Shown here piece by piece: positions 1 to 64,000 of a stretch of DNA of 64,000 nt. The translations under genes and the position numbers were made by a program. Numbering within the stretch: position 1 is the first letter of the stretch; the number at the start of each line of letters is the position of its first letter. A model generated the notes under the pieces. That model saw only the letters and a list, made by a program, of their open reading frames with translations. It was not told where the DNA came from and searched no databases. The DNA is from Enchytraeus crypticus (lineage: Eukaryota; Annelida; Clitellata; Enchytraeida; Enchytraeidae), in the NCBI GenBank assembly GCA_905160935.1, contig CAJHZI010000303.1, positions 272,001-336,000 on the forward strand, in the 5' to 3' direction.

Positions 1-169
1 CATTTGCACCAAATTGATAGCAAATACACATATCGATTCAGCAAGCAAATGAACGCTTACTAGATCTAGTCTGAAGCCTAAACTACTAATTCTTACATAA
101 ACTCGGAAAAATGTTTCATAAAACATTGCTTAGTATAACTATTATTAATTAGTTGATTATTATTATGAT

Positions 170-245
170 TATGATTATTATTATTATTATTATTATTATT
201 TTCTGTATTTTTTACCTCGGGTGTAAAGAACCCGAAGTTCTATTA
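170..245 (-). mobile_element. 3'-end fragment of RT-REL LINE (same family as 61320-63460)
   Basis: Read on the minus strand this is a hairpin (CGGGT, loop TCTTTAC, ACCCG) followed by an A-rich stretch and an (AAT)n tail. The same arrangement ends the reverse-transcriptase element near 63390-63455. No coding sequence is retained, so it is a severely 5'-truncated copy. Confidence 0.6.
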
Positions 246-440
246 CTAATTATTATTATTATTATTACTGTAATTGTTTGAAGTTTGAGATGTTATGTAT
301 TATTCATTCTTGGATATCTTAAATGCTCAGCGGAAGCGAACTGTCGGGATTTTTTAAGGTCTAATAGGACTATAGGCCTGACTGTCAATTGTCAAAAACA
401 AAGTAATTTCAAATTTATTTAAATGTTTTTAACTATTCCA

Positions 441-474
441 AACCCTAACCCCTACCCCTTACCCTAACCCTAAC
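441..474. repeat. Degenerate interstitial telomeric repeat (CCCTAA)n
   Basis: About five to six units of CCCTAA/CCCTTA/CCCCTA run in tandem. They match the TTAGGG-type telomere repeat of most animals, read on the minus strand. The tract is short and imperfect, so it is interstitial rather than a chromosome end. Confidence 0.6.
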
Positions 475-524
475 CATATTCTTAAGAAAGTAATAAAAGT
501 GACTAAAATTTAAGAAAATAAAAT

Positions 525-600
525 TGACTCGAGCCAGAATCGAACACCGAACCCGTGATCTAAAGCCTAGCATCAATACCATTAAAGCCACCGGCGATTC
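525..600 (-). mobile_element. tRNA-like SINE fragment
   Basis: On the minus strand there is a tRNA-like A box (GGTGGCTTTAATGGTATTGA) and, about 35 nt on, a B-box-like GTTCGATTCTGG. No intact cloverleaf or acceptor stem is seen, so a tRNA-derived repeat is more likely than a working tRNA. Confidence 0.45.
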
Positions 601-1690
601 CGATTTCGCTTAGTTGAATAGCACTTAGTTGAATAGATGATGTCAAAATATCGTACTACAAAATCGTAATCGTCTGTAACTATAATCAAAACAAATTCCC
701 ACACTGAATGAATTTACAGCAGAGCATTTAGCTGCAAATTAAAATAATATACCATAGATATACCATGCTACCAGCCATAGGTATATCTAGACACTTAGTA
801 AATCTAATTCAGTAAGATCAGAATCCTTCTGAGCCTTACTCATATAAGATAATTTCTTCACCAACAGCTGCACATATTAATTTATTTCACAATATGAGAA
901 ATTAAATTAAACTAAATTAAAGCTAGCGAATAAGCATTAAGCCAAAACAGTCACTTTTTAATCAATTTGTTTTTCTAATTAATTTCTTTTGTTTACACGT
1001 TTGAGAGCTAGAGTAATAAAAAAGAAAGTTATATGCCTGTTTAAAACTTCCTTAATAGTACTTTCTATTAAGTAGTAATGTCAATAATTTAAGCACGGCT
1101 TATAAGGACGACCTATTTCTAGTAATTTGTGCTATTTGAGTGTGAATTTTGTATCTCATTTCACACAAATTGCCTGAAAGTTTTATAAACAACATTCTAG
1201 CCTATGTACAGCCTATATGAGGTTAGGGGATTTCAATGCATATCTACAACTGGTGCTACTAATCTGTATGGGCCATTTTGTTTTAATTAAGGCAATAAAA
1301 ACTAACATTGCTTTTTATGTCTTCTTTTGTAATCTCAAATTTAGTCGTACCAGATAGGTATCTGAAATACCTGTGATTTTTCTAATGCTCTCTGTTGTTA
1401 ATTTTAAAAGTGTATCGGAACCAGCTTACCTGAATATATGCTTTCAGATACTGTAGGACTTACAAGCGCAAAACTATTATATGTATCTGAATTCAATGTA
1501 TTGTTCTTACTATCTTTGTATAATGTCAAACATTCTTCATAATATTTTAATGCAGCCTTTGAAAAATAGCTGAAAAGAAAAGTGTTCTTTCCTCCTGAGG
1601 CTGGCAAAGGAGAAACGAACTTCAGGAGTTCTGTTCGGTTCTGTTTGATACTGAGTTTGGCAGTTAAATTACTTATTTCACCTTTAAATA
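600..1690. other. AT-rich stretch, nothing recognised
   Basis: Stop codons are frequent in all frames. The longest open stretch, on the minus strand at 1404-1607, matches no family I know and shows no supported splice sites. No transposon signature stands out. Confidence 0.5.
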
Positions 1691-1930
1691 ACTTAATTCG
1701 CTAATAAAATAAAGTTCTATAATTAGTAAAATGGCGTCTAAATTCTCTGGTAAAATAATTCTTACTAGTAAAATAGTTATGTGTTAACTATTAAAATAAC
1801 GTAGCGATTTAGTGATAAAATAACATAGCAATTCTCGGATAAAATAACATGTTAATTTATAGATAAAATAACTTCTTAATTCGCGTGTAAAATAAGTTCT
1901 TAACTCTCTAATGCAAAATAACTTCTTGAG
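1690..1930. repeat. Degenerate tandem repeat, period about 27 bp
   Basis: At least seven imperfect copies of a unit containing TAAAATAACTTCTTAATTC can be followed, separated by short variable spacers. The divergence between units suggests an old array. Confidence 0.55.
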
Positions 1931-2324
1931 CATATTCAGGGATAGCGAGAACTGTTACTAGGGTTTTGTGTTGATTTGTTATTTGATATTAGCTAAATAC
2001 TATTTATAGCACTTTGTTATTAGTCTATTGGTTCTCTCTGTCTTGTACTCAATCCAATGCTGTTACGTTTAATGAATATTACACGTTAATCGTTTCTTTT
2101 TATTTTCTTAAGTTTGAAGACATTTCCCCCAAACGTTAATTATCATAAAATTCTACTATTGCCGCTCATTGATATTGTTTAATAGAGTGAGAAATAAATA
2201 ATAATATTGTCTGTGTTTTTAGTATTTCACGTAGCTAGTTTGATCTGTCATTTCTATAATAGACTTTTACACATACAGTACTTTGAAGCCGAAGTACATT
2301 TTTTAGGTACGCTGAAATGTAAGT

Positions 2325-2582
2325 AACCGTGTTGTATCCGGGTTATTCGTGCTGTATCCGGTTTGCTGAAGAATGGAGCAACCGTGGACTGCACGTGTCA
2401 CAAAAAGTGGCAAAGCACTAAAGTCCAAACTAACTTCAGAAAGGGCATTTCGTTTTCGAAATGCCTAGCTCCAGAAATTTCTACAAAATTTATTACTCAA
2501 ATAGAAAAGAAAGTTTATTTGTATCCTGACCCTAGTTATACTGGAATTCAAAAGAAGAAGAAGAAGAAGCTTTATTCTTTGT
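2325..2582 (+). mobile_element. SINE-D copy, GAA-tailed
   Basis: The head GTGTTGTATCCGG and the segments ACTGCACGTGTC and CTCCAGAAATTTCTACA recur in minus-strand copies at 24460-24670 and 33397-33650. The 3' part (TATCCTGACCCTAG, then TTCAAAAGAAG) is the tail shared with a LINE at 30400-30690. The copy ends in (GAA)n. The open frame at 2363-2584 lies inside it and is not a gene. Confidence 0.65.
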
Positions 2583-3492
2583 GAAAAGCTTCATTCTCTG
2601 TCAGATTTTAAGACATGCGTAAAACTTTGGGATACAGTAAAAATACAGTATAGAAAAGCAAATATTTAACCTGCAACTAGCATTTCCTCAAACTTTTGTG
2701 TTTCTCAAATTTTAAGTTTCGCTAATAAGTGAAAGCAAATAAAGGAGGCAAACAAAATTTATATTTAACCTACCCCGAATATTACGTTTTAATTAATATG
2801 TATTAAAAATTATAATTTAATAAATGTTAATAATTATAAATGTACTAAGCAGTTTCATGGAGTTGTGAAATCTAGTTTCTGATAAGAAAAGTCAAGTATT
2901 GATTGATCAATAGATGTGGGTTCAAATTCAAGCCGTGTACGTCACTAGAACGCACTAGCTTTGTTGTAATGCCAGAACAAAATTAAAAAGTTATCCAAAT
3001 TCAGTATTCAGAGCAAAATACGTCAAATCGTCAAATTCTATTAAATTCCTCACATTAATTTAATGGCATTATATAAGCAAATGTCATAAAATATACAATT
3101 TTCAGATTAATATTTTACCTGCTAGATGCATGCATCAAAATTGAGAGTTAGCTATCAAAGCTATTTTTGCGTCAGTCTTATATCCGCACAGGGTATAAAC
3201 AGTATAAACTGATAGTATACATGTAACTCATGGACTCAGTTCAAAAGAAAGGAGTCCAAAGTTCGTAGTCATTGCTCCTTACATAATACAGCGCGACGTT
3301 AGTAATTGTCAGGGGCTAAAGCTCGATACTTTAATGTCACAAGAGTTTAGTGCTGGCAGCTGTGAAATTTCTATTTAATGATTAGTTTATTATATGTTTA
3401 TTTCGTGAATGATTTATGTCAAATGTGGAAAGTATACTGTTAGTACGTTACTAACCTACTAAAGACTTACAGGTTCTGTAACACTCTGAGAA
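2583..3492. other. Left flank of the large TIR element, no gene seen
   Basis: AT-rich sequence with short ORFs only and no repeat family I could match elsewhere in the window. It ends at the 6-bp duplication that borders the inverted-repeat element. Confidence 0.45.
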
Positions 3493-3498
3493 AATGTT
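3493..3498. repeat. Left target-site duplication, AATGTT
   Basis: AATGTT here and AATGTT at 15274-15279 directly bracket the two outer ends of the inverted repeats. A six-base duplication is typical of Polinton/Maverick insertion (established knowledge). Confidence 0.8.
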
Positions 3499-3605
3499 AG
3501 TAGTTATGAGGTTAATCTTTGAAGCTCAAAATTGACCTTTGACCCCTAAGTGCATTATTAATCAAGCGCTGACCTAGTTAATCCGCCTACATACATGCTT
3601 GACCG

Positions 3606-3752
3606 TACTAATTAGCCCGAAGTATTAGTGGATGTATGTGTCACGTGTGTGCACTTATGTATTACTAGTTAGCCCGAGTAGAGCGATTGATCTCGCTCAG
3701 TACTAATTAGCCCGATGTGAACACTTATGTGGGTATTACTAATTAGCCCCGA
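3606..3752 (+). promoter_or_regulatory. Subterminal repeat cluster, TACTAATTAGCCCGA x4
   Basis: Copies lie at 3606-3620, 3663-3677 (one change), 3701-3715 and 3737-3752 (extra C). A fifth, weaker copy lies at 4452-4466. The inverse set is at 15020-15035, 15057-15071, 15095-15109 and 15152-15166. Repeated short sites just inside transposon ends often bind the recombinase; that role is inferred here. Confidence 0.55.
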
Positions 3753-4006
3753 AGCGCTATTGTAGGTCAAACCAATTTTTGACAAACTAAATGATTCGTT
3801 TTTATTAAGAGGAGCAGGGGGTTCTCACCAGATGATTCACTCTAAATATAATAAATAATTTATTTCATCCAGACTAATTATTAGAAAGTGGAGCATCTCG
3901 TTAATTACGTCATGTGAGTCATGACAATTATGGCGCTTCTTAAATTTAAAATTTTCTAATGTATTTGCTCCATCTTATATTTTCATCATTAAATGTAAAA
4001 CAAGCT

Positions 4007-4177
4007 ATGAAATTCGCAAAACAGCGTATCGCAAAGATGTCAATTTCGTCGATTGTAGGCTTCCTCATCGCGTCGGCAGCGCGTCGTCGGCAACGTCGAG
4101 CGGCGGTTTCGGGCAGCTACGTCAGGGCAGCGAGGGAATTCGGAGGCGTTCGCATACGAGATAAAATAAAATTTTAA
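4007..4177 (+). CDS. Short basic ORF inside left TIR (hypothetical)
   Basis: A 56-codon frame starting at an ATG. Its centre has a hydrophobic run (SSIVGFLIASAA) followed directly by an arginine cluster (RRRQRRAA), and the tail is also basic. It sits in the only CpG-rich part of the inverted repeat. The whole 171 nt is identical in the right repeat (14596-14766, minus), while the flanking sequence has substitutions and indels. I do not recognise a family. Basic, partly hydrophobic mini-proteins could bind DNA or membranes, but the conserved sequence could equally be a promoter or recombination site that happens to be open. Translation is unproven. Confidence 0.3.
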   Translation: MKFAKQRIAKMSISSIVGFLIASAARRRQRRAAVSGSYVRAAREFGGVRIRDKIKF

Positions 4178-4719
4178 TTACGCAAAGCATGAATTTAATT
4201 AATAGCACGGTCTACTTCATTGCAAAGTAAATAACCGCTTGTGAAATACTCTTTTGACTTGTGAAATTTGCACACTCTGATACCTTATAGTTGCTTTAGA
4301 AGCTCATCTCTAACATACATGTACATGCAATCTTTTTATACAGAAAGTACAATTTTGTAATATTTATCTGCGGCAGATTTATGCAGTTTTATCTCTTTAA
4401 CATGGCAGCTTTATAACTGCTAAAATGTTGAATAATTAAAAAACCAGATATTACTAATTAGCTCGAATAACAGTAGAAAAATTATTCTCACTATGTACGT
4501 CCTCAATTATACTTATATGATTAGAGTACTAACTAATGTAGGTTTAATGGGCTGCCAAGGTCGAGAACTACCAGCGGTAAGGTACATCATATAGCCTAAT
4601 TGTTTCTAGGCGTGCTTTGTCGTCAACTTGTTCAAAGTACATCACGTGAATACTAAGGCCACACAAACAAGTTCTTGCAGCACTCTAAGCACCATCTGCA
4701 GCTGATCGGCTCCTCGAAA

Positions 4720-4881
4720 ATGATTCGAGGTGGTATCATAATTGTGGTGCTGTTGTGGTTCTTAATTCACACTCTCAAAGTGCTAGCAATTCCTTCTTTA
4801 TCTTGTAACATCGCAAATCTGACGCGTAAAACATTGAAACAGCAATATGCGTATAACCATATAGCTTCAGCGAAAAATTAA
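4720..4881 (+). CDS. Small ORF with one hydrophobic helix (hypothetical)
   Basis: 53 codons from an ATG, with a strongly hydrophobic stretch near the start (IIIVVLLWFLIHTLKVLAI) that could be a signal anchor or signal peptide, then a polar, slightly basic tail. It reads inward just inside the left inverted repeat. An AG acceptor-like site (TTCTTGCAG) lies 40 nt upstream, so it could be part of a spliced gene. No family is recognised, and chance is a real alternative in AT-rich DNA. Confidence 0.2.
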   Translation: MIRGGIIIVVLLWFLIHTLKVLAIPSLSCNIANLTRKTLKQQYAYNHIASAKN

Positions 4882-4926
4882 AATTCTGTAACTTATTTGC
4901 ACAAATTTTTATAAAGTATACAGTAT

Positions 4927-5034
4927 GAGTTAACATTCCACAAAACATTCACTCGTGCTAAAGCTTCTCAGAGTAAATTTGAGTTAACATTCCACAAAAC
5001 ATTCGTTCGTGCTAACGTTTCTCAGAGTAAATTC
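4927..5034. repeat. Tandem duplication, 2 x 54 bp
   Basis: Two head-to-tail copies, 4927-4980 and 4981-5034, start GAGTTAACATTCCACAAAAC and differ at only about five positions. The function is unknown. Confidence 0.8.
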
Positions 5035-5427
5035 TACATGTATATTTTCAAGCACATTGACAAATTAAAGTTCTTATCATTAACTCTGTCTCCTATTGTA
5101 CATCGTGAAATCTTAATTCTTAATTCATTGTTGTCATCATTTAATTGATCAGTTTTGATGATATAGATCTTAGCGTCTTTACAAAGTCATGATTTAAACA
5201 AATAAATTCTCTCTCAATATTCCACTTTAAGAATAAGCTCTAAGTAACAAATTGCAGTCTGTTTTCGCACTCTAGGAAACGGTAAAATAATTATAGCGTT
5301 CAGTACTTTAAATTAGTTTTTCCTCTCGTCATACATCTGGTTTACTATTGTTATATTTTAGCTTTAGTTGTCTCACGTGCAGTTAACGACCGTGCTATTC
5401 TTCAGCTCTCATCGCAAAATATACACT

Positions 5428-5459
5428 CACGCACACACACACACACACACACGCACACA
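5428..5459. repeat. (AC)n microsatellite
   Basis: A run of CA dinucleotides interrupted by single GC variants. Confidence 0.8.
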
Positions 5460-5532
5460 GTAATTAATGATCAGTAGTCTCAATGTGTAATTTCTACGTT
5501 AAAAATTTAATCCTTAAAGATTAAATAAAAAT

Positions 5533-5602
5533 AATGGCAGATTTATTCAGTGCTATCTCTTTAACACGACACCTTTAAAACTGCTAAAAGTTTAATAATT
5601 TG
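5533..5602 (+). repeat. Third, partial copy of the TIR inner edge
   Basis: GGCAGATTTATTCAG, then ATCTCTTTAACA and ACTGCTAAAAGTTTAATAATT, mirror the last 65 nt of the left inverted repeat (4372-4437) in direct orientation, about 1.16 kb further in. It suggests that sequence between the two copies was inserted into, or duplicated from, the repeat edge. Confidence 0.5.
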
Positions 5603-5609
5603 CAAGCAT

Positions 5610-8160
5610 CTTCAAGAAGTTCTGTTAGCTATGTAATATGACGCAGGGCTGAGCCGACGTTCTGACAACTCGAATCCTTACAACAAGATGTCGCATCCAG
5701 ACGCAATTATCGTAGCAGCACCCAGTAACTTTGACTAAGCTTTAATTTACTATTAAAATGCTTTTATTACAATTTTCCCTCTGAGTGTTGTTTTATCATG
5801 CTAAAGTAGATACTACTACATAGTCTGCTGGCTCAATCTATAAGGAGCACTGCATCGATAGAGACATTATACACTTTCCGAACATCATTTCTTGTTCTCA
5901 TATAACTTTGGAAAAACATATAATTCTTTTTTAAAGTCAACTTAATCTATGCGGAAGTAATGCTATGTTTAAACAACGTAACACATCTATCAAACAAACT
6001 CTCTTTCAGAAATAAAATTGACGATCCTTAAAGCAAATATAAAGTCTGCAATTAAATAGAATTCCTCATGGTACTGATGAAATATCAATTATCAACAGTG
6101 AACTATCCATATATTAGTATACTTATAGACTATTTTTTATAAGAGGTGATTGTTTTGCTGAAGGTAACTGCAATTTAATACATTCTAGTGTGTAGTATAT
6201 CCTCTCCAGATATTCAATCGAGATATATATTAAATGTAAAATTAAGACATTTGTGCATAATCATCATTTGGTAAGTAAATATACTTTTCAGTCATTTTAA
6301 ACATACCATTCTGTTATTAAATGAAGAACTACATAATAAATATATATGAATATGTTGTACAATGCCAGCTGATAATATAAGCACAAACTCCTCCCCACTC
6401 TCCCACCACTAGGCTTCATTCATTATGTGAGTAGATTTACCGCTTCATTTTATAAAAGTACCATAACTAAAAGCTTCAGTGGCTGTTACAAATTATCATT
6501 AATAACATAATAAAGCAGACCTACTTTGTAATCAGTGATGAAGAATTGTAACTAAAGCAGTTATCTCTATCTTTTTAAATTAGCTCAGAAATTATTATCT
6601 TAACAAATAAGAATAATAAGAAAATAGATGATTAAGTTTGCTTAAATAGAAATCTGACCATAGCATGTATGCGATTTAGATTTAACTTCATTGGGATTTT
6701 TAAACTTTTAAACTGTACTCCCATCGATCTCAACATTTTACTAAGTAGAGCACATCACCATCTCTCAGTACCCATAGATCTGAGTCACTGGCTGACTCAA
6801 AATTTTCAATCTCAATCATATCTTCCTTCACAGGTACATGATCTGCTTCAGAGGTTGAGAATTCAGAGGTTGAGAATTCTTGTAGAGAATGTTTGAACGT
6901 TGGTCATATTCATCGGGCATCCACCAGTCCCACTAGTAGGACAATGGATCCTCTTTGCTATTTCTTGCGTTTTTCTCCGTTTCAATAGCATATATCGACT
7001 GAGATCGATGCAGCGAAAGTCAGGAATCTCCCTTCGATGCTGCGCCGGTAACGATTTTGAGCGGCGTGGTCGCGCAGAGCCTGATGCTAAAGAGGTTATT
7101 GTAACCGCTTGTCTGTATGGTACACACACACACAGAGACTGTTATCAGGGTCACATATTAGACAAAATTCAGTAGGTTCATGCAATTTACTAAACACATC
7201 AGTAAAGCATCAGCCGTAAAAGAAAAATCTATTAAAACGCATTAATACTGAGATCATTTATCCGGAACTCAAACAGCGATTTTAATGTAGCCTAATAAAG
7301 TTGCACAATGCTATTTAATTGATCTCATTTGAAGTAAAAATTGGATCAATTTATATATGATATTGGGTCATGTGTATACACTGAATAAATTTTAATTATA
7401 TATCCGAATGCACTATATATGATTTGAGGAAGACAATGGCAAACTATCATAGAAGTTCAATCTTATTTACTCTCTCTCAACGAAAACTTTTAACGTGACA
7501 TAAAATATTTCATAGATAGAGCAGGCTTTAAAAAATTAATATCTTATTGGGCATGGAAGGAATCAAGAAAGATTGCTCAAGTGATAGATTATAGCTGATC
7601 ATCATTTTATTGTAATTACTAAAATTAATTTGTGACTATCATTAGCTACAAGTATCTACAAAATGAATATTACCTTTGAAAGGAAATCATACAATTGGTG
7701 TATATAAGCGAAATAAATATAATGAATGATACAATGAAAGTAAAACTAGCCCAACACTATTCAATCGATTCCTAGTGAAAGCGTGCATATTTATGCGCAA
7801 TTTTTTATTCTGTTGTTATAATAACTCATCGTAGAGATACTTAGTCATATACGTGTATATATGTATCTATGTATCTCTGTATACATGTACATATGTATCT
7901 CTGCTAGCAGATAAGACTATTGCATGAAAGAAAATATATAGAAATATAAGTAGGTCGCTACTCACATTTTGTATCCAGATTGTTTTATTGATTATATCTT
8001 ATACTAGAAATGAGCATATAAATTTTTTTTGAGGATCTAAAAGCAATAAAAACAATTTCAATTGTAGTATCATTATAATACTCAGCAAGTTCACTATAGC
8101 TGAATATATTGACGGAGATTTTCTTATTTTTCATGATCCCTGCAAACTAGTTTTCTAGTT
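5610..8160. other. Element interior, left half; CpG-richer island at 6880-7130
   Basis: Mostly AT-rich with no long frame. The exception is about 250 bp (6880-7130) that is open on both strands (91 codons plus, 88 codons minus) and has several CpGs. The minus-strand frame has a basic run (LLKRRKTQEIAKRI) followed by CPTSGTGGCP. I cannot assign it. It may be an exon remnant of a lost element gene or a regulatory island. Confidence 0.35.
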
Positions 8161-8164
8161 AAAG

Positions 8165-8395
8165 TCAGCTATGTCTTAATAGCGTAGGGGTAACGTCATG
8201 AAGTTTTAAATGGCAGATCCTTAGGTGAATTGAACCCTCGTGGGTTCGAATCCCATCCGCGCTGATCTGAGAGTAAAGTCTCGGACATTCACTGGACTGG
8301 TTGCACGGAAAATGGAATAACTTGCCTGACGGTTTAAACATGTGGTAGTATAAAGTGATAGATATCAACATGGTTGATCATTTCACTATAATGCG
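8165..8395 (+). mobile_element. SINE-C copy (tRNA-derived)
   Basis: An A-box-like TAGCGTAGGGGTAACGTCA and a textbook B box in GGGTTCGAATCCC lie about 50 nt apart. They are followed by a body shared with minus-strand copies at 51593-51822 and 60376-60600 (GATCTGAGAGTAAA, GATCATTTCACTATAATGCG). The open frame on the opposite strand is an artefact of the repeat. Confidence 0.75.
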
Positions 8396-9299
8396 TGTTT
8401 TACTTTAGCACTGCTTCATATATAATTAATTTGCTTTCAAGTAGGCTGTAAAAGATTCACAGAATGTAGTCGCTGGTTCGAATCTTTGCCATCTCGTTCT
8501 ACTGTAACAGGCTTTAACTTATGTCTAGAAGAAGATCATACGTTACAGTCTATCCAGATATTTTAAAAATTGTAATCCGCCTCTAAGCAAACGATAGTGT
8601 CAATTATATAGACTTGGTTAATTTTAAAATTTAGCTACGCCTCCATATTTTAATGAGTAAAAACTTATATAAGCTAAATACATAAATTATGTAAAACAGC
8701 TAACATTACTTGAAATCTATAAATTTGTTTAAAATATATCTGTTAGATAGTATCTTGTTAATGGTATAAAACTGCTCCTATCTATTTAGAGCATATCGTT
8801 GATGTCTATAATCTACTAAGTCTAGTAAAATTGACATAATTTCGAGTCTCTAAACTCCTCGCTTTAAAACACTTCCGAGCAATGCAATAATGCGAGCTTT
8901 GCATTACACGTTTGCTCTCCAAGGTCTTACTCTTAATTGATTCTTCAATGTAGGCCTATATTTGTTGACAATAGAATCACATGACATAGGTCTAGTCTAT
9001 TATCTTAATTTAATTTTTTCACACCTTATGCTTTTCACTATATCGCTAACTGGAACCTAATATCCCCTGACATACGCAATGCAAAATCTATACTGAGTTT
9101 TCCAAGCGGTATAAAGTCTACCTTTTTGATGAATGCTTTTGCTAATTGGTATGATGGAAGTTTTGTAAATTTGTACATTTGTTTCAATGAAGTTATGTAA
9201 GTTTCACAGTGTTTTAATTTGTATATATATTTTATTAGTCATTTAGCTCTGCTTATACATGTAGATTATAATTAATTTCAACTTTATATGTATTATCAA

Positions 9300-9375
9300 C
9301 TTTATATGTATTAACGAGAAACCACTTCAGAAACCATATTATTCCCAAGATATAGGCCACACTGATCGCTGGATA
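9300..9375 (+). mobile_element. SINE-B fragment
   Basis: Carries the SINE-B core (AACGAGAAACCACTTCAGAA, then TTCCCAAGATATAGGCCACA) without head or tail. Confidence 0.5.
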
Positions 9376-9544
9376 ATCATTTGTGTAAGCGCTACGATAT
9401 AGCGTCTCTCTGGTAATTAACTTATAATTATTTATAAACTTTTAGGATAAATATTTCCTCATGTGATGCTAACTATAATCATTATATATTCCTCCAACAT
9501 GATTAAATGGTTGTTGCAAAGGTTGTATCACACTGTAATATCGC

Positions 9545-9722
9545 CTATAGAGGGAGAATGGAAGGAAATAGTGGCAGAGATTATGAATGTTAGATGATTT
9601 AAAGATCCTCTAATATGAGTACATGGAAAGGAAAACGGAAGACAGAAAAAGAGTGGAAGTATTATATACCATGAATCTGTCAGTAGGCAGTGCACTAAGA
9701 GAGAGAGAGAGAAGAATTTAGA
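9545..9722 (+). mobile_element. LINE 3' end, partner of SINE-B
   Basis: Matches 19585-19785: TTAGATGATTTAAAGA, GAAGACAGAAAAAGAGTGGA, then GTAGGCAGTGCACTAAGAGA and (GA)n. It is the decayed C-terminal reverse-transcriptase codons and 3' UTR of a non-LTR element. Confidence 0.6.
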
Positions 9723-10894
9723 ATGAATGATGCCAGATGCTTATCATCTTTTAAAGTATACAAATAGCTGCAAAGATAGAGAATACGTAATTCATTATTC
9801 CATAACGGGAGCAGCGATTAAAAAACTAAAAACTTTAAAAATGCCGAAGTATAAAATCACAATCTTAAAATCTTTGCATTATTAGTGAGAGTAAGGTCTA
9901 TTTAACACAAGTCCCGTTATATCCATACAGCATTGTAATAATTAGTTAGCTCGCTCCGCGCAAAGCAGGTGCAGATGCTGTAAGCCAGGTTATTAAGGTC
10001 TACAATTTCCCTTAGACTCTTAGCTATTATATTGGGTTACACGCCTAATAACTTATAATAATATAATTATTACACGCCTTCTTCTTTTCAGATTACAAGT
10101 AGAGTAAACATTAATTGAAAATATATCCGAAGGCTTAAGTCATGTGATAGTAGAGATAAAGTATTGTATAGTCCTACTAAGGGAGCTTTTAAATTTAGTA
10201 AAATAATCAAGCAATAAATATAGCAACTCATTGTAGACACTTATTCAAAGTTTCGAGGCTCAATGTAGTATATCAAGAAACAGAAATTTGGACTTTGGAA
10301 AATAGAAATATCGAAAAAACCTTATTTCTCATTTGACTTGCGCATTTTTTTTTTGCTAGGTGTAACTTGTTTTAGTTACTTGCATCTGTGCCCATGTCAA
10401 TTGTAAATTTACAATTACTGTGTTGGTAAACATCGCGTGACTTATATCAATCAATCAACACAGCATTATTACACGCCTTACTGTATTGCGCTACCTAACG
10501 GCTGGTCCACAACGTATAACTCTTCCAACCAATTCTATCCTTAACCTTTCTCGTCGTCTCTAAATATGAATTTCTCATCAAAGATTAGACCATACTAAGG
10601 TTTTAGTTACTAGTTTTTAAATGAGTTTTTACATGAAACTAGTAGACCCTATGTCTAAAAATGCTATAAAGCCGAAATTAACATCAGTTTCATCTCTCGT
10701 AAACGATATTAGTGAAAGGAGGCGTCTGATTTCACATCCCGTTTGCTTTCCATTGAACTTGTTCATGCGCCTCTTAGTATGCATGTAGTTTACGATTAAT
10801 AGAGGCAAAGAGAGAAAAAAATAGACATTAGTTCAAATATGGCTAGCCCTAACATATTAATCAGATTCAGAGCGCTTTATATTTTTCGAACGAT

Positions 10895-10925
<31 letters not shown>

Positions 10926-11546
10926 AAGAGGGAGAGAGAGATGATAGGATATTGATAAGGGTTAGAATAGTGATTGTTTAACAACTTCAATTTTATTTAT
11001 TAACAATTTTGTCAGTTGACTGAACACATAAAAAATGTGTACAATAGAATTCGAAATACAATTTATCTACAATTGCTCGCTCTAAAGCGAATTGGTTAAA
11101 ATAAATTACACGAGAAGTCCATGGACTAGGACTCACATATCTGAAGGTTAAATGCGTTTTACTTCAAACTATTGTACTTCAGGCCTCGGCTTAATATTTT
11201 TTGTACACAGTCTCAGAGTCACTCTAGTAAGTGTCTGACTCAAGGTATATAATCATACTTGATGTGTGCTTTCACGCGCTGTAAAGATAGATAGATTTCC
11301 TTTGCAAAAGACGACAACTGTAAATTAATAGAAACTACAGTTCAAACATAATATCTCTCAAAGAGGGAGGGGGCGTAAAAGTATATAAAAATTCATAGGG
11401 AGTTGGTTTAGTTACCAAATGACTATACAACTATAGAGGTTATAATTATAAATTTAATAAATCCATAAGTATATTAGACACTACTGATAACCGTATTCAT
11501 CAGAGTATCATTAATATGTTGAGATGGACTATCAAGCGAGGCTGCC

Positions 11547-11550
<4 letters not shown>
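9723..11550. other. Element interior, right half, no gene seen
   Basis: AT-rich, with stops in all frames and a (GA)n tract at about 10899-10940. No coding or tRNA-like signal is supported. Confidence 0.4.

Positions 11551-11622
<72 letters not shown>
11551..11622. repeat. (TA)n microsatellite
   Basis: About 36 uninterrupted TA units. Confidence 0.95.
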
Positions 11623-11623
<1 letters not shown>

Positions 11624-11777
11624 CACATTTTTATGATAAATATAACAAATTTACATAATATTGATCTATGAGAAAAATGCTTATATATGAACATTTTACA
11701 AATGTGACATTTAGACGTTTCATATAAAAGGTTTGATTATTTGCATATAAGTAAATCATTTTTTATTACTGAACTCC

Positions 11778-12035
11778 CCTGTGTCCTGTTTGGGTAAATG
11801 CAGAATAAACCACCCGTAAACTGCACGTATCGTTAAAAGCGACTGTGAAAGGCAAAGGTGACTGTAGAAAGCAATGGAATATTGTTAAGCTGGTGGTTAA
11901 AATTAAAACGTGGCCAACGCATAGCCTTTACTGAAGAGATTAACTTATAGGAGTTCTCTGAGCAGTGTGAAAGCAGCATGTGAGTAAGAATTTGTGTGCC
12001 TTGGACCTGCCGCTTGACGGAGAGAGAGGCTGGTG
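11778..12035 (+). mobile_element. SINE-B copy, diverged
   Basis: Has the shared head (GTGTCCTGTTTGGG, AGAATAAACCACCCGTAAAC, TGCACGTATCGTTAAAAGCG) and a decayed tail (TTGGACCTGCCGCTTGACGG then AGAGAGAG). It inserted into the large TIR element after that element formed. Confidence 0.55.
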
Positions 12036-12549
12036 AACTACATATTTGCGCTAGTTAAGTACTTTAATGATGTTTAGCGAAAATAGAATATTTCTGTCAT
12101 TTGATAAAAATAATATTCTATAATGCCTTTTTTATTTTAATTATTTTTGCCATTTCATTTACTGTATAAATATCATAGGTTCCTAATAATTATAATAATA
12201 ATAATTAATAATAATATTACATTCCTGCTTAATTTAATAATTAATGGTAAGTTAACTGCTAAGCAGAATTTGAACTCTACAGAGTACACTGATTATTTAG
12301 ACATTAAAGGTAAATTTGCAATACATAGCAATGACTCCTTATCGAGTATGCGTTAAAAATTTTAGCGCTAATTTAAAAATTTGAACTAGCAGACAGTTAT
12401 AGTATTATCTACATTGAAGTTTTATAAAACAACACACAGAGAGAAAATTGTAATACATAAAATCATTTTAATAGTAATTTAAGACTTAGCTGTTGCGGTA
12501 AAATCTGTAAATTTTGAGTCAGTTGAATAATTATAACATTTGGATAAAT
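12036..12549. other. Downstream flank of the PC4 gene
   Basis: AT-rich, with a short (TAA)n-like stretch near 12190-12230. No gene is supported. The 69-codon frame at 12147 is low-complexity. Confidence 0.4.
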
Positions 12550-13782
12550 CTACAGATATACCCCATTTGACCCGAAGGGATAACATTCCTTGCATGCGAG
12601 TGCACTTATTTGATTGTTGTGTGTGCTGTCAAATGAGCACGGTAGTGCATTTTTAAATTCCGGATGTGTTTCTTTGATATTCTCAAATATATCGAGTAGA
12701 GCCTTCCACTCAGCGGATTGAAGCGCAATCCCCTTTCTGGTCGGAATAGGTTTAGTATGATTCTGAGGGAAGAAGTATTTACGTAGATTAACTAAGCTCC
12801 ACCCTGATCTGACCGAACAATATATTCCGCCACCTAAATGTACTTCGTGCACAAAATCCATCTTTGACTCCACATCCAGCAACTTTCTGGATATCTCAGC
12901 GCTGGCCATGCCCAGAATACAAAATCTAGAAGGGGTTAGCGCTACCCCTTTACGAGTAGGGAAGCCTGAATTCTTGTCATGCATCCTTATATGCACATAC
13001 TTGATATTGTTGAAGCAGGTAACAGACACAAATTTATCATTACCAAGATCGTACTTCTGAAAACATACATTTGCAGTAGTATTAGTAGTTCAATATTACA
13101 AATGAATATATTTTCTAAGTCTCAATCAACAATCGATAAACATAAAAGTTTTCAGTAGGTTAAGAAAGTCAGCCCTTATTGATTAACAAATTTCTCTAAG
13201 CTCAACAAAAGCACGGAGCCTACATCAATAGTGCACATGAAGGAAACTTTTAAACTAATTATTTGACAAGTATTTCCTAGTCGAAACAATTGATATACAT
13301 GATGTTCTTCTTCCAATTTAATTTTAAAAATAATAATAATAATAATAATAAAAATAAAAATAATAATAATTTTACAATGTCTGATTAGTAGCTATCAGCC
13401 CACCAAGTCTGTTCTCAATCTCTTTGCAGGAATTTCTTCATCGTTAGACATCTTTCTCTTTTGTATCGTCTACACAATAACATATATTGAATTATATCTT
13501 TGAACTATGATGTTTTAAGAAATAGCTACATTTATAATTTTTATTTAAATTTAAAAAAAAAGTCATAAGATATATCAATATTAACGATGAGTGGAATAAA
13601 AGAAAAACACATAACTAGATATTAGATATTGATCACTATTCCAACGTCAAAAATTTTCCTTATTGTTTTTCTTTTCTTTTTGATATCGACTCCATGCATT
13701 TAACACTATATGAAGATAGATTTGTAGGGATGATATTTTACTGTATAATGTAGGATTTCGCAATAAATAAAAAAGACAATGC

Positions 13783-13849
<67 letters not shown>

Positions 13850-14008
13850 TTTTCATTTAAACATATAATATTTAGTTTAAATCATACTTTATGATACATT
13901 TACACTAACCCTTTCAATCTGTTGAACTCCAGCGAGCAAATCTTCATCTGATATGTCACTGTCCAAATCTTCCTGGTAGTTATTATCAGAATCATGATGA
14001 GAAGACAT
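12550..14008 (-). CDS. Tandem PC4-domain protein, three exons, element cargo
   Basis: Predicted exons (minus): 13910-14008, 13404-13469 and 12550-13056. All junctions are phase 0 with GT...AG borders, giving about 223 residues. Residues 1-33 are acidic and 34-55 basic (PAKRLRTDL). Residues 56-105 form a first PC4 fold: YDLGNDKFVSV opens it and FPTRKGVALTP is its core. Residues 125-184 are a second, more canonical PC4 domain (VNLRKYFFP, then IPTRKGIALQSAEWKALLDI). The tail has Cys/His spacing HNNQ...CKEC that could bind zinc. PC4/p15 proteins bind single-stranded DNA and act in transcription, replication or repair; two domains in one chain could mimic the usual dimer. The gene starts about 320 bp inside the right inverted repeat and reads inward. 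No disabling mutation is seen. Splice sites are my prediction; the intron 2 donor (GTGGGC) is weak. Confidence 0.75.
13787..13848. repeat. (TA)n microsatellite in PC4 intron 1
   Basis: About 30 TA units in the intron between exons 1 and 2. Confidence 0.9.
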
Positions 14009-14329
14009 TGTCAATACTGCAGATTACTTTCGTTACTCTATTTCTTCAAGATAGCTGGGAAAATGATGATGATGTGATCACTTTGGTGTTTTTATAGCAT
14101 ATTTGATAACAACAAGTTTATGTCAGAATAGTTTAAAAATTAGGTTAAGTGATCTAATCATATGATGTAGTTAGTGAGGATAATACATATCTCAATTAGT
14201 AGTGAGAAATCTGAACTTTTCTAGTCAAATGAAGTAATTAGTGAGGTCAAACGCGCTCGACCTCAAATTGTCACGACTCGAGTTGACAAACCTACAGCTC
14301 GACTGTATGTCATTATTCAACGTAAATTA

Positions 14330-15273
14330 TTAAACTTTTGGCAGTTACATAGTATACAGTGTTACAGAGATAAAGCAAGGATAAAACTGCATAAATCGGC
14401 CGCAGATAAATATTACAAAATTGTACTTTCTGTATAAAAAGATTGCATGTACATGTATGTTAGAGATGAGCTTCTAAAACAACTATAAGGTATCAGAGTG
14501 TGCAAAATTTCACAAGTCAAAAGAGTATTCACAAGCGGTTATTTACTTTGCAATGAAGTAGACCGTGCTATTAATTAAATTCATCCTTTGCGTAATTAAA
14601 ATTTTATTTTATCTCGTATGCGAACGCCTCCGAATTCCCTCGCTGCCCTGACGTAGCTGCCCGAAACCGCCGCTCGACGTTGCCGACGACGCGCTGCCGA
14701 CGCGATGAGGAAGCCTACAATCGACGAAATTGACATCTTTGCGATACGCTGTTTTGCGAATTTCATAGCTTTTTTACTTTTAATGATGAAAATATAAGAT
14801 GGAGTAAATACATTAGAAAATTTTAAATTTAAGAGGCGCCATAATTGTCATGACTCACATGACGTAATTAACGAGATGCTCCACTTTCTAATAATTAGTC
14901 TGGATGAAATAAATTATTTATTATATTTAGAGTGAATCATCTGGTGAGAACCCCCTGCTCCTCTTAATAAAAACGAATAATTTACTTTGTCAAAAATTGG
15001 TTTGACCTACAATAGCGCTTCGGGGCTAATTAGTAATACCCACATAAGTGTTCACATCGGGCTAATTAGTACTGAGCGAGATCAATCGCTCTACTCGGGC
15101 TAACTAGTAATACATAAGTGCACACACGTGACACATACATCCACTAATACTTCGGGCTAATTAGTACGGGAAAGCATGTATGTAGGCTGATTAACTAGGT
15201 CAGCGCTTGATTAATAATGCACTTAGGGGTCAAAGGTCAATTTTGAGCTTCAAAGATTAACCTTATAACTACT
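14330..15273 (-). repeat. Right terminal inverted repeat
   Basis: Reverse complement of 3499-4437. It ends ...CCTTATAACTACT and is followed at once by the AATGTT duplication. Compared with the left copy it has a few substitutions and small indels. The CpG-rich block and the four subterminal motifs are kept. Confidence 0.85.
14596..14766 (-). CDS. Short basic ORF inside right TIR (identical copy)
   Basis: The second copy of the 56-codon basic frame at 4007-4177, with no nucleotide difference over 171 nt. Its start is 588 bp upstream of the PC4 gene ATG and on the same strand, so a transcript from this repeat could carry both. It may be a peptide, or simply part of a promoter within the repeat. 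Confidence 0.3.
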   Translation of the reverse strand: MKFAKQRIAKMSISSIVGFLIASAARRRQRRAAVSGSYVRAAREFGGVRIRDKIKF

Positions 15274-15279
15274 AATGTT
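15274..15279. repeat. Right target-site duplication, AATGTT
   Basis: Direct repeat of 3493-3498. Confidence 0.8.
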
Positions 15280-15332
15280 CTCTTACGCAAATGTGCACTT
15301 AGTGCACTCTATTTGTTATTACATATAACTGG

Positions 15333-15500
15333 GCTGAATCCAGTGGCGAAGTCGGTAAGATACTCGACCGCGAATTGACTGAGTTGATGGGGTGAGACAT
15401 TGAGCTGAGTCGGTGGCTCATTGGTAAGTAGTTTGACAGCGGATCAGTTGGTGCAGAACTCAAATCTGGGCTCGCCCTGCCAATGATATACTGTCCAGCA
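15333..15500 (+). mobile_element. SINE-A copy with internal duplication
   Basis: Starts as SINE-A (CAGTGGCGAAGTCGGTAAGA, TACTCGACCGCG), then repeats a variant A-box region (GAGTCGGTGGCTCATTGGTA) before the B-box zone (AACTCAAATCTGGGCTCGCC). It looks like two tRNA-derived heads fused. Confidence 0.55.
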
Positions 15501-16020
15501 ATTTGGCTTTATCTTTTAATCTAGCAGCCTATTGATCAACTGCTAGTATTCTACAACTGTTGTGGTATTCCATTCCCGTGTAAATCCTACAAACCAGTGA
15601 TCAATTTGTGTAAATATTTAACGTTTAGTCAAATATCAACAAATCTTTTCACGGCCCTATCTATTTTTGCCTATTTAGCCTATTCTAGCCGCCTCTAAGC
15701 CTGCTTCATATATCATACACTGGTGTGGTCATAAATAATTTTTTTATTGTTTAGTGTTGTTGTTGTTATTGTCATGTTATACTGTGCGGATCATTGTGCC
15801 TCATAGTTTATCATTAATCTGTTCTCGTATTACGTAAACATTCCAGAGTTCTAAAGAGTTGTCAGCGCTGATGATTAATATAATGAGGCGACTACACAAT
15901 AGGCTCAACCAGAGCTGATTAAGGGAACTCAATCTTTCACATCCCTTTAAATATAGTTATCAATTTAAATTATTTAGATCGAATTGTTTGAAATCTCTGC
16001 CAAACAAAGAGACAAATTAA
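15500..16020. other. AT-rich stretch, nothing recognised
   Basis: No frame or repeat match that I can support. Confidence 0.4.
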
Positions 16021-16029
16021 GCCTGATAT

Positions 16030-16036
16030 AATATTC

Positions 16037-16089
<53 letters not shown>

Positions 16090-16350
16090 TGCACTGCCAA
16101 GTGGCAGATTCAAGGTACATATTCATACTCAAAGTCTGCTCTCTCCCTCCATAAGAGCACTCCTTAGATCAACAAATTAATCCCTACGCAAAGTATATGC
16201 CTTATCCATACAGCTTATAACTTGGGAAACGTATAGCCCCCGTTGCCTTCCTCAGTTAGATTTATTAATTAACATTTAATCCTGGGGAAAATATTTCATG
16301 GTGAGGTGGATCCCCTCTTGCCATCCTCAGCTCCTGCCTTAGTCACCTGT
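16030..16350 (-). mobile_element. SINE-B copy with (GA)n tail
   Basis: On the minus strand: GAGGCAACGGGG-like body, CATAAGGCATATACTTTGCG, AGAGTGCTCTTATGGAGGGA, ACCTTGAATCTGCCACTTGG, CAGTGCATTTA, then a (GA)n tail of about 50 bp (shown as CT on plus). Nearly full length. Confidence 0.7.
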
Positions 16351-16560
16351 TACGTACACGAGCAGATTGTTTGCGGTTGCCCTATTCAGAAGTGGTTCAA
16401 CCACACCCGAGCACAACACGGGGAATATAATATTATAGTAATTATATTATAATTGCTTATAATATAACTAACAGGTTTGTAAGAGTGTAGATACATGCTG
16501 ACTGATATAAATTCTTTGACTGTTAAATAAAATCATGTTAGAAATCTATTGAGTCTAAAG

Positions 16561-16606
16561 TAGCATCATCATCATCATCATCATCATTATCATCATAATC
16601 ATCATT

Positions 16607-16665
<59 letters not shown>

Positions 16666-16707
16666 TGTCATTATCATCACCATCATCATCATCATCATCA
16701 TCATCTT
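16561..16707. repeat. (CAT)n trinucleotide tract
   Basis: Almost pure CAT/ATG triplets with a few CAC and TAT variants. The minus-strand frame reads poly-aspartate but has no start, splice or family context, so I treat it as a microsatellite. Confidence 0.85.
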
Positions 16708-16739
16708 CCCTTAAATAAAGCAGCAATCATTAAAAATTT

Positions 16740-17100
16740 ATCTTGGCCCCCTCTTCTCACTATTAACTAATCTCCAACAACCTTTTCGAGTGAATGCATT
16801 TGACAGGCACAATGAGGTGGCTAGTATTATCATGTAGGCACAATAGCGCCTAACTCAGGCCGGGCTACGTCATTAGATAGGTAATAATTAGATGCTAATA
16901 GATTTCCGCAGACTTCGAGACGAATTTAGCCTATTGTTAGAATGTGCCTATTAAACTGTAGCCTAGAGTTAATTTTGAGACGCACAATCGAATCGGTGAT
17001 ATCGGTTTGGTGCTATATTTGATTGAAAGCAAATCGTGAAAGAATCGCGTGACTATAAATAGAATAGGTTCTTTCACTGAAGTGTGAGTCAGTAGTGATG
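16740..17100. other. No gene or repeat recognised
   Basis: Moderately AT-rich, with only short ORFs. Confidence 0.4.
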
Positions 17101-17129
17101 ATTAGCATAGTCAGCCAAAAGTATGTAGA

Positions 17130-17215
17130 TAGTTTTATAGTTTAAAATAGTGGTCAAGAAGAAGAAATTTTATCCCGATCCTAGCTAAGGTGGTATTCAA
17201 GTGAAGATGCTGATC
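17130..17215 (+). mobile_element. SINE-D/LINE-D tail fragment
   Basis: AAGAAGAAATTTTATCCCGATCCTAGCTAAGG then ATTCAAGTGAAGATG matches the shared tail (TATCCCGACCCTAGTTAAAC, ATTCAAGGGAAGAAG). Confidence 0.45.
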
Positions 17216-17329
17216 ATGTTAAGAAAACAGTGAGCTAATTATTTAAATCAAGTTAGATCTTTTCTAATATTTTAATATTTTACTAATATTTTACTCATAC
17301 TATCGTTTGGGGTGAATCGATTTGTAGTG

Positions 17330-17408
17330 ACATGTGATGGGCGGACGTCCCTGACATCATCCTTGTATTAGGAATCGGACGTTAAACCGTTATTATTATT
17401 ATTATTAG
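17330..17408 (+). mobile_element. L2/CR1-like LINE 3' tail
   Basis: GTCCCTGACATCATCCTTGT, then AGGAATCGGACGTTAAACCG and (TTA)n. The same tail is at 20990-21080, 22055-22135 and, inverted, 60805-60875. Confidence 0.6.
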
Positions 17409-18044
17409 CTCCTAAAGATCAACTTTTCTGAATATTAATTAATTAGCAAGTACTGTTTAGTTTAGAGCCACCACGCGGTTTGGTTTAATTAAACCTTACC
17501 ATACTTGATAAATATTTTCATTGACTTTTGTGGTTTGTGATTTTATTTATTTATAATACATTTTAAAATTGATTTTAAGCGTATTTTTGAACGTGCTACA
17601 AATGTAGGACTCTATTTATACATTGCCTACATTAATATATTTTATCTCTATAAATTAAAAAGGTCGCTAGTCATAGGCGACTGCAATGTGTTGAGTATTA
17701 AAATTGTTTTGATAGCAGCAACTGAAGACAGTGAAATTCAAAATTTATTAAATATTAGAAGTTTAAAGTAAGCTGCTTATCATTTCTCTATTCATTTAGA
17801 TAATAAGTACTTTAATAAGTACTAATAAGTAATAATAAGTACTTTAATAAGTAATAATAAGTAATAATAAGTACTTTAATAGCTGTCAAGAATAGTTTAA
17901 TTATGTTTATTTATCGCATTGAATACGTTTTTATGTCGTGTCCATAAGAAGTACTTGCGTGTTTTCCGGTTGCGTTTACCACGCTATATTTTGGTGAAAT
18001 AAAGACTAAAATGCTATTTTATCGATTGATATTTAAAAATGTAT
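17400..18044. other. AT-rich with TAATAAGTACTT repeats
   Basis: At 17805-17880 the string AATAAGTACTTTAATAAGTA recurs in overlapping variants. Otherwise nothing is recognised. Confidence 0.45.
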
Positions 18045-18130
18045 TCGAAATACTATGGTTGAGAAATACTATGGTTGAGAAATACTATGGTTGAGAAGTA
18101 CTATGGTTGAGAAATACTATGGTTGAGAAG
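18045..18130. repeat. Tandem repeat, 5 x 16 bp
   Basis: Five copies of AAATACTATGGTTGAG, with A/G variation in the third position of the last units. Confidence 0.85.
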
Positions 18131-19580
18131 TCTACTATTTACAACATGTATTTAAAATACAAATTAAATTCCAGAGCATTTAAACTTAGTCTCATAACGG
18201 AACAGAAACATAGTCTTTAGATTTAACGGCACATAAATTGGAACTTTTATACAATATTTAGCATAGAGCAACACTCAAATTGTCTGATTTTTAAAAAAAA
18301 TTTTCCTAGCTCATATGTCGAAGAAAATGTACATACAAATTAATATCAAACTTTGAACACATTATCTTATCGACAAATAACTCCGGATCAATAACTGAAT
18401 AGTTTATTCGCCCAATTTTTTTATGAATATAGTAGTTATTTCCATTGTGCCTTTTAAGTGAAAACGTGTGAAAAGTGAAAACGCTTTGTAGAGCTGTGTG
18501 GGAGGGTGTTAAGTTGTAATCAGGCGTAGCTGAGAAATCCTTCACTGTAGCAGACAATGAAACCGTTACACCCAATTTACTCTTCAGTCTTTCTAATAAG
18601 CTCACTACCAGCATTATACGGTATTTCATAACAATAATTGCGCATTCCATTTCACCAGTGCATGCCCTTGAAAAAAGACTTTATGTTAAGTCGGTATGAT
18701 TGCTGTCAGATAATCCGATCAGTCTGATTTTTTAACCTTTAAGAATTCCAGGATTGAGTTCTAAAACTAGATGAGAGTTTACTGTATGGAGATAAAAGTG
18801 CCTCAAAAGAAACGTCATTCAAATGTCTGTAAGCTAGGCTGAAGGATCTTCTGTAAAAGCTTGTCTTTGAGAATTACGAGTTTCTACTCTTATACTCACC
18901 CAAGCTACCCCAAGACTAAACCACTGGGCTGCTGCTTTATTTAGACAATGCCATGTATATTACTGTATGGAAATGAGGAAGAACCTGTTCTTTATTACTA
19001 TGTTATAATAAACAGAAAAACATGTTCTTTATTACTATTACTATGCTATAATAAACAAGAAATTGTTCTTTATGACTTTGTAGAAATGAGAAAGAAATGC
19101 TTCTTTTTTACTATGTTGTAACTGAATTGTTTCTTAGAAGAAATGGTTCTTTGTTGCAATGCAGTAACAGAGAAGAAACAGTCAAATAAAGAAGCAGTTG
19201 CTACTTAATTTTTATATGAACTTCACGACGTCGAAAGTGTCACGTGAATGAGGTTGAGTGACAAACTCACAGACAGTTGCCATTGGTGTGAGGAATTTAC
19301 AGAGTTTTTATACGCTACCATGCAGAGCATTTCACGCTATCAGATCAAATTGTCAGTAGAGAAGAGCGCATAATACAAGTCACAAGTAATGTTGTTGTAC
19401 TTAGTTTTATTTCATATTAATAATAGCTTATTAACGCGTGATATGCTGTACAACTCTGTGTTAACTATACATGTATAATATATGCACGTATAGTCGTATA
19501 CTGTATACAATCATCTATGCGGTTAAGATAATTATTCATTTATACACGTACAATTATTTATAATTTTGCATAAATGTGCA
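18130..19580. other. No gene supported
   Basis: The open frame at 18306-18650 (minus, 114 codons) has no recognisable domain. Around 18960-19170 a motif GTTCTTTATTACTATG recurs several times. No transposon ends are seen. Confidence 0.35.
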
Positions 19581-19584
19581 AAGT

Positions 19585-19785
19585 CTCTTGGGGAAAGTCT
19601 ATTAAAAGAGGTCATAGAAGGTAGAATAGAAGGAAAAAGAGGCTAGGACAGGCCGAGATTAGGTGTGTTAGATGATTTAAAGACCCACTCATATGTGGAA
19701 AAGAAGAGGAAATCGGAAGACAGAGAAGAGTGGAGGCGTTATGTAACATGGACCTGCCAGTAGGAAGTGCACTAAGAGAGAGATA
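19585..19785 (+). mobile_element. LINE 3' end: reverse-transcriptase C-terminus plus 3' UTR
   Basis: In one frame 19585-19770 reads EVIEGRIEGKRG, stop, DRPRLGVLDDLKT, KRKSEDREEWRRYV. This is the typical basic, W-rich end of a non-LTR reverse-transcriptase ORF. The 3' UTR has GGACCTGCCAGTAGGAAGTG, CACTAAGAGAGAGA, which is the SINE-B tail. An internal stop and the missing upstream part show a dead 5'-truncated copy. Confidence 0.7.
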
Positions 19786-20390
19786 AATGTGCAGTTAACT
19801 TTGAAGTAGTGTCTGCCCGGGTCGCAGCGGAATGAGTCCTTATTAGTGCGAGTATAGGCAGGACGAGATTGGGATCATGAAATAGTGGGAGCGAATAGAG
19901 AGGCTGAATGGGGGGGGGGGGCTTAATTCTAAACCCAATATATTTATATGGACAAAGGGTTGAAAGTTGTGAGGGTGGCTGAACAGGGAATTTAAGGGGG
20001 CTTAGCCCCTCCCAGCCCTCTCCCCATACTCTCGTCTGTGAGGATAGGATGAGGCTACTAAGCAATAATTTATGAAAGTAATGCGAAACTACTTTAGTAA
20101 CCATATTTATATATTTGATTAACAGTAATTGTTAAATATTTGAATACATTTATTGATGCTAGATTGTTCTTATTGAATGATCCTGTTGAAATGGTCAAAT
20201 AGACTATATCCATGTTAACTTTGTTTCTATTATTTTCGTAATTCTCTGACAGATTGAACGACTTTCCAGGAGAAATTGAAATCAGTCTACGTTAGGTCTA
20301 TATCGGATTAGCACACTTGATATGGATTAAATGCTTATTTACTATCAGCTTAATGTAGTCTTAGCATCGGCTTAATGTTGGCTTAATGGC
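19786..20390. other. No gene supported; poly-G tract
   Basis: Includes a run of about 12 G at 19911-19922. The 110-codon minus frame at 19772-20104 is proline/serine-rich, overlaps the LINE tail and is probably spurious. Confidence 0.4.
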
Positions 20391-20407
20391 TGCTTAATGG
20401 CGAGGAG

Positions 20408-20443
<36 letters not shown>

Positions 20444-20484
20444 GCTTTTAAAGATTAGCAGGCAAAGCGTTCCAGATTGTGAGT

Positions 20485-20650
20485 GCTGCATAACGGTAAG
20501 ATATGGCATAACGGTTAGCGTTTTAGCGAGTGGTTGGGTTCAAAGCTCAACACAGTTAACAAATGATAGATACCCCTTGGGGCGAATTGAAGGTTAATCA
20601 TATACGGAAGATTGCTGTCAATTTGCGCTATCAATGGAAAAATAATTTAA
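20485..20650 (+). mobile_element. tRNA-derived SINE, SINE-C-related
   Basis: TGGCATAACGGTTAGCG resembles an A box, and GGTTGGGTTCAAAGCTC contains a B box (GGTTCAAAGCT). The 3' part (AAATAATTTAATGAACCATG) does not match the other families here. Confidence 0.45.
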
Positions 20651-20989
20651 TGAACCATGGAAAGGATTAATAGTACCCTACCTGTAACCTGCAAAAGCAG
20701 TCTCGTGGACCTGTAATCGGCCATGACACTGATAGCAGAAGATAAATCGTTGTAGGTTGTCATTAATGTGAATTTATCATGGGACTATGTACATGTATCT
20801 TCAGTTTTATTATTTTTACAAACTTTAGCCTAAGGAAAACTGGTTTACATGTATACATAGAAATGTGATTTCTGACAAATGCTATTAATTTGTAATTGAT
20901 TAATGTATGATAAATGTGTAATTGAATTGTCATTTTATTTATTATTTTTAATAATTACATTTATATTTATATTTCTTCGACATACTTTT

Positions 20990-21080
20990 TCTAATCGGTT
21001 TGGGTGAATTGGTCTCTTGTGATGTGTGCTTGGGATGTTCCTGACATCATCTCTGGATGAGGTAACGAACTGTAAAAAAT
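20990..21080 (+). mobile_element. L2/CR1-like LINE 3' tail
   Basis: TCTCTTGTGATGTGTGCTTG, then TTCCTGACATCATCTCTGGA and GAGGTAACGAACTGTAAAAA match the tail at 17330 and 22055. Confidence 0.55.
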
Positions 21081-21527
21081 ATTTGTAATTATTAAAAATT
21101 ACAAATAAAGTGAAAGTTCAATTACATATTTATCATAAATTAACCAATTACAAATTAATAGCAATTTTCAGATCTAATTTCTACGTACATTAAATGGAGT
21201 TTTATGTTCGTAACGATTAATTTAACGTTTAACATTTTATCATATTTTTCAATATTTTCTGGCTCATTCAAATTAAACCGCTTTTAATACAAGATATAAT
21301 TGACTTCATTGCAGCTTTAAGCTACAGTTTATATTTATGCAATAATATGCCAAGTAAATATTGGTTCAATAAGAAGTTATCAAATGCGCTTGTTATTTGT
21401 GTCATCTTAAACTCATTTCAGATTGTGACTCTTGGATTACTGTGATATATGAACAAAAAATGAATTATACAGTTAATATTTAATATTAACGAGTTTTATC
21501 ACTGTGCACGAATTATCACTGTGTACG

Positions 21528-21536
21528 TATATAAGG
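21528..21536 (+). promoter_or_regulatory. Probable TATA box of the DUF1647-like gene
   Basis: TATATAAGG lies 112 nt upstream of the chosen ATG. Transcription would be expected to begin about 30 nt downstream, near 21558-21565, giving a 5' UTR of about 85 nt. Inferred from sequence only. Confidence 0.4.
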
Positions 21537-21647
21537 AAATCTATATAAATATCGCACTGATATACAGCAGAATTGGAGTGTGGATTAATTTGCCTGACCT
21601 TGCTGAGCTCATGCTCTCGTTACTGTAGAAGTCGGCGGACTCTCAAG

Positions 21648-26038
<4,391 letters not shown>

Positions 26039-26780
26039 TAAGTGTCTCGCTTCCAAGAGTTTGGGATTGAAGTGTCCTGCTGTAGACAGCTATAAAATGA
26101 GTTCATGCAAATAATTGGGTCAAGTCATATTTTATTTATACCCAGTCTGATATCTCGCTCACCAGAAATCTATCGACAAACAGTCATTACATTCTCGAAC
26201 CTTTACTATTTCTCAGATACCACCTATCGTCTGAGCAGAATGTCTTCAGATCCACTGTAACTCAGTATTGCCCAGTATATACGTGTAGATATGTTGTACA
26301 TAAGGTACATGTAATTAATTTATTACAAATCTTACGGATTACTGTATAGACAGCACCTACAATACGAATAGAATGTTGTAGATTGTTGTAGATTGTTGTG
26401 TTGATATGAATGGATTGTTGTCCATGACAACATTGATCATGGAGTAGGTGAATGGCCGTTCACTGTTTAAGTTTTGCTGAGTCATGTTTAACCCATTCTT
26501 TCTGGTTTTATATTGAAATATCTCCATGAAGATATTAGCCGTAAATTAAAATTTCGTTCATTGAAAGAGAGGCCTAATTGGGCTTTAGTTTTTGTTTGAA
26601 ACGCAACAAGCAGCTTGCAAATTCTTATAATATTAGACATATCGTGAAGAAATCAACAAAATCCTGTGTACCACCGTCAGAGTCAAAGCAGGGAGACCCG
26701 TGTAGCCATACATATAGTTAAGATTAACAAGCTTTTACATCTTTTTTAATCTTATCCAAGCTTTTTTATCGACGTCGCTA
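26039..26780. other. 3' flank of the DUF1647-like gene
   Basis: No canonical AATAAA is evident in the first 300 nt, so the polyadenylation site is not placed. No further gene or repeat is supported. Confidence 0.4.
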
Positions 26781-26783
26781 CTA

Positions 26784-26922
26784 GCTGGAGCCAATGGCGA
26801 TGTCGGTAAGATACTCGACCGCGGATCAGTAAGTGCGGGGTTCAAATCCTGGGCTCGCCCGTCACTGACATCGCTTTCGAGTGAGGAAACTGACGTTAAT
26901 AGTAGCTTTACCAGCTTTTACT
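26784..26922 (+). mobile_element. SINE-A copy, near full length
   Basis: GCTGGAGCCAATGGCGATGT, CGGTAAGATACTCGACCG, B box in GGGGTTCAAATCCTGGGCTC, then GTCACTGACATCGCTTTCGA, GTGAGGAAACTGACGTTAA and TTTACCAGCTTTT. Confidence 0.8.
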
Positions 26923-27394
26923 TTTAATACCAAAACCATCGTTGTGCTTATAAAGAACCTGCTAGATTTCCTATGCCAGAAATGGTTCGGCGTTCCAACG
27001 AACCCTTACAGCACGATGGCTTAAGATTTGAAGATGTGGTATTGACCACAGAGTTAATTAACTCTAGCCCACTTGATGCAAATTTTAGTATCTACATTTC
27101 AGTAACTTTGAAAATGTTTCAATTTAAATTTCAATTCATGAACGGAATAATTCTTAATAAGGTATCATAAAAATTAGTGAATTAAATGGATTAAGAATTC
27201 CGGAGGCTATATAGGAAGCATTTTTTGAAGGATTACGTACTCTAAATTGGAATGATAGTGAACAACTTTAAATTTAAATTCAGGTAAACTTTAGGCACGT
27301 ATAGCTTAAAGCATTTAGGTCACAATTCGCTAAATATTTTCTCATGCGTAACCGTGTTGGAGCACAATTTGAATAGCTTGCCCAGGAAAGTAAT

Positions 27395-27690
27395 ACTGCA
27401 ATTACGAGATCTTTGATCTTGTAAAGTTGTAATTGTACAGTTACATTGGTACTTTCCTGGGCAAGCTAAAAACCAATATTTCCGCCATAGGTCTAAATTT
27501 GGACCCTCTAGCCTTGGGTCTTGGACTTGCACTGTTTTGATATCGCTTTCTCTTGTGGTCTCTGTGTGCTCAGTCGTCAATGTGTGGTGCTTTGGCGCCT
27601 GTTTGAGTAGAGTCTGCAAGAGACGTCCCTGACATTGCCTTATGGCGATGAACTGGACGTAAAATTCTTACTGATTGATTAATTGAACAC
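27395..27690 (+). mobile_element. L2/CR1-like LINE 3' end
   Basis: Shares GATCTTGTAA..TTGTAATTG, GGCGCCTGTTTGAGTAGAGT, CTGCAAGAGACGTCCCTGAC, ATTGCCTTATGGCGATGAAC, TGGACGTAAAATTCTTACTG and ATTGATTAATTG with 49490-49660 and 50855-50975. Confidence 0.6.
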
Positions 27691-28139
27691 ATGTTTAGTT
27701 ATTATTGAAAAACTTAAATATCATTGTTAGTCTGCTGCAGTGGACCGAAACAGAAGACATATAATATATATCTTTATAAATTCATATCTTAGCTTCATTA
27801 ACACTTATACGTAAAACATAAGCACGAAAACGAGAGTAAGAATTTTTGTAATATCATAAAATTCACAAAGAAGTTGCAATAATTAAATAGCAAGGTTTTA
27901 AAAACCGTAAAAATTTACCTAATATCTTAGTGTAAAATCATTTTAGTGACTCCTTGTTCAACTAACAGCGTTCATATGACAGAGCAGGTTTTCACGCTCT
28001 TAACTCATCCGTGTAGAAAACTCATAAATCTGAGGCAGCGAGTTTTAGGCGTTTTAAAGTAAATATCTCAGGCTGCTTCATCAAAAAAAAGTAGTGCAGT
28101 AAAAAGTATTTGCTAGAATAGTGCAGATAGTAGAGAGCT

Positions 28140-28275
28140 AACCCGGTGTCATGTTGTCAAGTTGTTCGCTAGCATATTAGTAGGTGCTGGATTCAAATCT
28201 AGTGCTGTTCTCGTCACTGACATGATATGGATCAGGAAATTGACTTTAAGTTTGATTTAGCTTTAGTTTTTCGCA
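28140..28275 (+). mobile_element. SINE-A copy, diverged
   Basis: GGATTCAAATCTAGTGCTG (B box), CTCGTCACTGACATGATATG, GATCAGGAAATTGACTTTAA and GCTTTAG follow the SINE-A order with about 25% change. Confidence 0.5.
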
Positions 28276-28304
28276 AAATTTAAGTAATTATTTTAAGAAA
28301 TGGA

Positions 28305-28550
28305 AGTAAAGCCATGTAGTCTTGAAATATGTCATGAAGTCTTGAAGTATGCTATGTCTTGAAGTCATGAAATATATCATGAAGTCATGAAATATGTCAT
28401 GAAGTCATGAAATATGTCATGAAAAAGTCATGAAGTTTGCTATGAAGTCATGAATTATGCTATGAAGTCATGAAATATGTCATGATGTCAAGAAGTATGT
28501 CATGAAGTCATGAAATTTGGCGTGAAGTCTTGAAATATGCCGTGAAAGTA
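28305..28550. repeat. 20-bp tandem repeat, about 12 units
   Basis: Imperfect copies of GAAGTCATGAAATATGTCAT, some with 5-bp insertions. Confidence 0.8.
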
Positions 28551-29388
28551 AATGATATAAATGGATAGTACACTGAAATGTGGAGAGATAGCTAGCAGAT
28601 TGGGAGAAGAGTAAACAGATTGTGATTATTTGTAAATAAGCTACTTGATTTTTCACATGTCCGTTTGTAGCTGAGATGATCCTGGTTTCACATTTAAGAG
28701 CCCAACTCAATTAAACCATTCAAATCATTGGCTAAACCCAACACAAACTAAGCGGCCCCTTAAATGCAACTCAACCGAACTCAAAGGCAAACAATGAGAT
28801 ATTTCTACCCTATTATAATATAGATATACGTGAACCATGCGCCGTCAAGATTGCGGCTCTACATGGGGGTACATATACTGATTTTTGATCACCGGACCTC
28901 CAATCCAACCCATCGAGATGTCTGATTTAGAGTTACTCTCACACTCTGCATAGAGCTGCTCTGTTTAAACATATTGATTGATTGATTGAATATCACAGTG
29001 AGTTTGAGTTTTTAAATTGACATAAAAATGGTTTGAATGCATCTACACGCATAGCCGTGAATGGCGTAATGCGTATCGCTTACTGAGTAAATCATTGCCT
29101 ATTCACTTTACGAAAACACGGTGCTTTTGTAATAAAGCTAAGAAATACATGTAAGCTCGGTTAGAAGCACAATCGACGTCCTTGTCTGACTTTATTATTC
29201 GTAGTAAAGTAAACAAATGCAGGGTCAGAATGATGGTTGGCGTTAAAAATTTAAAACCATGACATGACAGAAAGAGGTGAGCATTTAAAGACCAAGTAAT
29301 TTTCACCAAACCAAGCAACTCATTCGAGAACGCCTGTCTTTCTGTACAGACAATCTTTATTTAATTTTAAATCCAATTCATAGTTAAA
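28551..29388. other. No gene supported
   Basis: Short frames only on either strand and no matching repeat family. Confidence 0.4.
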
Positions 29389-29524
29389 AAAGCTGGTAAA
29401 GCTAAGGTTAACGCCAGTTTCCTCACTCTAAAGCGACATCAGTGACGGGTGAGCCCAGGATTTGAACCCTGCACATAGTGATCCGCACATACATATCTAA
29501 CCGACATCGCCACCGGCTCCAGCC
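29389..29524 (-). mobile_element. SINE-A copy
   Basis: Reverse complement of the SINE-A consensus from TTTACCAGCTTT back to GGCTGGAGCCGGTGGCGATG. Confidence 0.75.
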
Positions 29525-30019
29525 GAAGAACCTGTAAAGTTACATATTATACGGGGTATAAAGTTAGAATTGTGCGTCATACAGAAATTTAAGATTGCAA
29601 AATATGGCGGCGTAGCAATCAATGGCGGTCAAAGGCCATAGTCAAAAGACATGGCCGTAGTCAAACATTATTTCATGTGTTGGCAGCCACTACTGATGGG
29701 ATGGCAACTTAAATTTTAGTTGTTGAGGCATCTGAAATACAATATTCCATAAAAATTGATTTGGACTGGGGGCAGGTGGGGTGGCAGCCCTTTCATTTAG
29801 GGGACAGCTGTCTCCCTGTGCCCCTCTAGTTACCATCCTGTTGGATATTCTAGATTTTTAGCGGCAAAATCTTTGTTTTATAGTATAAACTTGCCGCAGA
29901 AGGCGGGTAAAAAGAGAAAGAAAAAGCTCAAATGAGGGGACAAAGAATTTAAATGGATCAATTCTCCAGTAGATCTCTTGTATGAATTTCATTACAATAA
30001 GCAACGAATATATTGTTTC

Positions 30020-30105
30020 AGGTTCAAATCCTGGGCTAGCCCGTCACTGACATCGCTTTCGAGTGAGGAAACTGACGTTAACCTTAGTTTTACCAGCTTT
30101 TTTAC
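30020..30105 (+). mobile_element. SINE-A copy, 5'-truncated at the B box
   Basis: Begins exactly at GGTTCAAATCCTGGGCTAGC and runs to TTTTACCAGCTTTTTT. Confidence 0.75.
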
Positions 30106-30209
30106 CAAATGATGAAATATAAGCCACGTGATATATCAGGCAGTATTAAACACTGTTTAAAAGTGTTTTAAAAATTAAACACTGTAAGTTATGAGATGTA
30201 CACTCGTGT

Positions 30210-30395
30210 TGTGTTTCCCCTGTCTTTTGTTCTCTAGCAACTGAGGAATAAATCCACCGTAATCCGCAGGTGTCAGTCGAGGCAACTAATCCATGACTGG
30301 AGAATGAAATTTGAAAACCATATCACAAGCAAAAAAATTCTCATGCTATAGTCTACCCAAAGATGTGGATAGAGTGTATAGTGACGAGGGATAGT
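30210..30395 (+). mobile_element. SINE-B fragment (head and core)
   Basis: GTGTTGTGTTTCCCC, AGGAATAAATCCACCGTAAT, GCAACTAATCCATGACTGG and ATGCTATAGTCTACCCAAAG are a diverged SINE-B head. It runs into a LINE at 30400. Confidence 0.45.
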
Positions 30396-30399
30396 GTAG

Positions 30400-30690
30400 A
30401 TAGTACTGTGTTGATTTAATTAGGGGTAGATTGGCTCAGTCGAGATTGAGATCGTATGGGCATACTGAGAGAAAGGCAGATGAGGATGTACTAAAGAGAG
30501 TTTGGAGGGAAGAACTGGATGTTAAGCTAGAGAGAGGTAGATCACAACTAACGTGGGATGCGGCAAATTGGAGAGATATGAAAAATATGTGGAGTTGACT
30601 GAAGATACGGATTGGAACAGAGAGGATTGAAGGCCTATACGTATCCCGACCCGAGCTAAACTAGGATGCAAGGGAAGAAGTAGATAATGG
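30400..30690 (+). mobile_element. LINE-D 3' end, partner of SINE-D
   Basis: 30435-30597 reads RLRSYGHTERKADEDVL, VWREELDVKLERGRSQLTWD, ANWRDMKNMW, stop. This is the 'RLRxxGH...GR...W' end of a non-LTR reverse transcriptase. The 3' UTR (TACGTATCCCGACCCGAGCT, AGGATGCAAGGGAAGAAG) is the tail found on SINE-D copies. Confidence 0.65.
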
Positions 30691-30699
30691 CAGTATAGA

Positions 30700-31470
30700 C
30701 AAAAAAATTAATCACAATTAACCTCATTAAAGATTACTAATTTACAATTATTACAGTAAAATACCTACACCAGTTTTATTAAATTTATTTTTACGTCTTG
30801 CCTGATAACATACTGACATTCTCATACCAGCCCTCCCCCTAAAACCTCCATACCGGTTGATAACGGTTTGCATTTAGAGACTGCTCCAATATTCAGCCAA
30901 TTTTTCACCTAAAGGAATTCGCCAATTCTCCTGAGGCGAAAATTTAAGGAATTTGCTCACAATCTCGTTTCAGTTATATTCAGTTTTAAAACGAATAAAA
31001 TGACGTTATAATTGTTAAAGCGATGTCAATGAAACGGACAAAACGGACGGTTAGGTTTATTAAAATTGATAAATTGATCGTCAGCTAGACAGAAATCTCG
31101 ACGATGATGATGTGAAAAGCACCAAAGGTTGTAGAATTGTAATTATTAGAATGTAAGAAGCTACATGATTGGTTGATGAATTTCTGTGCGCCGAATGAGA
31201 CGCTCTGCTTTCAGAAAGCTGTGAACCTGTAAATACGTGCGTATGTTATACGAGAATGAGAGAGATAGTCATTGCAACACTTTGACTGTTTTATAAATAA
31301 CATAAATTTGGGTGAGTATTTTAACGGCTTTATAATATTGAGTGATACGTATATATAGAGAGTGCAACTTACATATAAAGCGCACTATGAACATTTCTAG
31401 ATTAATATAGGTTAAATGGCTACTAATCAAATTTCATAATAGGCTATTGCGTTACAATTGATTTCAACAT
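30700..31470. other. No gene supported
   Basis: A transmembrane or terminal exon of the minus-strand CUB gene could lie here or further left, but I could not identify one. Confidence 0.3.
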
Positions 31471-31479
31471 AGAGTACTG

Positions 31480-31620
31480 TAACGTCCCTGACATTCCCTT
31501 TTGGCGAGGAATCTGATGTTAAATTCTTATGGATTTATTGATTGATTCATTGATTTATTGATTGATTTATTGATTTATTGATTTATTGATTGATTCATTG
31601 ATTTATTGTATTGAATCAGG
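31480..31620 (+). mobile_element. L2/CR1-like LINE tail with (ATTG)n
   Basis: AACGTCCCTGACATTCCCTT, TTGGCGAGGAATCTGATGTT, AAATTCTTATGG, then about 90 bp of ATTGATT-type repeats. Confidence 0.65.
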
Positions 31621-31747
31621 GACATTAAAAATTATGATTCGTTTATTGCAATTATTAATGATAAAAATATTTTTTATTAGAATCAAGATTAGATGCAATA
31701 CAATCAGTCACTAAATCAATGCGAACTTATTCATAAGAACTGCACCT

Positions 31748-31880
31748 TTCTTAAAAGGTGACTAAGCAATAACTTAGGAAGGCAACGAAAAACCACACCA
31801 GGAGCAATATTATTCCCAAACCGTATGCTCCATTAAGGTGTGGAAAGCGGCATTGATCTTTTGAAGATTTTTACTCGTTA
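31748..31880 (+). mobile_element. SINE-B fragment
   Basis: AAAAGGTGACTAAGCAATAA, GGAAGGCAACGAAAAACCAC and TATTCCCAAACCGTATGCTC match the SINE-B core. Confidence 0.5.
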
Positions 31881-32072
31881 ATCGATGTTGTGCTCTTCAA
31901 TGAGCGCGAAGCAGCCTATGTAAGCGAGAGAAAGAGAGAAAAAGAGTGAAAGAGAGCAAGAGAGAAAGAGATAGTGAAAGAGTCAAAAACACATACAGAG
32001 CGATAGAAAATGGTCGAAAGAGGAAGAGAGGAAGAGAAAGAGAGGTATAAGAGTAATTAGAAAGCGATAGTA

Positions 32073-32076
<4 letters not shown>

Positions 32077-32113
<37 letters not shown>
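32077..32113. repeat. (GA)n tract next to the last CUB exon
   Basis: Pure GA on plus (CT on minus). It starts two bases past the predicted exon boundary, and on the minus strand the frame stays open through it as Leu-Ser repeats. Confidence 0.85.
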
Positions 32114-32114
<1 letters not shown>

Positions 32115-32116
<2 letters not shown>

Positions 32117-34482
32117 CTGTCATGTTGTTGCGGTTGTCTCTCGGCTCTGCTCGGGTTCTTGGCTGGTATAAACTCATATCTCGCTCTAAACCCGTACCCG
32201 TCTCCAATGTTGTTAGAATGAAAAGTGACCCGGAAGAATTTCCCGTCCGAAATGATTTCCTCCTCCACCCCCGAATCCCCGGGGCCAAAATCATATCCGT
32301 GGGTTTCGAGGGGCCCCCAGGTCTGCAGGGGGATCCCCCTGCGCCCACAGAGTCGAACCATTTTACGATCGTGCAATTCGATGTTGAAATTGGAGAACTC
32401 TATAAAATCGCTGGCTGTAGATTCATCACAACTGTGTGAAAAATGGAATAAACAGAAGAGATATACATGTGGGCCTATTTCAAGTGGTAAATTTAAAATG
32501 TATAAATTGTAATATTCTATTTATTATGCACTAGTAATCTATACGTTTAATCACGATTATGGATTCATCCGAAAAATATGCAACAGCAATTCTAGAATCT
32601 GAATGACACACCATTAGAAGAAGAAGACTATTTTTTAATTGACAGAAGCGTTAAGCAGCCGTTGTACTCAATCTAAATGCTTTACTCTCTTCCCTATCTG
32701 TTGGTCTAATTATGAATGGACTCATCTAGTGAAGTCATTTGTGTAATTAAATGAATTAATCGATAATAATCAATAATTTTATGGAAGTCTCAAATAGGGG
32801 ATTGACTGGTGGTGTGGTGTAGGACAGAGAGGATTTGAGACAGTCTATTTGTATCCCGACCCTGGTTAAACTGAGATTCAAGGGAGGAGGACGATGATTA
32901 TGATGAATCAATAATCCTTTAGAAGTTCCTACCTCGGTGGGGACCCATCTATATCGATATCACTGAACGTCACTTTAATCTTCTCCTCACTGAGCCCGTA
33001 GAAGAGATAGTGGCAGAGTGTGGAGCGGGGATAGAGTCCAGGATAGTTCGGTGAAGTGAAGTATCCGGAATTAGATCCAGTAACATCCGATCCTTGATCA
33101 GAATTAGCGGATTGATTTGATAGGGTTCCGGAATGAAATAGAAAAACGCAACCTGCGAAATATTGCTAGTAAAAGTAAGGATATACGTAAATAAAAATAA
33201 TCTAATAAAACATTAAATATGTAAACTAAATATAAACTGAACTAAGAGAATACAAAGTAAAAAGAACAATCATTTTATTATAGGCTGACAATATTTCTGT
33301 AGATTTTAAATTTGTGTACTGAACGAATAGAAATAATATAGACTGTACGGTTGAATGACAACAGATACTGTATACTCATAAACATACAATCTATATTCGT
33401 CACCTTCATCATCTTTTTCCCTTGAATCCAGTTTAGCTAGGGTCGGGATACGGATAGACCTTCTAAACCCTCGTTGTGGGATGAAGAAGTTTTCCATTCG
33501 TTTTAGAAAATTGTGTAGCTACTTCTGGAGCCTAGGCGCTAACCAGCCAAATTCTGAAGTTGAGTTGGATCTTAGCGCTTTGTCGCCTTTTACGACACCT
33601 GCAATCTAAGGTTTGTCTATTGTTCAAGAGCCCGGACAAACACGAGACTCAGTTGTAATGCATAAGTAAACTCAGTAAATGTAACGCAATGAGAAGACTT
33701 TGAAACATTAACCTCTAGCTTCGTTCAATCGAAAATACCTATTTATGTATACGGTAATATCATATGTAACTATACATACATGTACAATTGCTGTAGCTTG
33801 TCTCTAAGCAAACAAATATTAATTAAAATGAATAGACATACTAAATAGCTACACGTATAAATGATAGCTATAAATGAATAGTCATATAGCATTGAACCTC
33901 ACCAGAGCCTGCTCTTTGTTTTCCTGAGTTTATCCCGAAATCTAAGCAAGAAATAAGATATTAAAGATGTTATTTTATTAAATTCGACGTCTAATGATAA
34001 ACCAACTATAAACAAATAAGAAATCAGAACTGATCCAAGTCGGAAGTTATGGATCCGAATGTAGATCAGTAGGAAAAGGGAGAAGGACTATATCCAGTGA
34101 TTCTGGATCAGTAGATAGAGGGACAAGGACTAAAGATCTAGGGAACCCTGCACATACTGATCCGCAGTCGAATAACTGACCGACATCGCCACTGGCTTTA
34201 GCCAACACACAGCGGATTCGAGACAGAGGCATCCTCCATAAGTTGATGACTTTTAGAGGCAAGCGTTGTGTTGCACTGTCCACAGGAGTATGAATATGTT
34301 TTTAGGTTGTAACTTAATACTTAGCTTTTTGTCAGACAGTGCAAATATGCAATTTTCATTCTCCTATTACTGACTTTTAAAGTTCGGCGGTCTATAGATG
34401 TCTAATACATGCACATGTACATGTATACTATGTGTATTGTATAGTACTAATGAAATGCATGAAACAAACAAAACTTTAACAG

Positions 34483-34517
<35 letters not shown>

Positions 34518-37500
34518 AATCTTCTTTGTTTTCTGCTAAGTGATAGGCCTAAAGTACATATTCTTACTAGCAACCTGTCTTAACACTTCACAAGAGCACC
34601 CCGTTGACAAGCTGGACCCACCATAGAACTTAAGTCTTTACCAAACCGTGATAGCAGCTTGGGTAAATAAAGCTTCTGGGATGATTTCTCATTGACTTGC
34701 TCAACCATTAACAACATAGCTACAAAAGTGGCTCTTATATTTTAAATTATTAAAAGTATTATTGGAATAATCTGCTAACCAGACAAGAAGCTATATTTAG
34801 CAGAAAATCCTTTAGGCTGAGGGAGAAGTTCTCCATTAATATCCCGCGCAATCTGCCGATTGGTTGAACTGAAGAGAAGTTCAAATCTATTGGCACTGCT
34901 CATGAGAGTGGGCGGAACTTTCTGTCCGCAATAAAATCCCATTGGCTGCAGCTCTCCGTCAAACATAGTTTGAACCAATAGAGAATCGGTGGCACCATCA
35001 CAGCTACAAAATCAACCAACCAGCAAATATGCGTATAAATTAGTAGGTAGATCTGACCAATGAAGTCTCAAAGGTCTGGCCAGTTGCATAGGAGCCAATA
35101 TCAATCACCCTTAAACAATTGCGGATACAGGTGGGGTCGGGCAAGTGGTCCGCCCCTCGGCCCGCTGAGTAAACATGGATGGTAGGTTGCATTGTTCGAA
35201 AATGCAAATTATATCAGTTTTGTAAAAATTTAGGTCCTTGTTGAAAGGCTATAAAAATTTTACAGAAATACCTTCTCGGATAGGCAGGATCCCCGTGCGG
35301 GTAATTAAGGTCAAACTCCGTGAACTCTAACTTGACCCGGTCGTTCTGACCTTGACCTATTAGCATGTATCTGCAGATGAGATGGGGTGGGTAGGGCTCA
35401 GGGTAGAGAGGGGTGTAGATAATTCCTGTGAGGGTATCATTGCTGCGTAGTATGACGTCACACGGGGAAGAGTCGATGACATCACCATCTAAAATGGGCA
35501 AGCAGAAAATGTACTCACTATAAATTAATAGAGGGCTAGTCCTTGACAATTAAGATGTTAGAAATAGTTGTATTGATTCATCTTACCAATAAAACGAATA
35601 TTGTAGAGAATTTAAGAGGTTCAAGCCCAGATTAACGTCAATTTCCTGTCCCGAAACAGACACCCATTATGCGTGAGAAAGGGATTCGAAACCAGCATCT
35701 CGCAGGCATCTAACCGGCTATGCTACAGGCTCAGCTCTTATCGTAAGATGAAAATGAAATCACAACGTGAGAATTGGTGCAATACTTACTTAAGAGTCTA
35801 TAGTCGGGAGATGTCGCTTTCGATCTACTCACTGCGTCTTGTTTCAGCTCACCAGATGGAGGCATAGGGTTGGAATTTGTCGTATTGGGTTGCCGTAGGA
35901 ACTCAAACTTAGCAGAAAATCCCTGCTCACTGTCGAATTCATCACTGGAAAATTCCAGTAGCATTTCTCTCCCAGTCGAAACAAACTTTACAGCTGTTCG
36001 CTTTAAAGATTCAGATAAAGGGATGTCAACATACGAGTGATCAAATTCAATCACTGTTTTATCAGAGTCTGACTTAGATACGGGTGACTTAGTCCGGTGC
36101 AAATTACTGGAATTATTTATCACAGTATCACGGTTGTTGGAAGATGACGTGTTGTAGAGTTTTTCGTAGTTATCAGGTGAGATTTCTTTAGATAATTGCG
36201 GTAGAACGTTATACGTACTATTTGTCGACATTACGGTACTGTTTCTATTAACGATATCGTCCAATGATTGCAATATTTCAAGAGTGTAGTCTAAGTTATG
36301 ACAGAACTTTCCAACCACCGGGGAAGCCTGTTCCAAACCGTCTCTTATTATTATCCAATCCCGACACTGGCCATTGACTGTGCTGCCCACGCTGCCCATG
36401 CTGCCCTTGCTGCCCACGCTGCCCATGCTGCCTGCTGCTCTTATACTACCGCTGCTCTTTCTAATTTTACCAGAACTCTCCATTTCTGGACTAGCACCAT
36501 CGTAAGCAAGTCTCAGACTGGTTATCGTGACCTTGACCCTCTCTCCGTCAAGGGCATGAAGGGCGTAGAGGCAGTGGGTGTTGTGAGGGTAGTGCTGAGG
36601 ATAGCGAGGACTGTAGATGTTACCGTCCTTGTGATGACGATCACTGTAGAAATCATAGGAACAGTTCGTGCCCCACCTCTTGTTGCCTCTTCTCATCTCA
36701 AACTGATCTAAAATGAGTTAAATAATTAATTAATTTTAAATATAATTAAAAATTTCGATTATAATTAATTTTTTAGTTGATTGATTGAGTGTATGCTCGC
36801 GTGGAATTTTTTAAGCGCTATTTTTGTGTTTGCTTGTATGATTGTATTGTAATTTTTTCTTGTCTTGCTATCTGAGTGGTGAAATAAAGCTACGCAAAAC
36901 GATTACAGTCACACTTCTATATAAGTCTCTATATAAGTCAATCAATAAATCAATCAATAGATCCAGTAACTTGGATGGAACTGCATTACTTTACAGTTTT
37001 ATGTAGACACTACATCTACGTTAAGCTGTTGTTGTCCTGATCGATAGCCTTAGGGCTCCTTAGGAAGCCACAAACCAAAGTTAACTGTCTCAATTTGCTG
37101 TCTACTGTTGTGCAATTTTATAAAGTGTAGTGGTTTCAAATAAATAAATAACTACGGGAAAATAAATATATAATAATTATTAAAAATAATTAGTATTCAT
37201 AATAAATTAATAAATCATATTAATTACAAATAATAAATACTCGTACATCTAGACACATTTGGTCTCCTACTTTTATCAATGAATCTATACTCCGCGGTGA
37301 ACCCAGTGTGATTTGTTTGCAATGAGCTGGAATGGAACTCGAGTATGAGACAACGCTTGGAGGAGAAATACTCCAGATGTCTTCCATCCAGACTTCCACA
37401 CAGCTCGTGTCTACTTCCGTCGTCACCAGCAGGACTGGAAGCGTCCCATGAGGGAACCTCTGGACGCTCCAGATCCAGATATAGACGCACATAGTCACTG

Positions 37501-40289
37501 CATCTGTTTGTGGTTAGATCAATCAATCAATTAATCAATTAATTAATAAAAAATGAATCAGTCAACAACCAATCAATCTATCAGTCATTCAATCAATCAA
37601 GCAAGCAATCAGCCAACTAGCTAATCAATCAATTAATCAATATATCAATCAATCAATAAATCAATCAATCAATCCATCAATATATAAATATAAAAAACAA
37701 TCAATCAATGAACCAATTAAATATTTAATTTATTAATTATTCAATCATTTAAGTAATTAATCAATCAAGCAGTGACGGAGTCAATTGTTAAATTCTGAAT
37801 AATTAGTAATATACGTGATATCTCTCGAATGATCGAATAGCTGTAATATGTGATGAGCTTCACGATTTAAATATACATGTACACACATGGTCATTGCACC
37901 TATAAGTAGTTAGACCATTCAATTAATCAGTTAATCAATCAATCAATAAATCAGTTAAGCAATAAATAAATAAATCAGTTGGTCACAAAATTGCATATTC
38001 ATGAACAAAAACATCTTTAAAAATTCAACGTTCATAAATAGGAAGATTTAAATCAGTGATTCTCATAGATGTATAAATAGTATCGATTAATCAATTATAT
38101 CAACAAATTATAATAACTAACAACAGTACAGGGGCCGCAATAGCTATATCAAACGTCGACTTATTTAGTCTACTAGATTCTTGCGTGGTCATGTCGCCCA
38201 CCAAGTCGCTGAATCCAGCGATATATTAAATAATATATAATATATCGATATATAAATATATCATTATATATATTATATATTATATATTGTTTAATATATA
38301 TATATATAATATATAATACTAATTTATGATTCTTATGAATCATAAATTAGTTAATATTACTCATAGATATCGATCAATCAATTAATCAGTCAATCAATCA
38401 ATCAATCAGTCAGCCAATCAATAAATTAATCAATCAAGCTATTAATCAATCAGTCAATTAGTCAATCAGTCAGCCAACTAATAAATCAATCAATCAAACT
38501 ATAAATCAATCAATCAATTAATTAATAAATCAAATCCACAATCAGTTTTTTAACCTGTCGCCCGCTGATGGACTTCGAAGGTCAAAATGTTTGAAGGTCA
38601 CTTGAACAAGCTCGTCAAGGTCACCGATGAACGTGTACAGAACACAGGATATATCAGCCGAGTAGGCTGCCAGTCCTGGTGCTGATGACGTCATAGGGAT
38701 TATGACGTCATTACTGTGACGTAATATACGAGGGGCGCGAACAATGCCTGAAGAATGCTCATTGCTCTCGTACACAATACATCTGCAGTCTAAAATACAA
38801 CAATACATCTGCAGTCTAAGATACAACAATACATCTGCATCCTAAAACACAACAATACATTTGCAGCCTAAAATACGAATAGTTAAATTTTGAACAACGC
38901 CGTACTTCGCTGAACTATATTGCATTGTCAATATTAACTTGAAAAAATGCAAGTCATCCAGAAAAAAGGTTTAAATAAGCAGTTAACTGATAAAAGTGGA
39001 GTCCATTATTATAGTTAGTAGATTTAAATTTATAGCATGTGATCTCTGATAGCATGTTGATAAAATGTTCAGCTGTAGGTCAGTAGGTTCTGGGTTCAAT
39101 TCCAGAGCTTGGACCGTCACTGATGTGATTTCGATACTGGAAGCTGAGTTTAAGTTTGACTTTAGCTTTTTACTGCATTCACTAATTCAAGTTCCGAGTT
39201 CAGGTATATATACAGTTATACACATACTAATTTATCAGTCGTCCAGCGGTAGGCTGCAATTAGAAACAAATTACATAAATTAGCATTAGCAATATTAGTA
39301 TAAATTAACATTAACATTAATTAAATTAACATAAATATTAATAATACATGTAAATTATAAATAGAGGAATTTTTTTTATAATCGAAGCAGCAGACCATGT
39401 TCAATGTGATATGAACTCTCATAGGCCATGCACACGTCAGTGTCCTGAAGATCTGCAGCACAAATACATACAAATACATTCAAAAACATTTCAAATACAT
39501 GAAAATACAATGGCTGAAGCCAGTGGCGAAGTCGGTAAGATACTCGACCGCGGATCAGTATGTGCGGGGTTCAAGTCCTGGGCTTACCCGTCACTGATAT
39601 CGCTTTCGAGTAAGGAAACTGATGTTAACCTTAGCTTTTACTTAGCTTCTAAAATACGTGCACATACATACATACATAAATGTGTGCTGATGACTTTCTA
39701 GAAAGTATAGCAAAGATAACTGATGAAATGCTTTCTACGAGTGATTGATAGAAGAGGATGATTAATATTTTAGACAATGACAGTATACTGTACTTTTGTG
39801 GAGAAATTCACGCCGTAGGTTATAGGAAAGAAAAAAAGGAAAATTAAAGAACGAAATAATCAAAATAAGGAAAAATACAAGAAATTAAGAAAGAGAGCGA
39901 AAGACGTCCGTACCATATGTAAAGAGAGAAGAAGAAGAAGAAGAGAGAGAAAGAGAGAAAGTAAATTTTTAAACAGGTACTATTAATAGCCTATTATCAT
40001 AACCCATTGAGTAACATAAATGACGTAAACAACGGGATGTAGTTGATTGCTAGCCCCCCCCCCCCCGCGTAGAAAATTGCAATATCCATCTTATATGTCC
40101 TAGTTATTTAATTTTATTTTCACTCCAAGTAGAAAGCAATAACACAAAATAAGTACATACATACATGTATGCGGAGAAGTGAAATGGGATGGAAAGGCCA
40201 AAAAAAGATAAAACGTGCCACGAATTAAATGCGTTAAGTGTATGTTAAATTATGTTCTTCATCCCGTGTAATATGCTGCATAATGTGTC

Positions 40290-40341
<52 letters not shown>

Positions 40342-41283
40342 GGTGAGTAAAAAAAGTGATAACACCTGCAAAAAGTTTGAATATCTCAGGCAATTGTTAA
40401 TATTTTCAAAGCAAACTTTTATAAATTAATAAAGGACTAATTTGTGATGGGGTGGCCAATTTTTATCCATTTTAATCTATGGATTAGCTAGATCTACAAG
40501 TTTCAGCAGAGCAACCCCCATTTTGCCTAAAAATGGCGTTTGCTACAACGGTAAGGGCAAATTGCACTTCATTGGCGAGAAGGAAAAGGTGAACCCTCAG
40601 TATTACGTCAATACTTTACTTTCCGAGCTGTTTGATGATTGCTGTGCTCTTCTACCAAATGGTTTCATCTTTCAGAAGGATCATGCTCCGACTCATGCAT
40701 CTCGCCATGCACGTGAAAGGATCAGCGAGAGAAATTCGCATTTTATCATGAAGCGTGAACGGCCTCCAAACTCTCCCGATCAAAATCCTCTGGATTACCA
40801 AGTCTGGGAAAACATGCTGCATCTCTACCAGAAACACCAGTCGAAGCCTAAAAACAAGGCAGAACTGCAGGAAGTGCTACCTACCATCAATTTGAGAGAG
40901 ACTGCCCCCAACTGGAATCAACAAGGCTGTCCTAGCGTTCCGAAAGCTGCTGTTCCTGAAAAGCAACTGGAGGAAAGCATATCGAATAGGCAGTAATGCT
41001 AGCAGATACAACTGGTTCTTTCTGAACCACCACAACGACCCTTTTCAGAGCTAAAATAAAAATAAAATAAAATGAAATTTTTATTTACAGTACGTTCAAA
41101 AATGGGGGGTTGCTCTGCTGAAACTTTCATAATTGGCCAATCTATGTACCAAAATTGATGAAAATTGGCCATCCCATCAGAAATTAGTCCTTTAGTATTT
41201 GGTAGAAGATTAATTTGAAAATATTAACAATAGCCTGAGATATTCAAACTTTCTGCAGGTGTTATCACTTTTTTTTACTCACC

Positions 41284-41345
<62 letters not shown>

Positions 41346-41951
41346 TGTATCGTGTGCCATATACTGAACACTGCAGCATACGTTGTATAATATGCAACGT
41401 ATGACAACGTATAATATACGACAGATTAACATGTCTACACATGACATTGCCTTGATTTTCCAAAGGGAAATGGCACACAAATTAAGTGGCGATTTTGTTT
41501 GCATATATGACACATGATATAGTATATTATACTATATCATGTGTCATATATGCAAAAAAAATCATCACTTTAATATCAGTGTCAATCCCTCTTAGAAAAA
41601 CAAAGGCAATGTCACGGACTGACATGATTATCTAAATCTCACCTCAAAAATAAAAATAAAATACAAAATAACAAAATATTAATACAAATATAGAAAATTT
41701 CACAAAATATAGATATAAATCATTATAAATAAAATATAGAATCATTTAAATAATATAAGATCAAATATAAATATTAAAAGACATAAAAATATATTGAAAT
41801 AAATTAAGGAATTAGAGCGCTTGTAAAAAGAGAAAGAAATTGACATACCGGTGGTGGCCGTTGGTTTGAGGGCAGTTAGGAAAGCTGGGAGTATCGAGAA
41901 ATAGAGAGGTTGAAGTCTGATAGGAATCAGCGCTCCCGTCAGCGATGACAT
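32115..41951 (-). CDS. Four-CUB secreted/membrane protein, SOL-1-like; 3' end not located
   Basis: Minus-strand exons: 41849-41951, 38555-38789, 37271-37503, 35790-36707, 35272-35488, 34780-35003, 32933-33152, 32115-32431. All junctions keep frame; about 822 residues are visible. Residues 1-34 are a signal peptide (LYFSILPAFLTAL). CUB1 is about 35-190. CUB2 is about 195-470 in one large exon, with a Gly-Ser repeat and a Ser/Asn-rich insert. CUB3 is about 500-640 (GIIYTPLYPEPYPP, CDGATDSLLVQ). CUB4 is about 645-800 (YFTSPNYPGLYP, SDFIEFSNF, DGKFFRVTFHSNN). Introns between domains are phase 1 and those within domains phase 2. Four CUBs and the CUB4 motifs recall suppressor of lurcher (SOL-1), an extracellular partner of AMPA-type glutamate receptors; from memory, not searched. 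A membrane segment should follow but was not found. The last donor (GTCTCT) is weak. Confidence 0.7.
32800..32910 (+). mobile_element. LINE-D tail in CUB-gene intron
   Basis: GGACAGAGAGGATTTGAGAC, TATTTGTATCCCGACCCTGG, GAGATTCAAGGGAGGAGGAC, GATGATTATGATG. Confidence 0.6.
33397..33655 (-). mobile_element. SINE-D copy, near full length, in CUB-gene intron
   Basis: On the minus strand: GGCGACAAAGCGCTAAGATC, CAACTCAACTTCAGAA, GGCTCCAGAAGTAGCTACAC, CCGTATCCCGACCCTAGCTA and GGATTCAAGGGAAAAAGATG. Confidence 0.65.
34141..34204 (-). mobile_element. SINE-A 5' fragment
   Basis: On the minus strand: GGCTAAAGCCAGTGGCGATG, GATCAGTATGTGCAGGGTTC. The 3' half is missing. Confidence 0.55.
34482..34710 (-). 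mobile_element. SINE-B copy, diverged, with (GA)n tail
   Basis: On the minus strand: CAATGAGAAATCATCCCAGA, TACCCAAGCTGCTATCACGG, GGGTGCTCTTGTGAAGTG, then (GA)n of about 35 bp. Confidence 0.55.
35620..35735 (-). mobile_element. SINE-A-related copy in intron between CUB2 and CUB3
   Basis: On the minus strand: GAGCCTGTAGCATAGCCGG, GGTTTCGAATCCCTTTCTCA and GGGACAGGAAATTGACGTTA keep the box order and the tail. Confidence 0.5.
37507..37770. repeat. (AATC)n-type degenerate tract in CUB-gene intron
   Basis: Long stretch of AATCAATCAATT-like units; a similar tract lies at 37915-37980 and 38365-38530. Such tracts often grow from the (ATTG)n tails of the L2-like LINE. Confidence 0.75.
37771..38554. 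other. Intron sequence with TA-rich block and palindrome
   Basis: 38215-38315 is TATATA-rich. 38318-38351 is a perfect 15-bp-arm hairpin (ACTAATTTATGATTC, loop TTAT). No exon is supported. Confidence 0.5.
38780..38876 (-). repeat. 26-bp tandem repeat carrying splice-acceptor copies
   Basis: Four units, each with TTAG followed by a TGCAGATGTATTG-like string, end in the true acceptor of the first CUB exon. See findings. Confidence 0.75.
38990..39180 (+). mobile_element. SINE-A copy, diverged
   Basis: GGTTCTGGGTTCAATTCCAG (B box), ACCGTCACTGATGTGATTTC, AGTTTGACTTTAGCTTTTTA. Confidence 0.5.
39511..39645 (+). mobile_element. SINE-A copy, full length
   Basis: GGCTGAAGCCAGTGGCGAAG, TCGGTAAGATACTCGACCGC, GGGTTCAAGTCCTGGGCTTA, GTCACTGATATCGCTTTCGA, TTAACCTTAGCTTTTACT. 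Frames across it are artefacts. Confidence 0.75.
39650..40338. other. CUB-gene intron 1, simple-sequence rich
   Basis: Contains an A/G-rich block (39825-39960), a C14 tract at 40056-40069 and a (TA)n tract at 40290-40338 that is the mariner insertion site. No exon is supported. Confidence 0.5.
40339..41286 (+). mobile_element. mariner-type element (DD37D), internally deleted
   Basis: Ends CAGGGTGAGTAAAAAAAGTG and its inverse. The inverted repeats are about 190 bp with few differences (GATAACACCTGCA, TTTGAATATCTCAGGC, TTTCAGCAGAGCAACCCC). It is inserted in a (TA)n tract, so the TA duplication is masked. At 948 bp it is shorter than an autonomous mariner (about 1.3 kb). Confidence 0.85.
40523..40996 (+). 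pseudogene. mariner transposase, C-terminal half only
   Basis: The frame keeps FQKDHAPTHASR with the second catalytic Asp and PPNSPDQNPLDYQVWENML with the third, 37 residues apart (DD37D spacing, as counted). It begins around NGVCYNGKGKLHFIGEKEKV. The N-terminal DNA-binding helices and the first catalytic Asp are absent, lost with about 350-400 bp between the left repeat and this point. It cannot encode an active enzyme, but the ends could be moved by a related intact transposase. Confidence 0.8.
41430..41626. mobile_element. 197-bp foldback/MITE-like element
   Basis: Two arms of about 97 bp meet at a 3-nt loop. The central 28 bp of each arm (41498-41525 and 41529-41556) are perfectly complementary; the outer parts (CATGTC, TGACATTGCC) are complementary with mismatches. 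It lies in CUB-gene intron 1. Confidence 0.7.
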
Positions 41952-41994
41952 CGTCTCTCCTACGCCCGCTCCTCTATCATATAACACTCCCACA

Positions 41995-42265
41995 GCTACT
42001 GCTGCTGCTGCAGCTGCAGACTGCTGGAGCTGCTGATATGACTGCTGTAGCTGTTGCTAGGAGTGCTGTAGCTGTTGATAGGACTGCTGCAGCTACTTTG
42101 TGACTGCTGCAGCTGTTGCTACGACTGCTGCAGCAGCTGCTGTGACAGCTTCAACTGTTGTTAGGACTGCTGCAGCAGCTGCTACGACTGCTGCAGCTGC
42201 TGCTGTGACTGCTGCAGCTGTTGCGATGACAGCTGCTGTTGCAGCTCTTGCTTTGACTGTTACAA
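41995..42265. repeat. CTG/CAG-rich trinucleotide block
   Basis: Repeats of GCTGCTGCAGCTGCTG, interspersed with TGACTGCTGCAG-type units of about 12-21 bp, lie just upstream of the first exon of the minus-strand CUB gene, so in its 5' UTR or promoter. Both strands have long Ala/Val- or Gln-rich frames, which I regard as by-products. Confidence 0.8.
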
Positions 42266-42269
42266 CCGC

Positions 42270-43250
42270 TATTCTGCTAATGGCTCCTAAATCAATTATT
42301 TTATTGGCTTCATAAATTACTGATTTAAGTATTTGTGCATTTTATCAAAGAAGCAAACAGCCAAGCAGTTAATAAATAGGCCTATTAAATATCAATTATC
42401 TAATTAATTAGCTATAGTTATTTAATTGGTAAATATTTTCCAATGGAAAATATCAATCAGTTCATAATTTTTATGTGTATTAACTTTTTTAATAAACTGA
42501 TTGAATTGAAATTGCTAACATACCGAGACAGAATTTTAATGCTTCAAATACAAAAAGGGAATATCTGATTTTAATCTAATTTTTTAGTTTGAAAAGTGTG
42601 ATCAATTAATTAAATATTTTAAGTCTTGGATGCGTGAAACACCAGAGTAACTAAAATAAAATTGATCCGTTTTCCTAGTAGTCATCAATAAGCCAGAACC
42701 GAAAAAAAACTGAAAAAGCATCGCAGAAATTATAGTTTTATTGACAAACGAACGTTTTTCAGAAACTCAGTTCCATCGAATTGGTATCTCTTCTAAATAT
42801 TTGATCGCAGCTAAGATCAAGCTTGATTGAAGTTGATTCTTATCATAATTTTCCGCTCAGGGTCTTCATGCTGTTTCCGAATCCCACACAGTCTGGATTT
42901 TTATGTTTACTGGATGGAGACGGGAAGTAGAGGGACCCCGGGGTAATATTAGCTCAGCGCAAATAGGGCAAGGAAAAACTGAGTATAAAATAACAGATGC
43001 GAACGAATTTACAAATAAAAAACACAAATTTAGATCTCCAACTAAAACTAATTAGCTTTAAAAGGAGGATGTTTCGTAGTGGACCAAATAAATGGCTTTG
43101 TTCGGTTCTCGCCACGATACAGAACAAACTGAATAGCCTAAACGTACAATAAGCATGTACATGTATATGTAATGAGATTCAAATATCCAAGAGATGAGGA
43201 AAAGAAGCCTTCTCAGAAGTCGTATTTATTCACGATAAAAAGGATATTAT
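42270..43250. other. No gene supported
   Basis: AT-rich, presumably upstream of the CUB gene. No TATA box can be placed with confidence. Confidence 0.35.
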
Positions 43251-43254
43251 TGCA

Positions 43255-43450
43255 TTTAATTACAAGCCACACTAAGGAGAAGGGGAAAGAGGAAGACCTA
43301 GGAGTACTTAGTTCAACACGTTCAACATAGATTAGAGAAATTTGAACTTCATGGGAAGAAGGTGTAAGAATTGCTTATGATAGAAACGAATGGAGGAATG
43401 TTGCCGCCCTATGCTCTGTACAGAACGCAAGGAACTGATGATGATGAAAA
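43255..43450 (+). mobile_element. LINE 3' end (third LINE family)
   Basis: Segments read GERGRPR and AYDRNEWRNVAALCSVQNARN followed by a stop, TGATGATGATG and an A-rich end. 'DRxxWRxxVAALC' is a common ending of non-LTR reverse-transcriptase ORFs. Frame breaks show it is dead. Confidence 0.55.
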
Positions 43451-43562
43451 ATGATATTATGTTATATAAGGTTTTGTGAAAGAATAACATATAATTATTA
43501 AGAATAACTTCTATAATTAAATATAATAATTATAGGAGTTTAAAAACAAGGAACTCAGTAAT

Positions 43563-43594
43563 TTCTAGTTAAGAGTTGTCACTCTTTAACTAGA
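43563..43594. repeat. Hairpin, 14-bp arms
   Basis: TTCTAGTTAAGAGT, loop TGTC, then the complement with one extra T. Confidence 0.6.
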
Positions 43595-43599
43595 ATCTG

Positions 43600-44735
43600 A
43601 ACACCAAACCTCCTATTTGCTATCGTCTTGACTAAAGTAGTACGTGTCATATTATTAGTAATTTACGTATATTTTTCTACAATGACTATAAAGTTGGTTT
43701 CTTTGCAATAAATAGAACGTGTATAATTTAGATGAAAACAAAGATTTAATATGCTCAGTTATTCATCTAGGACCACTGGGACACAACGGTTCTGTTATGT
43801 CCGTCACTTAACAGATGCTACAATTTTCTCTCACAGGATTAATCCGAATCCCTATATGAGGCTGCATGGATTCAAATACAAAAACTGACAATTTAGGAGA
43901 AATTTAAACCGACAGTTATCCATTAGACTTATACGTCATTTAATCAGTTATGGTTTGGTATAAACAAGTTTGAACAGTGATGGGAGGGGATTTAGCGCAC
44001 TCAGTTAAGCTGCGCGTCAATTAAACGAAGTAAATCTACGTTGCGCGAGGTTAGTATTTTGTGGACGACCACTTTGGAAGACCGCGTGTCGATAGCTTTG
44101 AATATATATAATTCCGGGGTGATGGAGGTTATTCTTAAATCCGCACCGGCTGCTATTTGAGCGCCAAAAGAGGCAACGATAACTATTAACTATTGGGGGG
44201 AAATGAGGAAATAACGAAAACTACAAAAACAGAAACTAATAAATTATGTAGCACATGCGGTATATCATGTCTATAACTATACGGAATATAATATAACAAG
44301 TAGTGGCAGCTTCACATCAAGTGTTAACTACAAGCGTCTACTGCCATTATGAAGATGCGGCCAGTAACAACCTAGGAAGCTATATTTTCACGAATCAAAC
44401 TTTAGGTTAGATTTAATTTATTTAGTTGACTAATAATTTATATCACGTCATTATCTATCAATGCTATCATTCCCTCGAACGTATCTACATTAGTTTCCCA
44501 AAACGGCTGTTTGTTTACACAGAAGCGCTTCCAACAATGAATCAGCAAAATCTACTCTTGCAGCAAACATCTAAGTTACATGTACACTGTACAGGCCCTA
44601 ATGATGCTGAATTATATAATAACAGCATACATATATGTAATAAGAGTATACACAATAACACTGGACACAGTATAAAGTAACAATGCAAATAAAAGCAATA
44701 ATTATAATCTATATAATAAAAGATCCTGTGTATAA
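43600..44735. other. No gene supported
   Basis: The 84-codon frame at 44426-44680 has no recognisable domain. Confidence 0.35.
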
Positions 44736-44945
44736 AAAGCTGGTAAAGCTAATGTTAACGTCAATTTCCTCACTCGAGCGGCATTTCGAATAATTTTGAA
44801 AATTTTGTAGCAATTTCTGGAGCCTATGCGCTCGCCGACCTAGTGTCCATTCTGACGTTGATTTGGATCTTAGTGCTTTGTCGCCTTTTGGGAACGGCAG
44901 TCCACGGTTGGTCAATTTTTCAGAAGCCCGTAGACAAAAGAGATA
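44736..44945 (-). mobile_element. Chimera: SINE-A tail joined to SINE-D body
   Basis: 44736-44779 is the minus-strand SINE-A tail (AGCTTTACCAGCTTT). From 44790 the sequence is minus-strand SINE-D (GGCTCCAGAAATTGCTACAA, GGCGACAAAGCACTAAGATC, CCGTGGACTGCCGTTCC). Confidence 0.6.
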
Positions 44946-45009
44946 AAAAGAGATATAAAGTCATTGAAAAATATTTAAGATCGGTTTTCTCATCCATCGC
45001 TGAATTTTG

Positions 45010-45080
45010 AGAGATTCAATCAATCAATCAATCAACAAGAATTTAACGTCCGGTTCCTTCCCGTAGGACAATATCAGGGA
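45010..45080 (-). mobile_element. L2/CR1-like LINE tail
   Basis: On the minus strand: ATATCCCTGATATTGTCCTA, CGGGAAGGAACCGGACGTTA, AATTCTTG, then (TTGA)n. Confidence 0.65.
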
Positions 45081-45399
45081 TATCTAGCTGGTATTAAGGT
45101 AACCTACATAGTTAAACCAATAAATTTATTATACAATTTACAAACGTGTGTGGAGAGAGAAATGGTATCTTAAACACTCTCTGTCAAGAGAAAATTGAAG
45201 GAAAAGTTTAACGTTAGTTTCGGCCCACGTGGATACTGAGTTTCGAATCTATAGCTTGTCAGATAAGCAAGCTATCTACTCTGCCATTTAAACTTTGATG
45301 GAATCGGGTCTGTAATTTGTACCTGTGATGGAATAATATATGGTTTTATACCCATTTATTTGATATTTAGTAGACTACGGTCAATACATTTACATATAT

Positions 45400-45655
45400 G
45401 CTCCCCGGAAGAGGACACGTGTATGCTGAAGAAGGCAACGCAAAAACACATCAGCTAAAGGCCGCATTTTTCCCAAGCCATAAGCTATATAAGGCATGGA
45501 TAGGGCTCTCTAAGTCATCACCCCTTTGTGAAGTGAATAACTTGTTGTTCTGCAGAGTGCTCTTGATGGAATATAAAAACAGACGCTACGTATGAATATG
45601 TACAGTGGATCTGCCACTTGGCAGAACACTAGAGAGAGATATATATATATATATA
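45400..45655 (+). mobile_element. SINE-B copy
   Basis: GAAGAAGGCAACGCAAAAAC, CCAAGCCATAAGCTATATAA, CAGAGTGCTCTTGATGGAAT, GGATCTGCCACTTGGCAG, AACACTAGAGAGAGATATAT. Confidence 0.65.
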
Positions 45656-45820
45656 TTCCACGACCCTGATTAATTTTCTCTCCATTCGGACGCTGAAGCA
45701 CCACCCGGGGTGAGAGGGAGGGTGGGTGGTAAACCCAGGGCCCCCGGAGACCAATCGATTAAAGGCGGGGGCTCCCCTTTAAACCCGCCTTACCAATTTC
45801 ACGGTCCCTGATCTGAATAG
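45656..45820. other. GC-rich block with hairpin
   Basis: GC-rich compared with its surroundings. AAGGCGGG pairs with CCCGCCTT across a 14-nt loop near 45764-45791. The ends CCACGACCCTGATTA and CACGGTCCCTGATCTG look alike, so it may be a small insertion. Unassigned. Confidence 0.4.
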
Positions 45821-45935
45821 CATGTTAGACCATAGTTTATACAGTCATATAAAAACAGATGGTTGATCTACAATAGATCTAATTATGTAACGATATATAG
45901 GCCTAACATAGCAACAATTAATGTGCTACCATCAT

Positions 45936-46012
45936 AAAGCTGGTAAAACTAAGGTTAACGTTAAGGTTAACGGCAGTTTCCTCACTCAAAAGCGCTGTCA
46001 GTGACGGGCGAC
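45936..46012 (-). mobile_element. SINE-A tail fragment
   Basis: Minus-strand GTCACTGACAGCGCTTTTGA, AGGAAACTGCCGTTAACC (with a duplicated GTTAACCTT) and TTTTACCAGCTTT. Confidence 0.6.
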
Positions 46013-46019
46013 ATCAGCA

Positions 46020-47080
46020 CTTTGACAACATCGAGCACTACTATCGAGATAAATCCAAGCCGGTGAGCAAAATGAACGTCTAAAAACGGTGCAAATTCCA
46101 ATATCTAGGATATCAGTCCAAAGATAAAGGGATACAAACAACTTCCGGTGAGCATCGTGACATTTATTCAAATACCGATCTGATAATAATTGTATAATAA
46201 TATAAGAGGTCATGTTTCATTATTTCACAAGTCAAATTTTAAATTGATATTGACAAATTACAGAGTGACGAAATTGGAAAGTACTATGAAGTATTTTGTG
46301 GATTTAACGTCAGGGTCAGAATCCCAAAGGGCTTCTCTTCGAGAATAAGAAACCAGATCATCGTCGTAGTTGGTCAACGGGACGACCAACTAAAGCAGCA
46401 GTCTGACCGAGTAACGATCTGAGTGAGAAATACATGCCAGCAAAATTAAAATATCTAAGGTGCAAATAGAGAATAAAATGCTTGCATATATTAAATTAAT
46501 CTAACATCTATTTACTATTCTACATTGTATTGCACATTTAAACTGCAATTAATTTAAACTGAGCAGCGTATATAACAATATCAAATCCTTGGCTTAATAT
46601 TCTAATATCAATCTAAGGCAATTTATCTGAATGCAAGCGGGAATAATTCATAAATTCACTTATTCCAATCTTATTCGTACAATACGCACAGCTCTGATTT
46701 CTTATGCAATTTCTCGGGGCGGTAACATATTGATAAATTCAACATTTGGACCTACGGTCTGTTGCTTGTCGACCATTTCATTTATTCGACAAGAGTAGGG
46801 AGGTTAGGAGAATCCACAGGAGGTGGTATCAGTTTTATATGGGGAGGAGATTTAATCAGCCTAGCATTTATTTTGCATTTGGCAGTGGCCATTTGTTATA
46901 TTTTAAAGGTTTAAAATTAACTTTTATATTTAGCTTTTAATTAACATTTAAATTAATGGTATAGTGAAGAAGAAGGGAAGGGATTATATTATTTTTTATC
47001 AAGAGTAGGACTATTATTGTATTAATTAAATTAGAACTATTATTATAATTATAAAATAATAAGATAATTAATATTTAATG
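46020..47080. other. No gene supported
   Basis: A perfect 9-bp stem (TAGTTGGTC/GACCAACTA) lies near 46367-46392. The frame at 46746-46940 has no known domain. Confidence 0.35.
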
Positions 47081-47081
47081 T

Positions 47082-47375
47082 AAGAGGCGACTAAGGCAAG
47101 AGCTGAGGATGGCAAGAGGGGACCAACCTCAAATGAAATATTTTCCCCCAGGATTAAATGGTAATTAATCCACCTAACTGAGGAAGGCAACGAGAAACCA
47201 CCTCAGAAGTCATATTTTCCCAAGCTATAGGCTACATAAGGTATGGATATGGTATAGACTTTGTGAAGGGATTAACTTCTTGATCTAAGGAGTGCTCTTA
47301 TAGAGCGAGAAAACAGACTTTGAGTATGAATATGTACCTTGAACCTGCCAATTGGCAGTGCACTGAAGAAGAAGA
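47082..47375 (+). mobile_element. SINE-B copy, near full length
   Basis: AAGAGGCGACTAAGGCAAGA, GGATGGCAAGAGGGGACCAA, GAGGAAGGCAACGAGAAACC, CAAGCTATAGGCTACATAAG, AGGAGTGCTCTTATAGAGCG, ACCTTGAACCTGCCAATTGG, CAGTGCACTGAAGAAGAAG. A good reference copy. Confidence 0.75.
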
Positions 47376-47771
47376 AGGTCATTAATTACTTTTTAGGTTT
47401 TCGTTTTTAAGCTTAGAGGAAGAGTTATTCATATTTAAATTAATTTTATTGAATTTTAAATTTTAATCTTAATTAATTTTATGACAGGCAGCAATGCGAA
47501 GTGATTTGACAAGCCATTGAGATTTAGCCAATACAAGTATGTCTTTACATTTACTTTGAACGATGCACTCGTAGTGCTCAGATCTAGATCTCCCTCTTTG
47601 TGGTTTTTGGTAAAACACAGATATTAAGAACAATCGAATAGGAGAATAGATCAACCGTAAGCTGATCATGTAAGAAAGCATCAAAGCAAGAGCCGAGTCG
47701 AAGAAGGCATTCGTAAGCCATATCTGAAGCTATATTTTCCTGATAACTGATACAGTTATGATTGAATACTA

Positions 47772-47804
<33 letters not shown>

Positions 47805-47998
47805 AGTGAAATGCCAAATGGCAGGTTCAAGGTACATATTCATACTTAAAGTCTGCTTTCTCGCTCCATAAGAGCACTCCTTAGGACAACAAGTTAATCC
47901 CTTCACAAACTCTATGCCATATCCATACCTTATGTAGCCTATAGCTTGGGAAAAGTATGGCTTCTGAGATGGTTCCCGTTGACTTCCTCAGGTAGATG
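47772..47998 (-). mobile_element. SINE-B copy with (GA)n tail
   Basis: Minus strand, 5'-truncated in the core (CTGAGGAAGTCAACGGGAAC) and complete to ACCTTGAACCTGCCATTTGG, CATTTCACTGAGAGAG. Confidence 0.75.
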
Positions 47999-48074
47999 AA
48001 TACTATTTATTGCTGTTAGGTCAGTTGAATACTATATATTGCTTTTAATCGTTAGAGTTGATCAAGGCAGTTCT

Positions 48075-48150
48075 CTACAAGAACTACAGACTGCTATAGG
48101 AATATGTCTTGAACCTGTTATTTGGCAGGGCACTGTAGAGAAATAGAGAC
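48075..48150 (+). mobile_element. SINE-B tail fragment
   Basis: AGACTGCTATAGGAATATGT, CTTGAACCTGTTATTTGGCA, GGGCACTGTAGAGAAATAGA. Confidence 0.5.
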
Positions 48151-48660
48151 TGAAACATAGGGAAGAAATATACTTTAAAAATAAGCGTTTAAATAAACAC
48201 TAAAACAAAATAAATTATACTAAAATCTCGTGTTATTAATAAATAACATCTAAGCTACAAATTTAACAACGTCACTTGATAATAACTCACTTGAAGTAAC
48301 TGATAAAAACACCTTGTAAATACATACTCATACTCTAATACAGTGTATATACTGCTCTGGCGTGGCGGCTTCTTCATGTTGTAATGAATTAGAGCTTTAA
48401 ACGTTGTAATTCGGTTTATAAGAAGATTGTCATTCGTAATTAACATACATTGATTTTTCTGTAGTTTATCTTTTCACCTGAATTATTATACTAAGAATTT
48501 TATTGTGTAGTGGGGAGGGGAGTTGCCTCCGTAAGCCCATTTTTGTGTGTAGAATGGGTTCTATGTCCCCAGGTCTCCGTCACGCCGCGTGCTCAAATCC
48601 CTACATGCCACGTTGTCGAGAACGATTGATGGCTGGCCCACAGGTTCCGTTCAATTAGAG
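48150..48660. other. No gene supported
   Basis: GC content rises at 48505-48650. No family is recognised. Confidence 0.35.
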
Positions 48661-48684
48661 TTCTCTCTCTAGCCTGGCGTTCTC

Positions 48685-48890
48685 AGTTTTTTTTAGCGTT
48701 CTGTGCAGTTCAGCGTTCTAAGTAAATTAGCGTTCTGTTCTGAGCACCTTGCATTCAGAGTAATTAGCGTTCTGTTCTAAGTACCTTGCATGTAGAGTAC
48801 TTAGCGTTCTGTTCTGAGTACCTTGCATTCAGAGTACTAAGAGGTCTGTTCTGAGTACCTTACATTCAGAGTACTTAGCGTTCTGAGTAT
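48685..48890. repeat. Minisatellite, about 38-bp unit
   Basis: About five units of ACTTAGCGTTCTGTTCTGAG, TACCTTGCATTCAGAGT, with small changes. Confidence 0.8.
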
Positions 48891-49155
48891 ATATTGCTTT
48901 TTACAGCCTAGCGTGCTTTATAGTCTATAGATTTTTTTCAGCTTAGCGTTCCGTATAGCTTAGCATTCCTCCTCTGTAGTCTAACGTTCTCAATAGTCTA
49001 GAGTTCTCTATTGTCTAGCGTTCTATATAGTCTAGAGTTCTCTATTGTCTATAGTTCTCTATAGTCTATCGTTTTCTACAGTCTAACGTTCTCTATTGTC
49101 TAGCGTTTTCTATTGTTTGTCGTTCTCTATTATCTAGCGTTCTCTAAAGTCTAGG
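48890..49155. repeat. Minisatellite, 17-19-bp unit
   Basis: More than ten degenerate copies of GTCTAGCGTTCTCTATT. They share the AGCGTTCT core with the adjacent 38-bp array, so both probably arose from the same seed. Confidence 0.75.
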
Positions 49156-49490
49156 ACTGTAGAGTAGCTATATTTACCAATTTAGATCCAGACTAGACCT
49201 ATAACCTCAATATTTCTTTTAATATGAAATTAAAATAAACACGAACACAATAAGCTGGGTATTGCCATATCGATACTTTGAAGTGCGATGTGGACTAACT
49301 TAATTGTATGGCTACCAAAGGTAGGTTTTACTGTAATTGGTAATGTAATAGAATTGTTTGTATTTCAGACTCAAGTAGACTCTGCCATAGCTACTAATTA
49401 TGGTATTACCGAACAGAGTCATGGCTCTTTTATGGTATCCTCTTTTGTATTGTTATTTCCTTATCTAACTACATGCACGTTCCTATTATT
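49156..49490. other. No separate gene; leads into a LINE fragment
   Basis: The frame 49288-49632 continues into the L2-like tail. Its upstream half could be further, unrecognised LINE sequence. Confidence 0.4.
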
Positions 49491-49660
49491 TGATCTTCGA
49501 TCTTGTAATTGTTTTAGTAGTTTCCATGGCAAACTAAAAACCCATCTATTTCTGCCATATTTGGCGCCTGTTTGTGTAGAGTCTGAAAGAGACGTCCCTG
49601 ACACTGCCTTATGGCGACGAACCGGACGTTAAATTCTTATTGATTGATTGGTTTGTATAA
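49490..49660 (+). mobile_element. L2/CR1-like LINE 3' end
   Basis: The ORF end reads CNCFSSFHGKLKTHLFLPYL, like the 'SFKxxLKTHLF' ending of L2/CR1 reverse transcriptases. The 3' UTR is GAGACGTCCCTGACACTGCC, TTATGGCGACGAACCGGACG, TTAAATTCTTATTGATTGA. Confidence 0.65.
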
Positions 49661-50850
49661 TCTGTGCTGTGACTAACAAATAAACGATACTTTGCAAAAG
49701 AAACTTCCCTCTTATCTACATCCCACACAACGTGTATACACAGCATGCGGCCCCACAGCCGGTACCTTTCTATCTAATTGTTCTCATGTCCATTAGTATG
49801 TTTTAAAACAATCGTCAGGATGTCGGACCAGGACGTAAGACTAAATTTGTTTATAGGTTTACACTGTGGACTCCCCGGACCTGACACACCGGAAGTGTGG
49901 CGGATTAACTCAATCCCTCGGCAAGCGATGCCACTGACATGCAGTTTTTATCCATAAATTTTCATGTTTCTTTTCTCATCTTTTGTAATAGAAGTTAATC
50001 AAGAGAGTAAGATTAAGAGACCGACAAGCAGCGGCGATAAAGATAGACAGACAGTCAGAGACAGAGGAACAGACAGACAGTCAGACGGACAACTACTCTG
50101 ATCTGCAAGCAGATTTATAGACAAACAGAAGCCTGAGCTCTCTTTAACGCAGACAAACATCATGAGATTAAATCGTCGAACCTACGATGATACTAATTTT
50201 TATTTTCTGGAAGGTTTTCTTTCATGCCGCTGATCCACAGTGTCTGATATCTGGTGCTCGTGTTTTTAACCAATCTAGCATATCTCCCGTGTCCCCGGCT
50301 CAAACCCTATATTGTAATGTTTGGGTGGAAACACAAATTGATTTTAATCGAGGAGGAAGAGGTGGAGGTGACGGAGGAGATTGAAAATCTTTAGAAAAGT
50401 TTGCTTAGCGAGATTAAAAATAATTCTACTAATATATTTTGTAATAATTATATTTTTAAACGTTCATATTGTATGAGATATCCTTCACTTTATGTAATAT
50501 TTTTAGTCGCTTCTGTTATGTTTTGCTTTTATTAATTGAACAACCGGTATATGTTAGTGCCGTCACGGCATTTACGGCCGAACACACATACATGTATGGT
50601 TGAACTTTTTGTGTGCATGCAAACACGTTTTTCAGAATTGTATATGGTGTGATGAATAAATAAATAAATAAACAAAGAAATATAAAAAGCCTTGATATCT
50701 TATTAAATAATACACTCTGTCCTTCACAAGACGTTTTAAAAAGCATCTCTATGTGGATGCATGATTGACGATTAATTGTGCTGATCTCGATAAGAAAAGT
50801 TTGTAATTTTAATAAAGATAAATAGTATTAATTCGAGTCGAGTATTACTG
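49660..50850. other. No gene supported
   Basis: Includes a GACAGACAGTCAGA-rich segment (50040-50090) and a Gly-rich short frame near 50340-50384. Possibly 5' LINE sequence; unassigned. Confidence 0.3.
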
Positions 50851-50854
50851 TGTA

Positions 50855-50975
50855 CTCAGTCGTCATCGTGTGGTGTTTCGGCGCCTGTTTGTGTAGAGTC
50901 TGCAAGAGACATCCCTGACACTGCCTTATGGCGAGGAGCCGGACATCAAATTCTTATTGATTAATTGAGTATTAC
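50855..50975 (+). mobile_element. L2/CR1-like LINE 3' tail
   Basis: GTGTTTCGGCGCCTGTTTGT, CTGCAAGAGACATCCCTGAC, ACTGCCTTATGGCGAGGAGC, CGGACATCAAATTCTTATTG. Confidence 0.65.
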
Positions 50976-51560
50976 CTGTAGTTTTCGTTCAGATGAGCAA
51001 GAAAGTTATTATCATCATCGTCGCATTCTCGCTCAGATTCTCTATATAATCAATCATGATTAAGTCTCTGTTTAACATTTTCATATGTAATGCATACGTT
51101 ACAATAGTTTTTTTATTTGAGTCGCTAAAGCAAATTAGAACCACTATCCTATCGAATTATTATTTTTTAATTGAGGTCTAGCAAAAGAAATCTAAGTCAA
51201 TTTAAAATATTTCAAAAATAAAGTTAGATCCATATGGATAGATCTTGTTTGAGTTGCGCTGAAAATCGCCTTCCTTCCTTGAGAAATCAGTCTCTCCACG
51301 TCCCAAAATTACTTTAACCACTACTGATGCAGGATGGATAAATCCGTATAGGACCACAATACTCCCTGACCGGCTGTAAAGCTTAGATCACTGGACTTGA
51401 GTCCTAAGACTCTTAAGATTCGGACCAGGATTCAATGATCCGGGACCAGTCACGAAGGGGAGGGGAAGGGGGGTGACGAACACGCTATCTATACGGAAGG
51501 TTTTAGTTTTTCAGGCCTGTACTCTTTAAATATATTTACAGTCCAGTTATAATTTAGTTT
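50976..51560. other. No gene supported
   Basis: Short frames only. Confidence 0.35.
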
Positions 51561-51561
51561 T

Positions 51562-52068
51562 CCGTGTTGTGTCCGGGCCAATGAAGAATAAAGTAAACAC
51601 GCATTATAGTGAAATGATCAACTATGTCGATATCTATATTGCTTTTAACACCACATGTTTAAACCGTTACGCAACTTAGACCATTTTCCGTATAACCAGT
51701 CCAGGGAATGTCTAATATTTTACTCTCAGATCAGCGCGGCTGGGATTCGAACTCACGAGAGTTCATTCACATCAGGCTCTGTCATTTAAAAGTTTATGAC
51801 GTTACCCCTACGCTATTAGGACATAAAACCACCTTAAACTGCAAGTGTCGTAAGTGGCGACTAAGTAAGAACCTGGGAAAGCAATAGGAAACTATGTCAG
51901 AAGTTAATATTTCCAAGCTATAGGCTACAATGAAGTGTGGATAAGACATTGCCTTTTGTGAAGGGAAGAACTTGTTAATCTACGGAGTGCTCTTTAAGGA
52001 TCTTGACAACAGACTGTGATTAGAAGTACTTACAGTATGTACCTTGGACCTTACTCATGACAGAACAT

Positions 52069-52166
<98 letters not shown>

Positions 52167-52170
52167 GAGG
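51562..52170 (+). mobile_element. SINE-B copy split by a SINE-C, with long (GA)n tail
   Basis: The head (CCGTGTTGTGTCCGGGCCAA, TGAAGAATAAA) is interrupted at 51593. The body resumes at 51823 (ATAAAACCACCTTAAACTGC, AAGTGTCGTAAGTGGCGACT) and runs through GTGCTCTTTAAGG to a (GA)n tail of about 60 bp with GAAA variants. Confidence 0.75.
51593..51822 (-). mobile_element. SINE-C copy nested in SINE-B
   Basis: Minus-strand SINE-C: TAGCGTAGGGGTAACGTCAT, CGAATCCCAGCCGCGCTGAT and TCACTATAATGCGTGTTTAC. ATAAA flanks both sides (51588-51592 and 51823-51827) as a target-site duplication. Confidence 0.8.
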
Positions 52171-52192
52171 AATTATTTATTAAATATCCCAA

Positions 52193-52322
52193 GCAAGAAG
52201 CAAAACAAAGTCAGAGAGGGCATTCGATTGGTGAGCTCTTAGGCTCCGGAAATTGCTAAAATGTTTCTAAACTCCGACCCTAGTATTGGTATTCTTGGCA
52301 AGAAGATGATGATGATGATGTA
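52193..52322 (+). mobile_element. SINE-D copy, 5'-truncated
   Basis: AAAGTCAGAGAGGGCATTCG, GGCTCCGGAAATTGCTAAAA, CCGACCCTAGTATTGG, AAGAAGATGATGATGATG. Confidence 0.55.
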
Positions 52323-52703
52323 AGGAAATAATAGACAAATATATCCAAGAAATATTAACCTCTTTGGCTCTTCGGCCAATGTGAGGCTGAAATTAGAAAC
52401 TAATTCTTGAATTGTCAATGCAGACGGCAATATTACGATAAAGTCAATTTGGCGGCGTGAAACTGCGATGTAACAAAAAACTATCATTCCATTGATATTG
52501 AAGAATAAACATTTCCTTCATTATACGACAGATTTATGCTTTCAGGACAACTCGCTATTGGTCAGTTAATTTGAACGAGTTTAGACGATTGGCCAACGCC
52601 CTTCAGTGTTAATGTACGGAAAAAAATCAAGGATGATATTTTACCGGGATTGCGTAGTTTGCAAACCCGGTTAAACTATAACAAATTTAGCTACCAAATA
52701 AAT

Positions 52704-52842
52704 AAAGCTGGTAAAGGTAATGTTAACGTCAGTTTTCTCACAAGAAAGCGATGTCAGTGGCGGGCGAGCCTAGGATTTGAACCGCGCACATACTGATCCG
52801 CGGCCAAATATCTTACCGACATCGCCACTAGCTCCAACCAAT
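52704..52842 (-). mobile_element. SINE-A copy, full length
   Basis: Minus strand: GGTTGGAGCTAGTGGCGATG, TCGGTAAGATATTTGGCCGC, GGTTCAAATCCTAGGCTCGC, TGAGAAAACTGACGTTAACA, CTTTACCAGCTTT. Confidence 0.75.
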
Positions 52843-52849
52843 AGTAACC

Positions 52850-54055
52850 TATCGTACAATAAATGAATTGACATATTAAAAGTTACTGGGTATTTTGACT
52901 ACAAGCACGACACGCTCTACAAGTGGCGAATTCTAGTTGGCCAAGGAAAGCAGATATATAATAAGCTCTTTTTGCAAGTTTGTTATATGGGAGAAATATC
53001 TGTATATTTGCAGTATTGATTTATCTATCTATTGATAATAGCAGTCGTGAAAATGGAGTCTTAAATAGGAAAGAGGCTTAACCCAATTTTTATGATTTTA
53101 TATATCCTTCAGATTACCGATTAAATGTGTGGCGGTTACAAGTGGTTGAAAATAAAAACAGACAGGATTTGTTCTGGATCTTCATTTAAACATAGCAATC
53201 CACACAGAAACACACAAAAACTTCTGGGATTAACTTCAAGATCAGAAGCCCGAAGAGCTTCTGTTTGAGACTTCAGGTGTACCGGTGTACCCTGAAAGGT
53301 GAATGCCCGAGATTTTACTCTCTGATAAGCTCTATCGGGAATTGATCACAGGGCATCAGGAAAAGCCATTTAAAACTTCACGCCGTTATCTAACGCGATT
53401 ACACACCGAGCCACCGAGACAGCCACAATCTACACCGAGCAATAGCCCACCTCTTATAAGTTAAGACTTCAAGTATGGCAGCAGATCAACTGGGCTATTA
53501 CAACTCAAGGGTTCCAGTTGAGAAATTCTTTGGTTGTTATGAGAATTTATCGGACTAGTGGGACTCAATGGCGACAGGCTTGGAATATGATGTGGAGATA
53601 GGATAAGGCGGATTTGACGAAGCGGGAGGGGAACAGGAAGGAAACTTTAGAGACTATGAAGTCATCGTTATATACACCGGCTGCTACGGTTAATATAAAA
53701 ACTCCGGATTCCATTAAAATCTTGTCACAGAATTTAGACTCTGAGAAAGCTTTGACTTTCCATATCTAGTCTTACTGAAGAGAATTTCGTTAACTGACAA
53801 TAATGATGACCAATTAATTAATGATGACCAATTGAGAATTGATATTCCCATCTCGATAATATTATAACATACCAATGTTATAACAGTATAGATAAGATTC
53901 ATTGTAATAAATAACAATTGACACATGATAATGAATTAATTGTAACAAAATTGGTGCTAGCTCGTGTTGCTTATTTAAAACATCAGAAGCTATGCGGAGA
54001 CCTATATATAAACATGAATAAATAATACAGATATATAATATATATACATATTCTT
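52850..54055. other. No gene supported
   Basis: 53130-53500 is less AT-rich and contains tRNA-like strings but no clear box pair. Nothing else is recognised. Confidence 0.3.
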
Positions 54056-54058
54056 ACC

Positions 54059-54178
54059 AAAGTCGGTAAATACTCGACCGCGTTCAGTATGTGCGAGGTT
54101 CAAATCCTTGGCTCGCCCATCACTGACATCGCTTTCGAGTGAGGAAACTGACGTTAACTTTAGCTTTACCAGCTTTAG
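54059..54178 (+). mobile_element. SINE-A copy
   Basis: AAAGTCGGTAAATACTCGAC, GGTTCAAATCCTTGGCTCGC, GAGGAAACTGACGTTAACTT, TTTACCAGCTTT. It faces the copy at 54398-54524, forming an inverted pair about 220 bp apart. Confidence 0.75.
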
Positions 54179-54397
54179 CATTTTTTAGAAGTTACAGAAT
54201 AAACAAATTTTATCCTGAAGAAAATTTATTTAGGAAATTTATTTAGAAACGAAATTCTCATCAAAGTCGGTGACTTATGGCAGCAACGCTACGTTTAACA
54301 TTTATATGTTTGCCAATGGTTGCCACCCTATCATGGACAGAATTCCGACCAGTGATCGTTTGCTCATGAGACAGGCTTGCTGGCAACTTGGCCACTT

Positions 54398-54524
54398 GTA
54401 AAGCTAAGGTTAACGTCAGTTTCCTCACTGGAAAGCGATGCCAGTGACGGGCGAGCCCAGGATTTGAACCCAGCACATACCGATCCGCGGTCGAGTACCG
54501 ACTTCGCCACTGGCTCCAGCCAGA
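54398..54524 (-). mobile_element. SINE-A copy
   Basis: Minus strand: GGCTGGAGCCAGTGGCGAAG, GGGTTCAAATCCTGGGCTCG, CTGACGTTAACCTTAGCTTT. Confidence 0.75.
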
Positions 54525-54529
54525 ACTTC

Positions 54530-55140
54530 TTTTGCCTGTTGTGACAGCAAATATCTGATAGAAACCACTTCCAAGGTAAGGGCCTTTCAGGATACGCTGC
54601 AACAAGGCTTAAAGATATAAATTTAGTGAACAGTACTTGCCTCGGAGATATATGATGAGAGAAATAGGGCACTGATGAGAAATAGCAGATCATTTAACCC
54701 AATCAATGTTGATCTGCTATTAGTTGACACTTTGTATTTTACACGTTGCCGAAGTTCTTGATTTATACAATTTTCTCAAGATTTTAGTCGAGAATACCGT
54801 TACTGCAGCAGTTCATAAAGTGTACGATGCGTTCACAATCGTAGAATGTGTTCGTTGAGGTCCGCAGAGATAACTGAATGTTTGCTGTGATACGAAACTG
54901 AAAATAACAGTAGGCCTATATAATAGAACTGTAAATAAATATGAGAGAGATTACAAAGCGTCGAAGCTTAATCACGTAGAATATTTGTATAAACTTAATT
55001 CGAACTGTTGTAAACACGGCATTACATCCAGGAATGTGAATCGTGTTAATCAATCAATCAAGCTACAATTCAATTTTTAGTAAAGAGTCAAACGTGTCTT
55101 ATTTGGTAATCTCTTGTAGAGATATTAATACAAGAGTTTA
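54530..55140. other. No gene supported
   Basis: The minus frames at 54261-54693 cross the SINE-A and are artefacts. Confidence 0.4.
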
Positions 55141-55380
55141 TATCAATTACACTAAATCAATCAATGAGTTTAGATCAATTACACTAAATCAATCAATCAG
55201 TTTAGATCAATTACACTAAATCAATCAATCAGTTTAGATCAATTACACTAAATCAATCGATCAGTTTAGATCAATTACACTAAATCAATCAATCAGTTTA
55301 GATCAATTACACTAAATCAATCAATCAGTTTAGATTAATTACACTAAATCAATCAATCAGTTTAAATCAATTAAAGTAAA
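55141..55380. repeat. 32-bp tandem repeat, seven units
   Basis: Units of ATCAATTACACTAAATCAAT, CAATCAGTTTAG, with few changes between copies. Confidence 0.85.
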
Positions 55381-55836
55381 CTGTTTGCCTTATTAAGCAC
55401 ATGATCCTAACGATCGACATACACTTAACTTTCTAGGGGCCTCTAATACTATTACTGACAGAAGTCTCAGCATGGAGTGGGATTATATACACGTGTCCGA
55501 AGAGTGTGGAAAGCTTGTCGAATGAGCGCCATACGCTGCTGTGGTTACACGATGAGAATGATTTCACACCACTCCCGACCTCTTACCCCCTCTCCCCTCT
55601 CTCCACCTCTCACCCCCCTTTACTATTCTAGAATTCAGCTCCTTCAGAATTCCCGAATCTAGCAATTACACTCGTTCGCAGACTAATAAAATAAAAAATG
55701 CCATAAGTAGCCTATATTTTAGCAAAAAACAAATTTGGCAAATGTAGAAATTAATTCTATCGACTAGTAGAGTCGTAAAATAATCTTACAGGCCTTCTGA
55801 AAAGCAGAGAATATCTCAAATAAATAAATAGATAGG

Positions 55837-55840
<4 letters not shown>
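55381..55840. other. No gene supported; pyrimidine-rich block
   Basis: 55575-55625 is C/T-rich (CCCCTCTCCCCTCTC). Nothing else is recognised. Confidence 0.4.

Positions 55841-55870
<30 letters not shown>
55838..55870. repeat. (TA)n microsatellite
   Basis: About 16 TA units. Confidence 0.85.
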
Positions 55871-55875
<5 letters not shown>

Positions 55876-56069
55876 AAGCTGGAATAGATTTAGACGGGAC
55901 TGGATCGAAGTAATCAGTTGTACTAAAGTTATTGTCTTTAGCGCCAGCCTCAGTTTTGAAGCAAACTCAGCTAGCAGGCTTGTCGTTAAGTCTAGCTCTA
56001 TAGTAAGATAGTCTATTTGAAGCGTAATATGCTGCAATAATATGTCATAAGATTACTTTTTAGGCTGAA

Positions 56070-56088
56070 AAGAAACAGAGAAAGAGAC

Positions 56089-56122
<34 letters not shown>

Positions 56123-56135
56123 TGAGAGAGAGAAA
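56070..56135. repeat. (GA)n microsatellite
   Basis: GA-rich with GACA and GAAA interruptions. Confidence 0.75.
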
Positions 56136-56617
56136 CACCCAGTCTCTCATATTTAAAGCAGCCACTATGGATTCACTGAGACGTGATGATAAGACATGGA
56201 GGCTGATGGAGCATGATATTTTTGAAGAACGAAACAAAACTGACTGAAAGCTTACAATACACAATAGCAGTCATAAAAATTTGATAAGAAAAAACATGCT
56301 AATTATATGCTAATTATATGCTAATATTATGCCAATAATCTTATTGATATTTTCTTTACAAATACTATAAAGAAAAAAGATGAGAAACGGCGAAATGGTT
56401 TTAAATGAATTGAGATCGCATGTGGGGGATTATAATCCATGTACATAAGGAATATAATTTTGCATCAAATTCGGGGTTTAACCGTCTAAATGCCGCTTAG
56501 AATTAGTGAATTAATGGATGAATGAAAGAGAACCAAACTGAGGCAGAGAAAGGAGAGAGAGAGAGAGAGAGATAGACGGGATAAAGATAGAAGAAAGATA
56601 GATAGAGATAGCGAGTG

Positions 56618-57004
<387 letters not shown>

Positions 57005-57330
57005 GGGGGGGGGGAATAAAAATAGAGAAAGGGAAGAGTGAATAAGACAAGTATTAGAACATTTATACAGTTGTATATGCAATTAACACAGTACATTTGC
57101 TACAGCAGGCATATGAAAAAGACAGAAGAGAAAATAAGGAGAAATCAAGGTAAGAGAAAAGCACTGAGTGGAACTGAAGAGAAATGATGATGAATTGGAT
57201 TCGTCCAAGAAGATCCTAATGCAATTATCTTCCACTTTGTCTCTAACTCACCATATATTTTTGACGTCAACCCTTACCCCTCCATACGCTTCTTTTTCTA
57301 TTTGCTCGGTTACTCTGTTACTGTCACTGA

Positions 57331-57464
57331 CTGGAGCCAGTTGCAACGGCGGTAAGATATTCGACTGCGGATCAGTACGTGGGGGTTCAAATCCTGGGCT
57401 TGCCCGTCACTGACATCGCTTTCGAGTGAGAAAACTGACGTTAACCTTAGCTTTACCAGCTTTT
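57331..57464 (+). mobile_element. SINE-A copy, full length
   Basis: CTGGAGCCAGTTGCAACGGC, GGTAAGATATTCGACTGCGG, GGGGTTCAAATCCTGGGCTT, GTGAGAAAACTGACGTTAAC, TTTACCAGCTTTT. Confidence 0.75.
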
Positions 57465-57469
57465 TAAAA

Positions 57470-58765
57470 TAAATTGTGACAACATTTATCAAAGTGACAT
57501 GATCCCTTATTATGATATTTAAAGATTTTAAACCGTGTGTCTTATAGCTAATAGAAAGCTTAATTTAGCAACGAAGTCTAACCAAAAGGTACTACTAAGA
57601 AATTAGTACAGTATTGCCATTTATAAAACAGGCCTATTATATGGCCTGTTAGTAATCAAAGTTCTCTGGGTTACACAATATTCTCTAAGTAGAAGTATAG
57701 GAATAAAAAGAAGAGAAAGGTAAAAGACGAAGAAGAAAATTAAGAGATCACGTATGACGAAAAGGAGAAATAATGAGAAAAATAGAGAAGAAAAAACATA
57801 AAAATATAATTTTGAAATAAAAATGTTGCAAATAAAATTTTGCAAATAAAATTTTGCAAATAGACCTTACTGCAATTGTCTCTGTGTTAATAACTCCTGT
57901 GACATTGGTTGGTCAGTTTTATCCATTAAGGAAGCTGTTCGTAGAAAATTTGTTAGCAGTGTGGAACATTCACTCTTGAATGCTTCACTGATAGTTTAAC
58001 ATTGTTTCACTCTCAGATACTTGTTTGCATCTGCATTGGTTGCTTGTTGTGTATGTTTTGCACATACTTGTAATTTCTTTCTCTATGCTTTGTCTGTGGA
58101 TTTATTCACGAATAAATAAATAAATAAAAACATAAGTTTCGAGAAAAACATTAATAACAACATTCACGGTATGGCTCGTGACATCATCGAGCACTATAAA
58201 GCCCTATTAGCTTAAGATCAACTAAAGAGCAAAACTAAACATTGAAGATGTAAACGGAAAACAAAAATTAAAATAATTAAGTTTTACTGTAATACCAACT
58301 TTGTAAAATTTAAAGTAGTTCAGTGGTTGTAACCAAACTAAAATCTTAGTTTATTTCAATATTTTTTAAAGTCTTACATTATAAGAGCTAAAGATTACAC
58401 CCCGTTCATCACGCGGACTGTATGGGACGACTGGAAATAGTCTTGTTACTGGAATTAAGTGCCTACATCTCATCTCATCATCATCGTCTCATCACTCTAG
58501 TCCAATTTCTAGTTATGCTATTTTACTATTGCTCAAAGTTAAGTAAGTTACAACTTTATATCGCCATCGACACAACAGGAATTCGACGATATACGGTGCA
58601 TAGAGAAAAGAATGGATTAATTTAATCCGAATTTGTAAAAATATTCATGGAAGAATATTTTGGTTTCAGTAACTGTGAGGTCGTTCACATATTATGTAGT
58701 ATATTTTCGACAACCCTAGTCTTATTCAATGTTAAATTGTTCTAGTGTGTAGCCACTATATGTCG
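57470..58765. other. No gene supported
   Basis: AT-rich with only short frames (60-75 codons) that show no domain. Confidence 0.35.
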
Positions 58766-58767
58766 TT

Positions 58768-59030
58768 ACAATGGGTCATCACTGTGGGTCATCACTATGG
58801 GTCATCAGTGGGTCATTAAAATGGGTCATTACTGTGAGTCATTACAATGGGTCATTACAATGGGTCATTACTGTTGGTCATCACTGTGGGTCATTATTGT
58901 GGGTCATCACTGTGGGTCATTACTGTGGGTAATTATTGTGGGTCATTATTGTGGGTCATCACTGTGGGTCATTATTGTGGGTCATCACTGTGGGTCATTA
59001 TTGTGGGTCATTACTGTGGGTCGTTAAAGT
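58768..59030. repeat. 13-bp minisatellite, about 20 units
   Basis: Units of TGTGGGTCATCAC / TGTGGGTCATTAT. Because 13 is not a multiple of three and the unit lacks stops, more than one frame stays open. Confidence 0.9.
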
Positions 59031-59404
59031 AGGCTATCTCTGTGGATCTTTCACGTTCTTGTCAATCGTAGTATATGGATGACCCCCAAAAGAGCGTGAA
59101 AGTACTGACATTTCTAGCAAACAGGATAACCCTTAACTTTCTTGCCTCCGGCTGCTTTATCTGACTTTCAATAAGAAGCTTTATCGATATCTCACTGTGT
59201 TTGCTTCGATGTCTTAGGCACTTCTGAACGCAAATATAATTGTACAGTCGAAAGAATTACACGCTAAAATGTTAAAAAGCATTGGTGGTGAGTATAAACT
59301 TAATCCTCAAAGGTGGAAAAATCATATTTTATTATTAAGTTTCTTTATATTGTTTGTGTCGACATAAGCAAATAAAAAAGTTTGAAGTTAAAAAAGGCTA
59401 ACTT

Positions 59405-59517
59405 GGAAAAGCTAGTGTTAACGTCAGTTTCCTCACTCGAAAGCGATGTCAGTGACGGGCGAGCCCAGGATTTGAACTCCGCACATTCTGATCCACGGTC
59501 AAAGTGGCGATGTCCAG
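59405..59517 (-). mobile_element. SINE-A copy
   Basis: Minus strand: CATCGCCACTTTGACCGTGG, GGAGTTCAAATCCTGGGCTC, GAGGAAACTGACGTTAACAC, TAGCTTTTCC. The box A side is rearranged. Confidence 0.65.
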
Positions 59518-60375
59518 GTATCAAACGAATATCAAAAGTAGATCACAACTCACAACTGAATCTTGTTACTCGTTCAATACCAGCTGATACTGACTGTATT
59601 ACCTCACAAAGCTTAGGATCGTCTGTGGTAACCCTCTTCTTGGTGACTATTTGCTTGTTTACTAAGTACGCATATTTGGATTTACTGTTATTTGCATCGA
59701 CAGTAAAAATTGAAAAAGGTCGAAGCTAAAAACAACTTATACCAATTTATTCCATAAGCAATCACCTATGAATAATTCAAAATACATGACATAAGTAATA
59801 TATACACCGTTCTCTATTAGCTAAATTAGACGTGTCGCATTTTGACAGAGACGACATACATACCAACTTTTTAATAACACAGTTACACATTACACGTAAC
59901 ATTTATGTATTATTACTCGTAATAGTATTTCTATATAAGCAAATGAACAAGTCATCCAATTGTCGCTGCAACATCCTCACAACTTACTCACTTCGCATAA
60001 TTATGAAAAAAAGCACTGGAGAGCCTAAAGGCATAAGTATTTAATATAGTAATATGGATATTATATTTAATAGCATATATTTAAGATAAATATTATTACA
60101 GTTTATATAGTTCATACTTAATTGTGTTATATTTATATACAGTTGATTAGATCATAGCATTGAATGTATATATCTTTCGTGCTAATAAATATGACAAATA
60201 GCTAATTTATTGATATACACAACACAGTAGATATACAAGCTTGGTTAAAGTGGATTAAGACACACGGGTTGACAACTGAACGAAGAGGTGAACAGTTGTA
60301 CGAGGTCTTAGAGTTGATTGGCTCCAAGAGGCACCACTAGCGACGAGCAGAAATACAATCTAATAATAATTAATA
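59518..60375. other. No gene supported
   Basis: AT-rich. The 115-codon frame from 59382 begins inside the SINE-A copy and has no domain. Confidence 0.35.
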
Positions 60376-60600
60376 AACACGCATTATAGTGAAATGATCA
60401 ACTATGCAGATATCCATCAGTTTTAGTACCGCAGGTTGAAACCGTTAGGTAATTTAGTCCATTCTCCGTATAACCAATCCAGTGAACGTCCGAGATTTTA
60501 CTCTCAGATCAGCGCGGCCGGGAATCGAACTCTCGAGAGTTCAATTCACCACAGGATCTGTCAATTAAATTTTCATAACGTTACCTGTCGCCTCTAACTA
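60376..60600 (-). mobile_element. SINE-C copy
   Basis: Minus strand: AGGCGACAGGTAACGTTATG, GAGTTCGATTCCCGGCCGCG, CTGATCTGAGAGTAAAATCT, TCACTATAATGCGTGTTTA. The B box is kept. Confidence 0.75.
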
Positions 60601-60804
60601 ACTAATATATCACAAATAATATATAACTAATATATCAGTAACAGGCCTGCCCCGCGTCTGACTGAAGAAAAAACTAAGTTGCATGTGCATGTTTCAAGAA
60701 TAATCGTTAAAAACTAAGAAAATGAAAAATCTAAAGCCACCATAGAAACCGCTATAAAAACAAAGTCATTATCTTCGATGTGAAAAGTGAAGCATTATTA
60801 CGCA

Positions 60805-60875
60805 GTAATAATAATAATAATAGAAAAGGTTTAACGTCCGTTTCCTCATACGAGGATGATATCAGGGACGTACCC
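60805..60875 (-). mobile_element. L2/CR1-like LINE tail
   Basis: Minus strand: ACGTCCCTGATATCATCCTC, GTATGAGGAAACGGACGTTA, AACCTTTTC, (TTA)n. Confidence 0.65.
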
Positions 60876-60879
60876 CATC

Positions 60880-61295
60880 ATCAGTATATATCAATGTCAT
60901 CAGAATACGTTTGTTCGACTTGCTCATAAATGAGTGAAAACCTGACTTAGTGTATGAAATTTGTGCTCAGGGCCCAATATTTTGTAGCGCACAGGGTGGA
61001 TGGCACGTCTGTTTACTGGCAGGATTCCAAATAAGATTGAATAAGTAGATCCATATTATCAAAACTATGCAAGTTGGGCACAAGTAAAAATATTTTTCAT
61101 CAGCGTAGCAATGACAGACGTACATATTTACGAAATGATTTAATGACGTGCAAGTTGACAGATTGTAAAATTGAATGTCGAAAAGAATTCTGAACTAAGC
61201 ACAAATGATTCGCTGTCTGTTGAGCGTCAGTTTCTACATTTTATGATGCCATCAGGAATGGCCTAGACAGTACATTTACAGAAGTTGATTCACTT
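60880..61295. other. No gene supported
   Basis: Short frames only. It ends at an (AAT)n tract (61295-61320) that abuts the retrotransposon. Confidence 0.4.
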
Positions 61296-61320
61296 AATAA
61301 TAATAATAATAATAATAATT

Positions 61321-63429
61321 TTTGACCGCTTTGACTTCTTTCGTGAATCTCCTTCTTAGAGGTGCTTGCCCCCCTGAGGTCCAACCGGTGCTGTTTGGTG
61401 GTAAACTCTTCGCACTCAATAAGAAATCTGGCGGCATTCGCCCCATTGCAGTGGGTTACACTTGGCGTCGTTTAGCCGCTAAATGCGCAAATCGCTATGC
61501 AGTATCTGCTCTCAGCGAATACTTGAGCCCAATTCAACTTGGAGCTGGTATTCCAGGTGGCTGTGAGGCAGCTGTTCACGCTACTCGCAGTTTCGCTGAG
61601 TCAATGCCAGCTGATCACTTCGTGGTAAAGCTAGACTTCTGTAATGCTTTTAATTGCTTGAGTAGATCACGAATGCTCAGCGAAATACAGCACAGGATAC
61701 CAGAGCTGTATAGTTTCTGCCATCTAGCTTACTCAAGCCCTTCGTGGTTGAAGTTCGGAGACTGGTGCATTGAGTCACAGGAAGGAGTCCCACAAGGGGA
61801 TCCCTTAGGGCCCATGCTGTTTTGCCTGACTATTCACCCTCTCCTTACTTCTCTCTCTAGCGATCTCACGGTGGGATACCTAGATGACATTACTCTAGGT
61901 GGTTGCGAGTCGCCGATTGCAAATGATGTACAGACTATCATCGACAGAGGCCAAGAATGTGGGCTTCAGTTGAATCGTACCAAGTGCGAAGTCATTTCAT
62001 CAGTTTGCAAATCTCCGGGCAACTCAGTTTTGTCATCATTTGTGCCAATGTGCCTATCCCATAGTTCTCTACTCGGCGCGCCACTCTCTGGAGAAGAAGC
62101 TACTACCACCGCTTTATCCAGTCGCCTTGAAGACCTCAAACGTACAGCATCACGCCTGAAGTCGCTAGCCGCTCATGATGCTTTAACAATCCTTCGCTTT
62201 TCTTTAAGTGCACCTAAACTTATGCACGTTCTGCGCTCTAGTCCGAGCTTCTCTAATCCGCGGCTTTAGACTACGACGAGGCTCTTAGGCAATGCTTGTG
62301 CGCCGTTATCAACGCAGATTTGTCTGTTTTGCAGTGGCAGCAAGCCAGTCTACCGGTGAGCATGGGTGGTCTTGGAATTCGTCTTGTTTCCCATATCGCG
62401 CCTTCAGCCTTTTTGGCATCAGCGATGGGAACGAGGCAGTTGCAAGACGCCATCCTTCATAAGTGCTCCCTTTCTGCCGATAGTTCCATTGACGTTGCGT
62501 TGTCAGTTTGGTCCAAAAGCCTCACCTCCAGTGCTCCACCTTCTACCTCAGTCAGTAGCCAGAAATCATGGGACCGTCCTATAGTGGATCGGATTTATAA
62601 CAGTCTGTTAGAATCCCAGTCCAATGCAGTAGACAGAGCACGACTCCTAGCTGTATCAACTAAAAGAAGCAGCGACTGGCTTCACGCTCTCCCTGTTGCT
62701 TCTTGTGGGCTATTTTTAGACAATGAGGCGATTCGAGTAGCTGTTAGTTTCCGTTTAGGGGCGAAAACTTGCGAGCCTCACATGTGCCCCTGCGGTCATG
62801 AAGTCGACGCTTTAGGTCTCCACGGCCTCTCCTGCAAACGAAGCTCAGGTAGAATGTCTCGCCATCACAATTTAAATGACTTAATATGGCGAGCACTTTC
62901 AAGAGCAGGCATCCCTTCCTCTAAGGAACCAAGTGGGTTGTCCAGATCAGACGGCAAGCGTCCGGACGGCATGACTTTAGTGCCCTGGTTGCAACGGTAA
63001 ATGTGCCGTTTGGGACGTCACGGTCATTGACACTATGGCAAACTCCTACCTGAATACGACTTCAGTCACAGCCGGTGGAGCTTCTGTTCATGCCGCCTCT
63101 AGGAAGTTGGATAATTACCGTGATCTGTCCTTAGGATATGAAGTTGTTCCGGTGGCCATTGAAACCATGGTCCCGATGAATCCCGAAGGAGTTGACTTTA
63201 TTAATGGCATAGGCAGACTTATTGCAGAGCAAACCGGCGATAAGCGAGAGACATCTTTTCTTTGGCAAAGGCTTTCCATGACTTTGCAAAGATTTAATGC
63301 AGTCTGCTTCAACAATTCTTTTAAGCCGATTGATGACCTCGAGTAGCCGGGCGGCGATTCAGCACGTATTGCTTGAATCGTTTTTATCAAACCCCAGGTT
63401 CTTTACACCGGGGTAAAATAAAAAATAAA

Positions 63430-63460
<31 letters not shown>
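61321..63460 (+). mobile_element. 5'-truncated RT + CCHC + restriction-like-endonuclease retrotransposon
   Basis: Coding similarity starts directly after an (AAT)n tract, so the 5' part (N-terminus and any DNA-binding fingers) is lost. The 3' end has a hairpin (CCCC, GGT, loop TCTTTAC, ACC, GGGG), a GGTAAAATAAAAAATAAAA stretch and an (AAT)n tail. The order RT, CCHC knuckle, then PD-(D/E)XK-like endonuclease is that of the early-branching R2/R4/NeSL-type non-LTR elements. Clade is not assigned. Confidence 0.8.
61322..63346 (+). pseudogene. Reverse transcriptase / REL endonuclease polyprotein, two frameshifts
   Basis: Frame 1 (61322-62269) has the RT core: GGIRPIAVGYTWRRL, motif A KLDFCNAFNCLS, motif B GVPQGDPLGPMLF, motif C YLDD at 61877-61888, and motif D LQLNRTKCEVIS. 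After a shift near 62265-62275 the second frame (62296-63000) continues with QWQQASLPVSMGGLGIR, a CCHC knuckle (CPCGHEV, LHGLSC) and KRPDG. A second shift near 62985-63005 leads to frame 3 (63035-63346): AVWDVTV, ETMV and a conserved C-terminus. KRPDG...WDVTV fits the nuclease active site of REL-type LINEs, which nick target DNA to prime reverse transcription. With a missing N-terminus and two frameshifts this copy is dead, although otherwise well preserved and hence fairly young. Reading-frame joins are inferred from protein similarity, not shown experimentally. Confidence 0.8.
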
Positions 63461-63546
63461 AATAACCTGCAACAATTTCTATAGCGGTGTCATGGCCGGT
63501 GTCCGCTATTCGAGACCGCTTTACAGGTTCCTAGCAGGTTATTATT
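63458..63546. repeat. 89-bp nested inverted repeat
   Basis: Outer 13-bp arms AATAATAACCTGC / GCAGGTTATTATT are perfect. Inside, ATAGCGG pairs with CCGCTAT. It lies directly after the retrotransposon tail. Confidence 0.6.
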
Positions 63547-63604
63547 AATCCTTTCCACGGTTAATCATCTTTGCTATTGATAGCGCCAATCGGCAGCAAG
63601 CTCC

Positions 63605-63735
63605 GATACAAGATTAACCTTCCATGGGCCCATGAGGACATCCATTAGTACTTGACTGAACTGGGCTTTGAACCCAGGCCACTTGTATCCGAGGCGAACA
63701 CTCTAACCGTTAAACCATATTCCCTCTCCATAATT
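63605..63735 (-). mobile_element. tRNA-derived SINE or tRNA-like sequence
   Basis: Minus strand: TGGTTTAACGGTTAGAGTGT (A-box-like), then GGATACAAGTGGCCTGGGTT and CAAAGCCCAG (B-box arm with a paired TGGG/CCCA stem). The TpsiC-like arm is intact but no complete acceptor stem is seen. Confidence 0.55.
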
Positions 63736-64000
63736 AACAGTACAATACACGGTACAGTGAGAATTTATGCATCCACAAACACATTCTAGGCTAAACAACT
63801 CAAGCAGGTAAGTCGATATATTTTATAGATCTGTAATTTACTCATTTACAAACTAATTTACATACATATTTTCGATAGAAATGATTTACTTTGTCCTTAA
63901 AATTAATATACACAGTATATTTCAATTCTGAGGCTACATGTGTATTATTTCAGAAATCTAAACCTCTACATAAATATACTACACAAATATATTGTTGTAC
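63736..64000. other. No gene supported
   Basis: AT-rich window edge. Confidence 0.4.

Follow-up and report, generated by a model that had tools for sequence, protein, structure and literature searches.

The window analysed here is a 64,000-nt stretch of the Enchytraeus crypticus contig CAJHZI010000303.1, and all coordinates are positions in it. It contains an 11,775-bp element that starts with AGTAGTTAT, ends with ATAACTACT and is enclosed by a perfect AATGTT duplication (Table 1). The ends are of the 5'-AGTAGT kind, and the terminal inverted repeats (TIRs) align in three blocks, with 98% identity between 3489-4000 and 14772-15283, 99% between 3998-4245 and 14528-14775 and 98% between 4264-4393 and 14380-14509. 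A first-pass annotation of this DNA had claimed the AATGTT flanks, the 5'-AG ends, long inverted repeats that differ by a few percent and the length of 11,775 bp, all of which are borne out. It had also taken 6-bp target-site duplications (TSDs), long TIRs and 5'-AG-type ends for Polinton/Maverick traits, in agreement with a passage of PMC8097293 that describes (AGT)2 ends and 6-bp TSDs for vertebrate Mavericks.

Table 1. Features of the element and its flanks in the 64,000-nt window.
Feature	Position	Strand	Remark
Putative satellite element, whole	3499..15273		11,775 bp
Target-site duplication AATGTT, left copy	3493..3498		
Target-site duplication AATGTT, right copy	15274..15279		
Left terminal inverted repeat, ~0.9 kb	3499..4393	+	arm alignment; multicopy in genome
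Right terminal inverted repeat	14380..15273	-	arm alignment
Left terminal module, AGTAGT + ~27 bp copy-specific	3499..3531	+	comparison of ends
Subterminal repeats of type TACTAATTAGCCCGA	3600..3760	+	read by eye
Body without Polinton core genes	4394..14379		
Main exon of tandem-PC4 gene, stop codon included	12550..13056	-	reads inward from right end
Proposed phase-0 intron of PC4 gene	13057..13909	-	predicted from sequence
Proposed first exon, acidic, 33 codons	13910..14008	-	inferred from sequence

Translated in all six frames, with X for stops, the whole element matched PC4 in Pfam (PF02229, E 1.5e-13), and no other domain was listed at E<=1 in any frame. When 11 Polinton proteins were searched against copies of the element with tblastn, PC4 was again the sole match (53% identity, E 6e-63), the next-best protein reaching E 0.27 on the window element. 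As had been claimed, the core genes are absent: the protein-primed family B polymerase by six-frame Pfam and by tblastn with the PolB of local Polintons, and the rve integrase, packaging ATPase, protease and capsid proteins by six-frame Pfam and by searches with local Polinton proteins, the capsid gene of the local Polintons having no match in the copies. The body mostly diverges by 1–3% among recent copies, one stretch has older relatives at 83–91%, and its left part is missing from copies C338 and C156. Besides PC4, no long frame among those of at least 45 codons has a coding pattern across copies. The N/S ratios of two short plus-strand frames (4436-4591 and 10407-10541) resemble that of PC4, so that one or the other may be a second small gene. 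A 762-aa frame in C765 was rejected as a gene of the element; it has no Pfam match and sits in sequence inserted into that copy.

The main PC4 exon begins after TTTTCAG, which resembles a 3' splice site, and a similar intron lies at the equivalent codon boundary of the Polinton PC4 gene. Across 12 covering stretches the first-exon candidate has no indels or stops and three changes, all non-synonymous; an alternative at 13404-13451 (minus strand) is also in phase 0, but its donor was judged weaker. The protein matches PF02229 in two stretches (E 8e-14) and, in a profile comparison, PC4 structures such as 1pcf (E 1.5e-9); an AF2 model (mean pLDDT 85) has two strand-plus-helix units. The architecture is thus two fused PC4 domains followed by a Cys/His-containing tail, and its domain membership makes the protein a likely single-stranded-DNA-binding protein. 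None of the 18 full-length near-identical matches (96–100%) contains a stop, and pN/pS is 0.36 (148 codons; 11 sequences from nine elements). Comparison with Polinton PC4 gave dN 0.42, dS 2.7 and dN/dS of about 0.15, with identities of 42% at third and 73% at second codon positions. Judged by this low ratio and by saturated synonymous sites at 51–55% protein identity, PC4 in most full copies has evidently been kept by long-term purifying selection. A 1-bp insertion lies close to the start of the main exon in C338 and both C365 copies, and a partial PC4 copy on C247 contains stops. Four of the 13 two-ended copies have no PC4 (C156, C626, C575 and C637), yet C626 and C637 have exact TSDs; they inserted without the gene, which is therefore not required in cis and either acts in trans or can be spared in a single jump.

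The PC4 of the element shares 51–55% identity with that of local Polintons and 43–49% with metagenomic PC4s, and the matches listed include no intermediate between the two types. Since this PC4 is about as distant from the local Polinton version as from metagenomic ones, the local PC4 Polintons are no more than candidates for the exact helper lineage. The branch of the element is weakly placed in the PC4 tree (support 0.38), and scans of viral contigs with its PC4 returned no relative. The PC4 of C369, considered as an old form of the same gene, proved to be Polinton-type (75% to Polinton, 49% to the element).

Three Polinton loci of the same genome were read, one of them end to end. All three have ends of the same kind as the element and a tandem-PC4 gene beside the TIR, which in the C355 copy lies inside it. 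That PC4 is the sole substantial gene of the window element, as first annotated, stands, but in this genome the gene belongs to Polintons too; the presence of a tandem-PC4 gene in Polintons was in itself unexpected. The C600 Polinton (about 14.5 kb, TSD AATGTC) encodes, besides PC4, a 1,197-aa frame with the polymerase motifs DANNLYGWAM and TDTDS, an ATPase (Pox_A32, E 1.1e-6), an integrase (rve E 6.2e-11, chromo E 3.3e-11) and a protease and capsid with weak Pfam matches, below curated cut-offs. Its PolB was recognised by these motifs and not by Pfam, had no PDB match and gave no BLASTP hit against ten PF03175 loci. Matches to the PF03175 model number at least 206 genome-wide (79 of 475 candidates were scored), and none of those listed falls at the three PC4 Polintons.

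In the 524-Mb genome the TIR has at least 59 matches on at least 26 contigs (40 of 288 candidates scored), which excludes a chance origin of the window element. Ten of the 13 sized copies measure 9–14 kb and the remaining three 2.3, 6.8 and 17.7 kb. All 14 two-ended elements compared (12 copies of the element and two Polintons) start with AGTAG, extended to AGTAGT in nine of the 12 copies and to AGTAGA in three. Exact 6-bp TSDs flank 12 of these 14, namely ten of the 12 copies and both Polintons; the misses are C338, which fits only when an additional AGT is assumed at its right end, and C156. This count leaves out C575, with a rearranged right end, and C331 and C247, with one end in hand. Further copies with agreeing boundaries, the first two checks of the annotation, were thus found. 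As to the third, an empty site, no unoccupied version of the window locus appeared among the 40 of 427 candidates scored in this assembly, but in silico removal of C765 leaving one TSD restores a LINE RT frame that is open from end to end of the joined flanks (158 codons). The C765 insertion was precise. Recent transposition is shown by copies C48 and C445, which have different TSDs and share 99.8% identity over stretches of 9.6 and 3.3 kb.

The ends themselves are exchanged with Polintons. Four of 12 aligned copies have Polinton-type outer ends, their outer ~0.94 kb being 97.1% (C48), 97.8% (C445), 96.2% (C569) and 94.1% (C457) identical to the left end of C600; inward from base 203 of the window TIR, the same four are 93–97% identical to the window element. 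C48 and C445 do not differ from C600 in the first 165 bp (100% identity), where the window's type reaches 64–70%. Conversely, Polinton C7, with a body 97.6% identical to that of Polinton C355, carries satellite-type ends, its first 165 bp being 92% identical to copy C365 and 68–78% to other Polinton ends. These comparisons show that end types are common to both kinds of element and that the four copies have recombinant ends. A point against reading this as dependence on Polintons is that sharing of ends could in principle stem from recombination between integrated copies. The terminal ~33 bp have a mean identity of 99% within elements (n=14) and 50% between them (n=91 pairs). Repeats of the TACTAATTAGCCCGA type were also seen by eye in the TIRs of Polintons. 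In six of 13 copies one end is an inverted copy of the other, the right end being doubled in C338, C365, C569 and C156 and the left in C626 and C637.

Ends, 6-bp TSD, PC4 and recombinant TIRs are thus common to the element and to local Polintons with polymerase and capsid genes. As the first-pass annotation had proposed, the element is very probably a non-autonomous satellite of the PC4-bearing (Maverick/adintovirus-like) Polintons of the same genome, and a long-lived, recently active parasite of Polintons is its best reading. We infer mobilisation in trans, in which the protein-primed polymerase of a Polinton would recognise the AGTAG end and copy the satellite in linear form, the integrase of the Polinton would insert it, producing 6-bp duplications, and the capsid would perhaps carry it. 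Tandem PC4 would probably coat the single strands displaced in end-primed copying, or else favour replication or expression in some other way. A more specific version, which we put forward tentatively and think somewhat less probable than its negation, is a capsid-less, one-gene linear satellite that relies on an animal Polinton virus for its copying and perhaps its packaging, takes over the terminal origins of its helpers and uses PC4 as a selfish replication factor. By acquiring complete ends, up to ~0.9 kb long, it could keep pace with changing helpers; the ~33 bp at the tips would serve as a specificity module that matches at both ends of a copy, one end being derived from the other.

The element might instead be a MITE-like derivative that arose from a Polinton by internal deletion, is mobilised in trans and has kept PC4 by accident of its position beside the TIR. 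The position of PC4 at or within the Polinton TIR, the frequency of rearranged copies that keep one end and the PC4-less copies speak for this, but the long selection on PC4 argues against chance survival, no remnant of other Polinton genes is detectable in the ~10-kb body, and part of that body has older relatives; we regard this origin as unlikely. Far less credible is the annotation's other proposal, a new class of large TIR element, here autonomous with its own unrecognised, spliced machinery. The copies do share ~10 kb of body, and six-frame scans handle introns such as that apparently present in PC4 poorly, but ends, TSD and recombinant TIRs are held in common with local Polintons, no long frame besides PC4, among those of at least 45 codons, has a coding pattern across copies, and C338 and C156 dispense with the left body part. 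A view of the copies as decayed relics of dead Polintons, PC4 being the last frame to go, would account for the missing core genes; it is in the main refuted by intact ends and TSDs, by the 0.2% difference between C48 and C445 and by the stop-free PC4 matches.

Non-autonomous DNA transposons and MITEs keep their ends, have lost their machinery and occur in many copies. The satellite resembles them in each respect and differs in its large size and in mostly carrying a selected gene. Defective linear viral genomes, such as those of adenovirus, have duplicated ends, one end being replaced by the inverted other; the satellite has such replacements and multi-kb TIRs, in forms found as integrated copies. 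Virophages encode their own capsid, whereas the satellite has no recognisable capsid gene. Living off a larger element is what it would share with virophages and satellite viruses (compare PMC11172284 and PMC4028283). A PC4 homologue of phage T5 is implicated in recombination-dependent replication (by the title of a work cited in PMC9600219); both are mobile DNA genomes with a PC4-type protein, although the replicons are unrelated and the satellite protein has two fused domains and a Cys/His-containing tail. With Polintons/Mavericks the satellite shares the 6-bp TSD, 5'-(AGT)2//(ACT)2-3'-type ends (as given in part of PMC8097293) and long TIRs, and with local Polintons also PC4 and exchangeable outer ends; it differs in having one recognisable gene and none for polymerase, integrase, ATPase, protease or capsid. 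In the open-licence literature, a search for Polintons or Mavericks described as non-autonomous, defective or derived turned up only the phrase 'polinton-derived', and literature searches for PC4 together with Polinton, Maverick and transposon, or adintovirus found nothing.

Current opinion regards Polintons as integrated viruses, and their replication in hosts is known mostly from sequence. A satellite that apparently depends on them, swaps ends and keeps one gene is a minimal system, which indicates the functions that a helper has to provide, suggests that specificity may reside in the terminal module and the subterminal repeats, and opens end-primed copying and trans-mobilisation to direct tests. 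The three loci also establish PC4 as an accessory gene in Polintons. A PC4 'gene expansion' is reported for bivalves in a passage of PMC9223095, and the genes described there may partly belong to elements of the Polinton or satellite kind.

The 11.8-kb window element lies between two copies of AATGTT and carries TIRs (terminal inverted repeats) about 0.9 kb long, with 98–99% complementarity between their ungapped arms; these duplications, the element's length and the slight divergence of its long inverted repeats are as the first-pass annotation had described them. Its termini are AGTAGTTATGAGG at one side and AGTAGTTATAAGG read from the opposite side. A six-frame scan (X at stops) gave a PC4 domain (PF02229) as its sole Pfam match, and 11 Polinton proteins compared with the element and its extracted copies (L009–L028) matched at PC4 only (53% identity, E 6e-63), the next best match on the window element having an E-value of 0.27. 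The claimed absence of Polinton core genes was thus borne out. Since the defining genes were searched for and none was found, the element is by gene content no Polinton; by its ends it is one.

Features of the window element and of the surrounding window
Feature	Position in window	Strand	Remarks
Satellite element	3499-15273		11,775 bp
Target-site duplication AATGTT	3493-3498 and 15274-15279		two flanking copies
Proposed PC4 first exon	13910-14008		33 codons, acidic; ends AGG before GTTAGT, same phase
Weak DUF1647 match	22199-22693	+	likely host exon
CUB domain (E 6e-14)	35731-36717	-	likely host exon
Reverse transcriptase frame (RVT_1, E 3e-17), then overlapping frame without Pfam match	61319-63000		LINE-like

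The element belongs to a family: in the 524-Mb genome (802 contigs), 40 of 288 candidates were scored and gave 59 TIR matches spread over 26 contigs, both of which are lower bounds. The window copy, 11 extracted copies and the older C637 make up a set of 13 two-ended satellites. Ten of them measure 9–14 kb, the size of C575 being taken from the positions of its TIR matches; the others are C156 (2.3 kb), C338 (6.8 kb) and C765 (17.7 kb). The latter is enlarged by two inserts (L025 7480-9793 and L026 3009-7066), one of which contains an open frame of 762 aa that matches no Pfam model. Target-site duplications (TSDs) were sought in 12 satellite copies; C575, with a rearranged right end, and C331 and C247, each with a single end, are not among these. 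The 6-bp duplications expected of full-length copies were exact in 10 of the 12, every one different (AATGTT, ATAGGC, GGCGGA, TACGAT, CGCATT, GATTTG, ACGCTT, TGTCTG, GACACT and ATCATG); GGCTAC at C338 fits only given one extra AGT at its right end, and C156 has no fitting TSD. When the C765 element is taken out together with one GACACT, the flanks join into a run of 158 codons, every one open, that passes through the reverse-transcriptase stretch NGLPQGSVLAPILFNIY; this independently fixes the 6-bp duplication as well as the satellite boundaries. For the window insertion site, a search of this assembly revealed no empty allele (40 of 427 candidates scored).

Copies C48 and C445, which have different TSDs, match each other at 99.8% along stretches of 9.6 and 3.3 kb. 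TIR divergence is 1–2% between the window arms and 12% in C637. The body stretch 5800-7500 has at least 52 matches (40 of 956 candidates scored), including older relatives at 83–91%, of which C637 is the one examined as a whole satellite; the lineage is therefore long-lasting. About 310 bp of the body is a dispersed repeat (78–79%).

A protein search with the window PC4 against its own genome gave at least 149 matches (150 of 161 candidates scored). Eighteen are full-length at 96–100% identity, with stops in none; partial relatives are found on C356 (89%) and C247 (85–86%, with stops), and after a gap in identity there follows a large second group at 55% or less. Three loci of the second group were read (C355, sequence L041; C600, L042 and L054; C7, L043). 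Their PC4 genes are tandem, apparently spliced and beside a TIR, at either end in C355. They are accompanied by a 361-aa rve integrase with a chromodomain and frames of 329, 136 and 448 aa, and at two of the three by a protease-like frame; Pfam matches to Polinton capsid and protease are weak (E 0.034 and 0.0036, under curated cut-offs). For the 448-aa protein, the database has 2,719 relatives (top identity 87%). The ENA contigs given for one of these, P0012 (83%), and for the PC4 relative P0002 (49%) are both exactly 21,071 bp long, so the two proteins probably share one contig. On its other side, the C600 locus has an ATPase (Pox_A32, E 1.1e-6; Adeno_IVa2, 5.8e-5) and a 1,197-aa frame bearing DANNLYGWAM and TDTDS, which we take to be motifs of Polinton PolB. 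This element measures about 14.5 kb, has AGTAGTATAATAAGGCC at both termini and is flanked by AATGTC. Given these polymerase motifs, ATPase, ends and TSD, the genome contains complete-looking Polintons whose PC4 gene adjoins the TIR and reads inward as in the window element. Excerpts of one study give 5'-(AGT)2 ends and 6-bp TSDs for vertebrate Mavericks (PMC8097293).

The genome also has many PF03175-positive PolB genes, often with open frames of about 1350–1420 aa; BLASTP of the C600 PolB against ten such loci found no link, and they are another set of PolB elements. In L043 (277-4500), tandem repeats of about 2.6 kb separate two Polinton ends that point away from one another and are flanked by identical CTTATG 6-mers (read by eye); the arrangement looks like the duplication of a repeat array into which a Polinton had inserted. 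On C369, some 2.5 kb separates an old copy of the satellite body (C369:379107-380819) from a Polinton-type PC4, also old, that adjoins Polinton sequence (L056, C369:376250-376950); the two are possibly adjacent insertions or a mosaic.

A two-exon PC4 gene is suggested for both element types by their splice-like sequences. In the C600 Polinton, GTAAGT comes after exon ATGGCTGCTATTCAA, and TTTTAG immediately precedes the main frame (MAAIQ, then KLELGNN); the satellite main exon begins at the equivalent codon (KYDLGNDKF), preceded by TTTTCAG. In the window protein, two PC4 units are fused, as seen in an AF2 model with a mean pLDDT of 85, and a tail bearing conserved Cys and His is added. PC4 is the longest satellite frame among those of at least 45 codons, with 18 non-synonymous and 15 synonymous changes (ratio 0.33), no stop in nine covering stretches, and indels in four of these, within the 5' part. 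A clean contrast with the remaining frames is counted against by 4436-4591 (+), with 11 non-synonymous and 9 synonymous changes at a PC4-like ratio, and 10407-10541 (+), with 0 and 2, both without stops and with indels in three stretches. Over the 148-codon PC4 core (11 sequences of nine elements), 16 non-synonymous and 12 synonymous changes give a pN/pS of 0.36; C338 and both C365 copies have a 1-bp insertion near the main exon start. Comparison of the satellite PC4 with that of the Polintons gives a dN of 0.42 and a saturated dS of 2.7, with identities of 73% at second and 42% at third codon positions; PC4 has therefore long been retained as a protein in a lineage with no other recognisable Polinton gene. 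In the PC4 tree, the satellite branch has no firm placement. PC4 is absent from four of the 13 two-ended copies (C156, C626, C575 and C637); it is dispensable in cis, because C626 and C637 bear exact TSDs.

Satellites and Polintons also share termini. Over about 0.94 kb, the outer ends of C48, C445, C569 and C457 are 97.1, 97.8, 96.2 and 94.1% identical to the C600 left end, and inward of window-TIR base 203 the same four are 93–97% identical to the window element. In the overlap of about 185 bp, satellite-type and Polinton-type ends are about 83% alike; outside it, over window TIR 34-382, the four copies are only 72–73% identical to the window's. Polinton-type outer ends thus occur in four of 12 aligned satellite copies. 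Within the first 165 bp, identity to C600 is 100% for C48 and C445 and 98% for C569, against 61–70% for the other nine satellite ends compared. Conversely, the first 165 bp of Polinton C7, whose body is 97.6% identical to that of C355, are 92% identical to satellite C365 and 84–85% to six more of that type, against 68–78% to the C355 and C600 ends. This direction of exchange is weaker, since the contrast disappears in a 420-bp alignment (C7 to C600 79.8%, to satellites 72–78%). Ends could have been exchanged by homologous recombination within subterminal repeats of the TACTAATTAGCCCGA type.

Both ends of any one copy have the same terminal version: over the first 33 bp or so, the two ends of an element average 99% identity (n=14), and ends of different elements 50% (n=91 pairs). 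The terminal AGT is repeated two or three times; an inverted copy of the right end replaces the left in C338, C365, C569 and C156, and one of the left end replaces the right in C626 and C637. Polinton C355, with PC4 at either end, is a further case of such replacement. This variation would fit end-initiated copying of a linear molecule, as in protein-primed replication, accompanied by slippage and template switching.

'Non-autonomous Polinton satellite', one of two readings that the first-pass annotation had offered, is the best-supported name, given the Polinton ends and TSD length and PC4 as the only recognisable shared gene. A helper Polinton would provide polymerase, terminal protein, integrase and perhaps capsid, and the satellite its ends and, in most copies, the tandem-PC4 protein, which we infer would coat strands during strand-displacement replication. 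Excerpts of PMC9600219 describe PC4 homodimers contacting two opposing DNA strands, and a title cited there implicates a phage T5 homologue in recombination-dependent replication. PC4 might instead aid transcription from the TIR. Open-licence papers, largely as titles and beginnings of abstracts, yielded no description of such a satellite or of a PC4 gene in Polintons, and none joining PC4 with Polinton. A mussel protein (P0003, Mytilus edulis) shares the tandem-PC4 plus CxxC design; PC4 expansion is reported in bivalves, with up to 18 in Mytilus galloprovincialis (excerpts of PMC9223095), and may include Polinton genes.
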